Source of the DNA: Streptomyces sp. NBC_01255
Lineage (GTDB): Bacteria > Actinomycetota > Actinomycetes > Streptomycetales > Streptomycetaceae
NCBI RefSeq assembly: GCF_036226445.1
Contig: NZ_CP108474.1
Location: 6,572,001-6,636,000, forward strand
Length of the DNA stretch: 64,000 nt
Reading direction: 5' to 3'
In this document: positions 1 to 64,000 of the stretch, piece by piece
Numbering within the stretch: the stretch's first letter is position 1
Layout of the letters: every line of letters starts with the position of its first letter
Program-made: the position numbers and the translations under genes
Notes under the pieces: generated by a model
What the model was told of the DNA's origin: nothing
The model's input: only the letters and a program-made list of their open reading frames with translations
The model's database searches: none

Positions 1-275
1 TATGCCGACGGGGAAAGAGTGTGCGCGGCGACAGGGAATACCGGGGCATAGGGGTTGGTATTGAGGTGTTCACATAGTGAGAACATGCAGTTCCGCTAAG
101 GGGCTTGAGGTTTTTTGGTACTGACGGTCCGCTGAGCGAACTCTCCGGATATCGGACAGTGGCAGAAACCTCAGCGGACGAATCAGCCCTTCCGTTCCTC
201 TCGATTTCTCCCCGTTCACCTCCCGAACGAAGATCACGGAGAGTGACAGTGGGCGGAATCGAAGAGGGGACGACG
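1..275. other. Intergenic left edge, no gene recognised
   Basis: This stretch is less GC-rich than the rest of the window and no convincing gene is visible. It holds two inverted repeats. GTTCACATAGTGAGAAC (68-84) is an imperfect dyad of operator type. GTCCGCTGAG (127-136) recurs inverted as CTCAGCGGAC (170-179), 33 bases apart. They may belong to the control region of a gene to the left of the window; that cannot be tested here. Confidence 0.4.
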
Positions 276-307
276 AAGGGGCGGCACCCTGCCGGGTGCC
301 GCCCCTT
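276..307 (-). terminator. Perfect 14-bp stem terminator
   Basis: A perfect inverted repeat has 14-base arms (AAGGGGCGGCACCC and its complement) around a TGCC loop. It lies 19 bases past the stop codon of the minus-strand thioesterase gene. No U-tract follows, as is usual for Streptomyces terminators. Confidence 0.8.
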
Positions 308-326
308 GATCGTCGGTCCGTGTGCG

Positions 327-812
327 TCAGCCGCCCGCGACGATCCCCGCGTCCTTCGCCGTGACCTCGCGCAGCAGGCAGGTCAGCCGAGCCGAGCAGA
401 CCCGCCTGCCCTCCTCGTCGCTGATCACGATCTCGTACGTGGCGGTGGACCGCCCGCGGTGCACGGGGGTCGCCACGCCCGTCACGAGGCCGCTGCGCAC
501 CCCGCGGTGATGGGTGCAGTTGAGGTCGACGCCGACCGCGATCCTGGACACCCCGCCGTGCAGCATCGAGCCGATGGAGCCCAGCGTCTCGGCGAGCACC
601 GCGGAGGCGCCGCCGTGCAGCAGCCCGTACGGCTGCGTGTTGCCCTCCACCGGCATCGTGCCGACGACCCGCTCGGCCGAGGCCTCCAGGATCTGCACGC
701 CCATCCGGTTGCCGAGGTGCCCGGCGGAGAAGAGCGCGGGCAGGTCGACTCCCAGTGCCGCGTACTCGTCGATGACCTCCTGCGGGAACTTCACGTGCTG
801 CTGTTCGCCCAT
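327..812 (-). CDS. PaaI-type hotdog-fold thioesterase
   Basis: A 161-residue protein with the single hotdog fold of small acyl-CoA thioesterases (PaaI / 4HBT family, usually 130-170 aa). The HGGASAVLAETLGS segment near residue 60 matches the family's HGG...A..E/D motif on the central helix, where substrate carbonyl and catalytic acid lie. A VGVDLNCTHHRGVRSG-type strand follows. It probably hydrolyses a CoA thioester in the cytosol; the substrate cannot be told. The ATG at 812 was chosen because the hotdog domain begins soon after it. It lies 62 bases downstream of the oxidoreductase gene on the same strand, so the two are probably co-transcribed, and a strong terminator follows. Confidence 0.85.
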   Translation of the reverse strand: MGEQQHVKFPQEVIDEYAALGVDLPALFSAGHLGNRMGVQILEASAERVVGTMPVEGNTQPYGLLHGGASAVLAETLGSIGSMLHGGVSRIAVGVDLNCTHHRGVRSGLVTGVATPVHRGRSTATYEIVISDEEGRRVCSARLTCLLREVTAKDAGIVAGG

Positions 813-874
813 GGACCGGCTCCGTTCGTCTCTGTACGGCTGCGTGTCGCGTTCCGACCCGCCTGAGCAAACGC

Positions 875-3157
875 TTAGGCGGACTGCGATTGTTCCAGAC
901 GGACGATCACGGACTTGCTGGCGGGTGTGTTGCTGACGTCCGCCGTGGACTCCAGCGGGACGAGCACGTTCGTCTCCGGGTAGTAGGCCGCCGCACAGCC
1001 CCGCGACGTCGGGTAGTGCACCACCCGGAAGCCGGGCGCCCGCCGCTCGGTCCCGTCCGTCCACTCGCTCACCAGATCCGTGTACGCCCCGTCGGCGAGC
1101 CCGAGCGCCGCCGCGTCCTCGGGGTGGACGAGGACGACCCGGCGGCCGCCCTTGATGCCCCGGTAGCGGTCGTCCAGGCCGTAGATCGTGGTGTTGTACT
1201 GGTCGTGCGAGCGGAGCGTCTGGAGCAGCAGCCGGCCCTCCGGCACCTTCGGGTACTCGACGGGCGCGGCCGTGAAGTTGGCCTTGCCGGTCTTCGTGGG
1301 GAAGCGGCGCTCGTCGCGCGGGCCGTGCGGCAGCGCGAAGCCGCCGGCGTTCGCCGCGAGACGGGCGTTGAAGTCCTCGAAACCGGGCACCACGCGCGCG
1401 ATGCGGTCCCGGATCGTGGCGTAGTCGGCCTCGAACTCCTCCCAGGGCGTGGCGGATCCGTCCCCGAGGGCGGCCCGCGCCATGCGCGCCACGATCGCCG
1501 GCTCGGACAGCAGGTGCGGGCTCGCCGGCGGCAGATTGCCGCGCGAGGCGTGCACCAGACTCATCGAGTCCTCGACCGTCACGATCTGGCGGCCGCTCTT
1601 CTGCACGTCCTTGTCCGTGCGCCCGAGCGTGGGCAGGATCAGCGCGCGCGTGCCCGTGACCGCGTGCGAGCGGTTCAGCTTCGTCGAGACATGGACGGTC
1701 AGCCGGGCCTGCCGCATCGCCGCCTCCGTCACCTCCGTGTCGGGGGTCGCCCCCACGAAGTTGCCGCCCATCGCGAAGAACACCTTCGCCTCGCCGTCGC
1801 GCAGCGCCTGGATCGAGCGGACCACGTCGTAGCCGTGGTGGCGCGGCGAGACGATCCCGAACTCCTTGTCCAGGGCGTCGAGGAAGGCCGGCGCGGGGCG
1901 CTCGAAGATCCCCATCGTCCGGTCGCCCTGCACGTTCGAATGGCCCCGCACCGGGCACACGCCCGCGCCCGGCCGCCCGATGTTCCCGCGCAGCAGAAGG
2001 AAGTTGACCACCTCGCGGATGGTCGGCACGGAGTGCTTGTGCTGGGTGAGGCCCATCGCCCAGCAGACGATCGTCCGCTCCGACGCGAGCACCATCTCCA
2101 GGGCCCGTTCGATCTCGGCGCGGTCGAGACCGGTCGCGGCGAGCGTCTCGTCCCAGTCGGCCGCCCGCGCCGCCGCCGTGAACTCCTCGTACCCGTGGGT
2201 GTGTTCCCGTACGAACTCCTCGTCGACCGCCCCGGGCGTCTCCAGTACCAGCTTGTTGAGGAGCCGGAAGAGGGCCTGGTCGCCGCCTATCCGGATCTGG
2301 AGGAAGAGGTCGGTGAGCGCGGCGCCCTTGAGCATGCCCTGCGGGGTCTGCGGGTTCTTGAACTTCTCCAGACCGGCCTCGGGCAGCGGATTGACCGAGA
2401 TGATCTTCGCGCCCGCGGCCTTCGCCTTCTCCAGGGCGGAGAGCATCCGGGGGTGGTTCGTGCCCGGGTTCTGCCCCGCCACGACGATCAGGTCGGCCCG
2501 GTGCAGGTCCTCAAGGGAGACGCTGCCCTTGCCGATCCCGATGGTCTCGGTCAGCGCCGAACCGGAGGACTCGTGGCACATGTTGGAGCAGTCCGGCAGG
2601 TTGTTCGTGCCGAACTCGCGGGCGAAGAGCTGGAGCAGGAACGCGGCCTCGTTGCTGGTCCGGCCCGACGTGTAGAACAGCGCCTCGTCGGGGGAGCCCA
2701 GGGCCCGGAGCTCCTCGGCGATGATCGCGAAGGCCCGCTCCCAGGTCACCGGCTCGTACCGCTCGCCGCCCTCCGGCAGCAGCATGGGCTGGGTGATCCG
2801 GCCCTGCTGGCCCAGCCAGTACCCGCTGCGGGTCGCCAGGTCCGCCACCGGATGCGCGGCGAAGAACTCCGGGGTCACCCGGCGCAGCGTCGCCTCCTCG
2901 GCGACCGCCTTCGCGCCGTTCTCGCAGAACTCGGCGACGTGCCTCTTGTCCTCCTCCGGCCACGCGCAGCCGGGGCAGTCGAAGCCGTCCTTCTGGTTGA
3001 CCTTGAGCAGGGTGCGCGCGGTGCGCCGCAGCCCCATCTGCTCCCGCGCGATCCGCAGCGTGTGCCCGATGGCGGGCAGGCCCGCTGCGGCGTGCTGCGG
3101 CGGCGTGACCTGCGGTGCGTCCTGTACCGGGTCACCGGCCGGGGGCTTGCTGACCAT
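875..3157 (-). CDS. FdhF/YdeP-family molybdopterin oxidoreductase
   Basis: A 760-residue protein of the formate-dehydrogenase-alpha-like family that includes E. coli YdeP; length is typical. Near the N-terminus is DGFDCPGCAWPE (Cys61, Cys64), a hallmark of this subgroup, which lacks a full four-cysteine ferredoxin-type cluster motif. The GRTSNEAAFLLQLFAR and NMCHESSG segments (about residues 165-200) belong to the Mo-bis-MGD core. The C-terminal third is the dinucleotide-binding domain. It is a cytosolic redox enzyme; the true substrate of the family is not established, so formate is only a guess. ATG at 3157 has GGGAGAG upstream. It is divergent from polA across 136 bases. Confidence 0.88.
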   Translation of the reverse strand: MVSKPPAGDPVQDAPQVTPPQHAAAGLPAIGHTLRIAREQMGLRRTARTLLKVNQKDGFDCPGCAWPEEDKRHVAEFCENGAKAVAEEATLRRVTPEFFAAHPVADLATRSGYWLGQQGRITQPMLLPEGGERYEPVTWERAFAIIAEELRALGSPDEALFYTSGRTSNEAAFLLQLFAREFGTNNLPDCSNMCHESSGSALTETIGIGKGSVSLEDLHRADLIVVAGQNPGTNHPRMLSALEKAKAAGAKIISVNPLPEAGLEKFKNPQTPQGMLKGAALTDLFLQIRIGGDQALFRLLNKLVLETPGAVDEEFVREHTHGYEEFTAAARAADWDETLAATGLDRAEIERALEMVLASERTIVCWAMGLTQHKHSVPTIREVVNFLLLRGNIGRPGAGVCPVRGHSNVQGDRTMGIFERPAPAFLDALDKEFGIVSPRHHGYDVVRSIQALRDGEAKVFFAMGGNFVGATPDTEVTEAAMRQARLTVHVSTKLNRSHAVTGTRALILPTLGRTDKDVQKSGRQIVTVEDSMSLVHASRGNLPPASPHLLSEPAIVARMARAALGDGSATPWEEFEADYATIRDRIARVVPGFEDFNARLAANAGGFALPHGPRDERRFPTKTGKANFTAAPVEYPKVPEGRLLLQTLRSHDQYNTTIYGLDDRYRGIKGGRRVVLVHPEDAAALGLADGAYTDLVSEWTDGTERRAPGFRVVHYPTSRGCAAAYYPETNVLVPLESTADVSNTPASKSVIVRLEQSQSA

Positions 3158-3293
3158 CGCGCTCTCCCTTGAGCGGTAATCCTGTGGCGTACGTCTCCGA
3201 TCCTGTCACGCGCCACTGACGGAGGGGCGGGCCGGGCAGTGCGACGGGGCATGTGCGACCGGGAATGTCAGTGGGGCGTGGGAGGATCGTTCC

Positions 3294-6014
3294 GTGGCCG
3301 AGACAGCATCGAAGAAGACCGAGAAGACCGAAGCGGACCGCCCGCGACTCCTCCTCATGGACGGGCACTCCCTGGCGTACCGCGCGTTCTTCGCGCTGCC
3401 CGCGGAGAACTTCACCACCGCTACGGGCCAGCCGACGAACGCGATCTATGGTTTCGCCTCGATGCTGGCGAACACCCTCCGCGACGAGGCGCCCACGCAC
3501 TTCGCGGTGGCGTTCGACGTGTCCCGCAAGACCTGGCGGTCCGAGGAGTTCCCGGAGTACAAGGCGAACCGCTCGAAGACCCCCGACGAGTTCAAGGGGC
3601 AGGTCGAGCTGATCGGCGAGCTCCTCGACGCGATGAACGTGCCGCGCTTCGCCGTCGACGGCTTCGAGGCCGACGACGTCATCGCGACCCTCACCACCCA
3701 GGCCGAGGCCGAGGGCTTCGACGTCCGGATCTTCACCGGCGACCGGGACTCCTTCCAACTGGTCTCCGACCGCACCACCGTGATCTACCCCACCAAGGGC
3801 GTCTCCGAGGTCACCCACTTCACCCCGGAGAAGGTCCAGGAGAAGTACGGCCTGACCCCCTCGCAGTACCCCGACTTCGCCGCCCTGCGCGGCGACCCGT
3901 CCGACAACCTCCCCGGCATCCCCGGCGTCGGCGAGAAGACCGCCGCCAAGTGGATCAACCAGTTCGGTTCGTTCGACGAGCTCGTCGAACGCGCCGAGGA
4001 GGTCAAGGGCAAGGCCGGCCAGAACTTCCGCGACCACCTGGAGTCGGTGAAGCTCAACCGCCGCCTGACCGCGATGGTCACGGACGTCGAGCTGCCGAAG
4101 GGCGTCACGGACCTCGCCCGCGAGCCGTACGACCGCGGGGCGGTCGCCCTCGTCCTCGACACCCTGGAGATCCGCAACCCCTCGCTGCGCGAGCGGCTCC
4201 TCGCCGTCGACCCGGGTGCCGCCGAGGACACCGCCCCGGCCCCGGAGGCGGGCGTCGAGATCGACGGCACCGTCCTCGGCGCCGGCGAGCTCGCCCCCTG
4301 GCTCGCCGAGCACGGCGCCGAGCCCCTCGGCATCGCCACCGTCGACAGCTGGGCCCTCGGCACGGGGAACGTGAGCGAGGTCGCCCTCGCCGCCGCCGGG
4401 GGAGCCGCCGCCTGGTTCGAGCCCAGCGCCCTCGACGAGACCGACGAGCGGGCCTGGGCCGCGTGGATCGCCGACCCGGCCCGCCCGAAGGTCATGCACA
4501 ACGCCAAGGGCGCCATGCGGGTCTTCCCCGAGCACGGCTGGAGCATCGCGGGCGTCACCATGGACACCGCCCTCGCCGCCTACCTCGTCAAGCCAGGCCG
4601 GCGCTCCTTCGCGCTCGACGCGCTCTCCGTCGAGTACCTCCACCGCGAGCTCGCCCCGGCCGCCGCCGCCGACGGCCAGCTCGCCTTCGGCGCCGACGAC
4701 ACCGCCGAGGCCGAGGCCCTCATGACCCAGGCCCGCGCGGTCCTCGACCTCGCCGACGCCTTCGACGAGCGGCTCGGCGAGGTCGGGGCCCGCGAGCTCC
4801 TCCACGACGTCGAGCTGCCCACCTCCGTCCTCCTCGCCCGCCTGGAGCGGCACGGCATCGCCGCCGACCGCGACCACCTGGAGGCCATGGAGCAGCAGTT
4901 CGCCGGCGCCGTGCAGCAGGCCGTGAAGGAGGCGCACGCCTCCGTCGGCCACGAGTTCAACCTCGGCTCGCCCAAGCAGCTCCAGGAGGTCTTCTTCGGC
5001 GAGCTGAACCTGCCGAAGACCAAGAAGACCAAGACCGGGTACACGACGGACGCCGACGCGCTCGCCTGGCTGGCCGGCCAGACCGAGCACGACCTGCCCG
5101 TGATCATGCTCCGCCACCGCGAGCAGGCCCGGCTCCGCTCCACCGTCGAAGGCCTGATCAAGACCGTCGCCGCCGACGGCCGGATCCACACCACCTTCAG
5201 TCAGACGGTCGCTGCCACCGGACGCCTCTCGTCCACCGACCCGAACCTGCAGAACGTGCCGGTGCGCACGGACGAGGGCCGGGCCATCCGGCACGGCTTC
5301 GTCGTCGGCGAGGGCTACGAGGCCCTCATGACCGCCGACTACAGCCAGATCGAGCTGCGGGTCATGGCCCACCTCTCCGAGGACGAGGGCCTCATCGAGG
5401 CCTTCGCCTCCGGCGAGGACCTGCACACCACGGTCGCCTCCCAGGTCTTCGGTGTCGAGCGGTCCGCCGTCGACGCCGAGATGCGCCGCAAGATCAAGGC
5501 CATGTCGTACGGGCTGGCCTACGGCCTCTCCGCCTTCGGCCTCGCGCAGCAGCTGAGCATCGACCCGGGCGAGGCCGCCGGCCTGCGGGACACCTACTTC
5601 GAGCGCTTCGGCGGGGTACGGGACTACCTGCGCCGGGTCGTCGACGAGGCCCGCGCCACCGGCTACACGGAGACCATCCTCGGCCGCCGCCGCTACCTGC
5701 CGGACCTCAACAGCGACAACCGGCAGCGCCGCGAGTCCGCCGAGCGGATGGCGCTCAACGCCCCGATCCAGGGCACGGCCGCCGACATCGTCAAGGTCGC
5801 CATGCTCAATGTCGACAGGGCACTGACGGAGGCGGGCCTCGCCTCCCGGATGCTCCTCCAGGTCCACGACGAAATCGTGCTCGAACTCGCCCCCGGCGAG
5901 CGCGAGCAGGTCGAGGCCCTGGTCCGCGAACAGATGTCCGCCGCGGCAGACCTCCGAGCCCCACTCGACGTCTCCGTCGGCGTAGGCCACGACTGGGACT
6001 CGGCGGCCCACTGA
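3294..6014 (+). CDS. polA: DNA polymerase I
   Basis: A 906-residue family A polymerase, full length. Residues about 10-290 form the 5' nuclease (MDGHSLAYRAFFAL, then FTGDRDSFQLVS and the GVGEKTAAKW helix-hairpin-helix). Residues about 320-500 are a 3'-5' exonuclease-like domain whose acidic metal ligands are gone: HNAKGAMRV stands where E. coli has NLKYDRG. Proofreading is therefore probably absent, as in many Gram-positive PolA proteins. The polymerase carries motif A DYSQIELR (near residue 682), motif B RRKIKAMSYGLAYG and motif C QVHDEIVLE. It fills repair gaps, including those left by the UvrABC proteins encoded here. Start GTG follows GGGAGGATC at usual spacing. Confidence 0.97.
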   Translation: MAETASKKTEKTEADRPRLLLMDGHSLAYRAFFALPAENFTTATGQPTNAIYGFASMLANTLRDEAPTHFAVAFDVSRKTWRSEEFPEYKANRSKTPDEFKGQVELIGELLDAMNVPRFAVDGFEADDVIATLTTQAEAEGFDVRIFTGDRDSFQLVSDRTTVIYPTKGVSEVTHFTPEKVQEKYGLTPSQYPDFAALRGDPSDNLPGIPGVGEKTAAKWINQFGSFDELVERAEEVKGKAGQNFRDHLESVKLNRRLTAMVTDVELPKGVTDLAREPYDRGAVALVLDTLEIRNPSLRERLLAVDPGAAEDTAPAPEAGVEIDGTVLGAGELAPWLAEHGAEPLGIATVDSWALGTGNVSEVALAAAGGAAAWFEPSALDETDERAWAAWIADPARPKVMHNAKGAMRVFPEHGWSIAGVTMDTALAAYLVKPGRRSFALDALSVEYLHRELAPAAAADGQLAFGADDTAEAEALMTQARAVLDLADAFDERLGEVGARELLHDVELPTSVLLARLERHGIAADRDHLEAMEQQFAGAVQQAVKEAHASVGHEFNLGSPKQLQEVFFGELNLPKTKKTKTGYTTDADALAWLAGQTEHDLPVIMLRHREQARLRSTVEGLIKTVAADGRIHTTFSQTVAATGRLSSTDPNLQNVPVRTDEGRAIRHGFVVGEGYEALMTADYSQIELRVMAHLSEDEGLIEAFASGEDLHTTVASQVFGVERSAVDAEMRRKIKAMSYGLAYGLSAFGLAQQLSIDPGEAAGLRDTYFERFGGVRDYLRRVVDEARATGYTETILGRRRYLPDLNSDNRQRRESAERMALNAPIQGTAADIVKVAMLNVDRALTEAGLASRMLLQVHDEIVLELAPGEREQVEALVREQMSAAADLRAPLDVSVGVGHDWDSAAH

Positions 6015-6051
6015 CGCAGGGGGCGCGCGCCCACAGTGCGGCCCGCCCGGG

Positions 6052-6219
6052 GTGTGGGCCCGCGCCTTGCCCGTGTGGGCCCGCGCCCGCCCGTGCGGGC
6101 CAGGCCCGCCGCGGGCCCCCGCTGTGGACCGTCGCCCCCCCGTGTGGGCAATCGTCCCGCAGGGCGGGACGGGTGGGCACACGGGACGGCGCCCCCTGCC
6201 GGGCCTAGGCTTCGGCGCC
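6052..6219 (+). repeat. Direct repeats plus hairpin repeat, copy A
   Basis: The 314-base gap after polA holds two linked structures. Three degenerate 18-21-bp direct repeats each begin GTGTGGGC or GTGCGGGC (6052, 6073, 6093). Then comes a long hairpin: outer arms CCCGTGTG (6139-6146) and CACACGGG (6178-6185), inner arms CGTCCCGC (6153-6160) and GCGGGACG (6164-6171), followed by GACGGCGCCCCCTGCCGGG and CCTAGGC. The hairpin and its 3' flank recur twice near 58.1-58.3 kb. It could serve as the polA terminator. The rest of the gap, to 6328, should hold the promoter of the next gene, but no clear boxes were found. Confidence 0.8.
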
Positions 6220-6328
6220 GGTACGGTACGTCCCCGGGCCCGCGACCAGTGCGGACCGGTCCTGGGATGTGCGCCAGGTGGACCAGTCAGGGGGCGGGCC
6301 GACGGTCGGGCTCCCAACACTGGGGAGC

Positions 6329-7411
6329 ATGATCACGAGCCGCCGCTCCCGCCTCCGGGCCTGGGCCCTCCTAGGGGCGCTCCTCGGAGCATCGGGCACC
6401 ACCTGGCCCGCCGAGGCACACCAGGCCCCCGCCCTCTGCACCTCGTCCCAAGACCCCGCCCTGGCGACCCGGATGTCCCAGGACATCGTCGCCGCACTCA
6501 AGGACCGCGACGCCACGGTCTCGGTCGCCGTCCACGACCCCCGGCGCGGGCTGCGCTGCGGGCTCGGCGACGCCCGGCTCTACGACTCCGCCGGCATCGC
6601 CAAGGTCCTCATCATGCAGGCCGTCCTCGGGCCGGCCGAGGAGCTGGGCCGCGCGCCCACCCGGCTGGAGGCCCAGCGGATGAAGGCCATGATCACCCGC
6701 TCCGACAACACCTCCGCCACCGACCTGTGGCAGGGACTCTCGCGCGCCCGGCTGAACAGGGTGCTCCGCGAGGCCGGCGCCCAGGACACCGTCCTCGGCC
6801 ACGACCGCTACTGGGGCCTCACCCGCACCACCGCCCGCGACCAACTGGCCCTGCTCGCCGCCGTCTCCCGCCGCACCGAGGCGCTCACCCTGATGGGGCA
6901 GGTCGTCAGCAGCCAGGCCTGGGGCGTCACCGCGGGCGCGCCCCGCACGGTCAAGGTCCACCTCAAGAACGGCTGGCTGCCCCGCGCCACCCACGAGTGG
7001 CGCGTCCACAGCATCGGCATCGTCCGCGGCACGGGCACGGGCACGGGCACGGGCACCACCACCGGCACCGGCAGCGCCGTCGTCGACTACCGGATGGCCC
7101 TCCTGAGCCACGACAACCCCACCATGCGGTACGGAGTGCGCACCTTGGAGGGGATCGCCCTCGCCGTGCACCGCGGACTCGCGGGCAGCACGGCGGCCCG
7201 CGGATTCACCCCCGGGGACAGGATCAGCGAGACCCCGGACGGGAGCGCTCCGCGCGGCGAACCGGGGCCTCGCCCTCCGGCGCCGGGTGGGACGTGGCCG
7301 GGGCACCGGCCGCAGGAGTGGGGGACGTACCCAGGAGCCGTGCCCCCGTCCCGTACAGCACGAGCCCGACGGCGAGCCCCGCGCCGGCTCCGAAGCATGC
7401 CGTCGGAATGA
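6329..7411 (+). CDS. Secreted serine hydrolase of beta-lactamase fold with Gly in place of the nucleophile
   Basis: The 360-residue product starts with a signal peptide (MITSRRSRLRAWALLGALLG...AEA). The body matches class A beta-lactamase-like hydrolases: SDN motif in MITRSDNTSATDLW, and a KNGW variant of KTG. The SxxK box, however, reads YDSAGIAK, so the residue three before Lys92 is Gly89 (codon GGC, 6593-6595) instead of serine. It may be a non-catalytic binding protein. A Gly-Thr repeat lies near residue 235. The last about 60 residues are Pro/Arg-rich, overlap the convergent gene by 188 bases, and look like run-on past an eroded stop. ATG 6329 was chosen for the signal peptide; an upstream GTG at 6269 is possible. 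Confidence 0.7.
   Translation: MITSRRSRLRAWALLGALLGASGTTWPAEAHQAPALCTSSQDPALATRMSQDIVAALKDRDATVSVAVHDPRRGLRCGLGDARLYDSAGIAKVLIMQAVLGPAEELGRAPTRLEAQRMKAMITRSDNTSATDLWQGLSRARLNRVLREAGAQDTVLGHDRYWGLTRTTARDQLALLAAVSRRTEALTLMGQVVSSQAWGVTAGAPRTVKVHLKNGWLPRATHEWRVHSIGIVRGTGTGTGTGTTTGTGSAVVDYRMALLSHDNPTMRYGVRTLEGIALAVHRGLAGSTAARGFTPGDRISETPDGSAPRGEPGPRPPAPGGTWPGHRPQEWGTYPGAVPPSRTARARRRAPRRLRSMPSE
7028..7075 (+). repeat. Hexanucleotide GGCACG tandem repeat
   Basis: Five near-perfect copies of GGCACG run into three variant copies (GGCACCACC, ACCGGCACC), coding for a Gly-Thr tract inside the serine hydrolase. Each six-base unit adds two residues and keeps the frame, so the length may vary between strains by slippage. 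Confidence 0.85.
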
Positions 7412-8129
7412 CGTCCAGGGGCGTCTCGATCCGGTTCCAGCCCCAGTACGCGGCCCAGCGCAGCACCCGGTGGGCCACCCCGGCGAGGACGCAGCCGCCG
7501 ATGAGGCCGACCGCGACGAGCCGCCCCCGCCGGCCCGGGACCGGGATCCGGGCGGGCAGCTCGGTGTCCGGCGCGGTGGAGCGCAGCGCCCGGAACGTGA
7601 ACCAGCAGAGGAGCCCCAGGGCCAGCGCGGAACCCCCGTACTGCGCGTAGAGGTAGACGGGGAACCCGGCCACGAGCTCGCCGAGGAAGGGGATCGCCCG
7701 CGTGCCCCAACGGTCGATGTGGGTGAAGGAGTCCCACACCACGTGGGTCGTCGAACCGACCACCGCGGAGAGGAAGAACCAGCCGGCGAGCACCGCCGTG
7801 TGCCGGTCCCGCCAGGGACGTCCCCGTACGAGCCCGTACACCCGCCCGCGCCACCGGGCGGGCAGCAGCGCGACGAGCGGCTCGCGCACGGTCAGCCACA
7901 GGGCCACAAGGGTCGCGGTGATCAGCACGTCGGCCGTGACGATCCCGACGGGGGAGTGGGTGACGTCGCCGAAGGCCATCGCCCCGGGCACCGCCGTGGC
8001 CGCGAAGTAGGTCATGTCGGGCGCGAAGGAACCCGCGACGAGAGCGGAGGCGACCAGCGGTCCGCGCGCGGTCCCGTCACGGCGCAGCCCGGGCAGGACG
8101 GCGGCGGCATGGCTGAGCGTGAACGGCAA
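7224..8129 (-). CDS. DUF4184 family membrane protein
   Basis: A 301-residue integral membrane protein with about six hydrophobic segments. It opens with LPFTLSHAAAVLPGL, the signature N-terminus of DUF4184 proteins; histidines in SHAA, STTHVVWDSFTH and nearby suggest metal binding like other YdjM/DUF4184 putative metal-dependent hydrolases, but no activity is established. I placed the start at the TTG at 8129 because GGGAG sits seven bases ahead and the family begins exactly there; an in-frame start at 8252 would add about 40 unlikely residues. The C-terminal Arg/Pro-rich tail overlaps the convergent hydrolase gene. Confidence 0.75.
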   Translation of the reverse strand: MPFTLSHAAAVLPGLRRDGTARGPLVASALVAGSFAPDMTYFAATAVPGAMAFGDVTHSPVGIVTADVLITATLVALWLTVREPLVALLPARWRGRVYGLVRGRPWRDRHTAVLAGWFFLSAVVGSTTHVVWDSFTHIDRWGTRAIPFLGELVAGFPVYLYAQYGGSALALGLLCWFTFRALRSTAPDTELPARIPVPGRRGRLVAVGLIGGCVLAGVAHRVLRWAAYWGWNRIETPLDVIPTACFGAGAGLAVGLVLYGTGARLLGTSPTPAAGAPATSHPAPEGEAPVRRAERSRPGSR

Positions 8130-8404
8130 CGGGAGCTCCCACTCGGTTCCGGTGGTGACGGCCGCGGCGGAACGGCCGCAGTGCAAGAGGGTCAGGACCC
8201 GCAGGTCGGTTCCCGTCCCGAGCCGGTCAGCCCGTATACGTGAGGAGGCCACCGGTCCGGGTCCGATCGCCAGGAGGCCGAGAGGTGACGAAAGCGTGAA
8301 ACACGGTCAGGCGTCAGTGCCCGGTGGTCCGGAGTTGGCATAGGGTCGCCAGAGGTCACACGCGGGGAGCGTGGGACTCAGTCGATGGGGAGGGGACCAC
8401 AGGT

Positions 8405-10264
8405 ATGGCAGCGCAATTGGGCCGCCGGCTGCGCAAGGGGGCCACCAGCGGTGCGGTGGTGGCCGCGGCGGTCGCGGCGCTCGCCGCTTCGCAGGCGCCC
8501 GACATGATCCCGCCGCCCACGGACAACGCCGGCGGCGACCGGGCCATCGGCGCCGGGGACACCGCCACGCCGCCGACCGACGGTTCCGCGACCGGCGATT
8601 CGCCGTACTACACCGAACTGCCGCCGCTGAACACCCCGATCAAGCCCGGGGCGCCCACCAACCTGCCGGTGATCACCGGGCCCGCCGAGGCCGGCATACC
8701 CGCGTCCGTCCTCTCCGCCTACAAGCGGGCCGAGGCGTCGGTCCGCTCGACCGACCCCGGCTGCAACCTGCCGTGGCAGCTGCTCGCCGGCATCGGCAAG
8801 GTCGAGTCCGGCCAGGCGCGCGGCGGCGGCGTCGACGCCAACGGCACCACTCTCTCGCCGATCCTCGGCCCCGCCCTCAACGGCGTCGGCTTCGCAAACA
8901 TCTCGGACACCGACGACGGCGCCTACGACGGCGACAAGACACACGACCGAGCCGTCGGCCCGATGCAGTTCATCCCGTCCACCTGGGCGACCTGGGGTCA
9001 GGACGCCAACGGTGACGGCAAGAAGGACCCGAACAACATCTACGACGCCGCGCAGGCCGCCGGTCTCTACCTCTGCGCCAACGACCGGAACCTCGCGCTC
9101 CAGGCCGACCTCGACCGCGCCGTCCTCAGCTACAACCGCTCGAGGGAGTACCTGAACACGGTCCTGTCCTGGTTCGAGTACTACAAGCGCGGCACCCACC
9201 AGGTCCCGGACGGTACGGGAGTGCTGCCGGTCGACCGCAGCGACACCCGCGGCCGGGGCAACCGCCCCACGCCCACGCCGCCGCTCTCGCCCCTCCCGAC
9301 GACGCCCGCGCCGACGCCCCCCGCGTCGAAGCCGGTCCCGCCGAAGCCGCCGAAGCCGTCCGTGCCGCCGACCACCCCGCCGACGACGGACCCGAGCAAG
9401 CCGCCGACCACCCCGCCCACGACTCCGCCGACGAAGCCCACCACCCCGCCGACGACGCCGCCCACCGTCCCGCCGGCCGTCAAGGTCACGCGGCTCGCGA
9501 CCGTGACGACCGGTCCGCTGACGACCACCACCGGGAACGTCTTCGCCAAGTCCCCCACGGTCGCGGCGCTCGACGCCTCGGGCGCACCGGTCGTCGGGGT
9601 GAGCATCAGCTTCGAGATCGTCGGAACCACCGACGCCCGCTTCGCCGGGGGGGCGGCCAAGGCCACCGTCACGACCGGCGCCAGCGGCATCGCCGCCGCT
9701 CCCGTGCTTCGGGCGGGGGAGAAGCTCGACTCGTTCAAGGTTCGGGCCACGGTCGTGGGCCGCACCCCCCTGGTCACCACCGAGTTCACCGCGACGGTCA
9801 CCGAGCGCAAGGCGGACACCCTCACGCGGCTCGACGGCGAGGCCGCCTTGTCCGCGACCACCGGCACCGGGTTCACCCATCAGCTGCGGGTGAAGGCCAC
9901 CGACAAGGGCGCGCTCGCCCCCGGCGTCCTCGTCACCGGCCGCATCGTCACCTCGAAGACCGCGACCGAGCCGAGCGCTGACGGACCGTACTTCAAGGGC
10001 GACGCGGGCGCGACGGCCAGGACCACGACCTTCACGACCGACGCGGACGGTCTGATCCCCCTTGCCGCCGACGGCCTTCTCGCGGGCGGCAAGGCGGGCA
10101 CGTACTTCCTCCAGCTGACGACGCCCGGCGGCGGCAGCGTCTTCGTCGAGCTCACGGTCACGGCGCCCGAGCCCACCCCTGAGCCGTCGACCCCGGAACC
10201 GACACCCCCCACGACCGACTCGCCCGAGGCCACCTCCTCTCCCTCCTCCTCGCCCTCGGCCTGA
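8405..10264 (+). CDS. Secreted lytic transglycosylase with C-terminal Ig-like repeats
   Basis: A 619-residue exported protein. An N-terminal hydrophobic segment (about residues 14-30) is a signal peptide or anchor. Residues about 95-260 are a soluble lytic transglycosylase domain of MltB type: GIGKVESGQARGGG holds the catalytic Glu134, followed by GPMQFIPSTWATWGQDANGDG. A long Pro/Thr/Lys wall-spanning linker (about 285-360) leads to two bacterial Ig-like domains (about 365-580) and a final Pro/Ser/Thr-rich tail. It should cut peptidoglycan glycan strands in the cell wall, with the Ig domains as spacers or adhesion modules. ATG 8405 follows a GGGGAGGGGA stretch. A hairpin terminator follows. 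Confidence 0.88.
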   Translation: MAAQLGRRLRKGATSGAVVAAAVAALAASQAPDMIPPPTDNAGGDRAIGAGDTATPPTDGSATGDSPYYTELPPLNTPIKPGAPTNLPVITGPAEAGIPASVLSAYKRAEASVRSTDPGCNLPWQLLAGIGKVESGQARGGGVDANGTTLSPILGPALNGVGFANISDTDDGAYDGDKTHDRAVGPMQFIPSTWATWGQDANGDGKKDPNNIYDAAQAAGLYLCANDRNLALQADLDRAVLSYNRSREYLNTVLSWFEYYKRGTHQVPDGTGVLPVDRSDTRGRGNRPTPTPPLSPLPTTPAPTPPASKPVPPKPPKPSVPPTTPPTTDPSKPPTTPPTTPPTKPTTPPTTPPTVPPAVKVTRLATVTTGPLTTTTGNVFAKSPTVAALDASGAPVVGVSISFEIVGTTDARFAGGAAKATVTTGASGIAAAPVLRAGEKLDSFKVRATVVGRTPLVTTEFTATVTERKADTLTRLDGEAALSATTGTGFTHQLRVKATDKGALAPGVLVTGRIVTSKTATEPSADGPYFKGDAGATARTTTFTTDADGLIPLAADGLLAGGKAGTYFLQLTTPGGGSVFVELTVTAPEPTPEPSTPEPTPPTTDSPEATSSPSSSPSA

Positions 10265-10297
10265 CCGAAGGACCGCTCCCCGCGTCGCGTCCTCCAG

Positions 10298-10334
10298 CGC
10301 CGCCCCTCCGTCCGCACCGGACGCGGGGGCGGCG
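10298..10334 (+). terminator. Hairpin terminator after lytic transglycosylase
   Basis: Sixteen-base arms (CGCCGCCCCTCCGTCC against GGACGCGGGGGCGGCG, one mismatch) with a short GCACC loop, 33 bases past the stop codon at 10264. Confidence 0.75.
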
Positions 10335-10434
10335 TTCCGCGTTACCCGGGTGCAACGTGTTCTCATCTCGCGGCCGCATTGCTACGGTGCCCCCGCCCTG
10401 ACGCCCTATCAGATCCAGCCGCGGGAGGCCGACC

Positions 10435-10575
10435 ATGCGCGCCCTTGTCGCCGTCGCCATCGGACTCGCCCCAGTCCTCCTCTTCGTCCTCCTCGTGTCC
10501 CTGGTCGATCTGCCGCCCGACGGGCCCACCTCGCCCAAGCCCCTGCTGACCGCCGATCCCGGCCCCAAGAAGTAG
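10435..10575 (+). CDS. Small membrane protein upstream of DUF3068 (SPW_0924-like)
   Basis: A 46-residue protein with one hydrophobic helix (about residues 3-24) and a short Pro-rich outer tail ending in GPKK. GGGAGG lies six bases before the ATG, and the next gene starts nine bases after the stop, so the two are probably co-translated. Small proteins of this form ahead of a DUF3068 gene are usual in Streptomyces; I believe this is the family called SPW_0924, whose function is unknown. Confidence 0.75.
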   Translation: MRALVAVAIGLAPVLLFVLLVSLVDLPPDGPTSPKPLLTADPGPKK

Positions 10576-10584
10576 GGGGATACC

Positions 10585-11577
10585 GTGCGCCGCCGAGCCA
10601 GCCTCGTCCTGCTCGCCTTCGCCGTCTGCTTCGCCGCCATGGCGCCGACCCTGCGGTGGTACGCCTTCCCGCGCCTGGCGAAGATCCCGCCGAACCAGTA
10701 CCAGGAGACCGTCCTGGAGGCCCGGCCCGCGACCCTCCTCAACTACGCCACGCTCAAGGCCGAGAAGGTCGAGAAACTCACGATCGTCCAGACCCTCAAG
10801 GGCAACGTGGAGGAGTCGCAGCGGATCGAACGCGACGCCGGGCGCGACGTCGTCGTCTGGGACGCCCTCGCCTACGTCATGGGCCCCGACGGCAAGATGG
10901 TCTCCAAGGTCCCCGAGCGGTACATCTTCGACGCCCATACCCAGGACCCCGTCCACGCCACCGGCGAGTCGGTCGACGGCGACCCGGTCCGGCGCGAGGG
11001 CATCGAGTTCAAGTGGCCCTTCCTCACCGAGAAGCGGGACTACCAGTACTTCGACGCCCAGACCCGCACGTCCGCCCCCATCCACTACAAGGGCACCCAG
11101 ACCTTCCGCGGCATGGAGGTCTACTACTTCGAGCAGACCATCCCCTGGACCAAGGTCCCCATGCCCAAGACCATGCCGGTCAAGATCCCCCCGGAGGTCC
11201 TCGCCGAATCCGGCCTCACGCGCTGGTACACGACCAAGCGCATGTTCTGGATCGAGCCCGTCACCGGCGCCCCCGTCAACGGCGAGGAGATCCACCGGGA
11301 GGAGCTCCGCAACGCCAAGACGCTGATGGGCCAGGACACCATCACCGTCTTCGAGGGCCACGTGAAGATGCGCGAGGACTACGTCAAGAGCGTCGGCGAG
11401 CTGGTCGAATCCAACCGTCTGATGGTCCTGATGCTCGTCTCCTACATGCCGTGGAGCCTCACTGTCCTCGCCCTCGCCCTCCTCGCCCTCGCCTTCTGGC
11501 TGGAAGCCCGCTCCCGCCGTGCGGCGGCACCGCCGGTGCCGTCGGTGCCGACGGGGTCCGTCACCGCTCCCGTCTGA
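10585..11577 (+). CDS. DUF3068 (PorA-type) membrane-anchored protein
   Basis: A 330-residue protein with an N-terminal membrane helix (about 5-20) and a C-terminal one (about 285-308, LMVLMLVSYMPWSLTVLALALLALAF), holding a large domain outside the membrane. The topology and conserved segments (REGIEFKWPF, YDAQT-like YFDAQTRTS, EQTIPWTKV) fit DUF3068, also named the porin PorA family in databases; a pore has not been shown for Streptomyces members. GTG 10585 follows a GGGGGA site. Its last 17 bases overlap the end of the convergent hrpB gene. Confidence 0.85.
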   Translation: MRRRASLVLLAFAVCFAAMAPTLRWYAFPRLAKIPPNQYQETVLEARPATLLNYATLKAEKVEKLTIVQTLKGNVEESQRIERDAGRDVVVWDALAYVMGPDGKMVSKVPERYIFDAHTQDPVHATGESVDGDPVRREGIEFKWPFLTEKRDYQYFDAQTRTSAPIHYKGTQTFRGMEVYYFEQTIPWTKVPMPKTMPVKIPPEVLAESGLTRWYTTKRMFWIEPVTGAPVNGEEIHREELRNAKTLMGQDTITVFEGHVKMREDYVKSVGELVESNRLMVLMLVSYMPWSLTVLALALLALAFWLEARSRRAAAPPVPSVPTGSVTAPV

Positions 11578-14131
11578 GCCGCGCGCTGGTGTGCCGGGTC
11601 GGCTCCGCCGCGGAAGGGTCCTCCGGCCACGGGTGCTTCGGATACCGGCCCCGGAGCTCCGCCCGCACGGCGCGGTAACCCTCCCGCCAGAACGACGCCA
11701 GGTCGGCGGTGACCGCCGCCGGCCGCCCGGCGGGGGACAGCAGATGGACCAGCACCGGCACCCCCGCCACCCGCGGCGTCTCGGCCAGACCGAACATCTC
11801 CTGGAGCTTCACCGAGAGCACCGGCCGCCCGCCGCCGTACTCGACCCGTATCCGCGAACCGCTCGGCACCTCGATCCGCTCCGGTGCGAGCTCGTCCAGC
11901 CGGCCCGCCTCGCCCGTCGCCCAGGGCAGGAGCCGCCGCAGCGCCTGCCCGGCGTCGATCCGCCCCAGATCGGCCCGGCGCGCGGCCCGGGACAGCTCCG
12001 GCTCCAGCCACTCCTCGGCCCGGTCGACCAGCGCCCCGTCCGCAACGTCCGGCCACGGGTCGCCCAGCTCCCCGTACAGGAAGGCGAGCCGCTCGCGCAG
12101 CTCCGAGGCGTCCCGGCTCCACCGCAGCAGCCCGAGTCCCTCCCGCCGCAGCCCGTCGAGCAGCGCCTCCCGGACGAGGGCGCGCTCGGCCCCGGACCCG
12201 AGGGGCCGCACGGTCAGCTCGACCGCGCCCAGCCGGTCCACCGAGCGCGCGACCACGTCCCCGTCCTCCCAGCGGACCTCCTCGCCCGTGGCCCGCAGAT
12301 GATCCGCCGCCCACCGGGCGGTGCTCTCGTCGACCACGGCCGCCAGTCGCACCCGCGCCGTGGCGTCCCGCGCCGTACGGTCCGCCACCGCCACCGCCAG
12401 CCACGGAGTGGAACGCAGCCCCGACCCCTCGGCGATCCGGGCCCCGCTGCCCGACACCATCAGATAGCCGCCCTGCTCCCGCGCCCTGGCCACCCGCTCC
12501 GGAAAAGCCAGCGCGGTCACCAAGCCGGCCACGGCGTCCTCACCGCCCGCCCGCGAACCGGCCCCCGCCTTCGCGTCCCGCCCCGGTTCGGCCGTCCCGC
12601 CGGCCGAACCGGCCGAACGCTCCAGGCGCCGTGCCTCCGCCTTCCAGCGGGCCGCGTAGCCGTCCGCGCCCCGGCGGGCCGACTGCCAGGCCGCCGTCAG
12701 ATCGTCCCCGTACTCCCGGGGAGGCTCCTCGGTCAGCAGCGCCACCACCTCCGCCGCCCGCCGGACACCGACCTCGGCGGCTCCGTCGAGCAGCGCCCGG
12801 CCCAGCCGGGGGTGGAGTCCGAGCCGGGACAGCCGCACTCCGCGCTCGGTGGCCTTGCCGTCCTCGTCCACGGCACCGACGGCCGCCAGCACGGAACGGG
12901 CCGCCGCCATCGCCCCGGCGGGCGGGGCGTCGAGCAGGGCGAGCCCCTCCGCCGTCGGATCGCCCCAGCACGCGACCCGCAGAGCGAAGTCCGCCAGATC
13001 GGCGATCCGGATCTCGGGTGAAGGGAACCGCACCCGATTCCCGTCCTCGGCCTCCGCCCAGCACCGGTAGACGGTGCCGAAGGCCTCGCGCATCGACCGC
13101 CCGGACCGCTGCGTGGCCGCCGCGACCGACACCGGCACCGTCGCCAGCGACCCCAGCCCCCGCGCATGGTCCATCCGCGGCTCCCGCGCGAGCCCCGAAT
13201 CCACGACGATCCGGACCCCCGGCACCGTCAGGCTCGACTCCGCCACCGACGTCGACAGCACCACCCGGCGCCGCCCGCCCGGCTCGGCACCCCGCAGGAC
13301 CGCGTCCTGCACCGCCGCCGGCGCCCGACCGTGCAGCTGGAGAACCTCCGCGTCCAGCCCGGCGAGCAGTCCCGCCGTCCGGGCGATCTCCCCCGTACCG
13401 GGAAGGAAACAGAGGACGTCCCCCTCGTGCCGCTCCATCGCCAGCCGGACCGTCGCCGCCACATGGCGCAGCAGAGCGGGATCCACCCACGTGCCGTGCG
13501 AGGGCCTGATCCCCGCCGGGGGAGCGGCGAACCGGACCTCGTATCCGTGTCCCTCGCCCTCGCTCCGCACGATCGGCGCGGGGTCGCCGCCGTCCACGAC
13601 CGTGAGCAGCCGCGCCCAGGCCTCGGCGTCACTCGTCGCCGAGGCCGCGATCAGCTTCAGCTCCGGCCGCAGGGCCGCACGTACGTCCACCAGGAAGGCC
13701 AGGGCCGTATCGGCGTCCAGATGCCGCTCATGGCACTCGTCGAGCAGCACCACGTCCACGCCGGCCAGCTCGGGATCCCGCTGGAGCCGCTGGAGCAGAA
13801 GGCCCGTGGTCACCACCTCGATCCGGGTCGCGGGACCCACCCGGCGCTCGCCGCGCACCGAGAAGCCGACCGTCCCGCCGACCTCCTCGCCGAGCAGCCA
13901 GGCCATCCGCCGGGCAGCCGCGCGCACCGCCATCCTGCGCGGCTCGGCCACCAGCACCCGCCGCTTCGGTCCGTCCCCTATAAGCCCCGCGAGCGCGAGC
14001 GGCACCAGCGTCGTCTTGCCGGTGCCGGGCGGCGCGTGGAGCACCGCCGTGCCGCGCTCCGCGAGCGCGGTCAGCAGCTCGGGGACGGCATGGCGGACGG
14101 GAAGCAGGTCGAGTGCGTCGTTTCGGATCAC
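11561..14131 (-). CDS. hrpB: ATP-dependent RNA helicase HrpB
   Basis: An 856-residue DEAH/RHA-type helicase of normal HrpB length. Walker A is HAPPGTGKTTLVPLAL (Lys39), motif II is LLDECHERHLD, motif III SATSD, and the helicase C domain contains STSVAESSLTVPGVRIVVDSG and QRSGR-like ATQRSGRSMREAFGTVYR. The C-terminal HrpB-specific domain ends in FWREGYRAVRAELRGRYPKHPWPEDP, a clear family signature. It probably remodels RNA; the role in Streptomyces is not known. GTG 14131 begins just before the helicase domain. A Gly/Ala/Arg-rich insert near residue 520 is longer than in proteobacterial HrpB. Confidence 0.93.
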   Translation of the reverse strand: MIRNDALDLLPVRHAVPELLTALAERGTAVLHAPPGTGKTTLVPLALAGLIGDGPKRRVLVAEPRRMAVRAAARRMAWLLGEEVGGTVGFSVRGERRVGPATRIEVVTTGLLLQRLQRDPELAGVDVVLLDECHERHLDADTALAFLVDVRAALRPELKLIAASATSDAEAWARLLTVVDGGDPAPIVRSEGEGHGYEVRFAAPPAGIRPSHGTWVDPALLRHVAATVRLAMERHEGDVLCFLPGTGEIARTAGLLAGLDAEVLQLHGRAPAAVQDAVLRGAEPGGRRRVVLSTSVAESSLTVPGVRIVVDSGLAREPRMDHARGLGSLATVPVSVAAATQRSGRSMREAFGTVYRCWAEAEDGNRVRFPSPEIRIADLADFALRVACWGDPTAEGLALLDAPPAGAMAAARSVLAAVGAVDEDGKATERGVRLSRLGLHPRLGRALLDGAAEVGVRRAAEVVALLTEEPPREYGDDLTAAWQSARRGADGYAARWKAEARRLERSAGSAGGTAEPGRDAKAGAGSRAGGEDAVAGLVTALAFPERVARAREQGGYLMVSGSGARIAEGSGLRSTPWLAVAVADRTARDATARVRLAAVVDESTARWAADHLRATGEEVRWEDGDVVARSVDRLGAVELTVRPLGSGAERALVREALLDGLRREGLGLLRWSRDASELRERLAFLYGELGDPWPDVADGALVDRAEEWLEPELSRAARRADLGRIDAGQALRRLLPWATGEAGRLDELAPERIEVPSGSRIRVEYGGGRPVLSVKLQEMFGLAETPRVAGVPVLVHLLSPAGRPAAVTADLASFWREGYRAVRAELRGRYPKHPWPEDPSAAEPTRHTSARLRRER

Positions 14132-14199
14132 GCACTCAGTCTCATACGCGAGGAGAAGAGGTGGGTCCGGTTGTCCACAGGCGCCACCTACTAATAGGA

Positions 14200-15039
14200 C
14201 TAATCCTGGCGTTCGCAGACGAAGATCGCCGTGCCCGGGATCAGGTTCCCCCGGAGCGGGGACCAGCCGCCCCACTCCTGGCTGTTCCACGCCGGCCACT
14301 CCGGCTCGACCAGGTCCACGAGCCGGAAACCGCCCGCCACCACGTCCCGCACCCGGTCCCCGAGCGTCCTGTGGTGCTCCACGTACACGGCCCGGCCCTG
14401 CTCGTCCTGCTCGACGTAGGGCGTGCGGTCGAAGTACGAGGCCGCCACCGAGAGGCCCTCCGGCCCCGGCTCGTCCGGGAACGCCCAGCGGATCGGGTGC
14501 GTCACCGAGAAGACCCAGCGGCCGCCGGGTCGCAGCACCCGGCGCACCTCGCGGAAGACCCGTACCGGATCGGCGACGAACGGCACCGCGCCGTACGCCG
14601 AGCAGACCAGGTCGAAGGAGCCGTCCCGGAAGGGCAGCGCCCCGGCGTCCGCCTCGACCAGCGGCACGCCCCCGCCGATCCGCAGCGCGTGCTGGAGCTG
14701 CCGGTGCGAGAGGTCGAGGGCCACCGGCCGGGCACCCTGCGCCGCCAGCCAGCGCGAGCACTGCGCCGCGCCCGCGCCGATCTCCAGGACATCGCGCCCC
14801 TTCAGCGAACCGGCCGGCCCGAGCAGTTCCGCCTCGGCCTCGTCGAGCCCCTCGGGGCCCCAGACGAACCGGTCGTCGCCGAGGAACGCCCCGTGCTCGC
14901 TCTGGTACTCGTCCGCGTTCCGGTCCCACCAGCCGCGGCTCGCCCGGCTGCTCTCCGCGTCCCCCGCGTCACGCCGGGTCGCCTCGGCGTCGTCCTCGGC
15001 CTCATCGTGGCCCTCGTGCTGTTCGTACTCTTGGTTCAT
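14200..15039 (-). CDS. Class I SAM-dependent methyltransferase
   Basis: A 279-residue cytosolic protein. After an acidic first 40 residues comes a Rossmann methyltransferase fold: motif I VLEIGAGAAQCSRWLA (near residue 87), motif II VALDLS, motif III LPFRDGSFDLVCSAYG and RRVLRPGGRWVFSV. This is the Methyltransf_11/25 type; the substrate cannot be inferred. It is read in the same direction as hrpB, 68 bases upstream of it, and divergently from rpsA. Confidence 0.85.
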   Translation of the reverse strand: MNQEYEQHEGHDEAEDDAEATRRDAGDAESSRASRGWWDRNADEYQSEHGAFLGDDRFVWGPEGLDEAEAELLGPAGSLKGRDVLEIGAGAAQCSRWLAAQGARPVALDLSHRQLQHALRIGGGVPLVEADAGALPFRDGSFDLVCSAYGAVPFVADPVRVFREVRRVLRPGGRWVFSVTHPIRWAFPDEPGPEGLSVAASYFDRTPYVEQDEQGRAVYVEHHRTLGDRVRDVVAGGFRLVDLVEPEWPAWNSQEWGGWSPLRGNLIPGTAIFVCERQD

Positions 15040-15170
15040 CTCGCCCGCCGATGTAGTTTGCGCTCAGTGCCGCCCCGCGGCCGACCCCGCCGATGCGGCG
15101 TGGATCGGCGCGGCGGACAAGAAATAGTGCCGGGTTTGCACGGTTCTGCCCCCGGTGCGCGCTTCGCGCA

Positions 15171-15199
15171 TTGACCCTGTCCGGCCGCCCCCGTATGCT
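15171..15199 (+). promoter_or_regulatory. rpsA promoter (TTGACC-N17-TATGCT)
   Basis: TTGACC (15171-15176) and TATGCT (15194-15199), 17 bases apart, form a strong housekeeping-sigma (HrdB-type) promoter. Transcription should start near 15206, giving an rpsA leader of about 190 bases. The rest of the 356-base gap from 15040 holds the divergent start of the methyltransferase gene; no gene was seen in it. Confidence 0.75.
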
Positions 15200-15395
15200 A
15201 AAGGTTGCGCTGCGGGCCTGCGCGCCTCAGACGGAGCAGGCCGCGCTCGTACCTGTTGTATGTCCCCTCGGTTTTCGAGGCACTTTTCCGTTCGCGGGGA
15301 GGGGCCTCATTGGCTGTCCGGCTTCTTGGTGCGATACGGGCTCTCGGCGTAGCAGTACCTACGACTTTCTGTCCGTAACCGGAGCCCTTACCCAC

Positions 15396-16904
15396 ATGAC
15401 GAGCAGCACCGAGACCACCGCCACCACCCCGCAGGTTGCGGTCAACGACATCGGTGACGAGGAAGCATTCCTCGCCGCGATCGACGAGACGATCAAGTAC
15501 TTCAACGACGGCGACATCGTCGACGGCGTCATCGTGAAGGTCGACCGGGACGAGGTCCTGCTCGACATCGGTTACAAGACCGAAGGCGTGATCCCGAGCC
15601 GTGAGCTCTCGATCAAGCACGATGTCGACCCGAACGAGGTCGTCAAGGTCGGCGACGAGATCGAGGCCCTGGTTCTCCAGAAGGAGGACAAGGAAGGCCG
15701 TCTGATCCTGTCCAAGAAGCGCGCTCAGTACGAGCGTGCCTGGGGCACGATCGAGAAGATCAAGGAAGAAGACGGCATCGTCACCGGTACCGTCATCGAG
15801 GTCGTCAAGGGTGGTCTCATCCTCGACATCGGCCTCCGTGGCTTCCTGCCGGCCTCCCTCGTCGAGATGCGTCGCGTCCGCGACCTCCAGCCCTACGTGG
15901 GCAAGGAGCTCGAGGCGAAGATCATCGAGCTGGACAAGAACCGCAACAACGTGGTCCTGTCCCGCCGTGCCTGGCTCGAGCAGACCCAGTCCGAGGTTCG
16001 CCAGACGTTCCTCACCACCCTGCAGAAGGGTCAGGTCCGCTCCGGCGTCGTTTCCTCGATCGTCAACTTCGGTGCCTTCGTGGACCTGGGTGGCGTCGAC
16101 GGTCTCGTGCACGTCTCCGAGCTGTCCTGGAAGCACATCGACCACCCGTCCGAGGTTGTCGAGGTCGGCCAGGAGGTCACCGTCGAGGTTCTCGACGTTG
16201 ACATGGACCGCGAGCGTGTCTCCCTGTCGCTGAAGGCGACGCAGGAGGACCCGTGGCAGCAGTTCGCCCGTACGCACCAGATCGGTCAGGTCGTCCCGGG
16301 TAAGGTCACGAAGCTGGTTCCGTTCGGTGCGTTCGTCCGCGTGGACGAGGGCATCGAGGGTCTGGTCCACATCTCCGAGCTGGCCGAGCGCCACGTGGAG
16401 ATCCCGGAGCAGGTCGTCCAGGTCAACGACGAGATCTTCGTCAAGGTCATCGACATCGACCTCGAGCGTCGTCGCATCAGCCTCTCGCTGAAGCAGGCCA
16501 ACGAGTCCTTCGGTGCCGACCCGGCCTCGGTCGAGTTCGACCCGACCCTGTACGGCATGGCCGCGTCTTACGACGACCAGGGCAACTACATCTACCCCGA
16601 GGGCTTCGACCCCGAGACCAACGACTGGCTCGAGGGCTTCGAGACCCAGCGCGAGGCCTGGGAGACCCAGTACGCCGAGGCGCAGTCTCGCTTCGAGCAG
16701 CACCAGGCTCAGGTCATCAAGTCCCGCGAGGCCGACGAGGCCGCCGCTGCCGAGGGCGCTGCCGCCCCGGCCGCCGGTGGCAACGCCGGTGCGGGCATCT
16801 CGGGTGGTTCGTACTCCTCGGAGTCGGACGACAACTCCGGCGCCCTGGCGTCGGACGAGGCGCTCGCCGCCCTCCGCGAGAAGCTCGCCGGCGGCCAGAG
16901 CTGA
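15396..16904 (+). CDS. rpsA: 30S ribosomal protein S1
   Basis: A 502-residue actinobacterial S1 with four S1/OB RNA-binding repeats (about residues 35-105, 122-188, 208-278 and 295-364), for example GQVRSGVVSSIVNFGAFVDL and GQVVPGKVTKLVPFGAFVRV. It brings mRNA to the 30S subunit. The C-terminal tail is Glu/Ala-rich and disordered. ATG 15396 has GGAG 11 bases upstream and gives the known MTSSTET-type N-terminus; upstream in-frame codons are leader. Codon use shows many GTC/CGT/GGT codons, as in highly expressed genes. It has its own promoter and terminator. Confidence 0.97.
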   Translation: MTSSTETTATTPQVAVNDIGDEEAFLAAIDETIKYFNDGDIVDGVIVKVDRDEVLLDIGYKTEGVIPSRELSIKHDVDPNEVVKVGDEIEALVLQKEDKEGRLILSKKRAQYERAWGTIEKIKEEDGIVTGTVIEVVKGGLILDIGLRGFLPASLVEMRRVRDLQPYVGKELEAKIIELDKNRNNVVLSRRAWLEQTQSEVRQTFLTTLQKGQVRSGVVSSIVNFGAFVDLGGVDGLVHVSELSWKHIDHPSEVVEVGQEVTVEVLDVDMDRERVSLSLKATQEDPWQQFARTHQIGQVVPGKVTKLVPFGAFVRVDEGIEGLVHISELAERHVEIPEQVVQVNDEIFVKVIDIDLERRRISLSLKQANESFGADPASVEFDPTLYGMAASYDDQGNYIYPEGFDPETNDWLEGFETQREAWETQYAEAQSRFEQHQAQVIKSREADEAAAAEGAAAPAAGGNAGAGISGGSYSSESDDNSGALASDEALAALREKLAGGQS

Positions 16905-16940
16905 ACAGGCTCTCCGCTGAGCGCTAGCCGCTAGCACATC

Positions 16941-16972
16941 GAGGCCCGCTTCCCTTCGGGGGAGCGGGCCTC
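16941..16972 (+). terminator. rpsA terminator with TTCG tetraloop
   Basis: A 14-base stem (GAGGCCCGCTTCCC with GGGGAGCGGGCCTC, one wobble) is closed by a TTCG tetraloop, 36 bases after the rpsA stop, and runs into TCGTTT. Confidence 0.9.
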
Positions 16973-17090
16973 GGTCGTTTCCGCAGCTCTGCCGGGCCCA
17001 CCGGACTCCTCCTCCGGAAGATCGGCCCGCGCGGGAATGGTGATGCGGCGCACGGCGTTGCCAGAGAGAACACGAGGAGGAGCGGTAATC

Positions 17091-18029
17091 GTGCTTGATC
17101 CCCAGGATTTGTACGAATGGGACCCGAAGGGCCTGGCCGTCGTGGACCTGGCCCTGGCGCAGGAGTCGGCCGGGCTGGTCATGCTGTACCACTTCGAGGG
17201 CTACATCGACGCCGGCGAGACGGGTGAGCAGATCGTCGAGCGGCTGCTCGACACCCTGCCCCACCAGCTGGTGGCCCGCTTCGACCACGACCGGCTCGTG
17301 GACTACCGCGCCCGCCGCCCCCTGCTGACCTTCCGACGGGACCGCTGGACCGCGTACGAGACGCCGACCATCGAGGTCCGCCTCGTCCAGGACGCCACCG
17401 GGGCGCCCTTCCTGGTCCTCTCGGGCCCCGAGCCCGACGTCGAGTGGGAGCGGTTCGCCGCCGCCGTCCGGCAGATCGTCGAGCGGCTCGGCGTGCGCCT
17501 CGCGGTCAACTTCCACGGCATCCCCATGGGCGTTCCGCACACCCGCCCCGTCGGCCTCACCCCGCATGGCACCCGCACCGACCTGATGCCCGGGCACAAC
17601 AGCCCCTTCGACGAGGCCCAGGTCCCCGGCAGCGCCGAGTCCCTCGTCGAGTACCGGCTCTCGGAGGCCGGCCACGACACCCTCGGCGTCGCCGCCCACG
17701 TCCCGCACTACGTGGCTCGCTCGCCGTACCCGGACGCGGCCCTGACCGTCCTCGAGGCCGTCACGGCCGCCACCGGCCTCGTGCTGCCCGGCGTCGCCCA
17801 CGCACTGCGGACGGAGGCCCGCCGCACCCAGACCGAGATCGACCGCCAGATCGGCGAGGGCGACGACGAGCTGGTCGCGCTCGTGCAGGGTCTTGAGCAC
17901 CAGTACGACGCGGTGGCCGGCGCGGAGACCCGCGGCAGCCTGGTCGCCGAGCCGGTCGACCTGCCGTCGGCCGACGAGCTGGGCCGCGAGTTCGAGCGCT
18001 TCCTCGCGGAGCGGGAGGGCGACGCGTAG
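17091..18029 (+). CDS. PAC2 family protein
   Basis: A 312-residue protein of the PAC2 / proteasome-assembly-chaperone-like family common in actinobacteria, with the conserved stretch [19 protein letters not shown] at the start and [20 protein letters not shown] in the middle. Its biochemical role in Streptomyces is not known. GTG 17091 was chosen because GAGGAGG lies at good spacing and the family begins [10 protein letters not shown]; an in-frame start at 17037 would add residues not found in the family. It lies 31 bases ahead of coaE on the same strand and may be co-transcribed. Confidence 0.88.
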
Positions 18030-18060
18030 CCCTCTCCGGCCAGGCCCTAAGCTGCCGCTC

Positions 18061-18666
18061 ATGCTGAAGGTGGGCCTGACCGGCGGGATCGGCGCCGGCA
18101 AGAGCGAAGTGTCGCGGCTGCTCGTCTCGTACGGAGCCGTGCTTATCGACGCGGACCGGATCGCCCGCGAGGTCGTCGAACCCGGGACACCCGGGCTCGC
18201 GGCCATCGTGGACGCATTCGGGGACGGCGTCCTGACCGAGGGCGGAGCACTCGACCGGCCGAAGCTCGGCTCTATCGTGTTCGCCGACGCCGACCGGCTG
18301 GCCACCCTGAACGCCATCGTGCACCCCCTGGTCGGGGCCCGGTCGGCGGAGCTGGAGAGCCGGGCGGCCACCGGAGACGTCGTCGTCCACGACGTCCCCC
18401 TGCTCACCGAGAACGGGCTCGCGCCGCTGTACGACCTGGTCGTGGTCGTGGACGCGACCCCCGAGACCCAGCTCGACCGGCTCGTACGCCTCCGGGGCAT
18501 GGACGAGGCCGAGGCCCGGGCCCGGATGGCCGCCCAGGCCACCCGCGCTCAGCGGCTGGCCGTCGCGGACCTCGTGATCGACAACGACGGTCCGCTGGAC
18601 GCACTGGAACCGCAGGTGCGGAAGGTCTGGGACGAGCTGGAGCGCCGGGCCGCCGCCCCGGCCTGA
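18061..18666 (+). CDS. coaE: Dephospho-CoA kinase
   Basis: A 201-residue P-loop kinase catalysing the last step of coenzyme A synthesis, phosphorylation of dephospho-CoA at the 3' hydroxyl. The protein opens with [19 protein letters not shown] (Walker A at residues 8-15), followed by the substrate Asp in [16 protein letters not shown] and the [13 protein letters not shown] strand; [21 protein letters not shown] is the family lid and C-terminal block. Length is that of a normal CoaE; some actinobacteria carry a C-terminal fusion that is absent here. Confidence 0.97.
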
Positions 18667-18775
18667 GACACGCCCCGCGGCAACGCACGGGCGCCGCGGG
18701 CGCCCGGCGGGACGTCGGCGGAATGCGGCCGCCGGGTTCGGTGTTCCTTCACTTCATCGAGGGAAGGATGCCACC

Positions 18776-19144
18776 GTGGCAGACAGGAACCCGGAAACCC
18801 ACGTCATCGACTTCCGCGCCGCCGAGCACCTGCTGGCCGCGCGGGACCCGCAGGGCGCCGTGAAACTGCTGGACTCGGTGATCGCCGCCCACCCCGAGAA
18901 CACGGCGGCGCGACTGCTGCGGGCCCGGGCGTTCTTCGCCGCCGCCCAGCTCCGACCGGCACAGCTGGAGTTCGAGCTGGTCCTGGAGCGCGAGCCGGAC
19001 AACGCGTTCGCCCACTTCGCGCTGGCCCGCACCTTCGAGCGCTCCGGGAAGTCCGCCCAGGCCACCCGGCACTTCCGGCTCGCCGCCGCTCTCGACCCGA
19101 AGCCCGAGTACCTCCAGGCGGCGGGGTTCGACTCGCGGAACTGA
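18776..19144 (+). CDS. Tetratricopeptide repeat protein
   Basis: A 122-residue all-helical protein made of about three TPR units (residues about 15-113), e.g. AHPENTAARLLRARAFFAAAQLRPAQLEFELVL and EPDNAFAHFALARTFERSGKSAQATRHFRLA. Such modules mediate protein contacts; the partner is unknown. GTG 18776 follows AAGG at normal spacing. It is convergent with the DUF6343 gene, leaving only 10 bases between stops. Confidence 0.85.
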   Translation: MADRNPETHVIDFRAAEHLLAARDPQGAVKLLDSVIAAHPENTAARLLRARAFFAAAQLRPAQLEFELVLEREPDNAFAHFALARTFERSGKSAQATRHFRLAAALDPKPEYLQAAGFDSRN

Positions 19145-19154
19145 CGGCTGCGGT

Positions 19155-19424
19155 TCAGCGGCCAGTGCCGCCGTGGTCGGGCTCGTAGGGCGGGATGTCC
19201 CGGCCCGGCTGCCAGTGCGGGCCTTGGTGGAGGTGGTGCACGACCATCGCCAGGTCGACCGTGACCACCAGGAGCAGCACTCCGCAGGCAGCCGCCCAGC
19301 CAGGGCGGCCCACCAGAGAGAACACGGTCGTGCCGAAGAGGGCCCAGAGCAGCCCCCACACACTGAGCCAGAACCGCAGCCGCAGCGCGCTGCGCGCGGT
19401 GGCCGGCTCGTTCCCGGAACGCAT
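19155..19424 (-). CDS. DUF6343 family small membrane protein
   Basis: An 89-residue protein with two hydrophobic helices (about residues 18-38 and 43-63) and a conserved tail, HQGPHWQPGRDIPPYEP, that marks DUF6343. Function unknown. The ATG at 19424 is preferred to the GTG three codons upstream because GGGAGGGG then has proper spacing. Confidence 0.8.
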   Translation of the reverse strand: MRSGNEPATARSALRLRFWLSVWGLLWALFGTTVFSLVGRPGWAAACGVLLLVVTVDLAMVVHHLHQGPHWQPGRDIPPYEPDHGGTGR

Positions 19425-19516
19425 GACGGTCACCCCTCCCGTGGGGTCCCCGATTCACTTCCAGGATGGACCCGCGGCGGGGTAGGGGGAAGGGGCGCAG
19501 GGCGCTGCCGGGGTCA

Positions 19517-19852
19517 CTAGTGGATGACGCTGTAGCTGCGCCAGGGCAGGTGGCCCGGCACGATTCCGTCGCTGGTGTTGATGGGGAGGTAGGTGGAGTC
19601 CTCGCCCTGGCAGTTCCGGGTCCGGTACAGCACGATGTCGGTCAGGCTCTCGTTCGCGACCCTGGTCGCACCGGACGGCGCCAGGCGGTGGCAGCCGTTC
19701 ACCGAGGGGCTGGTCACGGAGATCAGCAGCTCGCGTTCCGTCTCGTAGGCGATCGGCCCCACGGTGGTGCGGCCGAGGCCCGAGCAGCCGGCGACCGTGA
19801 GAGTGAGCAGGACGGCTCCGGTGGCCGTCGTGAGACGCCGGCGAACGGACAT
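19517..19852 (-). CDS. Small secreted lipoprotein
   Basis: A 111-residue protein beginning with a lipoprotein signal (MSVRRRLTTATGAVLLTLTVAGC, lipobox TVAGC). Lipid would be attached to Cys23. The mature part has two more cysteines, in NGCHRL and RNCQGE, that may form a disulfide. No family was recognised. ATG 19852 follows AGAGGA; an in-frame start at 19948 would bury the signal peptide. Confidence 0.72.
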   Translation of the reverse strand: MSVRRRLTTATGAVLLTLTVAGCSGLGRTTVGPIAYETERELLISVTSPSVNGCHRLAPSGATRVANESLTDIVLYRTRNCQGEDSTYLPINTSDGIVPGHLPWRSYSVIH

Positions 19853-20080
19853 GGCGAATCCTCTTCTGTCGTGCGAAGGCGGCGGTCGGCAGCACCCCGG
19901 ATCCACCCCGGTCCAGGCCACCATGCCGTCTGCGGGACCCCGTGTCATCCGCTGATGGGCCGCCCGGGGGAACGGCCCTGGCGGCCGTTGTCAGACCCCA
20001 CCCGTAAGGTCGGAGTTCCATAGGAGAACCGGGCGGAGATCCCGTCGGAATCCGCCGCGCAGCGGGAGGAGAGCAGAGCC

Positions 20081-22975
20081 GTGACGCCCATCTGGACCAC
20101 CGGCGCCGCCGTCTTCCTCCCGGCCGCCCTGCCGCGCGAGGGCCGTGTCGCCTTCTGGGCCCCCGACGGGAGCGCCCTGCCGGACATCACCGTGCCCGGC
20201 GGGGGACCCGAGCCCGCCGAAGCCGGTCCGGCGACCCCCGAAGGGCCGGAGCGCGTCGAGCTGACCGTCGTCCGGCGGCACGGCAGCGGAGCCCGTACCC
20301 GGACCGTGCCCGCCGTCACCCTCCCCGTCGCCGCCGCCCTTCCTCATCTCGTCGCGGCCCGCCACCACCCGGCCGCGCATCCCGCCACCGCCTGCTGGGG
20401 AGCCGCCGCCCTGCACGCCCTGCAGCTGATCGCCCGAGGCCGGCTGCTGCCCGGGCTCACCGCCGACGACCTGGACGCCTGGCGGGCCGGCCCGCTGGAC
20501 GCCGACGACATCGCCCACCTGCGGGCCGTGGCCGCGGCCATGCCGTACGAGGCGCACGCCGTGCCCGTCCCCGGATCCGGCCCGCTGCGGCTGCCCGAGC
20601 CCGAGGCGCTCGTGCGCGCCTTCCTCGACGCGGTCGCCGACACCCTGCCCCGCACCCCGGCCGCCGCCCACGCCGTGGGGGCGCCGTTCGCGGCCCGGGC
20701 GCCGCAGCACCTGCCCCGCGCGCGTGCCTGGGCCGCGGAGGCCGCCGCCGGGATGGACGCGGGCGTACGGGTCTCCCTCCGCCTCGACCTGTCGGGGTAC
20801 GAACTCTTCGACATCGCCGACACGGACGCCGGAGAAGAGAGCGGTGCCGAGCGACAGGCCGCCGCCGCGATCCTCCAGATCCACAGCCTCGCCGACCCGA
20901 CCCTCGTCATCGACGCCCTCGCCCTGTGGGCGGGGGAGGGCGAGCACTTCGGGCCGCGCGCCCGGATCGACGCGGTCCTCGCCCTGCGCCGGGCCGCCCG
21001 CGTCTGGCCCCCGCTGGCCCGGCTCCTGGAGCGGGACGTGCCCGACGTCCTCGCCGTCACCGAGGACGAGCTGTACGAGCTGCTCGGCCCCGCGGCGGCC
21101 CGGCTCGCCGACGCCGGGGTCGCCGTGCACTGGCCTCGCGAGCTCGCCCGCTCGCTGAGCGCCTCCGCCGTCGTCCGTCCCGCCCTCTCCGCGCCCGGCT
21201 CCGCGACCGACGGCACGGCCTTCTTCGACAGCGAGGAGCTCCTGCGGTTCAACTGGCAGCTGGCCCTCGACGGCGATCCGCTCACCGAGCGCGAGATGGA
21301 CCTCCTCGCCGAGGCCCACCGGCCCGTCGTACGCCTCCGCGACCAGTGGGTCGTCATCGATCCCGACCTCGTCCGCAAGGCCCGCAAGCGCGAACTGGGC
21401 CTCCTGGAGCCGGTCGACGCCCTCGCCGTCGCCCTCACCGGCACCGCCGAGGTGGACGGCGAGACCGTCCCCGCCGTCCCCGTCGGAGCGCTCGCCGCCC
21501 TCCGGGACCGGCTCATGGCCGGCCCCGAGGCCGTGCAGGCCCCGCCCGGCCTGACCGCCACCCTCCGCGACTACCAGCTCCGCGGCCTCGCCTGGCTGGA
21601 CCTGATGACCTCGCTCGGCCTCGGCGGCTGTCTCGCCGACGACATGGGCCTCGGCAAGACCGTCACGCTCATCGCCCTCCACCTGCGCCGCGCCCGCCGC
21701 GCCCCCACCCTCGTCGTCTGCCCGGCGTCCCTCCTAGGCAACTGGCAGCGGGAGATCGAGAAGTTCGCTCCCGGCACCCCGGTGTGCCGCTTCCACGGCG
21801 CCGACCGGGGACTCGACGGAGTGGACGGCGGCTTCGTCCTCACCACCTACGGCACCCTGCGCACCAGCGCCGCCCGACTCGCCGAGCGGGACTGGGGCAT
21901 GGTCGTCGCCGACGAGGCACAGCACGTCAAGAACCCGTTCTCCGCCACCGCGAAGGCCCTGCGCGAGATCCCCGCACCGGCCCGGGTCGCCCTCACCGGC
22001 ACCCCCGTGGAGAACAACCTCTCCGAACTGTGGGCCCTCCTCGACTGGACCACCCCCGGTCTCCTCGGACCGCTCAAGGCCTTCCGCTCCCGCCACGCCC
22101 GAGCCGTGGAGAACAACGAGGAGATCGAGCACGCGGAGGCCGTCGAGCGGCTCGCCCGGCTCGTGCGGCCCTTCCTGCTGCGCCGCCGGAAGTCCGACCC
22201 CGGGATCGTCCCCGAGCTGCCGCCCAAGACCGAGTCCGACCACCCCGTGTCCCTCACCCGGGAACAGGCCACGCTCTACGAGGCCGTCGTCCGCGAGACC
22301 ATGGCGCAGATCGAGGCAGCCGAGGGCATCGCCCGCCGCGGGCTCGTCATGAAGCTGCTGACCTCCCTCAAGCAGATCTGCAACCACCCCGCGCAGTACC
22401 TCAAGGAGCAGTCGCCGCGCGGCAGCGGCACCGCCCGGCTCGCCGGCCGCTCCGGCAAGCTCGCCCTGCTCGACGAGCTCCTCGACACGATCCTCGCCGA
22501 GGACGGGTCCGTGCTCGTCTTCACCCAGTACGTGTCGATGGCCAGGCTCCTCGCCGACCACCTGGCCGCGCGCGGCATTCAGGCCCAACTCCTCCACGGC
22601 GGCACCCCGGTGGCCGAGCGCGAGCGGATGGTCGACCGCTTCCAGGCCGGCGAGATCCCCGTCTTCCTGCTCTCCCTCAAGGCCGCGGGCACCGGCCTCA
22701 ACCTCACCCGGGCCGGCCACGTCGTGCACTACGACCGCTGGTGGAACCCGGCCGTGGAGGAACAGGCCACCGACCGGGCCTACCGGATCGGACAGACCCA
22801 GCCGGTGCAGGTCCACCGGCTCGTGGCCGAGGGCACCGTCGAGGACCGCATCGCCGAGATGCTGCGCGCCAAGCGGGCCCTCGCCGACGCCGTCCTCGGC
22901 TCGGGCGAGGCCGCCCTGACCGAACTGACCGACCGCGAGCTGGCCGACCTGGTGTCCCTGAGGAGGCAGGCGTGA
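20081..22975 (+). CDS. SNF2-family ATP-dependent helicase
   Basis: A 964-residue Swi2/Snf2 DNA translocase of the HepA/RapA-like bacterial group. The first 480 residues hold an SNF2-associated domain. The motor has motif I DDMGLGKTVTL (near residue 522), motif II VVADEAQHVKN (near 608), motif III LTGTPVENNLSELW, and the helicase C half with VFTQYVSMARLLADHL and DRAYRIGQTQPVQVHRL. It may remodel protein-DNA or RNA polymerase complexes. GTG 20081 follows GGGAGGAGAGC. Its stop overlaps the start of the SWIM gene, an arrangement that couples their translation. Confidence 0.93.
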   Translation: MTPIWTTGAAVFLPAALPREGRVAFWAPDGSALPDITVPGGGPEPAEAGPATPEGPERVELTVVRRHGSGARTRTVPAVTLPVAAALPHLVAARHHPAAHPATACWGAAALHALQLIARGRLLPGLTADDLDAWRAGPLDADDIAHLRAVAAAMPYEAHAVPVPGSGPLRLPEPEALVRAFLDAVADTLPRTPAAAHAVGAPFAARAPQHLPRARAWAAEAAAGMDAGVRVSLRLDLSGYELFDIADTDAGEESGAERQAAAAILQIHSLADPTLVIDALALWAGEGEHFGPRARIDAVLALRRAARVWPPLARLLERDVPDVLAVTEDELYELLGPAAARLADAGVAVHWPRELARSLSASAVVRPALSAPGSATDGTAFFDSEELLRFNWQLALDGDPLTEREMDLLAEAHRPVVRLRDQWVVIDPDLVRKARKRELGLLEPVDALAVALTGTAEVDGETVPAVPVGALAALRDRLMAGPEAVQAPPGLTATLRDYQLRGLAWLDLMTSLGLGGCLADDMGLGKTVTLIALHLRRARRAPTLVVCPASLLGNWQREIEKFAPGTPVCRFHGADRGLDGVDGGFVLTTYGTLRTSAARLAERDWGMVVADEAQHVKNPFSATAKALREIPAPARVALTGTPVENNLSELWALLDWTTPGLLGPLKAFRSRHARAVENNEEIEHAEAVERLARLVRPFLLRRRKSDPGIVPELPPKTESDHPVSLTREQATLYEAVVRETMAQIEAAEGIARRGLVMKLLTSLKQICNHPAQYLKEQSPRGSGTARLAGRSGKLALLDELLDTILAEDGSVLVFTQYVSMARLLADHLAARGIQAQLLHGGTPVAERERMVDRFQAGEIPVFLLSLKAAGTGLNLTRAGHVVHYDRWWNPAVEEQATDRAYRIGQTQPVQVHRLVAEGTVEDRIAEMLRAKRALADAVLGSGEAALTELTDRELADLVSLRRQA

Positions 22976-24258
22976 ACCACCCGCGCTCCGCCCGTGGGGC
23001 CCTGCCCCGTCACGACGACCGCCGGCGCAGCTTCCCGCAGGTCGCGCCCCGCGAGGCGCCCGACGGGCGGTTCGCCGCCACCTGGTGGGGCAATGCCTGG
23101 GTCGAGGCGCTGGAGGACGCGGCCCTCGACCCGGCGCGCCTCGCGCGCGGGAAGGCGTACGCGGGGCGCGGCCATGTCGACGCGATCACCGTCACTCCCG
23201 GCCGGGTCGTCGCCTACGTCCACGGCAGCCGCCCCCGCCCGTACCGCACCGAGATCAGGATGCGGACCCTCGGCGACGACGGCTGGGAGCGGTTCCTCGA
23301 CGAGGCCACCGCCCGCCCCGATCACATCGCCGCGCTCCTCGACAAGGACGTGCCGCACGCCCTGGAGGCCGTCACCGGCCTGCTGCCCGCGCCGGGGGAC
23401 CTCGTCCCCGACTGCTCCTGCCCGGACGACGGTTACCCCTGCAAGCACGCCGCCGCCCTCTGCTACCAGGCGGCGAGACTCCTCGACGAGGACCCGTTCG
23501 TCCTCTTCCTGATGCGCGGTCGCGGCGAGCAGGAGCTGCTCGCCGAGCTCACCCGGCGCAACGCGGCGCGGTCCGCCGCCGAGACGTCCGCCGCCGCGCC
23601 GCCGATGCCGACGGTCCCCGCCCGCGTCGCGCTCGCCGCGACGGCGGCCGGGGTGGCGGCAGGAGCGGGACTCCCGCCACTGCCCCGGCCATTGACGCTC
23701 CCCGACCGGCCCGGACGTCCGGCCGTCTTCCCGCCCGACCCCGAAGCCCCCGATCCGCTCGCGCTCGACCTCCTCGCGAGCGAGGCGGCGGTCCGCGCCC
23801 ACACCTTCCTCGCCACCGGACACGATCCGGTCGCCGCGCTCACCCCCTGGCAGGACGCGGTCCGGCTGGCCGCCGCGCACCCCGGCTCCGGGCTCACCGC
23901 CTCGACCCGCGCGCTCTACCGCGACCTGGCGTACGCGCTGGACCGCACGCCCACGGACCTCGCCCGTGCCGTCGCCGCCTGGCGGCAGGGCGGCGCCGCC
24001 GGACTCGCCGTCCTGGAGGAACCCTGGGACCCGCCGGCCGGACCGTTCGACCGGGCCCGACCCGCGCTGCTCGCCGCCGACTTCCCTGCCTTCCGGCCCT
24101 GGCGCAACCGGCTCTCGACGGAATCCCTCCAGCTCCGGCTGGGCCGGGACGGCCTCTGGTACGGCTACGAGTCGGACGGGGGCCGCGAGGACTGGTGGCC
24201 GCGCGGCGACCCCGATCCGGACCCGGTCGGCGCGCTCACCGACCTGCTGGGAGGGTGA
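22972..24258 (+). CDS. SWIM zinc-finger protein
   Basis: A 428-residue protein with a SWIM zinc finger, CSCPDDGYPCKH (Cys148, Cys150, Cys157, His159), after an N-terminal region typical of the group (PDGRFAATWWGNAWVEALED). The C-terminal half, Ala/Pro-rich then helical, is unassigned. GTG 22972 overlaps the helicase stop by four bases (GTGA) with AGGAGG just upstream, so both are made together and the finger protein probably acts as the DNA-binding partner of the SNF2 motor. SNF2-SWIM pairs are widespread in actinobacteria. Confidence 0.9.
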   Translation: MNHPRSARGALPRHDDRRRSFPQVAPREAPDGRFAATWWGNAWVEALEDAALDPARLARGKAYAGRGHVDAITVTPGRVVAYVHGSRPRPYRTEIRMRTLGDDGWERFLDEATARPDHIAALLDKDVPHALEAVTGLLPAPGDLVPDCSCPDDGYPCKHAAALCYQAARLLDEDPFVLFLMRGRGEQELLAELTRRNAARSAAETSAAAPPMPTVPARVALAATAAGVAAGAGLPPLPRPLTLPDRPGRPAVFPPDPEAPDPLALDLLASEAAVRAHTFLATGHDPVAALTPWQDAVRLAAAHPGSGLTASTRALYRDLAYALDRTPTDLARAVAAWRQGGAAGLAVLEEPWDPPAGPFDRARPALLAADFPAFRPWRNRLSTESLQLRLGRDGLWYGYESDGGREDWWPRGDPDPDPVGALTDLLGG

Positions 24259-24396
24259 TGGGAGGGGAGCCGACACTCGAACGGCGCCCCACTCGAAGGA
24301 GTGAATCCCGCCAACGGCCGGATCCGGCACCCACGTTTGTCGCGTTGATTCCGGTACGGGCACTTGCCCGTGTACACCTCCGGAAGGCAGGAAGCC

Positions 24397-25212
24397 ATGA
24401 GGCAGATTCGCCGAAGTGGTCTGGCCACACTGATGGTCACGGGTGGGGCGCTCGCGCTCTCGGCGGGCGCCGCGCACGCCGACGCCGATGCCCAGGGCGC
24501 CGCGGTCGGTTCGCCGGGAGTGATCTCCGGCAACACGGTGCAGCTGCCCGTCCACGTGCCGGTCAACGTCTGTGGCAACACGGTCAACGTGATCGGACTG
24601 CTCAACCCGGCGGCCGGCAACAGCTGTGCCAACAAGTCGGCCGCGCCCGAGCCCGGTGGCTACGGCGAGGAGGACGGCGGCGGCCGGTCGCACAAGGACC
24701 TGCCCGGCACCCCGCGCGGCGGCGAGCAGGGCGGCGGCTCCCACGGAGGCGGTTCCTCCGACGGCGGTTCCTCCAACGGCGGTGGCGCCACGGCCGAGAC
24801 CCACACCGAGGGTTCCCCGGGGATCCTCTCCGGCAACGGCCTCCAGCTGCCGATCGACCTCCCCGTGAACGTCAGCGGGAACTCGGTCAACGTCGTCGGC
24901 ATCGGCAACCCGGCCGTGGGCAACACCGCGGTCAATGGCCCCGGCAAGCCCGTCCAGCCGATCGAGAAGCCGACGCCGCGCCCGCAGACCCCCGTCAGGA
25001 ACGTGCCGGTTCCGCGCGCCGAGGAGACCGAGAAGCCCGCCCCCGCGCCCGTGCCCGCCCCGGCCCACGCGCCGCAGACCGAGTCCGAGTCGGTCGCACT
25101 GGCCGCCACCGGTTCGGACACCGTCGGCTACGCCGCCGCGGGGAGCGCCGCGCTGCTGCTCGGCGGCGCCCTGATGTACCGCCGCGCCCGCCGCACCGGA
25201 GACCAGGTCTGA
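24397..25212 (+). CDS. Long chaplin, cell-wall anchored
   Basis: A 271-residue surface protein that helps form the hydrophobic coat of aerial hyphae. After a signal peptide (cleaved near residue 28) come two chaplin domains: residues about 36-80, with Cys59 and Cys77, and about 138-180, which has no cysteine (VNVSGNSVNV). A Gly/Ser-rich linker (about 85-135) separates them, and a Pro-rich stalk follows. LAATG (235-239), a hydrophobic helix and YRRARR form a sortase signal. This is the ChpA/B/C type; which paralog is unclear. ATG 24397 follows GGAAGG. A CGTTGA sequence at 24343-24348 resembles a SigBldN -10 box, but no matching -35 was seen. Confidence 0.9.
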   Translation: MRQIRRSGLATLMVTGGALALSAGAAHADADAQGAAVGSPGVISGNTVQLPVHVPVNVCGNTVNVIGLLNPAAGNSCANKSAAPEPGGYGEEDGGGRSHKDLPGTPRGGEQGGGSHGGGSSDGGSSNGGGATAETHTEGSPGILSGNGLQLPIDLPVNVSGNSVNVVGIGNPAVGNTAVNGPGKPVQPIEKPTPRPQTPVRNVPVPRAEETEKPAPAPVPAPAHAPQTESESVALAATGSDTVGYAAAGSAALLLGGALMYRRARRTGDQV

Positions 25213-25291
25213 CGGTCTCCTCCTCGCGCCGGGAACCGGACCCGAGGTCTTCCCTGCGCGCCCCGACCGACGCGCGCTGACACCCGAGCCG

Positions 25292-25981
25292 TCAGCCGCG
25301 TCGCGGCCCGCGCGTATCCACGGCGCCATGGCGCCAGGCCCGGAGCACCGTCTCGATGGCGGGAGCGACCCTCGTCCGGGCCTGGTGCCGGGGAACCCCC
25401 TGCATCAGCAGGCTGTCGTACGGCGTGTCCACATGCCGTACGGAGGCGCGTACGGCGGCGGTGACGGCGCCCCGGTCGAGAGACCGGCCCGCGGCCGTCC
25501 GCCCTACGCGCCCGCTGCCCTTCGCCGACGCGTGCTCGGAGATCTCCGTGGCCCGGTCCGCCGGGCAGGACGGGAACAACCGGAGGATCTCGGCCCGCAG
25601 GGTCGCGGTGATCTCGGCGTCGAGCGCCGCACGCCGCGCCGCGTCCCGGGCCCGCCGCCTGGCCCGCGCCTCCGCGTCCGCCAGGCAGGCCGCCTCCGCC
25701 CGTGCGAGCGCCGCCTCTTCGACGAGCAGGCCCTGACGCTCGTACCGCGTACGGCGCTTGTTGTGCCGTACCACCACGGCCCAGAGGACACTGCCCTCCC
25801 TGGCGCGCCGGGTGAGCGCCGTGTCCCCCCGGCGCAGGAACACCAGATGGCCGAGGTCGGCGCAGTCCAGACAGACCAGGGCGTGGTACTCGACGACCAT
25901 CCGCTCCAGCGGCCCCTGGTGGCACTCCGAGCACCGGCGCCGCCGCAGCGGCTCCACGACGACCGGGGCGACGAGGTCCAC
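25292..25981 (-). CDS. DUF2293 domain protein
   Basis: A 229-residue cytosolic protein. Residues about 11-35 hold two CxxC pairs (CSECHQGP, CLDC) that may bind zinc. A highly Ala/Arg-rich helix follows, then the DUF2293 domain in the C-terminal half (LRAEILRLFPSCPADRATEISEHA ... PAIETVLRAW). Function unknown. GTG 25981 follows GGGGAG at seven bases; the longer reading frame upstream overlaps the preceding gene. It lies 13 bases after that gene and is probably co-transcribed. Confidence 0.8.
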   Translation of the reverse strand: MDLVAPVVVEPLRRRRCSECHQGPLERMVVEYHALVCLDCADLGHLVFLRRGDTALTRRAREGSVLWAVVVRHNKRRTRYERQGLLVEEAALARAEAACLADAEARARRRARDAARRAALDAEITATLRAEILRLFPSCPADRATEISEHASAKGSGRVGRTAAGRSLDRGAVTAAVRASVRHVDTPYDSLLMQGVPRHQARTRVAPAIETVLRAWRHGAVDTRGPRRG

Positions 25982-25994
25982 GTCCGGTCTCCCC

Positions 25995-26453
25995 TCAGCG
26001 GACGCCGGGCGCGGCGGCGGCGATGAACGTGGCGAGCGCCTCCTTCGCCTGTTCCGATCGGCGGGCCCGGTCCGCCTCGTCGACCGCGTCGTGCATGCAG
26101 TGGGAGTCCACGAAGGCCGCCTCGGCGAGCCGTCGGGTCTCCGGGTCGTCGCAGACCAACTGGACGCGGAAGAGGGCCTGTCGGGCGGCGGTGCGCTGCC
26201 GGTAGGAGGCATGGCGGGACTCCTCCGCCTCCTTCGACCCGGGCTTCATGGCTGCCCGGAACCAGCGGTCGTTCTGGCTGTGCCGGTAGTCGACGACCGC
26301 GCCCGCGAAGGCGCTGTACGTCTCGATCCGCTCCTGGCGGAGCTGTTCGTTCCGGGCGAGCGCGGCCGTCCGCTCGGTGGTCCTGCCCTGGAACCAGTGT
26401 GTGGCGACCACACCCAACAGCGTTCCCATCACGGCTATCAGCGCCACATCCAT
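25995..26453 (-). CDS. Single-pass membrane protein (KilB-like), function unknown
   Basis: A 152-residue protein with one N-terminal hydrophobic helix (MDVALIAVMGTLLGVVATHWF) and a long charged helical cytosolic domain (QLRQERIETYSAFAGAVVDYR). Proteins of this shape are often annotated KilB-like in Streptomyces after a plasmid gene, but I cannot support a kil function. It is upstream of, and probably in one transcript with, the DUF2293 gene. Confidence 0.65.
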   Translation of the reverse strand: MDVALIAVMGTLLGVVATHWFQGRTTERTAALARNEQLRQERIETYSAFAGAVVDYRHSQNDRWFRAAMKPGSKEAEESRHASYRQRTAARQALFRVQLVCDDPETRRLAEAAFVDSHCMHDAVDEADRARRSEQAKEALATFIAAAAPGVR

Positions 26454-26561
26454 GACCGGCCGGCCCTCCCCGTTTCCTCGGCCGAAGTCCTCGGCCGATG
26501 CGCTCGTCCGCGCCCGAAGATCCTTCGGACCCTCAGATCATGACAGCCGGGGGGCGGGACG

Positions 26562-27773
26562 TCACTGGCGGTAGCTGCTCAGGAAGCGGCCGATGCGGCT
26601 GATGGCGGCGTCGAGGTCGTCGGCGTACGGCAGGGTCAGGATGCGGAAGTGGTCCGGGCGCGGCCAGTTGAAGCCCGTTCCCTGGACGACCTGGATCTTC
26701 TCCCGCAGCAGCAGGTCGAGGACGAACTTCTCGTCGTCGTGGATCTTGTGCACGGCGGGGTCGAGGCGCGGGAAGGCGTACAGCGCGCCCTTCGGCTTCA
26801 CGCAGGAGACGCCGGGGATCTCGTTGAGCTTCTCCCAGGCCCGGTCGCGCTGTTCGCGCAGCCGGCCGCCGGGGGCGGTGAGCTCGTGGATCGACTGCCG
26901 GCCGCCGAGCGCGGCCTGGATGGCGTACTGGGCGGGGGCGTTGGGGCAGAGCCGCATGGAGGCCAGCATGGTGAGGCCCTCCAGATAGCTCCTGGCGTGC
27001 TGCCTCGGCCCGCTGACGACCAGCCAGCCGGACCGGAAGCCCGCCACCCGGTACGTCTTGGAGAGCCCGCCGAAGGTGAGGACGACCAGGTCGGGGGCGA
27101 GGGAGGCGGCCGGGTAGTGGACGGCCTCGTCGTAGACGATCTGGTCGTAGATCTCGTCGGCGAAGACCATCAGGCCGTGGCGGCGGGCGAGATCGAGGAT
27201 GCCCTCGACGATCTCCTTCGGATAGACCGCCCCGGTGGGGTTGTTGGGGTTGATGATGACGACGGCCCGGGTCCGGTCGGTGATCTTCGACGCCATGTCG
27301 TCGAGGTCCGGGTACCAGTCGGCCGACTCGTCGCAGAGGTAGTGCACCGCCTTGCCGCCGGCGAGGGTGGTGACCGCCGTCCAGAGCGGGAAGTCGGGGG
27401 CGGGGATCAGGACTTCGTCGCCGTCCTCCAGAAGCGCCTGGACGGCCATGGAGACCAGTTCCGACACGCCGTTGCCGAGGAAGACGTCGTCGACGTCCAC
27501 CTCGGGCAGGCCCATGGCCTGGTAGCGCTGGGCGACGGCGCGGCGGGCCGAGAGGATGCCGCGGGAGTCCGTGTAGCCATGGGCCTTCGGGAGCATCCGG
27601 ATCATGTCCTGGACGATCTCCTCGGGCGCCTCGAAGCCGAACAGCGCAGGGTTCCCGGTGTTGAGGCGCAGGACGCTGTGGCCCGCCTCCTCCAGCGCGT
27701 TGGCGTGTTCGATCACCGGGCCGCGGATCTCGTAGCAGACCTCGCTCAGCTTGCTCGACTGCCGGAACTCCAT
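26562..27773 (-). CDS. PLP-dependent class I/II aminotransferase (AlaA-like)
   Basis: A 403-residue fold-type I aminotransferase. INPNNPTGAVYP binds substrate and cofactor, FADEIYDQIVYD supplies the PLP-pyridine aspartate, and LSKTYRVAGFRSGW carries the Schiff-base lysine. The start MEFRQSSKLSEVCYEIRGPVIEHAN matches the AlaA-type alanine:2-oxoglutarate transaminases, so alanine synthesis is the most likely role. ATG 27773 has GGGGAGG at good spacing. It is divergent from an HxlR-type regulator; 73 bases between them hold palindromes, so the regulator may control it. Confidence 0.9.
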   Translation of the reverse strand: MEFRQSSKLSEVCYEIRGPVIEHANALEEAGHSVLRLNTGNPALFGFEAPEEIVQDMIRMLPKAHGYTDSRGILSARRAVAQRYQAMGLPEVDVDDVFLGNGVSELVSMAVQALLEDGDEVLIPAPDFPLWTAVTTLAGGKAVHYLCDESADWYPDLDDMASKITDRTRAVVIINPNNPTGAVYPKEIVEGILDLARRHGLMVFADEIYDQIVYDEAVHYPAASLAPDLVVLTFGGLSKTYRVAGFRSGWLVVSGPRQHARSYLEGLTMLASMRLCPNAPAQYAIQAALGGRQSIHELTAPGGRLREQRDRAWEKLNEIPGVSCVKPKGALYAFPRLDPAVHKIHDDEKFVLDLLLREKIQVVQGTGFNWPRPDHFRILTLPYADDLDAAISRIGRFLSSYRQ

Positions 27774-27807
27774 GTCCGACCTCCCCTGGTCCGCGGAATC
27801 AGTGTTG

Positions 27808-27842
27808 CTTGGTTTTACCAAGTTCGAGCTTGGAAAGTCCAA
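27808..27842. promoter_or_regulatory. Overlapping palindromes in the aminotransferase/hxlR divergent promoter
   Basis: CTTGGTTTTACCAAG (27808-27822), CCAAGTTCGAGCTTGG (27818-27833) and TTGGAAAGTCCAA (27830-27842) are three overlapping inverted repeats built from the same TTGG/CCAA half-site. On the minus strand TTGGAC and TAAAAC form plausible -35 and -10 boxes for the aminotransferase. This is probably the operator of the adjacent HxlR protein. Confidence 0.55.
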
Positions 27843-27846
27843 CAAC

Positions 27847-28512
27847 ATGTCTAGACTGCGTCGCATGCCACGTCAGCCACGCCGCAGCTACGACCAGCAC
27901 TGTGCCGCCGCGCGCGCCCTCGACCTCGTCGGCGACCGCTGGACCCTGCTCGTCGTCCGCGAACTCCTCGCCGGGCCGCGCCGCTACACCGACCTCCACG
28001 CCGACCTGCCCGGCGTCAGCACGGACATGCTCGCCGGCCGCCTCAAGGACATGGAGAGCGCCGGACTCGTCACCCGGCGGCGGCTCCCGCCGCCCGCCTC
28101 GGCGTCCGTGTACGAACTCACCCCGCGCGGCCGGGACCTGCTGCCCGTCCTGCGCTCGCTCGCCGCGTGGGGGGCGTCCGGCCTGGGCGAACCGCGGCCG
28201 ACCGACGCCGTCCGTGCGCACTGGTACGCGATCCCGCTCCTCGGCCCGCTCACGGAGCTCGGTGCGGGGGTCGTCCAGGTGACCTTGGACGAGGGGGAGT
28301 TCCACGTACGGATCGACGGCGACGGTGGCGTGGAGTACGGGGACGGGGTGTACGAGGGCGGCCGGCCGAGTGGTGGGGCGGGTGACGGTCCCGACGCCTG
28401 GCTGCGGACCGACGCGGCGACCTGTCGCGCCCTCGCGGAAGGGGAGTTGACGCTCGCCGGGGCGATCGAGTCGGGGCGCGCCACCCTCGAACGGCTCACC
28501 CGCGTCCCTTGA
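27847..28512 (+). CDS. HxlR-family regulator with SCP2-like ligand domain
   Basis: A 221-residue regulator. Residues about 12-110 form an HxlR winged helix (CAAARALDLVGDRWTLLVVRELLAGPRRYTDL, then LAGRLKDMESAGLVTRR). The remaining half resembles the SCP2/sterol-carrier fold often fused to this class and may bind a small hydrophobic ligand. ATG 27847 is preferred because GGAAAG lies ahead of it; ATG 27865 is an alternative with no ribosome site. It probably represses itself and the divergent aminotransferase. Confidence 0.85.
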   Translation: MSRLRRMPRQPRRSYDQHCAAARALDLVGDRWTLLVVRELLAGPRRYTDLHADLPGVSTDMLAGRLKDMESAGLVTRRRLPPPASASVYELTPRGRDLLPVLRSLAAWGASGLGEPRPTDAVRAHWYAIPLLGPLTELGAGVVQVTLDEGEFHVRIDGDGGVEYGDGVYEGGRPSGGAGDGPDAWLRTDAATCRALAEGELTLAGAIESGRATLERLTRVP

Positions 28513-28611
28513 TCCAATCCCCTGTCCGGGACCTCCGCTTCCGAGTAGCGTATGGCCGTTTCGGCGGCCGTCGAACGCACGGCCGCTCCACGAACTCGGA
28601 GGGGAATCGTC

Positions 28612-29106
28612 ATGGGGCCGGTGCAGGGAATACGTGAGGCGGGGCGCGGCGCGCGCCTGCGCAGAGGGCTACTCGTCGCGGGTGCGGTCGCCGCGGTGGC
28701 GGTCGTGCCGTCCGCCGCGCTGGCCACGCCCGGCAGCGGCGTCAGCGGGACCGTGCTCGCCAAGGGCACCTCGGACGGCAAGCTGAAGATCAAGCCGCCC
28801 AAGGGCGACACCGATGTGGTCGTCCGGACCATCACCATCGCCCCCGGCGGCTCCACGGGGTGGCACCACCACCCCGGACAGCTCGTCGCCGTCGTCCAGG
28901 CCGGCACGCTCACCCGTACCCTCGACGACTGCTCGGTCGAAGTGACCCCGGCGGGCGAGGCGTTCATCGAGCCCTCGGGCGGCAAGCACGTCCACATCGG
29001 CCGCAACCTCGGCACCGAGCCGGTCGTCCTGTACGTGACCTACCTGCTGCCCGAGGGGGCGCCGCTCTCGGTCGACGAGCCGGCCCCGGCCTGCGCCCAG
29101 GGCTGA
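28612..29106 (+). CDS. Secreted cupin-domain protein
   Basis: A 164-residue exported protein. An N-terminal basic-hydrophobic signal (RRGLLVAGAVAAVAVVPSAALA) precedes a single cupin barrel: the metal-binding motif 1 appears as PGGSTGWHHHPGQLVAVVQAGTLT, and motif 2 as the GEAFIEPSGGKHVH segment. Substrate unknown. ATG 28612 is preceded by GGAGGGG. Its 3' end overlaps the convergent merR gene by 67 bases. Confidence 0.82.
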   Translation: MGPVQGIREAGRGARLRRGLLVAGAVAAVAVVPSAALATPGSGVSGTVLAKGTSDGKLKIKPPKGDTDVVVRTITIAPGGSTGWHHHPGQLVAVVQAGTLTRTLDDCSVEVTPAGEAFIEPSGGKHVHIGRNLGTEPVVLYVTYLLPEGAPLSVDEPAPACAQG

Positions 29107-29483
29107 GCGCCCGCCGGGGACGTGGCCGGCGACCCGGGGACCGACCGGTCCAGCGACGCCGCGAGCCGGTCCCGGGCCGCCGTCTGCGCCGCGATCCGCG
29201 CGTCGAGGACGGCCAGCCGCTCGCGGGCGATCTCCAGCCCGCGGGCGGACGGGGCGGCGGCCGCGACGTCCCCGTCGAGGCACGAGCGGAACGCGGACAC
29301 GTCGTCGAGCGTGAGCCCGGCGTCCAGCAGGTACCGGATGTTGGACACGCGCGCGACGGCGCCCTCCTCGTACACCCGGTATCCGTTGTCCGCCCGGGCC
29401 GACGCGAGGAGTCCCGCCTGCTCGTAGTGGCGCAGCGCGCGGGGTGACACCCCTGTCCGCCGGGCCAGTTCACCGATGCGCAA
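29040..29483 (-). CDS. MerR-family transcriptional regulator
   Basis: A 147-residue regulator with an N-terminal MerR winged helix (RIGELARRTGVSPRALRHYEQAGLL, then GYRVYEEGAVARVSNIRYLLDAGLTLDDV) and a coiled coil for dimerisation (about 75-110). The C-terminal tail has no conserved cysteines, so a metal is unlikely as ligand. TTG 29483 was chosen because GGAGGTG lies six bases ahead and the family begins MRIGELA; a GTG at 29501 is the alternative. It lies 27 bases downstream of an SDR gene on the same strand, so the two are probably one operon. Confidence 0.85.
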   Translation of the reverse strand: MRIGELARRTGVSPRALRHYEQAGLLASARADNGYRVYEEGAVARVSNIRYLLDAGLTLDDVSAFRSCLDGDVAAAAPSARGLEIARERLAVLDARIAAQTAARDRLAASLDRSVPGSPATSPAGAQPWAQAGAGSSTESGAPSGSR

Positions 29484-29510
29484 GGGGCGCCACCTCCGCA
29501 CGCAGTCGTA

Positions 29511-30263
29511 TCACGTGACCAGCGCGCCCCCGTCGACGGGCAGGACGGTGCCCGTGAGGAAGCCGGCGTCGGGTGAGGCGAGCGACGTGATCACCCGCGC
29601 GACCTCCTCGGGCCTGCCGATGCGGCCCAGCGGCGTGTGGGCGAGCTGCCACGCCCGCAGCGCCTCCAGCCGCTCGGGGGAGAGGCCCATGTGGTCGGCG
29701 ATCGGTGTCTCGATCGCGCCGGGCGCGACGGCCACCACACGGATGCCGTCGGGCGCGAGCTCCAGCGCCCAGCACCGGGTCAGGGTCTCCAGGGCGCTCT
29801 TCGTCGCCGGATACACGGAGTTGGCGGGCCAGCCGCGCTGCCCGATCGCCGTCGACACGTTCACCACCACGCCCCGGGACCCCTTGAGCGCGGGGACGGC
29901 GGCCTGGGTGAGCAGGACGGGGGCGACGAGGTTCGTCTCCAGGAGCGGGGTGATCACGGAGCGGTCGAGGGTGCCGAGCGGGCCGCCGGAGGAGATCCCG
30001 GCGTTGTTGACGAGGACGTCGAGGCGGCCGTGCGCGGCCACCGCCGCCTCGACGATCCCCTCGGCGGCGCCTTCCGCCGTCACGTCCGCGACGAACGGGT
30101 GGATTCCGGGGTGTCCCTCGGCGGCCTCGCGCAGCGGCTCCTTCCTGCGGCCGACGGCGACGACCGTCGCCCCCTGTCCGGCGAAGGCGCGCGCGGTGGC
30201 CCGGCCGATGCCGGTGCCCGCGCCGGTGACGACGACGACCCTGGTGGGTGTGATGGTGTCCAT
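29511..30263 (-). CDS. Short-chain dehydrogenase/reductase
   Basis: A 250-residue classical SDR. VTGAGTGIGRATA is the TGxxxGIG cofactor loop, NNAG is present, and the catalytic set is Ser in NVSTAIG with YPATK. An arginine-rich GRRKEP after beta 2 suggests NADP(H). The C-terminal PVDGGALVT is typical. Substrate unknown. The linked MerR gene suggests induction by a toxic or signal compound that the enzyme may modify. Confidence 0.88.
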   Translation of the reverse strand: MDTITPTRVVVVTGAGTGIGRATARAFAGQGATVVAVGRRKEPLREAAEGHPGIHPFVADVTAEGAAEGIVEAAVAAHGRLDVLVNNAGISSGGPLGTLDRSVITPLLETNLVAPVLLTQAAVPALKGSRGVVVNVSTAIGQRGWPANSVYPATKSALETLTRCWALELAPDGIRVVAVAPGAIETPIADHMGLSPERLEALRAWQLAHTPLGRIGRPEEVARVITSLASPDAGFLTGTVLPVDGGALVT

Positions 30264-30269
30264 GAATCC

Positions 30270-30303
30270 GATGGTCGAACAGTGACGCCAGTGACAAGGT
30301 CAA
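30270..30303 (-). promoter_or_regulatory. Possible MerR-type promoter of the SDR-merR operon
   Basis: Read on the minus strand, TTGACC (30303-30298) is followed by a GTCACTG-GC-GTCACTG direct repeat and then GTTCGACC. MerR regulators typically bind within a stretched spacer of this kind. No perfect dyad or clear -10 box is visible, so the call is weak. Confidence 0.35.
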
Positions 30304-30384
30304 GCCGGGGCGCGGGAACAGGCCGTGACACGGCGACGGGTCGGGACGGGATGTCGCGCCGGGGCAGGGGAAGCGGCAGGCAGG

Positions 30385-31035
30385 ATGAGTGGGATGCGAT
30401 ACGAGGCGATCACCTGGGAACGGCTGGCCGGCACGCTCGCCGGGCACCTTGACGCGGCCACGCCCGGCGACGGCGGACCATGGCTCAAGGTCGGCATCGA
30501 CGGGCCGCCCGCCGCACCCGGCGGCGAGCTCGCCGGACTCCTCGCCGAGGCGCTCCGGGCGCGCGGCCGCGCCGTCCACGTGGCCGGGACGGGCGGCTTC
30601 CTGCGTCCCGCTTCACTCCGGTACGAGTACGGGAAGCGGGACCCCGACGCGTACTACGACGGGTGGACCGACATCAAGGCCCTGTGGCGCGAGGTCTTCG
30701 CGCCGCTGGAACCCGGCGGCACCGGACGCGTGCTGCCCGACCTGTGGGACCCGGCCACGGACCGGGCGACCCGCAGCCCGTACGTGACGCTGCCGCCCGG
30801 CGGGGTGCTCCTGCTCCACGGGCCGTTCCTCCTCGGCCACTGGTTCCCCTTCGACCTCACCGTGCACCTGCGGCTCTCGGCCGCGGCCCTCGCCCGGCGC
30901 ACCGAGGAGTCCTGGACGCTGCCCGCCTTCGCCCGGTACGAGGCGGAGGTCGACCCCGCCACGACCGCCGACGTCGTCGTACGCGCCGACGACCCGCGCC
31001 ACCCGGCCTGGACCGGGGGCCAGTCCGGGGACTAG
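30385..31035 (+). CDS. Uridine kinase-like protein with altered P-loop
   Basis: A 216-residue protein resembling Streptomyces uridine-kinase-family proteins (RYEYGKRDPDAYYDGWTDIKALWREVF, LLLHGPFLLGHWFPFDLTVHL). The expected Walker A is replaced by VGIDGPPAAPGGELA, with no GK(S/T), so ATP use is uncertain. ATG 30385 was chosen; ATG 30394 is also possible. The TAG stop (31033-31035) lies in the CTAG target of the neighbouring insertion sequence, yet the reading frame is intact. Before insertion the gene would have run end-to-end into psuK, coding another nucleoside kinase. Confidence 0.7.
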   Translation: MSGMRYEAITWERLAGTLAGHLDAATPGDGGPWLKVGIDGPPAAPGGELAGLLAEALRARGRAVHVAGTGGFLRPASLRYEYGKRDPDAYYDGWTDIKALWREVFAPLEPGGTGRVLPDLWDPATDRATRSPYVTLPPGGVLLLHGPFLLGHWFPFDLTVHLRLSAAALARRTEESWTLPAFARYEAEVDPATTADVVVRADDPRHPAWTGGQSGD

Positions 31036-31170
31036 TACTCCAGCCGGACTTTGATGTTTTGCCTGGTCAACGGCTTGGGTTTGGGGAGTGTAGCGGGGTG
31101 GTGCTGGAAGCGGGGCGGGTTCACCTGGCCCGTCCCGCGAACGAGTGCCCTCGCCGTGTGTAGTGACATC
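31036..31170 (+). repeat. IS left terminal inverted repeat, 135 bp
   Basis: It begins TACTCCAGCCGGACTTTGATG and matches the complement of the right repeat in 134 of 135 bases; the one difference is at 31045 (C against A). Confidence 0.95.
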
Positions 31171-31212
31171 TGCGGGCTCTGGCCTGGTGCCGACGGCGCC
31201 ATCGTGACCAGT

Positions 31213-32442
31213 TCATCGAGTGGTCGCCCTGTGCAGCAGGATGTCGGTGGGCAGCTGCCAGGAGACGGCGAATCTCGGCTGGTGTGAGGTCCACGAGGTC
31301 GGGAGTGTTCTGCTCGGTTCCCCTTTTTCCCTCGCGTGGGCGGCGGTGACGGCCAGGAACGCGTGGGCGAGCATGGCGAGAGTGATGTGCCGGTGCCAGC
31401 CGGTGTAGCGGCGGACTTCGTACTGGTCCAGGCCGCATTCGTTCTTCGCGCTCTGGAAGCACTCCTCGATCTTCCAGCGGCAGCCGGCGATCCCCACGAG
31501 GTCGGTGAGGGTTGCCTGCAGGGGTGCCGAGGCGAGGAAGTAGGCGAGCTCGTCCGGCTTGGTGATGCTGCGGCGGGCGAGCATCCATCGCTGGCGGGTG
31601 GGCTCGTCGCCGTCGAATTCCCAGACAGCCGGCAGCCGGGCCGCGGCCCAGTCGTAGATTCGGGGCCCCTTGGCGCCGTCGCCGCAGGAGAGCTGCTGCC
31701 ACGCTTCTGGCGGAGCCTGGCCGATGAGATGGTCGATGCGGGGGCCGTGGACCTGCTGGGACTTCGGTACGGCCATGACATAGGACAGGCCGACGTCTTC
31801 CAGGAACCGGCGGAAGCGGGAGTCCTGCCCGTAGGCGGCATCCGCGGTGACCCAGGCGACGGGCAGCGGGGAGGCGAGTGCTCGCAGGACCATGGTGCGG
31901 GCCAGGTCGTTCTTCGTCGCGAAGCCACGCTCGCTGGGGATCTTGGCAGCACGGCAGCGCTCGAGGTCGTCGGTCCAGGACTTGGGCAGGTAGAGCTCGC
32001 GGTCGACCAAGGCATGGCCCAGGGTGGTGGCGTAGGCGGCGAAGACACCGATCTGGCAGTTCTCGGTGCGGCCGGCTGTGCCGGAGTACTGCCGTTGCAC
32101 CCCGGCTGAAGTGACACCCTTCTTGACGAAGCCGGTGTCGTCGATGATCAGGACACCGTCGTCGGCGCCGAGGTGCTCGGCGACGTAACCCTGCAGGTCA
32201 TCACGGATTCCGTCGGCTTCCCACCGGCTTTTCGCCAGGAGGTGCTGCAGTCCGTCCGGCGTGGAGTGCCCGGCAAACTCGGCCAGTTGCCAGGAGTTCT
32301 TGCGGCCCACCGGGCCGAGCAGACCACGGACGTAGTCCCGCATCCGGCGTCGCGGCTCAACACGTGAGAAGCGGTGCCCGACTTGCAGGAAGAGTTCTTC
32401 CAGTTCGTGTTCCCACTCGTTGGCGGTTACGTCATCAGTCAC
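31213..32442 (-). CDS. IS701-family DDE transposase
   Basis: A 409-residue transposase, full length for the family. It opens with an HTH-like helical region (HRFSRVEPRRRMRDYVRGLLGPVGRKN) characteristic of IS701 proteins. The RNase H-like core supplies the catalytic acids: Asp in LIIDDTGFVKKG (residues 101-102), Asp in WVTADAAYGQD, and Glu in KIEECFQSAKNECGLDQYEVR. It cuts and rejoins the ends of the surrounding element. GTG 32442 lies just inside the right terminal repeat. No frameshift or stop is seen. Confidence 0.95.
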   Translation of the reverse strand: MTDDVTANEWEHELEELFLQVGHRFSRVEPRRRMRDYVRGLLGPVGRKNSWQLAEFAGHSTPDGLQHLLAKSRWEADGIRDDLQGYVAEHLGADDGVLIIDDTGFVKKGVTSAGVQRQYSGTAGRTENCQIGVFAAYATTLGHALVDRELYLPKSWTDDLERCRAAKIPSERGFATKNDLARTMVLRALASPLPVAWVTADAAYGQDSRFRRFLEDVGLSYVMAVPKSQQVHGPRIDHLIGQAPPEAWQQLSCGDGAKGPRIYDWAAARLPAVWEFDGDEPTRQRWMLARRSITKPDELAYFLASAPLQATLTDLVGIAGCRWKIEECFQSAKNECGLDQYEVRRYTGWHRHITLAMLAHAFLAVTAAHAREKGEPSRTLPTSWTSHQPRFAVSWQLPTDILLHRATTR

Positions 32443-32462
32443 ACATGGTGGCTGTCCAGCCC

Positions 32463-32597
32463 GATGTCACTACACACGGCGAGGGCACTCGTTCGCGGGA
32501 CGGGCCAGGTGAACCCGCCCCGCTTCCAGCACCACCCCGCTACACTCCCCAAACCCAAGCCGTTGACCAGGCAAAACATCAAAGTCCTGCTGGAGTA
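32463..32597 (-). repeat. IS right terminal inverted repeat, 135 bp
   Basis: Mirror copy of the left repeat. Its outer end reads GCTGGAGTA and abuts CTAG. It also holds an open frame of 45 codons (32464-32601) that ends on the TAG within CTAG; the left repeat has the same frame in mirror image. Confidence 0.95.
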
Positions 32598-32601
32598 CTA
32601 G

Positions 32602-32762
32602 GGCCTGTCCGGCGGATCATGGCCGGGGCCCCGGCGTCTGGCACGGCACCTCGCCGCGTTGCCGAAACGCCCGAATAGCTCCGCTATTAGTGCGCTCCGG
32701 CGCCTTGCGATGCACCGCACCAGACGCCGCGACCTATCCGACCCTGATCCGCCGGACAGGCC
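32602..32762. mobile_element. 161-bp foldback (MITE-like) element
   Basis: Terminal repeats GGCCTGTCCGGCGGATCA (32602-32619) and its complement (32745-32762) match perfectly over 18 bases and are flanked by CTAG on both sides (32598-32601, 32763-32766). The interior is also self-complementary at many points, including GGCGTCTGG against its complement and a central AATAGC-TCC-GCTATT. There is no coding capacity. Size, inverted ends and target duplication fit a non-autonomous transposable element. Its left CTAG is shared with the IS701-type element. Confidence 0.8.
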
Positions 32763-33692
32763 CTAGACGGTCGCCCCGGGTGTGGGGTCCAAGGGTCTGC
32801 CTCCCACGACGGTGACCGCCTCCGCGCCCGCGCGGCAGCCCGCCTCCGCGGCCTTCACCGGGTCCGCGCCCGCCAGCCGGACCGCCAGGAACGCGCCGGT
32901 GAAGGCGTCGCCCGCGCCCGTCGAGTCCACCCGGAGCGCCGCGGGCACCGGAGGCGCCGCCACCCGTGCCGTGACCGCGCCGCCCTCGGCGACCAGAGCG
33001 CCCGCCGGTCCGAGGGTGACCACGACGAGCGGATGGCGCCGGCTCAGATCCGCGGCCGCCGCTTCCGGTTCACGGCACCCGGTCAGCAGCCGGGCCTCGT
33101 CGGCGTTGGGCAGCAGTACGTCGGCACCCGCCGTCGCCTCCAGGAACCCGTCCACCCCCAGCTCCGCGAGGAACCCCGCGGAGGCCGGGTCCACGCTCAC
33201 CGGAACGCCCGCCTCCCGCGCGTCCCGCAGCGCCCGCCGGGCCGTCTCGCGGCTCGCCGGGGCGAAGAACAGATAGCCGGAGAGGTGCAGCGCGGCCACG
33301 CCGTCGAGTACGCCGGCGCTCCAGTCGGCGGGGGAGAGGCGCAGCGCGGCGCCGCTGTCGGTGAGGAAGGTCCGCTCGGCCGAGGCGTCGACGAGCGCGA
33401 TCACGGTGGCCGTCGCCGCCTCCGCGTCCCGGACGAGCAGCGGGCGCACCCCCGCCCGTCTCAGCGCCCGCTCGTGCCAGTCCGCCGCGTCCGTCCCGAC
33501 CCGGCCGAGCAGCCGCACGTCCTCGCAGCCGGAACGCACCGCCCAGCAGGCCGCGTTGGCCCCGGCGCCGCCCGGGAGGGTCCGGATCTCCGCCGCCGTG
33601 TCCGTCGCGGGCGCGAGGGGCGTCCGGTGCCGGGCGACGACGTCCGTCACCACGTCCCCGACGACCAACAGCGCGCGCCCCAGCCGGCTCAC
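32763..33692 (-). CDS. psuK: PfkB-family kinase, probable pseudouridine kinase
   Basis: A 309-residue ribokinase-fold enzyme. GGAGANAACWAVRSG is PfkB signature 1 and RVDSTGAGDAFTGAFLA is signature 2 with the catalytic Asp. Its GTG start overlaps the stop of psuG by four bases, so the two are translationally coupled. PsuK phosphorylates pseudouridine and PsuG then splits the phosphate ester product; substrate here is inferred from that linkage. The TAG stop lies in the CTAG on the right edge of the foldback element, and the frame is intact. Confidence 0.8.
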   Translation of the reverse strand: MSRLGRALLVVGDVVTDVVARHRTPLAPATDTAAEIRTLPGGAGANAACWAVRSGCEDVRLLGRVGTDAADWHERALRRAGVRPLLVRDAEAATATVIALVDASAERTFLTDSGAALRLSPADWSAGVLDGVAALHLSGYLFFAPASRETARRALRDAREAGVPVSVDPASAGFLAELGVDGFLEATAGADVLLPNADEARLLTGCREPEAAAADLSRRHPLVVVTLGPAGALVAEGGAVTARVAAPPVPAALRVDSTGAGDAFTGAFLAVRLAGADPVKAAEAGCRAGAEAVTVVGGRPLDPTPGATV

Positions 33693-34678
33693 CGTCCGCC
33701 CGCGCCGGGAGCCCCCGCGCCGGGAGCCCGCGTGCCAGGCGTCCCCGTGCGAGGCGTTCCCGAGCCCCGTGCCCCCGCGCCGTACGCCGTCGCGATCCGG
33801 GCCGCGAGCCGGACGTTGCCCCGTACCGCCGCGAGGTTCGCCTCCAGGGACGCCCCTGCCGTGTGCACCGTCAGGTATTCGAGCAGGAACGGCGTCACGG
33901 CCTGCCCCGTGATCGCCTTCTCCTTCGCCGCCGCGAGCCCCTGTGCGAGGACCCGGTCGTGGAGCGCGGGGTCCAACTGCTCCGTCTCCGGCACCGGGTT
34001 GGCCACGACGAGCGAGGCCTGCCGCCCGCCGAGCGCGTCCTGGGCCCGTATGACCCCCGCCACCTCCTCCGGGCTCCGCAGCGTCCAGTCGACGGGCTCG
34101 CCCGAGGAGGACAGGTAGAACCCGGGGAAGTGCTCCGTGCCGTATCCGACGACCGTCACCCCCAGCGTCTCCAGGCGCTGCAGAGTCGCCGGCACGTCGA
34201 GGATCGACTTCACCCCGGCGCACACCACTGTGATCCCGACCTCGGCGAGCAGCCGCAGGTCGGCCGACTCGTCCTGGGTCTCGCTCCACTCGCGGTGCAC
34301 GCCGCCGAGCCCGCCGGTCGCGAACACCCGTATGCCCGCCGCGTCCGCGAGCCACGCCGTCGCCGAGACCGTCGTCGCGCCCGTCGCCCCGGTCGCCAGG
34401 GCCGGGGCCAGATCGCGGTGACCCAGCTTCCGCACCGCCGGGTCCTCCGCGATCCGGGTCAGTGCCGCACGGTCCAGGCCCACCCGGGCGGTGCCGTCGA
34501 CCACGGCGACGGTGGCGGGGACGGCGCCCCCGGCCCGTACGAGCTCCTCCAGCTCCAGGGCCACGGCGAGGTTGCGCGGGCGGGGCAGGCCGTGGGCGAT
34601 GATCGTCGATTCCAGCGCGACGACGGGCCGGCCCTCGTGGAGCGCCTCCCGTACCTCTTCGGACACCTGTGTGGACAT
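33689..34678 (-). CDS. psuG: Pseudouridine-5'-phosphate glycosidase
   Basis: A 329-residue enzyme that reversibly cleaves pseudouridine 5'-phosphate to uracil and ribose 5-phosphate. Family blocks are clear: VVALESTIIAHGLPRPRNLA, GTTVSATAWLADAAGIRVFATGGLGGVHR, CAGVKSILDVPATLQRLETLGVTVVGYGT and FPGFYLSSSG, including the conserved active-site lysine region. The last about 30 residues are a Gly/Thr/Pro tail outside the family's normal end. ATG 34678 gives the family N-terminus. It is the first gene of a two-gene psuGK operon. Confidence 0.95.
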   Translation of the reverse strand: MSTQVSEEVREALHEGRPVVALESTIIAHGLPRPRNLAVALELEELVRAGGAVPATVAVVDGTARVGLDRAALTRIAEDPAVRKLGHRDLAPALATGATGATTVSATAWLADAAGIRVFATGGLGGVHREWSETQDESADLRLLAEVGITVVCAGVKSILDVPATLQRLETLGVTVVGYGTEHFPGFYLSSSGEPVDWTLRSPEEVAGVIRAQDALGGRQASLVVANPVPETEQLDPALHDRVLAQGLAAAKEKAITGQAVTPFLLEYLTVHTAGASLEANLAAVRGNVRLAARIATAYGAGARGSGTPRTGTPGTRAPGAGAPGAGGR

Positions 34679-34961
34679 GTCCCATTCCTGGCGCGACCAC
34701 GGGCCCCGCAAACCTCGGTGGCGACCTCCTGCCACACGCCCCGCCGTCCGCGGGCGCTCCTGCGGATTCCGTGACGGCGTCTCCGCTCCCGTCGCCGCGG
34801 ACGGCCGAGGAGCCCCGCCGCGCTTCGCCGGGAGCGTGGTGCGGAATTCGTCGCCGTCGTCGCATTCGGGTAAGTCGCCTGGTAGGAGGCGAAGCGGAGC
34901 GATCTGTTCCACCCGGTCCCGGTCCCCGGGACGCTCCTGAGCCCCGCTACAGTCACCGCCC

Positions 34962-35318
34962 ATGACGACACATGACGTGCCCTCCTTCGCCGTGCACATT
35001 CCCGACGCGGAGCTCGAGGCGGACCCTCTCGACCCCGCCCAGATCGTCTCCGGCACGCCCGAGGTGACGGGCAAGGTGCTGTGGGAGTCCGCCGACGGAA
35101 AGCAGGTGCGCGGAATCTGGCAGATCACGCCCGGAGTCGTCACCGACACCGAGGCCAACGAGCTCTTCGTGGTGGTCAGCGGACGGGCGACCGTCGCCGT
35201 CGAGGGCGGGGAGACGCTGGAGATCGGCCCCGGCGACGCGTGCGTGCTGCGCGAGGGCGACCGGACGACCTGGACCGTGCACGAGACCCTGCGCAAGGCG
35301 TACCACATCAGCCTCTGA
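34962..35318 (+). CDS. Small cupin-domain protein
   Basis: A 118-residue one-barrel protein of the Cupin_3 type (GIWQITPGVVTDTEANELFVVVSGRATVAVEGGETLEIGPGDACVL). The usual metal-binding histidines are not evident in motif 1 (E-x-N-E instead), so metal binding is doubtful. Such (S)-ureidoglycine-aminohydrolase-like cupins often have unknown roles. The 283 bases between psuG and this gene hold both promoters; I see no clear boxes. Confidence 0.85.
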   Translation: MTTHDVPSFAVHIPDAELEADPLDPAQIVSGTPEVTGKVLWESADGKQVRGIWQITPGVVTDTEANELFVVVSGRATVAVEGGETLEIGPGDACVLREGDRTTWTVHETLRKAYHISL

Positions 35319-35382
35319 GGCCTCCCGGGGTCCGTGCCACTGGCTCCGAAGTCCGTGCGGGCAGGGGGAGTTGAAGGTCTGG

Positions 35383-35397
35383 TAGGAAACCTTCCTA
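35383..35397. promoter_or_regulatory. Palindromic operator TAGGAAACCTTCCTA
   Basis: A perfect dyad (TAGGAA-ACC-TTCCTA) sits near a TAGCAT box (35403-35408) about 190 bases upstream of the phosphoesterase gene. An operator overlapping the promoter of the three-gene operon is the likely reading; similar TAGGAAA...TTTCCTA dyads are known to me ahead of secreted-enzyme genes in Streptomyces. Confidence 0.55.
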
Positions 35398-35494
35398 TCG
35401 GCTAGCATCCCGGCCAGCGGCTTGGCGCGGCGCCCGACCCCACGGGCGTGACGCGCTCAGCGAGAGCTCTGACCCGGCCGCCGAGCACCACCCC

Positions 35495-35524
35495 GCCGCG
35501 TGGCGCCCCGAATCGCCACGCGGC
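35495..35524 (+). promoter_or_regulatory. Hairpin in the leader of the phosphoesterase operon
   Basis: GCCGCGTGGCG and CGCCACGCGGC pair perfectly over 11 bases around an 8-base loop in the presumed untranslated leader, 65 bases before the start codon. It may act as an attenuator or a stability element. Confidence 0.5.
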
Positions 35525-35588
35525 AGGGTCCTCGTGCTCCGCACCGGTGTCCAGCTCTCGCCGACCCCTCAGGCCAGGGAGCCCAGGT

Positions 35589-36947
35589 ATGCGCCTGTAC
35601 GCCTCCACACCACCGCGCAGCACCCCCACCACCCCCTTCACCACCACCCGACTGACTCTCGTCCTCACCGCCGTCCTGCTGCTCGTCGGCGGCCTCCTGC
35701 TCGCCCACCCGGACCGGGCCGGCGCCGCGGCCGATCCGCTGATCTCCCAGGGCAGGCCGGCCACCTCCTCGTCCGTCGAGGACAGCACGTTCGGCCCGGA
35801 GAAGGCCTTCGACGGCGTCTCCACCACCCGCTGGGCCAGCGCCGAAGGCTCCGACCCCCAGTGGATCCGGGTCGACCTCGGCGCCAACGCCACCGTCTCC
35901 CGCGTCCGCCTCGTCTGGGAGGCCGCCTACGCCAAGGCCTACCGCGTCGAGATCTCCGAGGACGGCACCACCTGGACCCGCCTCGCCACCGAGACCGCCG
36001 GGAACGGCGGCACGGACGACTGGACAGGACTCACCGGCAAGGGCCGCCACCTCCGCGTCTACGGGACGGCACGCGGCACCTCGTACGGCTACTCCCTCTT
36101 CGCGGTCGAGGCCTACGGCACGACCGGCACCGCGCCCCCGCCCACCGGCGCCTTCACCGTCGTCGCGGCCGGGGACATCGCCGCCCAGTGCACGGCCTCC
36201 AGCAGCTCCTGCGCCCACCCCAAGACCGCCGCGCTGGCACAGCGGATCGCCCCGTCCTTCTACCTGACGATGGGCGACAACCAGTACGACGACGCCCTGC
36301 TCTCCGACTTCCGCGCCTACTACGACAAGACCTGGGGCGCCTTCAAGGCGAAGACGCGGCCGGTGCCCGGCAACCACGAGACCTACGACCCCGCGGGCTC
36401 GCTCGCCGGCTACAAGGCGTACTTCGGCGCGATCGCCTACCCCCAGGGCAAGCCCTACTACAGCTACGACCAGGGCAACTGGCACTTCGTCGCCCTCGAC
36501 TCCAACTCCTTCGACGACCCCGCCCAGATCCAGTGGCTGAAGGACGACCTCGCCCGCAACACCAAGGGCTGCCTCGCCGCCTACTTCCACCACCCCCTGT
36601 ACTCCTCCGGCGGCCACGGCAACGACCCCGTCTCCCGGCCGGTCTGGCAGATCCTGTACGGGGCCAAGGCCGACCTCGTCCTCAACGGACACGACCACCA
36701 CTACGAGCGGTTCGCCCCGCAGGACCCGAACGGGCGCGCCACCGCCGACGGCATCGTCGAGATCGTCGGGGGCATGGGCGGCGCCGACCCCTACGACATC
36801 GAGACGGTCCAGCCGAACAGCCAGAAGCGGATCAGCGGCCCGTACGGCGTCCTGAAACTGGACCTCACCGACACCACCTACACCTGGCAGTACGTCGGCA
36901 CCGACGACCAGGTGAAGGACTCCGGCCCGACCTACACCTGCCACTGA
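35589..36947 (+). CDS. Secreted metallophosphoesterase with F5/8 type C domain
   Basis: A 452-residue exported protein. The signal peptide (LTLVLTAVLLLVGGLLLAHPDRAGA) is followed by a discoidin-type carbohydrate-binding module (about 50-180; FDGVSTTRWASAEGSDPQWIRVDLG). Residues about 190-450 are a calcineurin-like phosphoesterase with the metal ligands GDI, MGDNQYDD, GNHE, YFHHPLYSSGGHGND and NGHDHHYER. It probably removes phosphate from a sugar-containing or surface-bound substrate outside the cell. ATG 35589 follows CAGGGAGCCCAGGT. Its stop overlaps the next start (TGATG). Confidence 0.92.
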   Translation: MRLYASTPPRSTPTTPFTTTRLTLVLTAVLLLVGGLLLAHPDRAGAAADPLISQGRPATSSSVEDSTFGPEKAFDGVSTTRWASAEGSDPQWIRVDLGANATVSRVRLVWEAAYAKAYRVEISEDGTTWTRLATETAGNGGTDDWTGLTGKGRHLRVYGTARGTSYGYSLFAVEAYGTTGTAPPPTGAFTVVAAGDIAAQCTASSSSCAHPKTAALAQRIAPSFYLTMGDNQYDDALLSDFRAYYDKTWGAFKAKTRPVPGNHETYDPAGSLAGYKAYFGAIAYPQGKPYYSYDQGNWHFVALDSNSFDDPAQIQWLKDDLARNTKGCLAAYFHHPLYSSGGHGNDPVSRPVWQILYGAKADLVLNGHDHHYERFAPQDPNGRATADGIVEIVGGMGGADPYDIETVQPNSQKRISGPYGVLKLDLTDTTYTWQYVGTDDQVKDSGPTYTCH

Positions 36948-38269
36948 TGTACCTCGCGACCACCGGTCGCCGCGGCGCGCCGCCCGCCCCCTCGCGGGGC
37001 AGGCGGCGCGTCCCGGGCACCGTCCCCGGCACCGTCCTCTCGCTCGGCGCGGTCAGCCTGGTCACCGACATCTCCTCCGAGATGGTGACCGCCGTGCTGC
37101 CGCTCTACCTCGTCGTCGGACTCGGCCTCTCCCCGCTCCAGTTCGGCCTGCTCGACGGGCTCTCCACCGGCGCCACCGCGCTCGTACGGATCCTCGGCGG
37201 CGCCACCGCCGACCGCGGAGGACGCCACAAACAGGTCGGGGGGCTCGGCTACGCCCTCTCGGCCTGTTCCCGCCTCGGCCTCCTCCTCGCGGGCGGCTCG
37301 GCCGGCGGGATCGCCGCCGCGCTCGCCGCCGACCGGCTCGGCAAGGGCGTCCGCACGGCCCCGCGCGACGCGCTCATCACCCTGCACAGCCCGCCGGACG
37401 AGCTGGGCCGCGCCTTCGGCACCCACCGTGCCATGGACACCACCGGAGCCCTCCTGGGCCCCCTGGCCGCCTTCGCCCTGCTGTGGGCCACGGCCGAGGC
37501 GTACGAGGCGGTCTTCGCCGTCAGCTTCTGCGTCGGGGTGTTCGGCGTCCTGCTGTGGGTGCTGCTGGTCCCGGGGCGTCGCGACACGGCGGCACGACGG
37601 CCCCGGGAGGCGCAGGCCGCCGAAGCGGCGCCACGCGCGCGTGGCGGGGTCTTCGCCGCGCTGCGCTCGCCCGCCTACCGGCGGATCCTCCTCTGCGCCG
37701 GGCTGCTCGGCGCCGCCACCGTCGGCGACGCCTTCCTGTACCTGCTGCTCCAGCGACGGCTCGAACTCGACGCCACCTGGTTCCCGTTCCTGCCGCTCGC
37801 CGCCGCCGGTGTCTATCTGCTGCTCGCCGTCCCGGCCGGCCGCCTCGCCGACCGCGTCGGGCGCCGCCGGCCCTTCCTGTACGGGCACGGGGCCCTGCTC
37901 CTCGCGTACGGACTGCTCCTCGCGCCCGTACCGGACGTCCTTCTCGTCGGGGGCGTCCTGGTGCTGATCGGCACCTTCTATGCGGCCACCGACGGCGTCC
38001 TGATGGCCCTGACCGGCCCCTTCCTCACCGAGGGGCGCCAGGCCGGCGGCCTCGCGCTCGTCCAGACCGCGCAGGCGCTGGCCCGGCTCGGCGCCGCCGT
38101 CGCGTTCGGCGCCGTCTGGACGGCGAGCGGGCCGGAGGCGGCACTCGTGGCGGCGCTCCTGGCCCTCGCCGCGGCCCTGTGCTGCGCCGCCCGAGTCCTG
38201 CCGGCCGCGAGTCCCGTGCCCGGCGGCGCTCTGCCTTCCGCCTCGTCCACGGCCCTCCGAGAGGACTGA
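36947..38269 (+). CDS. MFS transporter
   Basis: A 440-residue protein with about 12 membrane helices. ATADRGGRHKQVGG is the loop 2-3 motif of the major facilitator superfamily and GRLADRVGRRRPFLYG is the second-half repeat. The substrate is unknown; the start LVTDISSEMVTAVLPLYLVVGLGLSPLQFGLLDGL resembles a subgroup of unassigned MFS carriers. ATG 36947 overlaps the upstream stop, so it is coupled to the phosphoesterase and may import or export a compound linked to that enzyme. Confidence 0.88.
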   Translation: MYLATTGRRGAPPAPSRGRRRVPGTVPGTVLSLGAVSLVTDISSEMVTAVLPLYLVVGLGLSPLQFGLLDGLSTGATALVRILGGATADRGGRHKQVGGLGYALSACSRLGLLLAGGSAGGIAAALAADRLGKGVRTAPRDALITLHSPPDELGRAFGTHRAMDTTGALLGPLAAFALLWATAEAYEAVFAVSFCVGVFGVLLWVLLVPGRRDTAARRPREAQAAEAAPRARGGVFAALRSPAYRRILLCAGLLGAATVGDAFLYLLLQRRLELDATWFPFLPLAAAGVYLLLAVPAGRLADRVGRRRPFLYGHGALLLAYGLLLAPVPDVLLVGGVLVLIGTFYAATDGVLMALTGPFLTEGRQAGGLALVQTAQALARLGAAVAFGAVWTASGPEAALVAALLALAAALCCAARVLPAASPVPGGALPSASSTALRED

Positions 38270-38272
38270 CCC

Positions 38273-39271
38273 ATGCACGCCGTGACCGATGTCCGCCTGT
38301 CCCGCCACGCGCGCGTGTGGATCCTCGTCCTCGCCCTCGTCCTGCTGGGCGGCGGCGCGACCGCCTACACCCTGCGGGCGGCGTCCGGGCGGCAGGCCGG
38401 GACCACCGCGGCCCCCGTGGCCGGCTTCACCCTCGACGGGGGCCGCCCCGGCGCGCTCCACGTCAGGGACACCGCGACCGGGCGCGTCGCGCGCGTGGAC
38501 CCGACCGCGGCCGGCGGCCGGGTGGCCGACGGGCCCGCCTGCGACCGCTTCCACGCGGCCGGCGGCACCGCCCTCTGCCTCGTGCGCCGGCCGGGTGTCC
38601 CGGCCCGCTCGTACGCCCTCGTGCTCGACCGCCGGCTGCGCGAAGTGCGCCGTATCGCGCTCCCCGGCATCCCCAGCCGCGCCCGGGTCTCCGCCTCGGG
38701 GCGGATGCTCTCCTGGACGATGTTCGCGACCGGCGACTCCTACGCGCGCTCGTCCTTCTCCACCCGCACGTCGATCCTCGACCTGCGCACCGGGTACCTG
38801 GTCAAGAACATCGAGCTGATTCCGCTGACCCTCGGCGGACGCCGGTACCACGCCCCCGACGTCAACTACTGGGGCGTCTCCTTCGCCGCCGACGACAACC
38901 GCTTCTACGCCACCGTCTCGACGGACGGGCGTACTTATCTCGTCGAGGGCGACATGGCGAACTGGTCGGCCCGGACCCTGCGGGAGAACGTCGAATGCCC
39001 GTCGCTCTCCCCGGACGGAACCCGGATCGCCTTCAAGAAGCGGGTCTCCGAAGGCCCGCGCGAGCCGTGGCGGCTGTACGTGTACGACCTGCGCTCCGGG
39101 CGCGAGCACCCCGTCGCCGAGCGGCGCGGCATCGACGACCAGGCCCTGTGGACGGACCCGAAGACCCTCGCGTACGGATACGGGGGAGCGGTCTGGTCCG
39201 TACCGGCCGACGGCACGGGGGCGCCACGCCGGCTGGCGCGCGGGGCCTCGTCACCCGCCGTACCGCGCTGA
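38273..39271 (+). CDS. TolB-like beta-propeller protein, membrane anchored
   Basis: A 332-residue protein with an N-terminal membrane helix (about 14-35) and an external domain of WD40/TolB-type repeats, e.g. ECPSLSPDGTRIAFKKR and ...WRLYVYDLRSGREHPV. It starts three bases after the MFS gene and completes the operon. Possibly a binding or scaffold partner of the secreted enzyme; no direct evidence. Confidence 0.82.
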   Translation: MHAVTDVRLSRHARVWILVLALVLLGGGATAYTLRAASGRQAGTTAAPVAGFTLDGGRPGALHVRDTATGRVARVDPTAAGGRVADGPACDRFHAAGGTALCLVRRPGVPARSYALVLDRRLREVRRIALPGIPSRARVSASGRMLSWTMFATGDSYARSSFSTRTSILDLRTGYLVKNIELIPLTLGGRRYHAPDVNYWGVSFAADDNRFYATVSTDGRTYLVEGDMANWSARTLRENVECPSLSPDGTRIAFKKRVSEGPREPWRLYVYDLRSGREHPVAERRGIDDQALWTDPKTLAYGYGGAVWSVPADGTGAPRRLARGASSPAVPR

Positions 39272-39292
39272 CCGGCGTGCCCACCGGCCGAG

Positions 39293-39362
39293 CCCGGCTC
39301 AGGGCGGGACCGGTTCAGGGCAGGACCGGGCTCAGGGCGCGACCGGGTTCAGGGCGCGACCG
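39293..39362. repeat. Four 16-17-bp direct repeats
   Basis: Four imperfect copies of CCGGGTTCAGGGCGCGA lie head to tail between the TolB-like gene and the convergent MFS gene. The last copies run into the 3' end of the MFS gene and code its final residues and stop. Confidence 0.75.
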
Positions 39363-40680
39363 GATCCGACTTCCGGAGGGCGCCGCGGACCGCGAGCGCC
39401 GCCATCGGAAGCAGCAGACACGCGGCGATCGCGTTGAGCGGCCCGTAGCCCGCCTGCGAGACGATCAGGCCCGCCGCGAGCCCACCGACCCCGGCGGCGG
39501 TGTTCATGACGAAGTCGGAGAGACCCTGGACGGCCGCCCGCGCGGCCTGCGGCACCGAGTCGGTGAGCAGCGCCGAGCCGGACACAAGCCCGGCGGACCA
39601 GCCGAGGCCGAGGACGAAGAGACCGAGGGCCGTCTGGCCGTGGCTCGGCCCCGCCGTGCCCGCGATGAGCGCCGCCACGGCGGTCAGCCCGACGGCGAGT
39701 CCGATCACCGACAGCCGGCCCAGCCGGTCGGACAGCCAGCCCATCAGCGGCGAGAAGGCGTACATGCCCGCGATGTGCCCGCTGATCACGAGGCCGATCA
39801 GCTGGATGCCCGCGCCGTGATGGGTCAGCGCGATCGGGGTCATCGACATGATCGAGACCATCGCGGTGTGCGAGGCGGCGATGGTGACCAGGGCGAGCCG
39901 GGCCTGCGGCGACTCCCGTACCGCCCGCATCCCGGCGCGCAGGGAGCGGCCCTCCGGCTGCTCGCCCGCCCCGGGATCCGCGAGCGCGCGGGCGGTGAGG
40001 AGGGGGTCCGGGCGCAGCAGGAGCGCGACGACCGCCGCCGAGACGACGAAGACGCCGGCGGCCCAGACGAACGGGCCGGCCGTGGCGGGGATGCCCAGGC
40101 CGGACACGGTCTCCCCGGCGGGTGCGGCGATGTTCGGTCCGAGCACCGCCCCGATCGTGGTCGCCCACACCACGGTGGAGATGGCCCGGGCCCTGCGGTC
40201 GGGCTCGGCGAGGTCGGCGGCGGCGAACCGGGCGGCCAGGTTGGCCGAGGAGCCGGCGCCGAAGCCGACGAGCCCGACGAGGAGCAGGGGGAAGCTTTCG
40301 ACGACCGCGCCGAGCACCACCACCACGGCCCCCACTGCCCCGAGCAGGTACGCGAGGACGAGCCCCGCCCGGCGCCCCCGCGAGGCCATCAGCGCGGCCA
40401 GCGGCATGGCGAGCAGCGCGGGACCGGCGACCGACGCCGTGGAGGCGAGACCGGACAACGCTTCTGTCCCGCTGACCTCCTTGGCCAGCACGGCGGCGAG
40501 CGCGAAGCCGATGGCGATGCCGAGGCCGCCGAGGATCTGGGTGGCGATGAGGACGGCCTGGATCCGTCGGCGCAGCGCGGGCAGTTCGGCGGCGGTGACA
40601 GGGGCGGCTGTCTCGTCGGATACCGCGCCGGGTATCCCGCCGGGTGCGGTGACGTCAGGGGCGTCGGGGGTGTTGGTCAC
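39349..40680 (-). CDS. MFS transporter
   Basis: A 443-residue, 12-helix major facilitator with a hydrophilic first 35 residues. LMASRGRRAGLVLAYLLGAVG is the loop 2-3 region and LMGWLSDRLGRLSVIGL the 8-9 repeat. The family resembles drug/metabolite exporters; substrate unknown. GTG 40680. The C-terminus is coded by the direct repeats described above, so its length could drift. Confidence 0.88.
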   Translation of the reverse strand: MTNTPDAPDVTAPGGIPGAVSDETAAPVTAAELPALRRRIQAVLIATQILGGLGIAIGFALAAVLAKEVSGTEALSGLASTASVAGPALLAMPLAALMASRGRRAGLVLAYLLGAVGAVVVVLGAVVESFPLLLVGLVGFGAGSSANLAARFAAADLAEPDRRARAISTVVWATTIGAVLGPNIAAPAGETVSGLGIPATAGPFVWAAGVFVVSAAVVALLLRPDPLLTARALADPGAGEQPEGRSLRAGMRAVRESPQARLALVTIAASHTAMVSIMSMTPIALTHHGAGIQLIGLVISGHIAGMYAFSPLMGWLSDRLGRLSVIGLAVGLTAVAALIAGTAGPSHGQTALGLFVLGLGWSAGLVSGSALLTDSVPQAARAAVQGLSDFVMNTAAGVGGLAAGLIVSQAGYGPLNAIAACLLLPMAALAVRGALRKSDPVAP

Positions 40681-40724
40681 TTACGTGAGTGTGCCAGTCG
40701 TCCCATCCGATGGGAACGCCCCCC

Positions 40725-41291
40725 TCAGAACAGCGGCGCGGGCAGCACACCCTCCAGTGCCAGTAGCTGCCGCTTGGTCTCCAGACCGCCCCCGAACCCC
40801 CCGAGCCCGCCGTCGCTCTCCACCACACGGTGGCACGGCACCACCACCGGCAGCGGATTGGCGCCCATCGCCGCGCCGACCGCCTGGGCCGCGCCCGGCT
40901 GCCCCACGCGCCGCGCCAGCTCCCCGTACCCCACGACCGTGCCGTACGGGACGCCGGTCGCCAGCTCGCGCAGCACCTGCCGGTGGAAGCCTGACGTCAG
41001 GCTCCAGTCCAGGGGCAGGTCGAAGGCGCGCGGGTCGCCCGCGAAGTACGCGTCGAACCGGCGTATCGCCTCGGCGAGCAACCCCGAGGCGCTCTCCACC
41101 GGCTCCACCCCGAACCGCCCGCCCAAGCGGTCGAGCATCTGCACCCGCCGCGCCGCGTCGGCGTGGAACTCGACCCGCACCAGGCCCCGCCCGGTCGCGG
41201 CGAGGAAGAGCGGACCGATGTCGCTCTCCACGACCGTCCACTCCACCGCGACGGCCGGCTCGCCGCCCGTCGGCTCCGCTTCGATGTCCAT
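40725..41291 (-). CDS. ogt: Methylated-DNA--[protein]-cysteine S-methyltransferase
   Basis: A 188-residue suicide repair protein that takes the alkyl group from O6-alkylguanine onto its own cysteine. The active site is VVVPCHRVV (Cys153), preceded by the helix-turn-helix GTVVGYGELARRVGQPGAAQAVGAAMGANPLP. The C-terminal LALEG is also typical. ATG 41291 gives the usual Ogt length; the in-frame upstream ATG at 41351 is less likely. It adds direct reversal repair to a window rich in excision repair genes. Confidence 0.92.
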   Translation of the reverse strand: MDIEAEPTGGEPAVAVEWTVVESDIGPLFLAATGRGLVRVEFHADAARRVQMLDRLGGRFGVEPVESASGLLAEAIRRFDAYFAGDPRAFDLPLDWSLTSGFHRQVLRELATGVPYGTVVGYGELARRVGQPGAAQAVGAAMGANPLPVVVPCHRVVESDGGLGGFGGGLETKRQLLALEGVLPAPLF

Positions 41292-41465
41292 GCCGCCCAC
41301 GGTACGACCCGCCACTGACAGCCCGACCGGAACAGGCCCCGCGACGGTCACGAAGAGGCCGCCGAGCCGCCGTCCAGATCACGGACCGGTCTCGCTCCGG
41401 TCTCACGAGCAGAAATTCCCCGGTCGCGTGGTCGTGAGGCCCCCGGCGCGCCATAATCTCGCCCC

Positions 41466-41477
41466 GGTAGTACTACC
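41466..41477. promoter_or_regulatory. Palindrome GGTAGTACTACC ahead of the MHYT gene
   Basis: A perfect 12-base dyad, 56 bases before the start codon and just downstream of a CATAAT box (41452-41457). Its place near the expected transcription start suggests an operator. The 242-base gap holds nothing else recognised. Confidence 0.4.
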
Positions 41478-41533
41478 CAGCGGTACCGACTGTTTTCGGA
41501 CGACGTGGCACCAGGGGTGGAGGACATACGCTC

Positions 41534-42433
41534 ATGCAGGGCACGGTCGACGGATTCAGCTACGGGCTCGTCACTCCGGTGGCCGCTTTCATCATGGCCT
41601 GCCTCGGCGGCGCCCTCGGTCTGAGGTGCACCACCAGGTCGCTCCGCCACCGTGACACCTTCAAGGCCGGATGGCTCGCCCTCGGCGCCACCTCCATAGG
41701 CACGGGCATCTGGACGATGCACTTCATCGCCATGATGGGCTTCTCGGTCCAGCAGGCGCCCATCACCTACGACCGCCCCCTCACCTTCGCCAGCCTGGGC
41801 GTCGCCGTCCTCATGGTCGGCATCGGGATCTTCATCGTGGGGTACCGCGGGGCGACCGCCCTCACGCTCGTCACCGGCGGCACGATCACCGGCCTCGGCG
41901 TCGCCACGATGCACTACCTCGGCATGGCGGGCATGCGCCTCCACGGCCGCGTCGAGTACGACACGGTCACCGTCGCCCTGTCCGTCGTCATCGCCGTCGT
42001 GGCCGCCACCGCGGCCCTCTGGGCGGCCGTTTCCGTACATGGGTTTCTGGCCAGCCTCGGTGCGAGCCTGGTGATGGGCGGAGCCGTCAGTGGTATGCAC
42101 TACACCGCCATGGCGGCCGTCAGCGTCCACCTCCAGGGCGGCCACGTCCCCGCCGGCACCGGTGACACCGCGACCTCGCTCCTCCTGCCGATGCTGATCG
42201 GCCCGGCGGTCTTCCTCATCCTTGCCGCCGTGGTCGTCATGTTCGACCCGCTGCTCGTGATGGGCGACCCGGACTGGCAGCGGCCCGCCGCGCAGAGCGT
42301 GCACCGCCCCGGCGTGCCCGCCCCGCGCCATGTGCCGTCCTACGGCGAGCCCGCCAACTGGACGGCCCGCCCCGCGGGCCGCGCCGCCCGCAGGAGCGTC
42401 CACCGCGGCGGCCACCGCTCCCAGGACTGGTGA
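41534..42433 (+). CDS. MHYT-domain integral membrane sensor
   Basis: A 299-residue protein with seven predicted membrane helices and three MHYT-type motifs: MHFIAM, MHYLGM and MHYTAM. In this family the His/Met residues are proposed to bind copper and sense oxygen, CO or NO. There is no attached GGDEF or EAL output domain; the cytosolic tail is short and Arg/His-rich. Its signalling partner is therefore unknown. Confidence 0.92.
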   Translation: MQGTVDGFSYGLVTPVAAFIMACLGGALGLRCTTRSLRHRDTFKAGWLALGATSIGTGIWTMHFIAMMGFSVQQAPITYDRPLTFASLGVAVLMVGIGIFIVGYRGATALTLVTGGTITGLGVATMHYLGMAGMRLHGRVEYDTVTVALSVVIAVVAATAALWAAVSVHGFLASLGASLVMGGAVSGMHYTAMAAVSVHLQGGHVPAGTGDTATSLLLPMLIGPAVFLILAAVVVMFDPLLVMGDPDWQRPAAQSVHRPGVPAPRHVPSYGEPANWTARPAGRAARRSVHRGGHRSQDW

Positions 42434-42550
42434 GCAGGACACCTTCGGGGCTCCTTCGGGACACCCGTCGGGACACCTTCGGGACGTCTTCGGAGAGGGC
42501 GGTGAGCCGATCACCGCCCGAGTGTCAGTGCCGGGTCGTACGGTGGTTCC

Positions 42551-44689
42551 ATGCGGCCCGTTTCCAAGATCGAACGTTCGGTGGCGCCCTTCGAGGTCGT
42601 CAGCTCCTACCAGCCCAGCGGCGACCAGCCGACGGCCATCGCCGACCTCGAGCGGCGCATCCGCGCGGGCGAGAAGGACGTCGTGCTCCTCGGCGCCACC
42701 GGCACCGGCAAGTCGGCCACCACCGCCTGGATGATCGAGAAGCTCCAGCGCCCCACCCTGGTGATGGCGCCGAACAAGACCCTGGCCGCCCAGCTGGCGA
42801 ACGAGTTCCGCGAACTCCTGCCGAACAACGCGGTCGAGTACTTCGTCTCGTACTACGACTACTACCAGCCCGAGGCGTACGTCCCCCAGTCGGACACGTA
42901 CATCGAGAAGGACTCCTCCATCAACGAGGAGGTGGAGCGGCTCCGCCACTCCGCGACGAACTCCCTGCTCACCCGCAGGGACGTCATCGTGGTCGCCTCC
43001 GTCTCCTGCATCTACGGCCTCGGCACGCCCCAGGAGTACGTGGACCGGATGGTCCCGCTCAAGGTCGGCGAGGAGATGGACCGCGACCAGCTGCTCCGCC
43101 GCTTCGTCGACATCCAGTACACCCGCAACGACCTGGCGTTCACCCGCGGCACCTTCCGGGTCCGCGGCGACACCATCGAGATCTTCCCGGTGTACGAGGA
43201 GCTGGCCGTCCGCATCGAGATGTTCGGCGACGAGATCGAGGCGCTCTCCACCCTCCACCCGCTCACCGGCGAGATCATCAGCGAGGACCGCGAGCTGTAC
43301 GTCTTCCCCGCCAGCCACTACGTCGCGGGCCCCGAGCGGATGGAGCGGGCGGTCAACGACATCGAGCGCGAGCTGGAGATCCGCCTCGCCGAGCTCGACA
43401 AGCAGGGCAAGCACCTGGAGTCCCAGCGCCTGCGCATGCGGACCACGTACGACATCGAGATGATGCGGCAGATCGGCTCCTGCTCCGGCATCGAGAACTA
43501 CTCGATGCACTTCGACGGCCGCGACCCCGGCTCCGCGCCGAACACCCTCATCGACTACTTTCCCGAGGACTTCCTGCTCGTCATCGACGAGTCGCACGTC
43601 ACCGTGCCGCAGATCGGCGCCATGTACGAGGGCGACGCCTCCCGTAAGCGGACCCTCGTCGACCACGGCTTCCGGCTCCCGTCCGCCCTCGACAACCGCC
43701 CGCTGAAGTGGGAGGAGTTCCAGAAGCGGATCGGCCAGACCGTCTACCTCTCGGCGACCCCGGGCACATACGAACTCTCCCGCGGCGACGGCTTCGTCGA
43801 GCAGATCATCCGCCCCACCGGGCTCGTCGACCCCGAGGTCGTCGTCAAGCCGACCGAGGGCCAGATCGACGACCTCGTCCACGAGATCCGGCTGCGCACG
43901 GAGAAGGACGAGCGGGTCCTCGTCACCACCCTCACCAAGAAGATGGCCGAGGACCTCACCGACTACTTCCTGGAGCTCGGCATCCAGGTGCGCTACCTCC
44001 ACAGCGACGTCGACACGCTGCGCCGCATCGAGCTGCTGCGCGAGCTGCGCGCCGGCGAGTACGACGTCCTCGTCGGCATCAACCTCCTCCGGGAGGGACT
44101 CGACCTTCCCGAGGTCTCCCTCGTCGCCATCCTCGACGCCGACAAGCAGGGCTTCCTGCGCTCCGGGACCTCCCTCATCCAGACCATCGGCCGTGCCGCG
44201 CGAAACGTCTCGGGCCAGGTCCACATGTACGCGGACCGGATCACCCCGGCGATGGAGCAGGCCATCGACGAGACCAACCGGCGCCGCGAGAAGCAGGTCG
44301 CGTACAACACGGCCCACGGCATCGACCCGCAGCCGCTGCGCAAGAAGATCAACGACATCGTGGCGACGATCGCCCGCGAGGAGGTCGACACCGAGGAGCT
44401 CCTCGGCAGCGGCTACCGCCAGGAGAAGGAGGGGAAGGCAGCCAAGGCGCCCGTCCCCTCGCTCGCCGCGCACGGCTCCAAGAGCCGGGGCAAGGGCGGC
44501 AAGCCCGGATCCACCGTCGAGCTCGGCGACCGGCCGGCCACCGAACTGGCCGCGATCATCGAGGAGATGACCGACCGGATGCGCGCCGCCGCCGCCGAGC
44601 TGCAGTTCGAGGTGGCGGCCCGGCTCCGCGACGAAGTGGGAGAGCTGAAGAAGGAGTTGCGCCAGATGAAGGAGGCGGGTCTCGCCTGA
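42551..44689 (+). CDS. uvrB: Excinuclease ABC subunit B
   Basis: A 712-residue nucleotide-excision-repair helicase. Walker [14 protein letters not shown] lies near residue 48, the beta-hairpin [13 protein letters not shown] near 100, DEAH-type box [13 protein letters not shown] near 345, and motif [11 protein letters not shown] in the 540s. The C-terminal UVR motif ([32 protein letters not shown]) contacts UvrC. UvrA loads UvrB at the lesion, and UvrC then incises. The gene lies 117 bases after the MHYT gene and a hairpin follows. No LexA-like box was found upstream. Confidence 0.98.
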
Positions 44690-44695
44690 CCGGTG

Positions 44696-44736
44696 GCGGT
44701 CCGGTGTGTTGCAAGACCGACACAAATCCGGACCGC
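44696..44736 (+). terminator. Hairpin after uvrB
   Basis: GCGGTCCGG and CCGGACCGC pair perfectly, and inside them TGTGT pairs with ACACA, giving an interrupted stem of 14 pairs. It starts seven bases after the uvrB stop and is probably its terminator. Confidence 0.65.
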
Positions 44737-44828
44737 GGCGCTGCGGTGTCAGTACCTCTGCGTAGGGTGCTGGACAACCGCACGCACCGGACAGCGGGCG
44801 CGGGGAACGCAACGAGAGGGGCAAGCGC

Positions 44829-45407
44829 GTGACGGTCAACATGACCAAGGGTCAGGCCATCAGCCTGGAGAAGCAGGGCGGAGGCAGCCTCAGCCAGGTG
44901 CGGATGGGGCTCGGCTGGCAGGCGGCACCGCGCCGCGGTCTCTTCGGCAAGCGCACGCAGGAGATCGACCTGGACGCCTCGGCCGTCCTCTTCGCGGACA
45001 AGCAGCCGGTCGACGTGGTCTTCTTCCGTCACCTGGTCAGCGACGACGGCTCGGTCAAGCACACCGGTGACAACCTCGTCGGCGGCGCGGGCCAGGGCGG
45101 GGACGACGAGGCGATCCTCGTCGACCTCCAGCGGGTCCCGGTCCACATCGACACGATCGTCTTCACCGTGAACTCCTTCACCGGTCAGACGTTCCAGGAG
45201 GTGCAGAACGCCTTCTGCCGGATCGTCGACGAGACGAACGGCCAGGAGCTCGCGCGCTACACCCTCGACGGCGGTGGCAACTACACCGCGCAGATCATGG
45301 CGAAGGTGCACCGGGCCGGCTCCGGCTGGCAGATGACCGCCCTGGGCAACCCGGCCAACGGCCGGACGTTCCAGGACCTGATGCCCGCGATCCTGCCGCA
45401 CCTGTAG
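44829..45407 (+). CDS. TerD-family protein
   Basis: A 192-residue TerD/CABP-type domain protein of standard length. Family blocks: KGQAISLEKQGG at the start, EIDLDASAVLFADKQPVDVVFFRHLVSDDGSVKHTGDNLVGG with its Asp-rich Ca2+-binding loop, and VFTVNSFTGQTFQEVQNAFCRI. TerD proteins take part in tellurite and general envelope stress resistance; in Streptomyces they also affect differentiation. GTG 44829 gives MTVNMTKG, the expected start. Confidence 0.95.
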   Translation: MTVNMTKGQAISLEKQGGGSLSQVRMGLGWQAAPRRGLFGKRTQEIDLDASAVLFADKQPVDVVFFRHLVSDDGSVKHTGDNLVGGAGQGGDDEAILVDLQRVPVHIDTIVFTVNSFTGQTFQEVQNAFCRIVDETNGQELARYTLDGGGNYTAQIMAKVHRAGSGWQMTALGNPANGRTFQDLMPAILPHL

Positions 45408-45431
45408 GCAGGGCGGCGCAGGACGGCACCC

Positions 45432-45466
45432 ACAGCTCCCGGAGGCAGCAGGCCGCCGGGAGCTGT
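45432..45466 (+). terminator. Hairpin between the two ter genes
   Basis: ACAGCTCCCGG and CCGGGAGCTGT form a perfect 11-base stem with a 13-base loop, 24 bases after terD. It may terminate part of the transcripts and so lower expression of the second gene. The following 85 bases are rich in CACCACCGC repeats. Confidence 0.7.
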
Positions 45467-45551
45467 CCCGCACCACCGCGCACGGCACCACCGCACCACC
45501 GCACGTACGTCCGCACCATTCGTACCGGGAACCGCTGAGGGGACAGAGCCG

Positions 45552-47435
45552 ATGACGGCCGAGCTGGTCCGGGGGCAGAACCACCCCCTGCCCGACACCC
45601 GACTGGAGATCAGGGTGTCGGCCGGTCACCCGGTCGTCGCCGGAGCCGCCCTCGGCGACGAGCGGGGCAGGGTCCCGGGCGTGGAGTGGGTCGCCCACCC
45701 CGTCGCCCCCTCGCTCCCCGGTGTGGACGTCCCCCGGCAGGCCGCGGCCGACCAGCGCCTCGCCGTCGACCTGGCGGCGGTCCCGGACGCCGTCCACCGT
45801 GTCTCCGTCCTCCTGGCGCTGCCCGTGGGCGTCGGCGGACCGACCTCCTTCGGGAAGGCCGCCGCCCCCTTCGTCGCCGTCGCCGGACCCGACGGCACCG
45901 AGATCGCCAGCTACACGATCACCGGGCTCGACAGCGAGTCCGCCGTCGTCGCCCTGGAGCTGTACCGCCGCCAGGGCGCCTGGAAGGTCCGCGCCATGGG
46001 CCAGGGGTACGAGGGCGGTCTCGCCGCCCTCCTCGGCGACCAGGGCCTGGAGCGCCCCGCCGACCTGGCCGCGTCGATCCTGGAGTCGGAGCGGGCCCGC
46101 CACGCACCGCTGCCCGACCCCGCTCCCGCCACGGCCACGCACCCGGAGTCGGCCCCTGCCGCCGAGTCCACCCCGGCCGAGCACCGGACCGCGCCGACAG
46201 CCGGCGGCCCGATCAGCTACGCCCACCCCCGGCGCCGGACCACCACCCCGGAGCCCGCACCGGCCCCGGCCCCGCAGGGTTCGCAGGCCCCGCAGGGTCC
46301 GGCCGTTCCCGTCGCCGGGGACGCGGCCGGCTGGTCCATGGACGAGCGCCTGTACAACCAGGTGTGGGGGATGTTCGAGGACCTGGCCCGTACCGCCGCC
46401 GCCTACCGCAGTGCCTGCGACTTCGCGGAGTCCCGGCTCGACCGGGAGCTCGACGAGGTGCTCTCCGACTACCGCGCCCGTGGCGGGGGCGCGAACGACG
46501 CCGCGCGGGCAGCCGCCCGCGCCCGCCACGACGAGCTCGTGGAGCGGGCCCAGGAGGTCCTGGACCGGGACCTCGCCCAGCTCGCCGTCGAGTCCGAGGT
46601 CGTCGAACCGGCCCTGCCGCCCGCCTACGCCCGCTGGGACAACCCGGTCTGGCACGGCTACCGCCCGCCGGCGGAGGAGCCGATGGCCGTGCGCCTGGGC
46701 GACCTCCACCTCCCCGAGCGCGCCGAGCTGCGGATCCCGATGCTCGTCAGGCTCCCGATGGAGCGCGGGCTCTGGGTGGACAGCGGGCGCGGCCGCTCGG
46801 AGGCGGCCGGCCTCCTCGACGAGACCGAGCTGAGACGGCTCGCCCTCGACAGCGCGGTCGCGCACGCGGCCCGGCTGCTCGCCGTCCACCCGGCGGGCGG
46901 GTTCGCGGTCCACGTCGTCGACGCGGCGGGTGCCGGCGCAGCCGCGCTCGCGCCGCTCGTGGACACCGGTGTGCTCGCCGCCCCGCCCGCCCGGGGCGCG
47001 GCCGGCGTCTCGGCGGTGCTGGAGCAGCTCACGGAGCGGGTCGACCTCCTCCAGATGGCCCTGCGGAACGGCGCCGTCGACGCGCTGCCGCCCGGCCTGG
47101 ACGCGGCCCGGCAGCTCCTGATCGTGCACGACTTCCCGCACGGCTTCGACGACCGGGCGGTCACCCGGCTCCGGTACCTGGCCGACGAGGGCCCCGGGGT
47201 CGGCGTCCATCTGCTGATGGTGGCCGACCGGGCGGACGCCTCCGCGTACGGACCGGTGCTCGACCCCCTCTGGCGTTCGCTGCTGCGGCTCACCCCCGTC
47301 CCCGACGACCACCTCGCCGATCCGTGGGTCGGTCACGCGTGGTCGTACGAGCCCCCGATGCTGCCGCCGGGCAGCCGGATCCTCCGGCAGGTCCTCGCGC
47401 AGGTCGCGGACGCCCGTCCGGCAAAGCGGCCCTGA
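45552..47435 (+). CDS. TerD-domain fusion protein with large C-terminal domain
   Basis: A 627-residue protein. Residues 1-175 are a TerD-like beta-sandwich (LAVDLAAVPDAVHRVSVLLALPVG, IASYTITGLDSESAVVALELYRRQGAWKVRAMGQGYEGGL). A Pro/Ala-rich linker (about 180-260) follows, then a helical segment and a C-terminal part (about 370-627; VRLGDLHLPERAELRIPMLVRLPMERGLWVDSG, RQLLIVHDFPHGF) that resembles the beta-rich core of FtsK-type ATPases but without a Walker A motif. It could be a stress-linked scaffold. The neighbouring terD and terC genes support a role in the same response. Confidence 0.8.
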   Translation: MTAELVRGQNHPLPDTRLEIRVSAGHPVVAGAALGDERGRVPGVEWVAHPVAPSLPGVDVPRQAAADQRLAVDLAAVPDAVHRVSVLLALPVGVGGPTSFGKAAAPFVAVAGPDGTEIASYTITGLDSESAVVALELYRRQGAWKVRAMGQGYEGGLAALLGDQGLERPADLAASILESERARHAPLPDPAPATATHPESAPAAESTPAEHRTAPTAGGPISYAHPRRRTTTPEPAPAPAPQGSQAPQGPAVPVAGDAAGWSMDERLYNQVWGMFEDLARTAAAYRSACDFAESRLDRELDEVLSDYRARGGGANDAARAAARARHDELVERAQEVLDRDLAQLAVESEVVEPALPPAYARWDNPVWHGYRPPAEEPMAVRLGDLHLPERAELRIPMLVRLPMERGLWVDSGRGRSEAAGLLDETELRRLALDSAVAHAARLLAVHPAGGFAVHVVDAAGAGAAALAPLVDTGVLAAPPARGAAGVSAVLEQLTERVDLLQMALRNGAVDALPPGLDAARQLLIVHDFPHGFDDRAVTRLRYLADEGPGVGVHLLMVADRADASAYGPVLDPLWRSLLRLTPVPDDHLADPWVGHAWSYEPPMLPPGSRILRQVLAQVADARPAKRP

Positions 47436-47466
47436 CCTGGTCTCTTGGCGGCTCTTTACCCTGCGC

Positions 47467-47496
47467 TTTACCTTCTCTTGGGTTTTCGGGTAGTGT
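47467..47496 (+). promoter_or_regulatory. terC promoter (TTTACC-N18-TAGTGT)
   Basis: TTTACC (47467-47472) and TAGTGT (47491-47496) with 18 bases between them are placed so that transcription would begin just before the riboswitch aptamer. Confidence 0.55.
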
Positions 47497-47502
47497 TCAT
47501 GG

Positions 47503-47623
47503 CGCGGAGGGGAGTACTCCCCATGCGCGGCGTACCCGTCAATACGGACGGATCCTCAGCGATCCGATCCCGGGGCGTCGGCCCGACCGCGGTGTGAGCC
47601 GCTCGGGTGGAAGAGACCTCCGG
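47503..47623 (+). promoter_or_regulatory. yybP-ykoY-type (Mn2+) riboswitch
   Basis: The 5' strand CGGAGG followed by GGAGTA (47505-47516) pairs with CCTCCG of the 3' strand GAGACCTCCG (47613-47622). GGGGAGTA and GAGACC at the base of the paired stem are the hallmark of the Mn2+-sensing yybP-ykoY aptamer. The interior is GC-rich and can form the side helices. In other bacteria the class controls Mn2+ exporters, including TerC-family genes, turning expression on at high Mn2+. The GTG of terC lies 44 bases after the aptamer, so control of ribosome access or termination is possible. Confidence 0.8.
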
Positions 47624-47667
47624 CAGCGACGACGCTGATCAAGTAGCCGTACGACGCCGGAGGCGCA

Positions 47668-48693
47668 GTGGACGTTTCAATGACCCTGTGGGTGCTGACC
47701 ATTCTCGGTCTGGTCGCCCTCATCGGAGCCGACTTCTTCATCGGGCGGAAGCCTCATGACGTCTCGGTCAAGGAAGCCGGAATCTGGACGATCGTCTGGG
47801 TCGTGCTCGCCGTGCTCTTCGGAGTCGGCCTGCTCGTGTTCGGCAACAGCCAGGCGTCCGGGGAGTTCTTCGCCGGCTACGTCACCGAGAAATCGCTCAG
47901 TGTCGACAACCTCTTCGTCTTCATCCTGATCATGGCGAAGTTCTCGGTCCCCTCCCACCTCCAGCAGCGCGTGCTGCTCGTGGGTGTGGTGATCGCCCTG
48001 GTCCTCCGCACGATCTTCATCGTCGCGGGCGCCGCGGTCATCGCGAACTTCTCGTGGGTCTTCTACATCTTCGGCGCGTTCCTGATCTACACCGCCTGGA
48101 AGCTCATCCAGGAGGCGCGTGCCGACGAGGAAGAGGACGACTGGGAGGAGAATCGTCTCCTCAAGTCCGTCGAGAAGAAGTTCGGCGTCGCCGACAAGTA
48201 CCACGGCACCAAGCTCTTCATCCGCGTCAACGGCAAGCGCGTCCTGACCCCGCTGATGGTCGTCATGATCGCCATCGGCACCACGGACATCCTCTTCGCC
48301 CTCGACTCCATCCCGGCGATCTTCGGCCTGACCCAGGACCCGTACATCGTCTTCACCGCCAACGCCTTCGCCCTCATGGGCCTGCGGCAGCTGTACTTCC
48401 TGATCGGCGGCCTGCTCAAGAAGCTGGTCCACCTCAGCTACGGCCTGTCGGTGATCCTCGGCTTCATCGGCGTGAAGCTCGTCCTGCACGCCCTGCACGA
48501 GTCCGGGGTGCACGTCCCGGAGATCTCCATCGGGTTCTCGCTCGCGGTCATCGGCGGCGTCCTGGTCGTCACCACGATCACCAGCCTGATCGCCTCCAAG
48601 AAGCAGTCGGAGCGAGAGGCTGCCGAGGGCGTCACCGACACCAAGGGTGTCGAGGACGCGGACGGCGTCGAGAAGGACAGCATCGACGCCTGA
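47668..48693 (+). CDS. TerC-family integral membrane protein
   Basis: A 341-residue protein with about nine membrane helices and the family signatures EKSLSVDNLFVFILIM and GTTDILFALDSIPAIFGLTQDPYIVFTANAFALMGLRQLYFL, including the Asp residues thought to line a metal path. The tail is charged and disordered. TerC proteins export Mn2+ or support metallation of exported enzymes. GTG 47668 follows GGAGG. The Mn2+-type riboswitch in its leader strongly supports a manganese role here. Confidence 0.93.
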   Translation: MDVSMTLWVLTILGLVALIGADFFIGRKPHDVSVKEAGIWTIVWVVLAVLFGVGLLVFGNSQASGEFFAGYVTEKSLSVDNLFVFILIMAKFSVPSHLQQRVLLVGVVIALVLRTIFIVAGAAVIANFSWVFYIFGAFLIYTAWKLIQEARADEEEDDWEENRLLKSVEKKFGVADKYHGTKLFIRVNGKRVLTPLMVVMIAIGTTDILFALDSIPAIFGLTQDPYIVFTANAFALMGLRQLYFLIGGLLKKLVHLSYGLSVILGFIGVKLVLHALHESGVHVPEISIGFSLAVIGGVLVVTTITSLIASKKQSEREAAEGVTDTKGVEDADGVEKDSIDA

Positions 48694-48703
48694 CGCGTCA
48701 CGC

Positions 48704-48751
48704 ACGGCGACGGCCGGCCAGGGGCACCCGCCCCCGGCCGGCCGTCGCCGT
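48704..48751. terminator. Bidirectional terminator, 16-bp perfect stem
   Basis: ACGGCGACGGCCGGCC and its complement pair perfectly and an inner GGGG/CCCC extends the stem. It lies between the convergent terC and MFS genes and can serve both. Confidence 0.9.
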
Positions 48752-48762
48752 TTCCCGCGCCG

Positions 48763-50121
48763 TCAGGCGGTCGCCGCCTCCGCCGCCTCCGCTGCCTCCG
48801 CCGCCTCGGACCGGTCCGGAAGGGTCTCCGGGAGGAGCGCGAAGCAGCCCAGGCTGATGAGGGCCACCACGGTCAGATAGGCCGCGACGCCCCAGGGCGG
48901 GCCCGAGCCGCCGTCCGAGAGGGTGGTGGCGACGATGGGCGTGAGGGCGCCGCCGAGGACGCCCGCGAGGTTGTAGCCGACGGCCGCGCCGGTGCAGCGG
49001 ACGCGGGGCTCGTAGAGCTCCGGGAGGTACGCGGCGATCACCGCGAACATCGTGATGAAGGCCAGCAGCGAGCCCAGGAAGCCGAGGAACATCAGGAACG
49101 GCTCCGCGGTGTGCAGCAGGGCCACCATCGGGAACATCCAGAGCGCGGAGGCCGCGCACCCCGCGAGGCACATCGGGCGGCGGCCCCAGCGGTCGGCGAG
49201 GAGGGCCATGAAGGGAGTGGCCGCGCCCTTGATCGCCACCGCGGCCATCACGCACGTCAGCATGACCGTGCTGCTCACCCCGAGCTGCTCCGTGCCGTAG
49301 GCCAGGGCCCAGGTGGAGACCGTGTAGAACACCGCGTACCCGACGGCGAGCGCCCCGGCCGTCAGCAGCACGAGCCGCCAGTGATCGCGGACGATCTCGG
49401 CCAGCGGGGCGCTCGCCCGCCGTCCCGACGCGGACAGCTCCTCGAACTGCGGGGTCTCCGCGAGAGAGGACCGCAGCAGCAGCCCGGCCGCCGCGAGGAC
49501 TCCCGCCGCCCAGAACGGCACCCGCCAGCCCCAGGACCGGAAGTCCGCGTCGCTCAGGCCCGCCGTGAGCGCCAGCATCACCCCGTTCGCGAGGAGGAAG
49601 CCGACCGCCGGGCCGATCTGCGGGAAGCTCGCCCACAGCGCGCGCCGGTTCGCCGGCGCGTGCTCGGCGGTGAGCAGGACGGCGCCGCCCCACTCGCCGC
49701 CGAGGCCGAGGCCCTGGAGGAACCGGAGGGTCAGCAGGAGCAGCGGCGCGGCGATGCCGAGCGTCTCGTACGTGGGGACGCAGCCGACCGCGACGGTCGC
49801 ACAGCCGGTCAGGAGCAGCGAGGCGAAGAGGACCGGCCGGCGGCCGTACCGGTCGCCGACGTGCCCGAAGAGGACCGAGCCCAGGGGGCGGGCGACGAAG
49901 CCGATGGCGAAGGTGCCGAAGGCGGCCAGGGTCCCGGCGAGCGGGGAGAAGGTCGGGAAGAAGAGCGGCCCGAGGACGAGGGCGGCGGCGGTCCCGTAGA
50001 CGAAGAAGTCGAAGAACTCGATGGCGGTGCCGACGAGCGAGGCGGTGGCGAGCCGGAGCATCGAAGGAGGAGCGGGCGGAGCCGGGGGAGCGGTCGGCGA
50101 CGGAGAGTGACTGGGGCGCAT
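48763..50121 (-). CDS. MFS transporter, metabolite:H+ symporter (MHS) type
   Basis: A 452-residue, 12-helix carrier of the MHS subgroup (ShiA/ProP/KgtP relatives): ASLVGTAIEFFDFFVYGTAAALV at helix 1, GHVGDRYGRRPVL in loop 2-3, GLGLGGEWGGAVLLTAEHAP in helix 4-5 and LLADRWGRRPMCLAG in loop 8-9. It likely takes up an organic acid or betaine with protons; substrate unknown. The C-terminal tail is an (EAA)n repeat. Confidence 0.92.
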   Translation of the reverse strand: MRPSHSPSPTAPPAPPAPPSMLRLATASLVGTAIEFFDFFVYGTAAALVLGPLFFPTFSPLAGTLAAFGTFAIGFVARPLGSVLFGHVGDRYGRRPVLFASLLLTGCATVAVGCVPTYETLGIAAPLLLLTLRFLQGLGLGGEWGGAVLLTAEHAPANRRALWASFPQIGPAVGFLLANGVMLALTAGLSDADFRSWGWRVPFWAAGVLAAAGLLLRSSLAETPQFEELSASGRRASAPLAEIVRDHWRLVLLTAGALAVGYAVFYTVSTWALAYGTEQLGVSSTVMLTCVMAAVAIKGAATPFMALLADRWGRRPMCLAGCAASALWMFPMVALLHTAEPFLMFLGFLGSLLAFITMFAVIAAYLPELYEPRVRCTGAAVGYNLAGVLGGALTPIVATTLSDGGSGPPWGVAAYLTVVALISLGCFALLPETLPDRSEAAEAAEAAEAATA

Positions 50122-50211
50122 GTGGCGCCAACTACCCCGCGGCCGTCCGGGTTACGGGGGCGTACGGAAGCGCGCGGCCGGTGAGCCGCGCGCTGTCGGT
50201 GCGGCGGCGGC

Positions 50212-50868
50212 TCACCAGCCGCGCTCGCGCCACTCCGCGAGGTGCGGGCGCTCGTCACCGAGCGTGGTGTCCTTGCCGTGGCCCGGGTAGACCCAGGACT
50301 CGTCCGGCAGGGCGGCGAAGAGCTTGGTCTCCACGTCGTGGATCAGGCTCGCGAAGGCCTCCGGGTCCTTCCAGGTGTTGCCCACCCCGCCGGGGAAGAG
50401 GCAGTCGCCGGTGAAGACGTGCGGGTGGCCGTGCGGGTCGTCGTAGACGAGGGCGATCGAGCCGGGGGTGTGCCCGACCAGCCGGCGGGCGGTCAGCTCG
50501 ACCCGGCCCACCCGGACCGTGTCGCCGTCCTCGACCGGCACGTCGGTGGCGACCGGGATGCCCTCCGCGTCGTACGCCCCGGCGTAGGTCCGGGCACCGG
50601 TCGCGGCGACGACCTCCGCGAGGGCCTGCCAGTGGTCGCCGTGCCGGTGGGTGGTGACGACGGCCTTGATGCCGTCGTCACCGATCAGCGTGAGCAGTGT
50701 GTCGGCGTCGTTGGCCGCATCGATCAGCAGCTGTTCGCCGGTCGCCCGGCAGCGCAGCAGGTACGCGTTGTTGTCCATCGGGCCGACCGAGACCTTCGAG
50801 ATCATCAGGTCCGTCAGCTCGTGCACGTCCGCCGGTCCGCCGACCTTCACACTTCCGCTGTACGTCAT
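50212..50868 (-). CDS. MBL-fold metallohydrolase (glyoxalase II-like)
   Basis: A 218-residue metallo-beta-lactamase-fold enzyme. THRHGDHW (His74, His76, Asp78, His79) binds the metals; LVGHTPGSIALVYDD, FTGDCLFPGGVGNT and YPGHGKDT supply the remaining ligands. It is closest in form to hydroxyacylglutathione-hydrolase-like enzymes; since actinobacteria use mycothiol, a mycothiol thioester is a fair guess. It lies downstream of a mycothiol-dependent enzyme gene on the same strand, 38 bases away. Confidence 0.88.
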   Translation of the reverse strand: MTYSGSVKVGGPADVHELTDLMISKVSVGPMDNNAYLLRCRATGEQLLIDAANDADTLLTLIGDDGIKAVVTTHRHGDHWQALAEVVAATGARTYAGAYDAEGIPVATDVPVEDGDTVRVGRVELTARRLVGHTPGSIALVYDDPHGHPHVFTGDCLFPGGVGNTWKDPEAFASLIHDVETKLFAALPDESWVYPGHGKDTTLGDERPHLAEWRERGW

Positions 50869-50906
50869 GGGCTCAGCCTAGCTCCGCCCACCGACAACAG
50901 AGGGGG

Positions 50907-51596
50907 CTACAGCGCCGGGAGCTCCGGGAGCGGGCCGCCCTCGGTCTTGAGGGCGGAGCCGTCGCGGCGGCCGGCGAGCCAGCCGAGGAGCTCGGGGGCG
51001 GGGCCGGTCACGGTGACCTCGGCGCCCTCGCCGGAACCGGTGGTCCAGGTGCCCGTGCCCGCCGTCGCCACGATCCGGGTCGGCGGCACGGTCGCGTTGC
51101 CCGTGAAGCGCTCCGCGAGGAAGTCGATCTCCCGCTGGACGAACTCCTCGGGCAGGTCCTCCAGCTCGTAGCCGACGCCCAGGTCGACGTGGTGCAGGGC
51201 CACCTCCACCCAGCGGCGGAAGGGGATCCGGGAGGCGCTGTCCGTGACGCCGTTGCGGAGCTCGACGGTGCGGCTCCAGTCGGCGGGCTCGGCGCCGGCG
51301 GCCTGGAAGCCGTCGCCGCTCTCGCGCAGGTCGGCGAGCTGGACGGCGAGGGGGCGGCCCGCGTCGCGCTCGATGTCGGCGTCGCGGGTCGCGGCGTCCG
51401 CGTACATGGGACGGCCCTGGAGGACGTTCACCAGAGCGTCGGCGTTCCGGGCGATGTGGGCCAGTACATGGCCGCGCGTCCAGCCGGGAAGCCGTGACGG
51501 CTCGGCCGTCGCCGCGTTGTCCCAGGAGGCGGCTGCGTCCAGCAGCCGGTCGGTCGCTGCTTTGACAGAGGCGAGATCACGTTCGTGGTCGATCAT
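50907..51596 (-). CDS. Mycothiol-dependent maleylpyruvate isomerase-family protein
   Basis: A 229-residue DinB-fold protein of the mycothiol-dependent MDMPI family. Signature: [25 protein letters not shown] with the metal His, then [26 protein letters not shown] with HHVD. It may isomerise maleylpyruvate or act as a thiol transferase. ATG 51596 is preferred over an upstream start at 51695. Probably co-transcribed with the MBL hydrolase gene. Confidence 0.88.
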
Positions 51597-51752
51597 GGCG
51601 CCGACCCTAGCGCCGCCACTCGTTCGGGTGAAGCGGTCTCCACGAGGCCGGAAATCGAATGTGCGTGCTATAGGCTCGACGGAAGCATCCGGCATCCTTG
51701 GTTGTTGGGTGTGTCAGGCACATCCGCTCTCTCAAGAAAGGTGCGGACCGGC

Positions 51753-54700
51753 GTGACCGACCGTCTCATCGTTCGTGGCGCTCGCGAGCACAATCTCAAG
51801 AACGTCTCGCTCGACCTCCCGCGTGACTCCCTCATCGTCTTCACCGGGCTCTCGGGATCGGGCAAGTCCTCCCTCGCGTTCGACACGATCTTCGCCGAGG
51901 GGCAGCGCCGGTACGTCGAGTCGCTCTCCTCCTACGCCCGGCAGTTCCTCGGCCAGATGGACAAGCCGGACGTCGACTTCATCGAAGGTCTGTCGCCCGC
52001 CGTCTCCATCGACCAGAAGTCGACCTCGCGCAACCCGCGCTCGACGGTCGGCACCATCACGGAGGTCTACGACTACCTCCGCCTGCTCTTCGCCCGCATC
52101 GGCAAGCCGCACTGTCCCGAGTGCCGCCGGCCGATCTCCCGCCAGTCGCCGCAGGCCATCGTCGACAAGGTCCTGGAGCTCCCCGAGGGCAGCCGCTTCC
52201 AGGTCCTCTCGCCGCTCGTGCGCGAGCGGAAGGGCGAGTTCGTCGACCTCTTCGCCGACCTCCAGACCAAGGGCTACAGCCGTGCCCGGGTCGACGGCGT
52301 GACCATTCAGCTGAGCGAGCCGCCGACGCTGAAGAAGCAGGAGAAGCACACGATCGAGGTGGTCGTCGACCGCCTCACCGTGAAGGACAGTGCCAAGCGC
52401 CGGCTCACCGACTCCGTCGAGACCGCGCTCGGACTCTCCGGCGGCATGGTCGTGCTCGACTTCGTCGACCTCCCCGAGGACGACCCCGAGCGCGAGCGGA
52501 TGTACTCGGAGCACCTCTACTGCCCGTACGACGACCTGTCGTTCGAGGAGCTGGAGCCGCGCTCCTTCTCCTTCAACTCGCCCTTCGGGGCCTGCCCCGA
52601 CTGCACCGGCATCGGCACGCGCATGGAGGTCGACCCCGAGCTGATCGTCCCGGACGAGGACAAGTCGCTCGACGAGGGGGCCATCCACCCCTGGTCGCAC
52701 GGCCACACCAAGGAGTACTTCGGCCGGCTCATCGGCGGTCTCGCCCAGGCCCTCGGCTTCCGCACGGACCTCCCGTACGCGGGGCTGCCGCAGCGCGCCA
52801 AGAAGGCCCTGATGCACGGCCACAAGACCCAGGTCGAGGTCCGCTACCGCAACCGGTACGGGCGGGAGCGGGCGTACACCACCCCGGCCTTCGAGGGCGC
52901 CGTCTCCTTCGTCAAGCGGCGGCACAGCGAGGCCGAGAGCGACTCCAGCCGCGAGCGCTTCGAGGGCTACATGCGCGAGGTGCCCTGCCCCACCTGTGAG
53001 GGCACCCGCCTCAAGCCGATCGTCCTCGCGGTCACGGTCATGGACCGGTCCATCGCCGAGGTCTCCGCGATGTCCATCAGCGACTGCGCCGAGTTCCTCT
53101 CCCGGCTGACCCTCAACGACCGAGACAAGAAGATCGCCGAGCGGGTCCTCAAGGAGGTCAACGAGCGGCTGCGCTTCCTCGTCGACGTCGGCCTCGACTA
53201 CCTCTCCCTCAACCGGGCCGCCGGCACGCTCTCCGGCGGCGAGGCCCAGCGCATCCGGCTCGCCACCCAGATCGGCTCCGGCCTCGTCGGCGTGCTGTAC
53301 GTGCTCGACGAGCCGTCCATCGGCCTGCACCAGCGCGACAACCACCGGCTCATCGAGACCCTGGTCCGGCTCCGCGACATGGGGAACACGCTCATCGTCG
53401 TCGAGCACGACGAGGACACCATCAAGGTCGCGGACTGGGTCGTCGACATCGGCCCCGGCGCCGGCGAGCACGGCGGCAAGGTCGTCCACTCCGGTCCCCT
53501 GAAGGAGCTCCTCGCCAACGAGGAGTCGATCACCGGGCAGTACCTGTCCGGCCGCAGGGCGATCCCCACCCCGGACATCCGCCGCCCCGTGGACCCGGGC
53601 CGACGGCTCACCGTGCACGGTGCCCGCGAGAACAACCTGCAGGACATCGACGTCTCCTTCCCGCTGGGCGTCCTCACGGCCGTCACGGGCGTCTCCGGCT
53701 CCGGCAAGTCGACCCTGGTCAACGACATCCTCTACACCCACCTGGCGCGCGAGCTGAACGGCGCCAAGTCGGTGCCCGGCCGTCACACGCGCGTGGACGG
53801 CGACGACCTCGTCGACAAGGTCGTGCACGTCGACCAGTCGCCGATCGGCCGCACCCCGCGGTCGAACCCGGCGACCTACACCGGCGTCTTCGACCACGTC
53901 CGCAAGCTCTTCGCCGAGACGATGGAGGCCAAGGTCCGGGGCTACCTGCCCGGCCGGTTCTCCTTCAACGTCAAGGGCGGCCGCTGCGAGAACTGCTCCG
54001 GCGACGGCACGATCAAGATCGAGATGAACTTCCTCCCGGACGTCTACGTCCCGTGCGAGGTCTGCCACGGCGACCGGTACAACCGGGAGACCCTGGAGGT
54101 CCACTACAAGGGCAAGTCCATCGCCGAGGTCCTGAACATGCCGATCGAGGAGGCCCTCGGCTTCTTCGAGGCCGTCCCGACCATCGCCCGCCACCTGCGC
54201 ACGCTCAACGAGGTCGGCCTCGGGTACGTCCGGCTCGGACAGTCGGCGCCGACGCTCTCGGGCGGCGAGGCGCAGCGCGTGAAGCTCGCCTCCGAGCTCC
54301 AGAAGCGCTCGACGGGCCGCACCGTCTACGTCCTGGACGAGCCGACCACGGGTCTGCACTTCGAGGACATCTCGAAGCTGATCACGGTCCTCTCCGGCCT
54401 GGTCGACAAGGGGAACTCGGTGATCGTCATCGAGCACAACCTCGATGTCATCAAGACCGCGGACTGGCTCATCGACATGGGTCCCGAGGGTGGCAACGGC
54501 GGCGGCCTGGTCGTCGCCGAGGGCACGCCCGAGGAGGTCGCCTCGGTGTCGACCAGCCACACCGGCAAGTTCCTCCGCGAGATCCTCGGCGCGGACCGGA
54601 TCAGCGACGCGGGCGGGACCGTCCCGGCGGCGCGCGGAGCGAAGAAGGCGGCGGCCAAGAAGGCCCCCGCCAAGAAGTCCGCCGCCCCGGCGAAGAAGAC

Positions 54701-54824
54701 GGCCACCAAGGCGGCGGCGAAGGCCACCGCCACGAAGGCCACCGCCACGAAGGCCACCGCCACGAAGGCCGCGGCCACGAAGGCCACCGCCACGAAGGCG
54801 ACGGCCCGAGCCCGCAAGGCCTGA
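51753..54824 (+). CDS. uvrA: Excinuclease ABC subunit A, with basic C-terminal tail
   Basis: A 1023-residue lesion-recognising ABC ATPase. Walker A motifs are [14 protein letters not shown] (near residue 31) and [14 protein letters not shown] (near 645); the matching signatures are [16 protein letters not shown] and [16 protein letters not shown]. Zinc modules include [23 protein letters not shown] and CENCSGDG...CEVCHG. The normal end EILGADRI (near 949) is followed by an unusual 64-residue Lys/Ala/Thr tail (from residue 960) coded partly by five 15-bp repeats (54720-54794). The tail resembles those of actinobacterial HupS and topoisomerase I. GTG 51753 begins exactly at the family start, [17 protein letters not shown]. 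Confidence 0.97.
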
Positions 54825-54828
54825 CGCG

Positions 54829-54858
54829 GAGGCGGGGCCCCACCCGGGGCCCCGCCTC
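54829..54858 (+). terminator. uvrA terminator
   Basis: GAGGCGGGGCCCC and its complement form a perfect 13-base stem with an ACCC loop, five bases after the uvrA stop codon. Confidence 0.9.
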
Positions 54859-54944
54859 ACGACAGGCCCGGGCGACAGCCCGCGGAAGCCCGCCGGTATC
54901 GTCGGTTCGGTCACGCCTTGCCCCGATCGCACCGTGGAGCGCTC

Positions 54945-55370
54945 ATGTCCGGCCAGTCCAGCCGCCGCACCGTACTGAAGAGTGCCGCCCTCGCCGGCGC
55001 CGCCGGGCTGGGAGTCGCCGCCTGCTCCACCGAGTCGAAGCTCGGCCACGCCGAGGTCCCGACCCCGACCGCCCCCGTCACCCTCGGGGCCCCGGACGAG
55101 ATCCCGGTCGGCGGCGCCAAGCTCTACCGCGAGCAGCGGGTCCTGGTGAGCTGCCCGGCCAAGGGCCAGTACAAGGCGTTCAGCGCCCAGTGCACCCACG
55201 CCGGCTGCGTCCTCGACAAGATCGAGAACAACGAGGGCAACTGCCCCTGCCACGGCAGCCGCTTCGACGTGACGACCGGCAAGGCACTCCAGGGCCCGGC
55301 CACGGTTCCGCTCCCCGCGGTCCCGGTCCGCGTCGAGAACGGCAAGCTGGTCGCCGGACCCGAGGCCTGA
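54945..55370 (+). CDS. Rieske [2Fe-2S] lipoprotein, Tat-exported
   Basis: A 141-residue protein. The N-terminus has a twin-arginine signal with lipobox (SSRRTVLKSAALAGAAGLGVAAC). The Rieske cluster is bound by CTHAGC (Cys83, His85) and CPCHGS (Cys100, His103); Cys88 and Cys102 can form the disulfide of high-potential clusters. An external electron carrier; its partner is not in the window. Folding before export explains use of the Tat route. It is convergent with the HTH gene, 18 bases apart. Confidence 0.92.
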   Translation: MSGQSSRRTVLKSAALAGAAGLGVAACSTESKLGHAEVPTPTAPVTLGAPDEIPVGGAKLYREQRVLVSCPAKGQYKAFSAQCTHAGCVLDKIENNEGNCPCHGSRFDVTTGKALQGPATVPLPAVPVRVENGKLVAGPEA

Positions 55371-55388
55371 GCCTCCGGCTCCCTCCCC

Positions 55389-56318
55389 TCACGACCAGTC
55401 CCAGTCGATCCCCAGGATCCCCGGGCGCACCCCCTGCTCCACGAGGTGCACCGTGCGGTGCCTGCCGCTCAGCGTCAGCTCCGCCCGGCCCCCGCGCGGC
55501 GCGCCCGCCGAGGTCTGGGCGAACCTCCGGCACCGCACCGGAAGCGCCGCCTCGTCGAAGTGCACCTGAAGCACGTACTGCCCGCCGGCGAAGCTGAACC
55601 CGCGCACGTACTCCCCGCTCGGACCCGCCGTGCCGTCCTCGAACCCGTACGAGAACAGGTGCGTGTCCCCGGCCCGCAGCCGCGCGTCGAAGAGCAGCTC
55701 CGCGACCACCACGCCCGTCCCGGCATGCCACCGCACCCGCCCGGTGCGGCAGTTCTCCACGGCCCGCACCACCACCCGGGACGGATCGCACCCCGGATCC
55801 CCGTGGTGGATGGCCAGATACCGGTCGACCCCGTCCCGGTGCGCCCGCACGACGTGCTGCGACTCGCGCCCCACCAGCTCCCGCGCCGCCCCGACCCGTA
55901 CCCGCTCGTGGTGCCCCACCGTGTGCAGCCCGCCGTCCGCCGGCGACTCCAGCTCCGCGAGCAGCTCCTCGACCGACCCGGACGCCTCCACCAGTGAGCG
56001 ATACGACCGGCCCGCCGGGCGCTCCACCTCGGCCCGGCCGGCCGCGTCCTCCGACAGGAGCCGGAGCAGCGAGTTCCCGGGCAGCTGGAGCACCTCCTCC
56101 AGTGCGCGCACGGCCTTCAGGGACTCCGGCCGCTGCGGCCGCCGGGCGCCCTGCTGCCAGTAGCTCAGGCTCGTCACGCCGACCCTGATGCCCCGGTGCG
56201 CCAGATGGTGCTGGACCCGCTGGAGCGGCAGCCCGCGCACGGCGAGCGCCGTGCGCAGCGCCAGATGGAAGGGGCCGGTGTGCAGCAGCTGCACCAGATC
56301 GGCCTCGGTGTGGCTCAC
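55389..56318 (-). CDS. HTH (XRE-like) DNA-binding protein of unknown role
   Basis: A 309-residue protein. The first 75 residues form a helix-turn-helix of XRE/Cro type (LALRTALAVRGLPLQRVQHHLAHRGIRVGVTSLSYWQQGARRP). Residues about 110-305 are a beta-rich domain that I do not recognise (FSYGFEDGTAGPSGEYVRGFSFAGGQYVLQVHF). GTG 56318 has GAGGAG six bases upstream. It is divergent from the peptidase gene and may regulate it. Confidence 0.72.
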   Translation of the reverse strand: MSHTEADLVQLLHTGPFHLALRTALAVRGLPLQRVQHHLAHRGIRVGVTSLSYWQQGARRPQRPESLKAVRALEEVLQLPGNSLLRLLSEDAAGRAEVERPAGRSYRSLVEASGSVEELLAELESPADGGLHTVGHHERVRVGAARELVGRESQHVVRAHRDGVDRYLAIHHGDPGCDPSRVVVRAVENCRTGRVRWHAGTGVVVAELLFDARLRAGDTHLFSYGFEDGTAGPSGEYVRGFSFAGGQYVLQVHFDEAALPVRCRRFAQTSAGAPRGGRAELTLSGRHRTVHLVEQGVRPGILGIDWDWS

Positions 56319-56553
56319 GAGGGCTCCTCAGTGAACGTTCACGACGGGGGAGCGGACCGTCGCGCCGCGAGCGGTGTGCGGGCAGGTGGGCCGAGGGCGT
56401 CCGTTCACACCCGGGTCACACCGTTCACAGTCCGATGTCACCCCGCATTGAAGCGTGTTGACCCGCTCCCGACAACGGCCGATGCTCCTGACCAGCGTCC
56501 GGACGCGCTCCTCCACTCCCCACATCCCCACCCCCCTCCACGGGAGGAACGCG

Positions 56554-57141
56554 ATGCGCAGCAGGAAACTGTCCCTCGCGGCACTCGCCGCAGCCGCCCT
56601 CTTCCTCGTCCCCACCACCTCGGCGTCCGCCGCGCCGGCAGGTGAGGACGTCTCCGCCCTCGGCTCCAAGCAGCTGAACATCACCATGCAGGCACAGCAG
56701 AAGACCAACTGGTGCTGGGCCGCCGCCGGCAACACCATCGCCACCTGGTTCGGCCGCAACTACAGCCAGAACCAGTTCTGCAACGCCGCCTTCAACCGCC
56801 AGCAGGGCTACGACTGCCCCAACAACCAGGCCACCCTCGGCAACGTCCAGACCGGACTCAGCTGGGCGGGCGTCAACCCCGGCTCGTACGTGACCGGCTG
56901 GCTGCGCTACCCGACCGTGCAGACCGAGATCAACGCGAACCGGCCCATCGAGACCCGCATCCAGTGGTCCAGCGGCGGCGGTCACATGCACGTGATCTAC
57001 GGCTACGACGACGCCAACAGCTGGGTCTACTGGGGCGACCCGTGGCCCTCCAGCGACCGCTACAACTGGGCCTCGCACGCCTGGTACGTCAACAACAACT
57101 CCTTCTCCTGGACCCACTCGCTCTACCGGATCGGGGCGTGA
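56554..57141 (+). CDS. Secreted papain-like cysteine peptidase (C39 type)
   Basis: A 195-residue exported protein. A signal peptide (LSLAALAAAALFLVPTTSASA) is followed by a papain-fold domain: QAQQKTNWCWAAAGNTI with nucleophile Cys54, GGGHMHVIYGYDD with His144 or His146, and YWGDPWPSS with Asp162. Cys76 and Cys88 may pair. The form is like C39-type and staphopain-like peptidases. ATG 56554 has GGGAGG. Its stop overlaps an in-frame GTG of the next gene, so the pair is probably coupled. Confidence 0.88.
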   Translation: MRSRKLSLAALAAAALFLVPTTSASAAPAGEDVSALGSKQLNITMQAQQKTNWCWAAAGNTIATWFGRNYSQNQFCNAAFNRQQGYDCPNNQATLGNVQTGLSWAGVNPGSYVTGWLRYPTVQTEINANRPIETRIQWSSGGGHMHVIYGYDDANSWVYWGDPWPSSDRYNWASHAWYVNNNSFSWTHSLYRIGA

Positions 57142-57146
57142 CGACG

Positions 57147-57923
57147 ATGAACGGACGTGCCATCGGCGCCGGTCTGCTGACCACCGCCGCCCTCGTCGCC
57201 CTCGGGGCGCTCCCGGCCGCCGCCGCGGAGAGCCTGCCGGCCGCGCCGACCCCCGAACAGGCCGCCTCCGCGCCGCAGACCCTGGACACCCTGTCTCGGT
57301 TCTTCGCCCGGGACGGGGCGCTCGCCCGCTCGGCGGCCGCCCCGCGCGTCGAGGGCGGATCCGTGCCGGTACGGATCCTCTCCCCGGACTTCGTCGCCGG
57401 GAAGGCGGGGGCGCCGGTCGCCCGCGTCGAGTTCCGGGCCAGCCGGGCCGTCGCCTCGGACGGCCAGAAGGCCTCGCTGTGGACGGTGAAGCAGCCGGGC
57501 GGCTGGCAGGTCGTGAACATCGCCACCGGCGACGACGAGATCCGGTACGCCGAGCAGGGCGGGCGCGTGCTGCCCGGCGGCGTCGTCTTCCGGGAACCGC
57601 AGATCGACGCCTGGTACGTCCAGAAGGGGGCGAAGGTGCTGCCGCTGGACGAGGACGCGGTGCGGGCGGTCGGGAAGAACGGGACGAGTCTGGCCTCGTA
57701 CCGGGAGCGGGTCGCTCGCGACTACGGGGACAAGCTGCCGGGCTCGGCGTACGCGAAGAAGGGCGCGGCGGGCGGGTACGCGCCGGGCGTGGCCGCACCA
57801 GTGCCTCACGAGGAGCCCGCCGTCACGGTGGCCTCCACCGCGGCGGGCGCGGGGGCGGTCCTGGCGCTCGCCCTGATCGGCACGACGGCGATACGCCGCC
57901 GCCGCGCGCACCAGGAGCCCTGA
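57147..57923 (+). CDS. Membrane-anchored partner of the cysteine peptidase
   Basis: A 258-residue protein with an N-terminal signal (GAGLLTTAALVALGALPAAAA), an external domain of unknown fold (about 30-215) and a C-terminal helix (STAAGAGAVLALALIGTTAI) ending in RRRRA. The start could be the GTG at 57138 (four-base GTGA overlap with the peptidase gene) or ATG 57147. Tight pairing suggests it holds, inhibits or is a substrate of the peptidase. No family recognised. Confidence 0.75.
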   Translation: MNGRAIGAGLLTTAALVALGALPAAAAESLPAAPTPEQAASAPQTLDTLSRFFARDGALARSAAAPRVEGGSVPVRILSPDFVAGKAGAPVARVEFRASRAVASDGQKASLWTVKQPGGWQVVNIATGDDEIRYAEQGGRVLPGGVVFREPQIDAWYVQKGAKVLPLDEDAVRAVGKNGTSLASYRERVARDYGDKLPGSAYAKKGAAGGYAPGVAAPVPHEEPAVTVASTAAGAGAVLALALIGTTAIRRRRAHQEP

Positions 57924-58038
57924 GCCGCCACCCGGTTGCGGCACGGAGCCCGGGGGAGCCGCCACTCGGTCGCATCGCGCCGCCCGGGAGCGCTGAGCCG
58001 CCCCCGCGCCCGGCACGGGCCGCCCCGCCCCCCCCGCC
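57924..58038. other. Start of a 605-bp gene-free, repeat-rich gap
   Basis: The gap 57924-58528 has no convincing gene. This first part is plain GC-rich sequence; the rest consists of tandem and inverted repeats listed separately, except for 58477-58528, in which I see nothing. Confidence 0.7.
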
Positions 58039-58145
58039 GTGGGAGGTACGGGCGTGCCGCCCCGCCCCCCGTTGTGGGAGGTACGGGCGGTGCCGCCCCG
58101 CCCCCCGTTGTGGGAGGTACGGGCGGTGCCGCCCCGCCCCCCGTT
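58039..58145 (+). repeat. Three tandem 36-bp repeats
   Basis: Units at 58039-58073 (35 bp, one G missing), 58074-58109 and 58110-58145 each begin GTGGGAGGTACGGGCG and end CCCCCCGTT. The last unit's end is also the start of hairpin copy B, as though the repeats grew from the hairpin's edge. Confidence 0.95.
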
Positions 58146-58217
58146 GTGGGCATTCGTCCCGCTGGGGCGGGACGGGTGGGCACAACGGGACGGCGCCCCT
58201 TGCCGGGCCTAGGCTTC
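58141..58217 (+). repeat. Hairpin repeat, copy B
   Basis: Outer arms CCGTTGTG (58141-58148) and CACAACGG (58181-58188) enclose inner arms CGTCCCGC and GCGGGACG. The 3' flank GACGGCGCCCCTTGCCGGG and CCTAGGC matches copy A. Relative to copy A, each outer arm has one extra base, a T on one side and its partner A on the other. Confidence 0.9.
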
Positions 58218-58290
58218 CGGGCCTGGACCCGCACCATGTGCGCGCCGCGCTCGTGGTGCGGGTAGGCGCAGGGAGCGGAGGCGCCCGCGA

Positions 58291-58350
58291 AGGGCGCCGT
58301 CCCGTGTGCCCACCCGTCCCGCCCAGCGGGACGATTGCCCACACGGGGGG
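58291..58350 (-). repeat. Hairpin repeat, copy C, inverted
   Basis: The same element on the other strand: arms CCCGTGTG (58301-58308) and CACACGGG (58340-58347), inner arms CGTCCCGC and GCGGGACG with a 3-base loop. It faces copy B across about 75 bases, which themselves contain inverted CCCGCACCA/TGGTGCGGG. Confidence 0.9.
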
Positions 58351-58368
58351 TGGGTGCGGCGCACGCGG

Positions 58369-58476
58369 GGGTGGGTGACGTCCTGCGGGGTGCGGGTCCC
58401 CGCGAGGGTGGGAACGTCCTGCGGGCCGCGGGTTTCCGCCGGGGGCCAACGCCCTGCGCGGTGCGGGTCCACGCAG
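58369..58476 (-). repeat. Degenerate 37-bp tandem repeats beside copy C
   Basis: Two related 37-bp units (58369-58405, 58406-58442) and a weaker third (58443-58476) share a core CGTCCTGCGGG and GCGGGT. They lie on the 5' side of copy C when read in its orientation, as the direct repeats do for copies A and B. Confidence 0.75.
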
Positions 58477-58528
58477 GTGGGCGGAGTGCGGGCAGCCTTC
58501 GGGGGCCGCCGGGCGTGGGGGCGGGCGG

Positions 58529-59269
58529 TCAGCGGGACAGGTAGCCGCCGTCTACCGGGAGGATCGCGCCTGTGATGAAGGACGCTTCGTCCGAGGCCAG
58601 GAAGAGGATCGCGGCCGCCACCTCCTCCGGCGTGCCGAAGCGGGCCATCGGGTGGGCCCGGAGGACCTCCGAGAGGTACTCCGGGCCGCCGGGCTCCACG
58701 CGGGCGGCCGCGACCCGCTCCGTCTCGATCGTGCCCGGGGCCACCGCGTTCACCCGGATCCCGCGCTCCGCCCACTCCACCGCCAGGTGCTAGGTGAGCC
58801 CGCTCGCCACGAACTTCGCCGGGCCGTAGACCGCCTGCCGTGCCTGCCCGGCGACCCCCGAGATCGACGACGTGCACACGATCGCCCCGCCGCCCGAGAC
58901 GAGCATCGCCTCGATCGCGTACTTGCAGGTCAGGAACATGCCCCGGCCGTCGACGGCCATGACCGCGTCGAAGTCCGCCGGCTCGGCCTCCGTGATGTCG
59001 AGGAGCGGGATGACGCCGGCGTTGGCCACGAGCACGTCGAGCCGTCCGAAGCGCTCCACCGCGGTTTCGATCATCCGCCGGGCGTCCTCCACAAGGGAGA
59101 CGTCGCCGATCACGGGGACGACCCCCTCCAGCGTCGCGAGACCGTCCCCGTCGAGGTCCGCGGCCACGACCCGTGCCCCCTCGGAGAGGAAACGCTTCGT
59201 CGTCGCCCGGCCGATCCCGCTCGCCGCGCCCGTGATCACACACACCCGTCCCGCCAGCTGATTCGCCAT
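58529..59269 (-). pseudogene. Short-chain dehydrogenase broken by one in-frame TAG
   Basis: Read through, the frame codes a 246-residue classical SDR: VCVITGAASGIGRATTKRF, NAG in LVANAGVIP, catalytic Ser in CTSSISG, and YGPAK. Codon 160 (58790-58792) is TAG, between GLT and HLAVEWAERGIRVN, where family members usually have a sense codon; CAG is one base away. Everything after it stays in frame and conserved, to PVDGGYLSR. The break is therefore recent, or a base-call error. A truncated product would lack part of the substrate-binding and dimer region. ATG 59269. Confidence 0.85.
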
Positions 59270-59327
59270 GCTTCGCCAACGAGCGCGCGAGGCCGGAGTG
59301 TCGGTCCCCGCCAGTAGGGTGGGGAGC

Positions 59328-61313
59328 ATGGCAGACCCCTCCAGCTACCGCCCCAAGCCGGGGCAGATCCCCGACTCGCCGGGGGTCTACAAATTCCGCG
59401 ACGAGCACCGCCGGGTGATCTACGTCGGCAAGGCGAAGTCCCTGCGTCAGCGGCTGGCGAACTACTTCCAGCCGCTCGTGAGCCTGCACCCGCGCACGGC
59501 CACCATGGTGACGACCGCCGCCTCCCTGGAGTGGACCGTCGTCTCGACCGAGGTCGAGGCGCTCCAGCTGGAGTACTCCTGGATCAAGGAGTACGACCCC
59601 CGGTTCAACGTGAAGTACCGGGACGACAAGAGTTATCCGTACCTCGCGGTCACGCTCGACGAGGAGTTCCCGCGCGTCCAGGTCCTGCGCGGCCACAAGA
59701 AGAAGGGCGTGCGCTACTTCGGGCCGTACGCGCACGCGTGGGCGATCCGCGAGACCGTCGACCTGATGCTGCGGGTCTTCCCGGTGCGGACCTGCTCGGC
59801 GGGGGTCTTCCGGAACGCCGCTTCGGCCGGCCGCCCCTGTCTCCTCGGCTACATCGGCAAGTGCTCGGCGCCCTGCGTCGGCCGCGTCACACCCGACGAG
59901 CACCGCGAACTGGCCGAGGAGTTCTGCGACTTCATGGCCGGCCGCACCGGCACGTACATCCGCCGGCTCGAGAAGCAGATGATGATCGCCGCCGAGGACA
60001 TGGAGTACGAGAAGGCCGCCCGGCTCCGTGACGACATAGAGGCCCTGCGCCGGGCCATGGAGAAGAGCGCGGTCGTCCTCGCCGATGCCACGGACGCCGA
60101 CCTGATCGCCCTCGCCGAGGACGAGCTGGAAGCCGCCGTCCAGATCTTCCACGTGCGCGGCGGACGTGTGCGTGGCCAGCGCGGCTGGGTCACCGACAAG
60201 GTCGAGGCCGTCGACACGGCCGGGCTCGTCGAGCACGCGATCCAGCAGCTGTACGGGGAGGAGAGCGGCGACACGGTCCCCAAGGAGGTCCTGGTCCCGG
60301 CGCTGCCGGAGGACACCGAGGCCGTCACCGCCTGGCTCGCCGGCCGGCGCGGCTCCAACGTCTCGCTGCGGATCCCGCAGCGCGGCGACAAGAAGGACCT
60401 GATGGCGATGGTCGCGCGCAACGCGCAGCAGGCGCTCGTCCTGCACAAGACCAAGCGCGCCAGCGACCTGACCACCCGCTCCCGGGCCCTGGAGGAGATC
60501 GCCGACGCCCTGGACCTGGACTCGGCGCCGCTGCGGATCGAGTGCTTCGACATCTCGCACCTGCAGGGTGAGGACGTCGTGGCCTCGATGGTCGTCTTCG
60601 AGGACGGGCTGCCCCGCAAGAGCGAGTACCGCCGCTTCCAGATCAAGGGCTTCGAGGGCCAGGACGACGTCCGCTCGATGCACGAGGTGATCAGCCGCCG
60701 CTTCAAGCGCTATCTCGCCGAGAAGGAGAAGACCGGCGAGTGGGTCGACGGGGACGGGGCCGATGGCGAGGTGCCGGCCGAGGACGACGGGCGGCCCAAG
60801 CGCTTCGCGTACCCGCCTCAGCTCCTGGTGGTCGACGGCGGGCAGCCGCAGGTCGCCGCCGCCCGGCGCGCCCTCGACGAGCTCGGCATCACCGACATCG
60901 CGGTCTGCGGGCTCGCCAAGCGCCTGGAGGAGGTCTGGCTCCCCGGCGACGACGACCCGGTGGTGCTGCCCCGCTCCAGCGAGGGCCTCTACCTCCTCCA
61001 GCGGGTACGTGACACGGCTCACGACTTCGCCATCCGCTACCAGCGCTCCAAGCGGACGAAACGCATCCGGACCAGCCCCCTGGACGCCGTCCCCGGCCTC
61101 GGCGACACACGGAAACAGGCGTTGATCAAGCATTTCGGCTCGGTGAAGCGGCTCCGGCAGGCGACAATCGAGCAGATCTGCGAGGTCCCCGGCATGGGCC
61201 GGAAGACCGCGGAATCGGTGGTCGTGGCCCTCGCCCAGGCGGCCCCGGCCGCACCCGCCGTGAACACGGCGACAGGAGAGATCATGGAAGACGACGGGGG
61301 CGGCACGGCATGA
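59328..61313 (+). CDS. uvrC: Excinuclease ABC subunit C
   Basis: A 661-residue nuclease making both incisions next to a lesion. The N-terminal GIY-YIG domain reads [27 protein letters not shown] (residues about 17-95). The UVR domain (about 205-240) binds UvrB, and the RNase H-like domain ([23 protein letters not shown] and [11 protein letters not shown]) holds the second active site. Tandem helix-hairpin-helix motifs finish the protein ([36 protein letters not shown]). ATG 59328 has GTGGGGAG just ahead. Its stop overlaps the rapZ start (ATGA). Confidence 0.98.
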
Positions 61314-62344
61314 CCGCGCAAGAGCAGCACAGCGACCAGCCGGACGAGAACGACCGGAACGATCAGCAGGACCAGCAGGCACAGCAGGACCCGCAGGACC
61401 AGAACGACCAGCACGACCGAGACGGAGCAGGACACGTGAGTACGGGCACGAAGGAGACCCCCGGCGACAACGGCGCCGAGGCGGCCATTCCCGAGCTGGT
61501 GATCATCTCCGGCATGTCCGGAGCCGGCCGGTCCACCGCGGCGAAGTGCCTGGAGGACCTCGGCTGGTTCGTCGTGGACAATCTGCCGCCCGCGCTGATC
61601 CCCACCATGGTGGAGCTCGGCGCCCGCTCCCAGGGCAACGTCGCCCGGATCGCCGTCGTCGTGGACGTCCGCGGCCGGCAGTTCTTCGACAACCTCAGGG
61701 AGTCCCTGGCCGACCTCGACTCCAAGCAGGTCACCCGCCGGATCGTCTTCCTGGAGTCGTCCGACGACGCCCTGGTCCGGCGCTTCGAGTCGGTCCGCAG
61801 GCCGCACCCCCTCCAGGGCGACGGCCGGATCACCGACGGCATCGCCGCCGAGCGGGACCTGCTGCGCGAGCTGCGCGGCGACGCCGACCTGGTGATCGAC
61901 ACCTCCAGCCTCAACGTCCACGAGCTGCGCGCCAAGATGGACGCCCAGTTCGCCGGGGACGATGAGCCCGAGCTCCGGGCCACCGTCATGTCCTTCGGCT
62001 TCAAGTACGGCCTGCCCGTCGACGCCGACCTCGTCGTCGACATGCGCTTCCTGCCGAACCCCCACTGGGTCCCCGAGCTGCGCCCCTTCACCGGCCTCAA
62101 CGAGGAGGTGTCGAACTACGTCTACAACCAGCCCGGCGCCAAGGAGTTCCTGGACCGCTACACGGAGCTCCTCCAGCTGATCGCCGCGGGCTACCGCCGT
62201 GAGGGCAAGCGGTACGTGACCATCGCCGTGGGCTGCACCGGCGGCAAGCACCGCTCCGTCGCCACCGCCGAGCGGCTCGCCGCCCGCATCGCCGCCGAAG
62301 GGGTCGAGACCGTCGTCGTGCACCGGGACATGGGGCGCGAGTGA
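61310..62344 (+). CDS. rapZ: RapZ (YvcJ) nucleotide-binding protein
   Basis: A 344-residue protein of the RapZ/YvcJ family. Walker A is [18 protein letters not shown], with Arg in place of the usual Lys, common in actinobacteria. [44 protein letters not shown] and [16 protein letters not shown] are family blocks. In E. coli RapZ guides sRNA decay; the Streptomyces role is not settled. The first 45 residues are Gln/Asp-rich and repetitive, beyond the family core. ATG 61310 overlaps the uvrC stop; a GTG at 61436 near the core is an alternative start. Confidence 0.93.
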
Positions 62345-63366
62345 AGCCGTACCGTCGCCGCGCCTCCACCCTCACGCCGCGGCGCGCGCTCCGCAGGCGC
62401 GGCGCCCAGCCGAAGGTCGTCGCGCTGGGCGGCGGCATGGGCCTGTCGGCCTCCCTGGCCGCCCTCCGCCGGATCACCGGCGACCTCACCGCCGTCGTCA
62501 CCGTCGCCGACGACGGGGGCTCCAGCGGCCGGCTCCGGGAGGAGCTCGGCGTGCTGCCCCCTGGCGACCTGCGCAAGGCGCTCGCCGCGCTCTGTGGGGA
62601 CGACGACTGGGGCCAGACCTGGGCCCGGGTGATCCAGCACCGCTTCCAGTCCAAGGGCGAGATGCACGGTCACGCCGTCGGCAATCTGCTGATCGTCGCC
62701 CTCTGGGAGCAGCTCGGCGATCCCGTGCAGGCCCTGGACCTGGTGGGCAGGCTGCTCGGCGCCCAGGGCCGGGTGCTGCCCATGTCCGCCGTACCGCTGG
62801 AGCTCCAGGCCCTGGTCAAGGGGCACGACCCGGAGCGGCCGGACGACGTGGACACCGTGTGCGGTCAGGCGACGGTGGCGCTCACCCCGGGTGACGTGCA
62901 GTCCGTCCACCTCGTGCCGCACGACCCGCCGGCCGTGCCCGAGGCGGTCGCGGCCGTGCTCGACGCGGACTGGGTGGTCGTGGGTCCGGGCTCCTGGTTC
63001 TCCTCCGTGATCCCGCACCTTCTCGTGCCCGAAATCCTCGACGCGCTCGTGGAGACGAAGGCCCGGAAGGTGCTCTCGCTGAACCTCGCTCCGCAACCCG
63101 GAGAAACAGAGGGCTTCTCTCCGCAGCGTCATTTGGAGGTTTTGGGACGACACGCCCCTAAACTCGCCCTGGACGTGGTGCTCGCCGACGAGGCTGCCGT
63201 GCCCGATCGCGAGTCCCTCGCCGATGCCGCCAAGCGGCTCGGTGCCGCGGTCGAGCTGGCGCCGGTGGCCGGGCCCGACGGCTCCGCGAAGCATGACCCG
63301 GAGCTGTTGGCCGCCGCGTACGACCGTATTTTTCGGATGCATGGAAGGATCGGCCCATGGCGATGA
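62341..63366 (+). CDS. yvcK: YvcK-family protein (CofD-like fold)
   Basis: A 341-residue protein whose Bacillus homolog binds UDP-GlcNAc and is needed for cell shape and growth on gluconeogenic carbon. Family blocks: [61 protein letters not shown] and [20 protein letters not shown] 62341 overlaps the rapZ stop by four bases. An Arg-rich first 25 residues precede the core. Confidence 0.95.
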
Positions 63367-64000
63367 CGGCAGCGGTGAAGGACGAGATCTCCCGGCTTCC
63401 CGTCACCCGGACCTGCTGCAGGAAGGCAGAGGTCTCGTCGATCCTGCGGTTCGCGGGCGGGCTGCACCTGGTGAGCGGCCGCATCGTGATCGAGGCGGAG
63501 CTGGACACGGCGATGGCGGCGCGCCGCCTGAAGCGGGACATTCTGGAGATCTTCGGACACAGTTCCGAACTGATCGTGATGGCCCCCGGCGGGCTGCGGC
63601 GCGGCTCGCGCTTCGTGGTGCGGGTGGTGGCAGGCGGCGACCAGCTGGCCCGCCAGACGGGCCTCGTGGACGGCAGGGGCCGCCCCATCCGGGGTCTCCC
63701 CCCGCAGGTGGTCTCCGGCGCGACCTGTGACGCGGAGGCGGCCTGGCGCGGCGCCTTCCTCGCCCACGGCTCGCTGACCGAGCCCGGCAGGTCCTCCTCG
63801 CTGGAGGTCACCTGCCCGGGACCGGAGGCGGCGCTCGCCCTGGTCGGCGCGGCCCGCCGGCTCTCCATCGCGGCGAAGGCCCGCGAGGTGCGGGGCGTGG
63901 ACCGGGTCGTCGTCCGCGACGGCGACGCGATCGGCGCCCTGCTGACCCGGCTGGGCGCGCACGAGTCGGTGCTGGCCTGGGAGGAGCGGCGGATGCGGCG
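63357..64000 (+). CDS. whiA: Sporulation regulator WhiA, 5' part only
   Basis: The first 214 codons of whiA; the gene runs past the window's end (full length is about 330 aa). The visible part contains the N-terminal LAGLIDADG-like domain ([36 protein letters not shown] ... [20 protein letters not shown]). The DNA-binding HTH lies beyond the edge. With WhiB, WhiA starts sporulation septation in aerial hyphae. ATG 63357 lies inside the end of yvcK (10-base overlap). This uvrC-rapZ-yvcK-whiA order is the standard Streptomyces arrangement. Confidence 0.97.

Follow-up and report, generated by a model that had tools for sequence, protein, structure and literature searches.

A family of small foldback elements in Streptomyces, MITEs by their features, is concentrated at CTAG tetramers shared by the stop codons of two convergent genes (stop–stop CTAGs), well beyond the supply of such CTAGs. 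In the window—the whole 64-kb stretch of DNA analysed here—one of these MITEs abuts an IS701-family insertion sequence, and these two unrelated CTAG-targeting elements were probably inserted one after the other at the CTAG of overlapping TAG stops. The features of the locus are as follows.

30394..31035, + strand: nucleoside-kinase-like gene (uridine kinase-like in the initial annotation), from the gene call; TAG stop at 31033-31035
31032..31035: left CTAG, stop of the + strand gene and left flank of the insertion sequence
31036..32597, − strand: IS701-family insertion sequence, 1562 bp between the CTAGs, three identical genome copies; ends TACTCCAGC
31036..31170: left long terminal inverted repeat of the insertion sequence, from arm comparison
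31213..32442, − strand: IS701 transposase, 409 aa; NF033540 at 460 bits (cut-off 150), PF13546 at 187 bits
32463..32597: right long terminal inverted repeat of the insertion sequence, from arm comparison
32598..32601: middle CTAG, common to the insertion sequence and the MITE
32602..32762: foldback element, probable MITE with IS5-type ends, 161 bp; seven near-identical copies, stable fold, ends matching an IS5-family element
32763..32766: right CTAG, holding the stop of the − strand gene and flanking the MITE on the right
32763..33692, − strand: PfkB-family kinase (psuK in the initial annotation), PF00294 at 162 bits; TAG stop at 32765-32763

The inverted-repeat arms of both elements reach the CTAGs at 31032-31035, 32598-32601 and 32763-32766: the arms of the insertion sequence span 31032-31170 and 32463-32601 (139 nt, 99% complementary), and those of the foldback element 32598-32626 and 32738-32766 (29 nt, 93% complementary). 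The repeated units agree with these ends, and the boundaries proposed in the initial annotation thus hold. When both elements and the duplicated CTAGs are removed in silico, the junction reads GGGGA-CTAG-ACGGTC, as had been claimed, and its single CTAG provides the TAG stop on both strands, in agreement with the ends of the two gene calls. Since every junction is CTAG again, both stops are preserved through each insertion and the two proteins stay unaltered; both genes still end in TAG, just as had been argued. CTAG is also rare, as had been stated: the window contains 15, where 100 shuffled versions with the dinucleotides preserved average 78.0 (sd 7.8), and 134 were counted in 864 kb of the same genome. 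For the + strand gene, NCBIfam kinase models score 18-20 bits, far under the cut-off, and no Pfam family over its cut-off was found. The neighbour of psuK at 33689-34678 matches PF04227 (Indigoidine_A, 380 bits), which we take to be the family of the pseudouridine-phosphate glycosidase PsuG.

The insertion sequence encodes a DDE transposase of the IS701 type and, with both CTAGs included, is present in three genome copies identical across 1570 bases. We examined 32 loci of this group and obtained both ends in 24. Members of the IS701 family duplicate a 4-bp target of the YTAR type and have short terminal inverted repeats. Identical 4-mers flank 20 of the 24 elements (16 CTAG, 3 CTAA and 1 TTAG) and 4-mers with a one-base difference flank four, the YTAR type being partly built in by a search pattern that admitted YTAR only. 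The elements therefore share with the family both the transposase and, within this YTAR-limited search, the 4-bp target duplication. They differ in their terminal inverted repeats, which measure 116-181 nt with arms at least 85% identical in all 24 elements scored, much longer than is usual in the family; this mismatch was not taken to exclude them from it. An excerpted account gives the target duplication of the IS701 family as 4 or 5 bp (PMC8024623). The arms are alike within each element (31036-31170 and 32463-32597 in the window; L081, L082 and L160-L188) though the elements differ from one another; a process of some kind seems to maintain the similarity of the arms. Ten of the 24 elements (L082, L161, L164, L167, L169, L170, L171, L173, L183 and L185) adjoin another IS701-like end on a common YTAR tetramer, and stacking is therefore common in this group.

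The 161-bp hairpin appears, from its ends, to be an IS5-family-derived MITE. A 1348-bp IS5-family element located between CTAGs at another locus (L293, genome G090) has 24-nt ends, including CTAG, that equal the foldback ends with one base off. Its transposase is split over two ORFs (PF13340 at 99.9 bits), which score 141 and 83 bits against NF033580, the second being under the cut-off of 110. MITEs are defined, in the part of the source seen, as elements of 70-300 bp with terminal inverted repeats and no coding capacity (PMC3733652); the 161-bp foldback has 29-nt arms that are 93% complementary and shares its ends with an autonomous-type element, that at L293. Its hairpin folds at -107.4 kcal/mol (z -9.4). 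The unit recurs in seven copies at 98-100% identity (40 of 128 candidates scored), six of which match from the first base of CTAG while the seventh has the left tetramer TTGG. Among MITE sites, CTGA/CTGA flanks at one favour a 4-bp duplication, and GTAG/CTAC and TTAG/CTAA flanks at others favour a duplication of TA only. The sole strong Rfam match, the plant miRNA hairpin RF04159, reaches 47 bits where the gathering score is 168 and was rejected as a chance resemblance between long hairpins.

Besides the full-length copies, the genome contains many shorter derivatives. The shortest, with 26-58 bp between the tetramers, extend hardly beyond the two ends and are scattered at gene ends (for example at positions 3405280, 5841018 and 5008969 of the same genome); they look like internal deletions. 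A second foldback family (L089, L090 and L095) has ends like GGGGTGTCTTGCCGATC, a core resembling that of the window MITE and CTAG-like flanks that are partly decayed.

How are the insertions distributed with respect to stop codons? Each insertion was collapsed in silico and the resulting CTAG was classed by its overlap with stops, using gene calls from a purpose-written codon-usage caller rather than curated annotation. The sample comprises 26 MITEs with both CTAGs intact, 13 from fetched stretches of the window's own genome and 13 from six other Streptomyces genomes. In the own genome, 26 candidates yielded 14 with two CTAGs, and 13 were kept after the one at 4113872, with a mispaired left end, was left out. 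Elsewhere, 80 regions of 24 other genomes gave 66 end pairs, of which 30 passed the filter (at least 17 of the 20-nt end matching, length at most 310, the search pattern requiring one intact CTAG) and 13 had both CTAGs intact; these 13 sites from six genomes were counted singly, without correction for relatedness. The elements at 5687057 of the own genome and at L359, whose right tetramer is now CTAA, stand outside the 26. A further 242 CTAGs served as the background.

Seven of the 26 MITEs are at stop–stop CTAGs, 12 at a stop facing a convergent gene and one at a stop between tandem genes, with one, three and two in convergent, divergent and tandem intergenic DNA, respectively. The corresponding background numbers are 3, 33 and 24 at stops and 7, 72 and 76 in intergenic DNA, in addition to 25 inside genes and two others. 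Stop–stop CTAGs thus account for 7/26 MITE sites against 3/242 other CTAGs (p=3.6e-6), or 6/25 against 3/242 without the window site (p=2.6e-5). The excess extends to any stop (20/26 versus 62/242, p=3.8e-7) and to the convergent context as a whole (20/26 versus 43/242, p=1.4e-9). Within the convergent context, the stop–stop class still stands out, at 7/20 versus 3/43 (p=0.008; p=0.019 without the window site). Two of the seven stop–stop cases depend on a weakly supported gene; when these and the window site are removed, the proportion is 4/23 versus 3/242 (p=0.0013), and 4/17 versus 3/43 within the convergent context (p=0.09). The flanks of insertions are GC-richer than those of background CTAGs (0.79 versus 0.66), and we therefore used a GC-matched control, in which 7/26 MITEs compare with 2/104 CTAGs having equally GC-rich flanks (p=1.7e-4). 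No clear target motif wider than CTAG was found among the 26 MITE sites.

These proportions bear on the simplest alternative, namely that the pattern merely mirrors where CTAG survives, most CTAGs being at stops. CTAG is indeed depleted and 62 of the 242 background CTAGs overlap a stop, but the MITEs exceed this background both at any stop and at stop–stop sites. As an account of the whole pattern it is therefore highly improbable: it is contradicted for the MITE and remains adequate for the IS701 elements. After five elements at locus edges were set aside from the 24, the IS701 tally numbers 19, of which five lie at a stop, a proportion no different from the background (5/19 versus 62/242, p=1), and six in the convergent context (6/19 versus 43/242, p=0.14). 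A stop–stop CTAG by itself was seen for none of the 24 IS701 elements scored. The MITEs and the IS701 elements accordingly differ in their presence at stops (20/26 versus 5/19, p=0.001). The suggestion that stop–stop CTAGs are natural landing sites for elements targeting CTAG is thus upheld for the MITE and not supported for IS701, so that the niche does not extend to CTAG-targeting elements in general. Because IS701 elements stack on one another and have no stop preference, the window locus is best described as a MITE-type site where one IS701 copy is stacked with a MITE.

A different reading of the enrichment is that the MITE hairpin acts as a two-way terminator for gene pairs without room for one, and is retained as a useful part rather than tolerated. 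The very stable fold, the enrichment in the convergent context and its restriction to MITEs over IS701 elements all accord with this idea, and a similar role has been suggested for SPRITE repeats in the excerpted text of PMC3049150. However, a terminator scan of the region gave nothing above chance, its one site (0.9 expected) lying within the insertion sequence rather than the MITE, and tolerance accounts for the pattern as well; we consider retention for termination rather unlikely.

We looked in relatives for sites without the elements. An empty CTAG is seen at some other loci, but at the window locus in none of the relatives examined. The search for psuK in 80 fetched named relatives succeeded in 70, and in none of these does one CTAG serve both stops; nor was a shared CTAG seen by eye among the 29 genus loci listed. 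Among the eight stop–stop loci tested, three have an element-free stop–stop CTAG in relatives. At 5687057 of the own genome, the element-free site with CTAG kept is present in G268 (98%) and S. narbonensis (96%), the stops being read from the alignments; the L323 site has such a CTAG in G280 and G081, and the L334 site in G163 and G247, with a CTAG 20 bp off in G093. None was found at the other five (the window locus, 5008969, 5841018, 7507152 and L359). At sites where a stop faces a convergent gene, CTAG without the element is seen in all three spanning alignments at 4238761 and in one of four at 1428501, while at 3405280 TAG but not CTAG is kept in all four. The same gene pairs retain an overlapping stop–stop CTAG across several species (L421, L422, L439 and L441), a hint that these overlaps endure in a CTAG-avoiding genome.

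The element-free sites also argue against the notion that the elements import CTAG and create stop codons by truncating genes. Nearly every young copy has CTAG at both ends, as this notion expects. Nevertheless, the same CTAG or stop position is present in the element-free L389, L391, L399, L401, L402, L411, L421, L422, L439 and L441, and the direct repeats of IS701 elements differ by site (CTAG, CTAA or TTAG). Importation is thus contradicted at these named sites, and we regard it as very improbable.

At the window locus, the insertion sequence and the MITE could instead have entered separate CTAG stops, with no overlap, and the spacer could have been deleted later between the inner CTAGs. 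In the six closest named relatives, spacers of 22-95 bp separate the two stops, several relatives have TAG, and some CTAG, at only one stop, and a relative at 5841018 likewise has CTAG at one stop plus a spacer. This history, however, calls for one more step, a precise deletion between 4-bp homologous sequences, whereas element-free stop–stop CTAGs do occur at other loci and a 4-nt overlap, reading CTAA, arose in the same gene pair in S. sp. SirexAA-E (L062). We therefore hold separate stops to be a doubtful alternative and favour successive insertion at a single shared CTAG, the overlap having presumably been in place beforehand.

Successive insertion would proceed as follows. The IS701 element duplicates its 4-bp target, CTAG here and CTAA or TTAG elsewhere, and the IS5-type MITE duplicates either CTAG or TA alone, in which case the tetramer is completed by the terminal G and C of the MITE itself. 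The likeliest cause of the MITE enrichment is CTAG-directed transposition followed by selection, which we infer: insertions within coding or promoter DNA would be lost, and a CTAG held by one or two stop codons would persist in a CTAG-avoiding genome and tolerate insertion. A bolder combination, in which overlapping TAG stops are a self-renewing landing pad and the hairpin is retained as a portable two-way terminator for spacerless gene pairs, is speculative and probably goes too far. In that case, the two stop codons together would protect the palindrome CTAG, the preferred target of the MITE, from decay, and stacking could continue without limit because every insertion restores CTAG at its two ends.

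Cost-free landing places decide the copy number of a transposon in each genome. In the present case, the target sequence, the avoidance of CTAG across the genome and the way in which the stops overlap together yield a harmless, reusable site, as measured against other CTAGs. Should the hairpins also terminate transcription, parasites would have a path towards becoming functional components of compact genomes.

The initial annotation knew of no description of this arrangement as a general niche. None of the literature matches listed describes elements entering overlapping stop codons or gives the quantified combination reported here; its components are already in print separately, namely convergent enrichment, repeat-supplied TAG stops and the duplication of CTAG by a MITE related to IS5, as far as the excerpts of PMC3049150, PMC3733652 and PMC3189936 extend. 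In Streptococcus pneumoniae, the BOX, RUP and SPRITE repeats and insertion sequences are, as here, over-represented between convergent genes, with 36 CDSs taking their stop codon from a BOX repeat; they belong to other element families, and the excerpted description mentions neither a CTAG target nor overlapping stops (PMC3049150). IS630 favours TA within CTAG, according to the title of a paper listed among the references of PMC2170065 (Tenzen and Ohtsubo 1991), and resembles our elements in this preference, but its transposase is of another family and the part duplicated is TA. MITEPsy1 of Pseudomonas syringae is likewise an IS5-related MITE, with 18-nt inverted repeats, that inserts at CTAG or YTAA and duplicates its target; its sequence differs from that of the window MITE, and its description, as excerpted, draws no link to stop codons (PMC3189936). 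Finally, the GTAG-tagged REP palindromes lie mostly between unidirectional and convergent ORFs, and their termini often supply the TAG stop to the flanking ORFs (PMC3733652, in excerpt). Those units are associated with RAYT-type transposases and the element itself provides the stop, whereas here it is the target that retains the stop on both sides.
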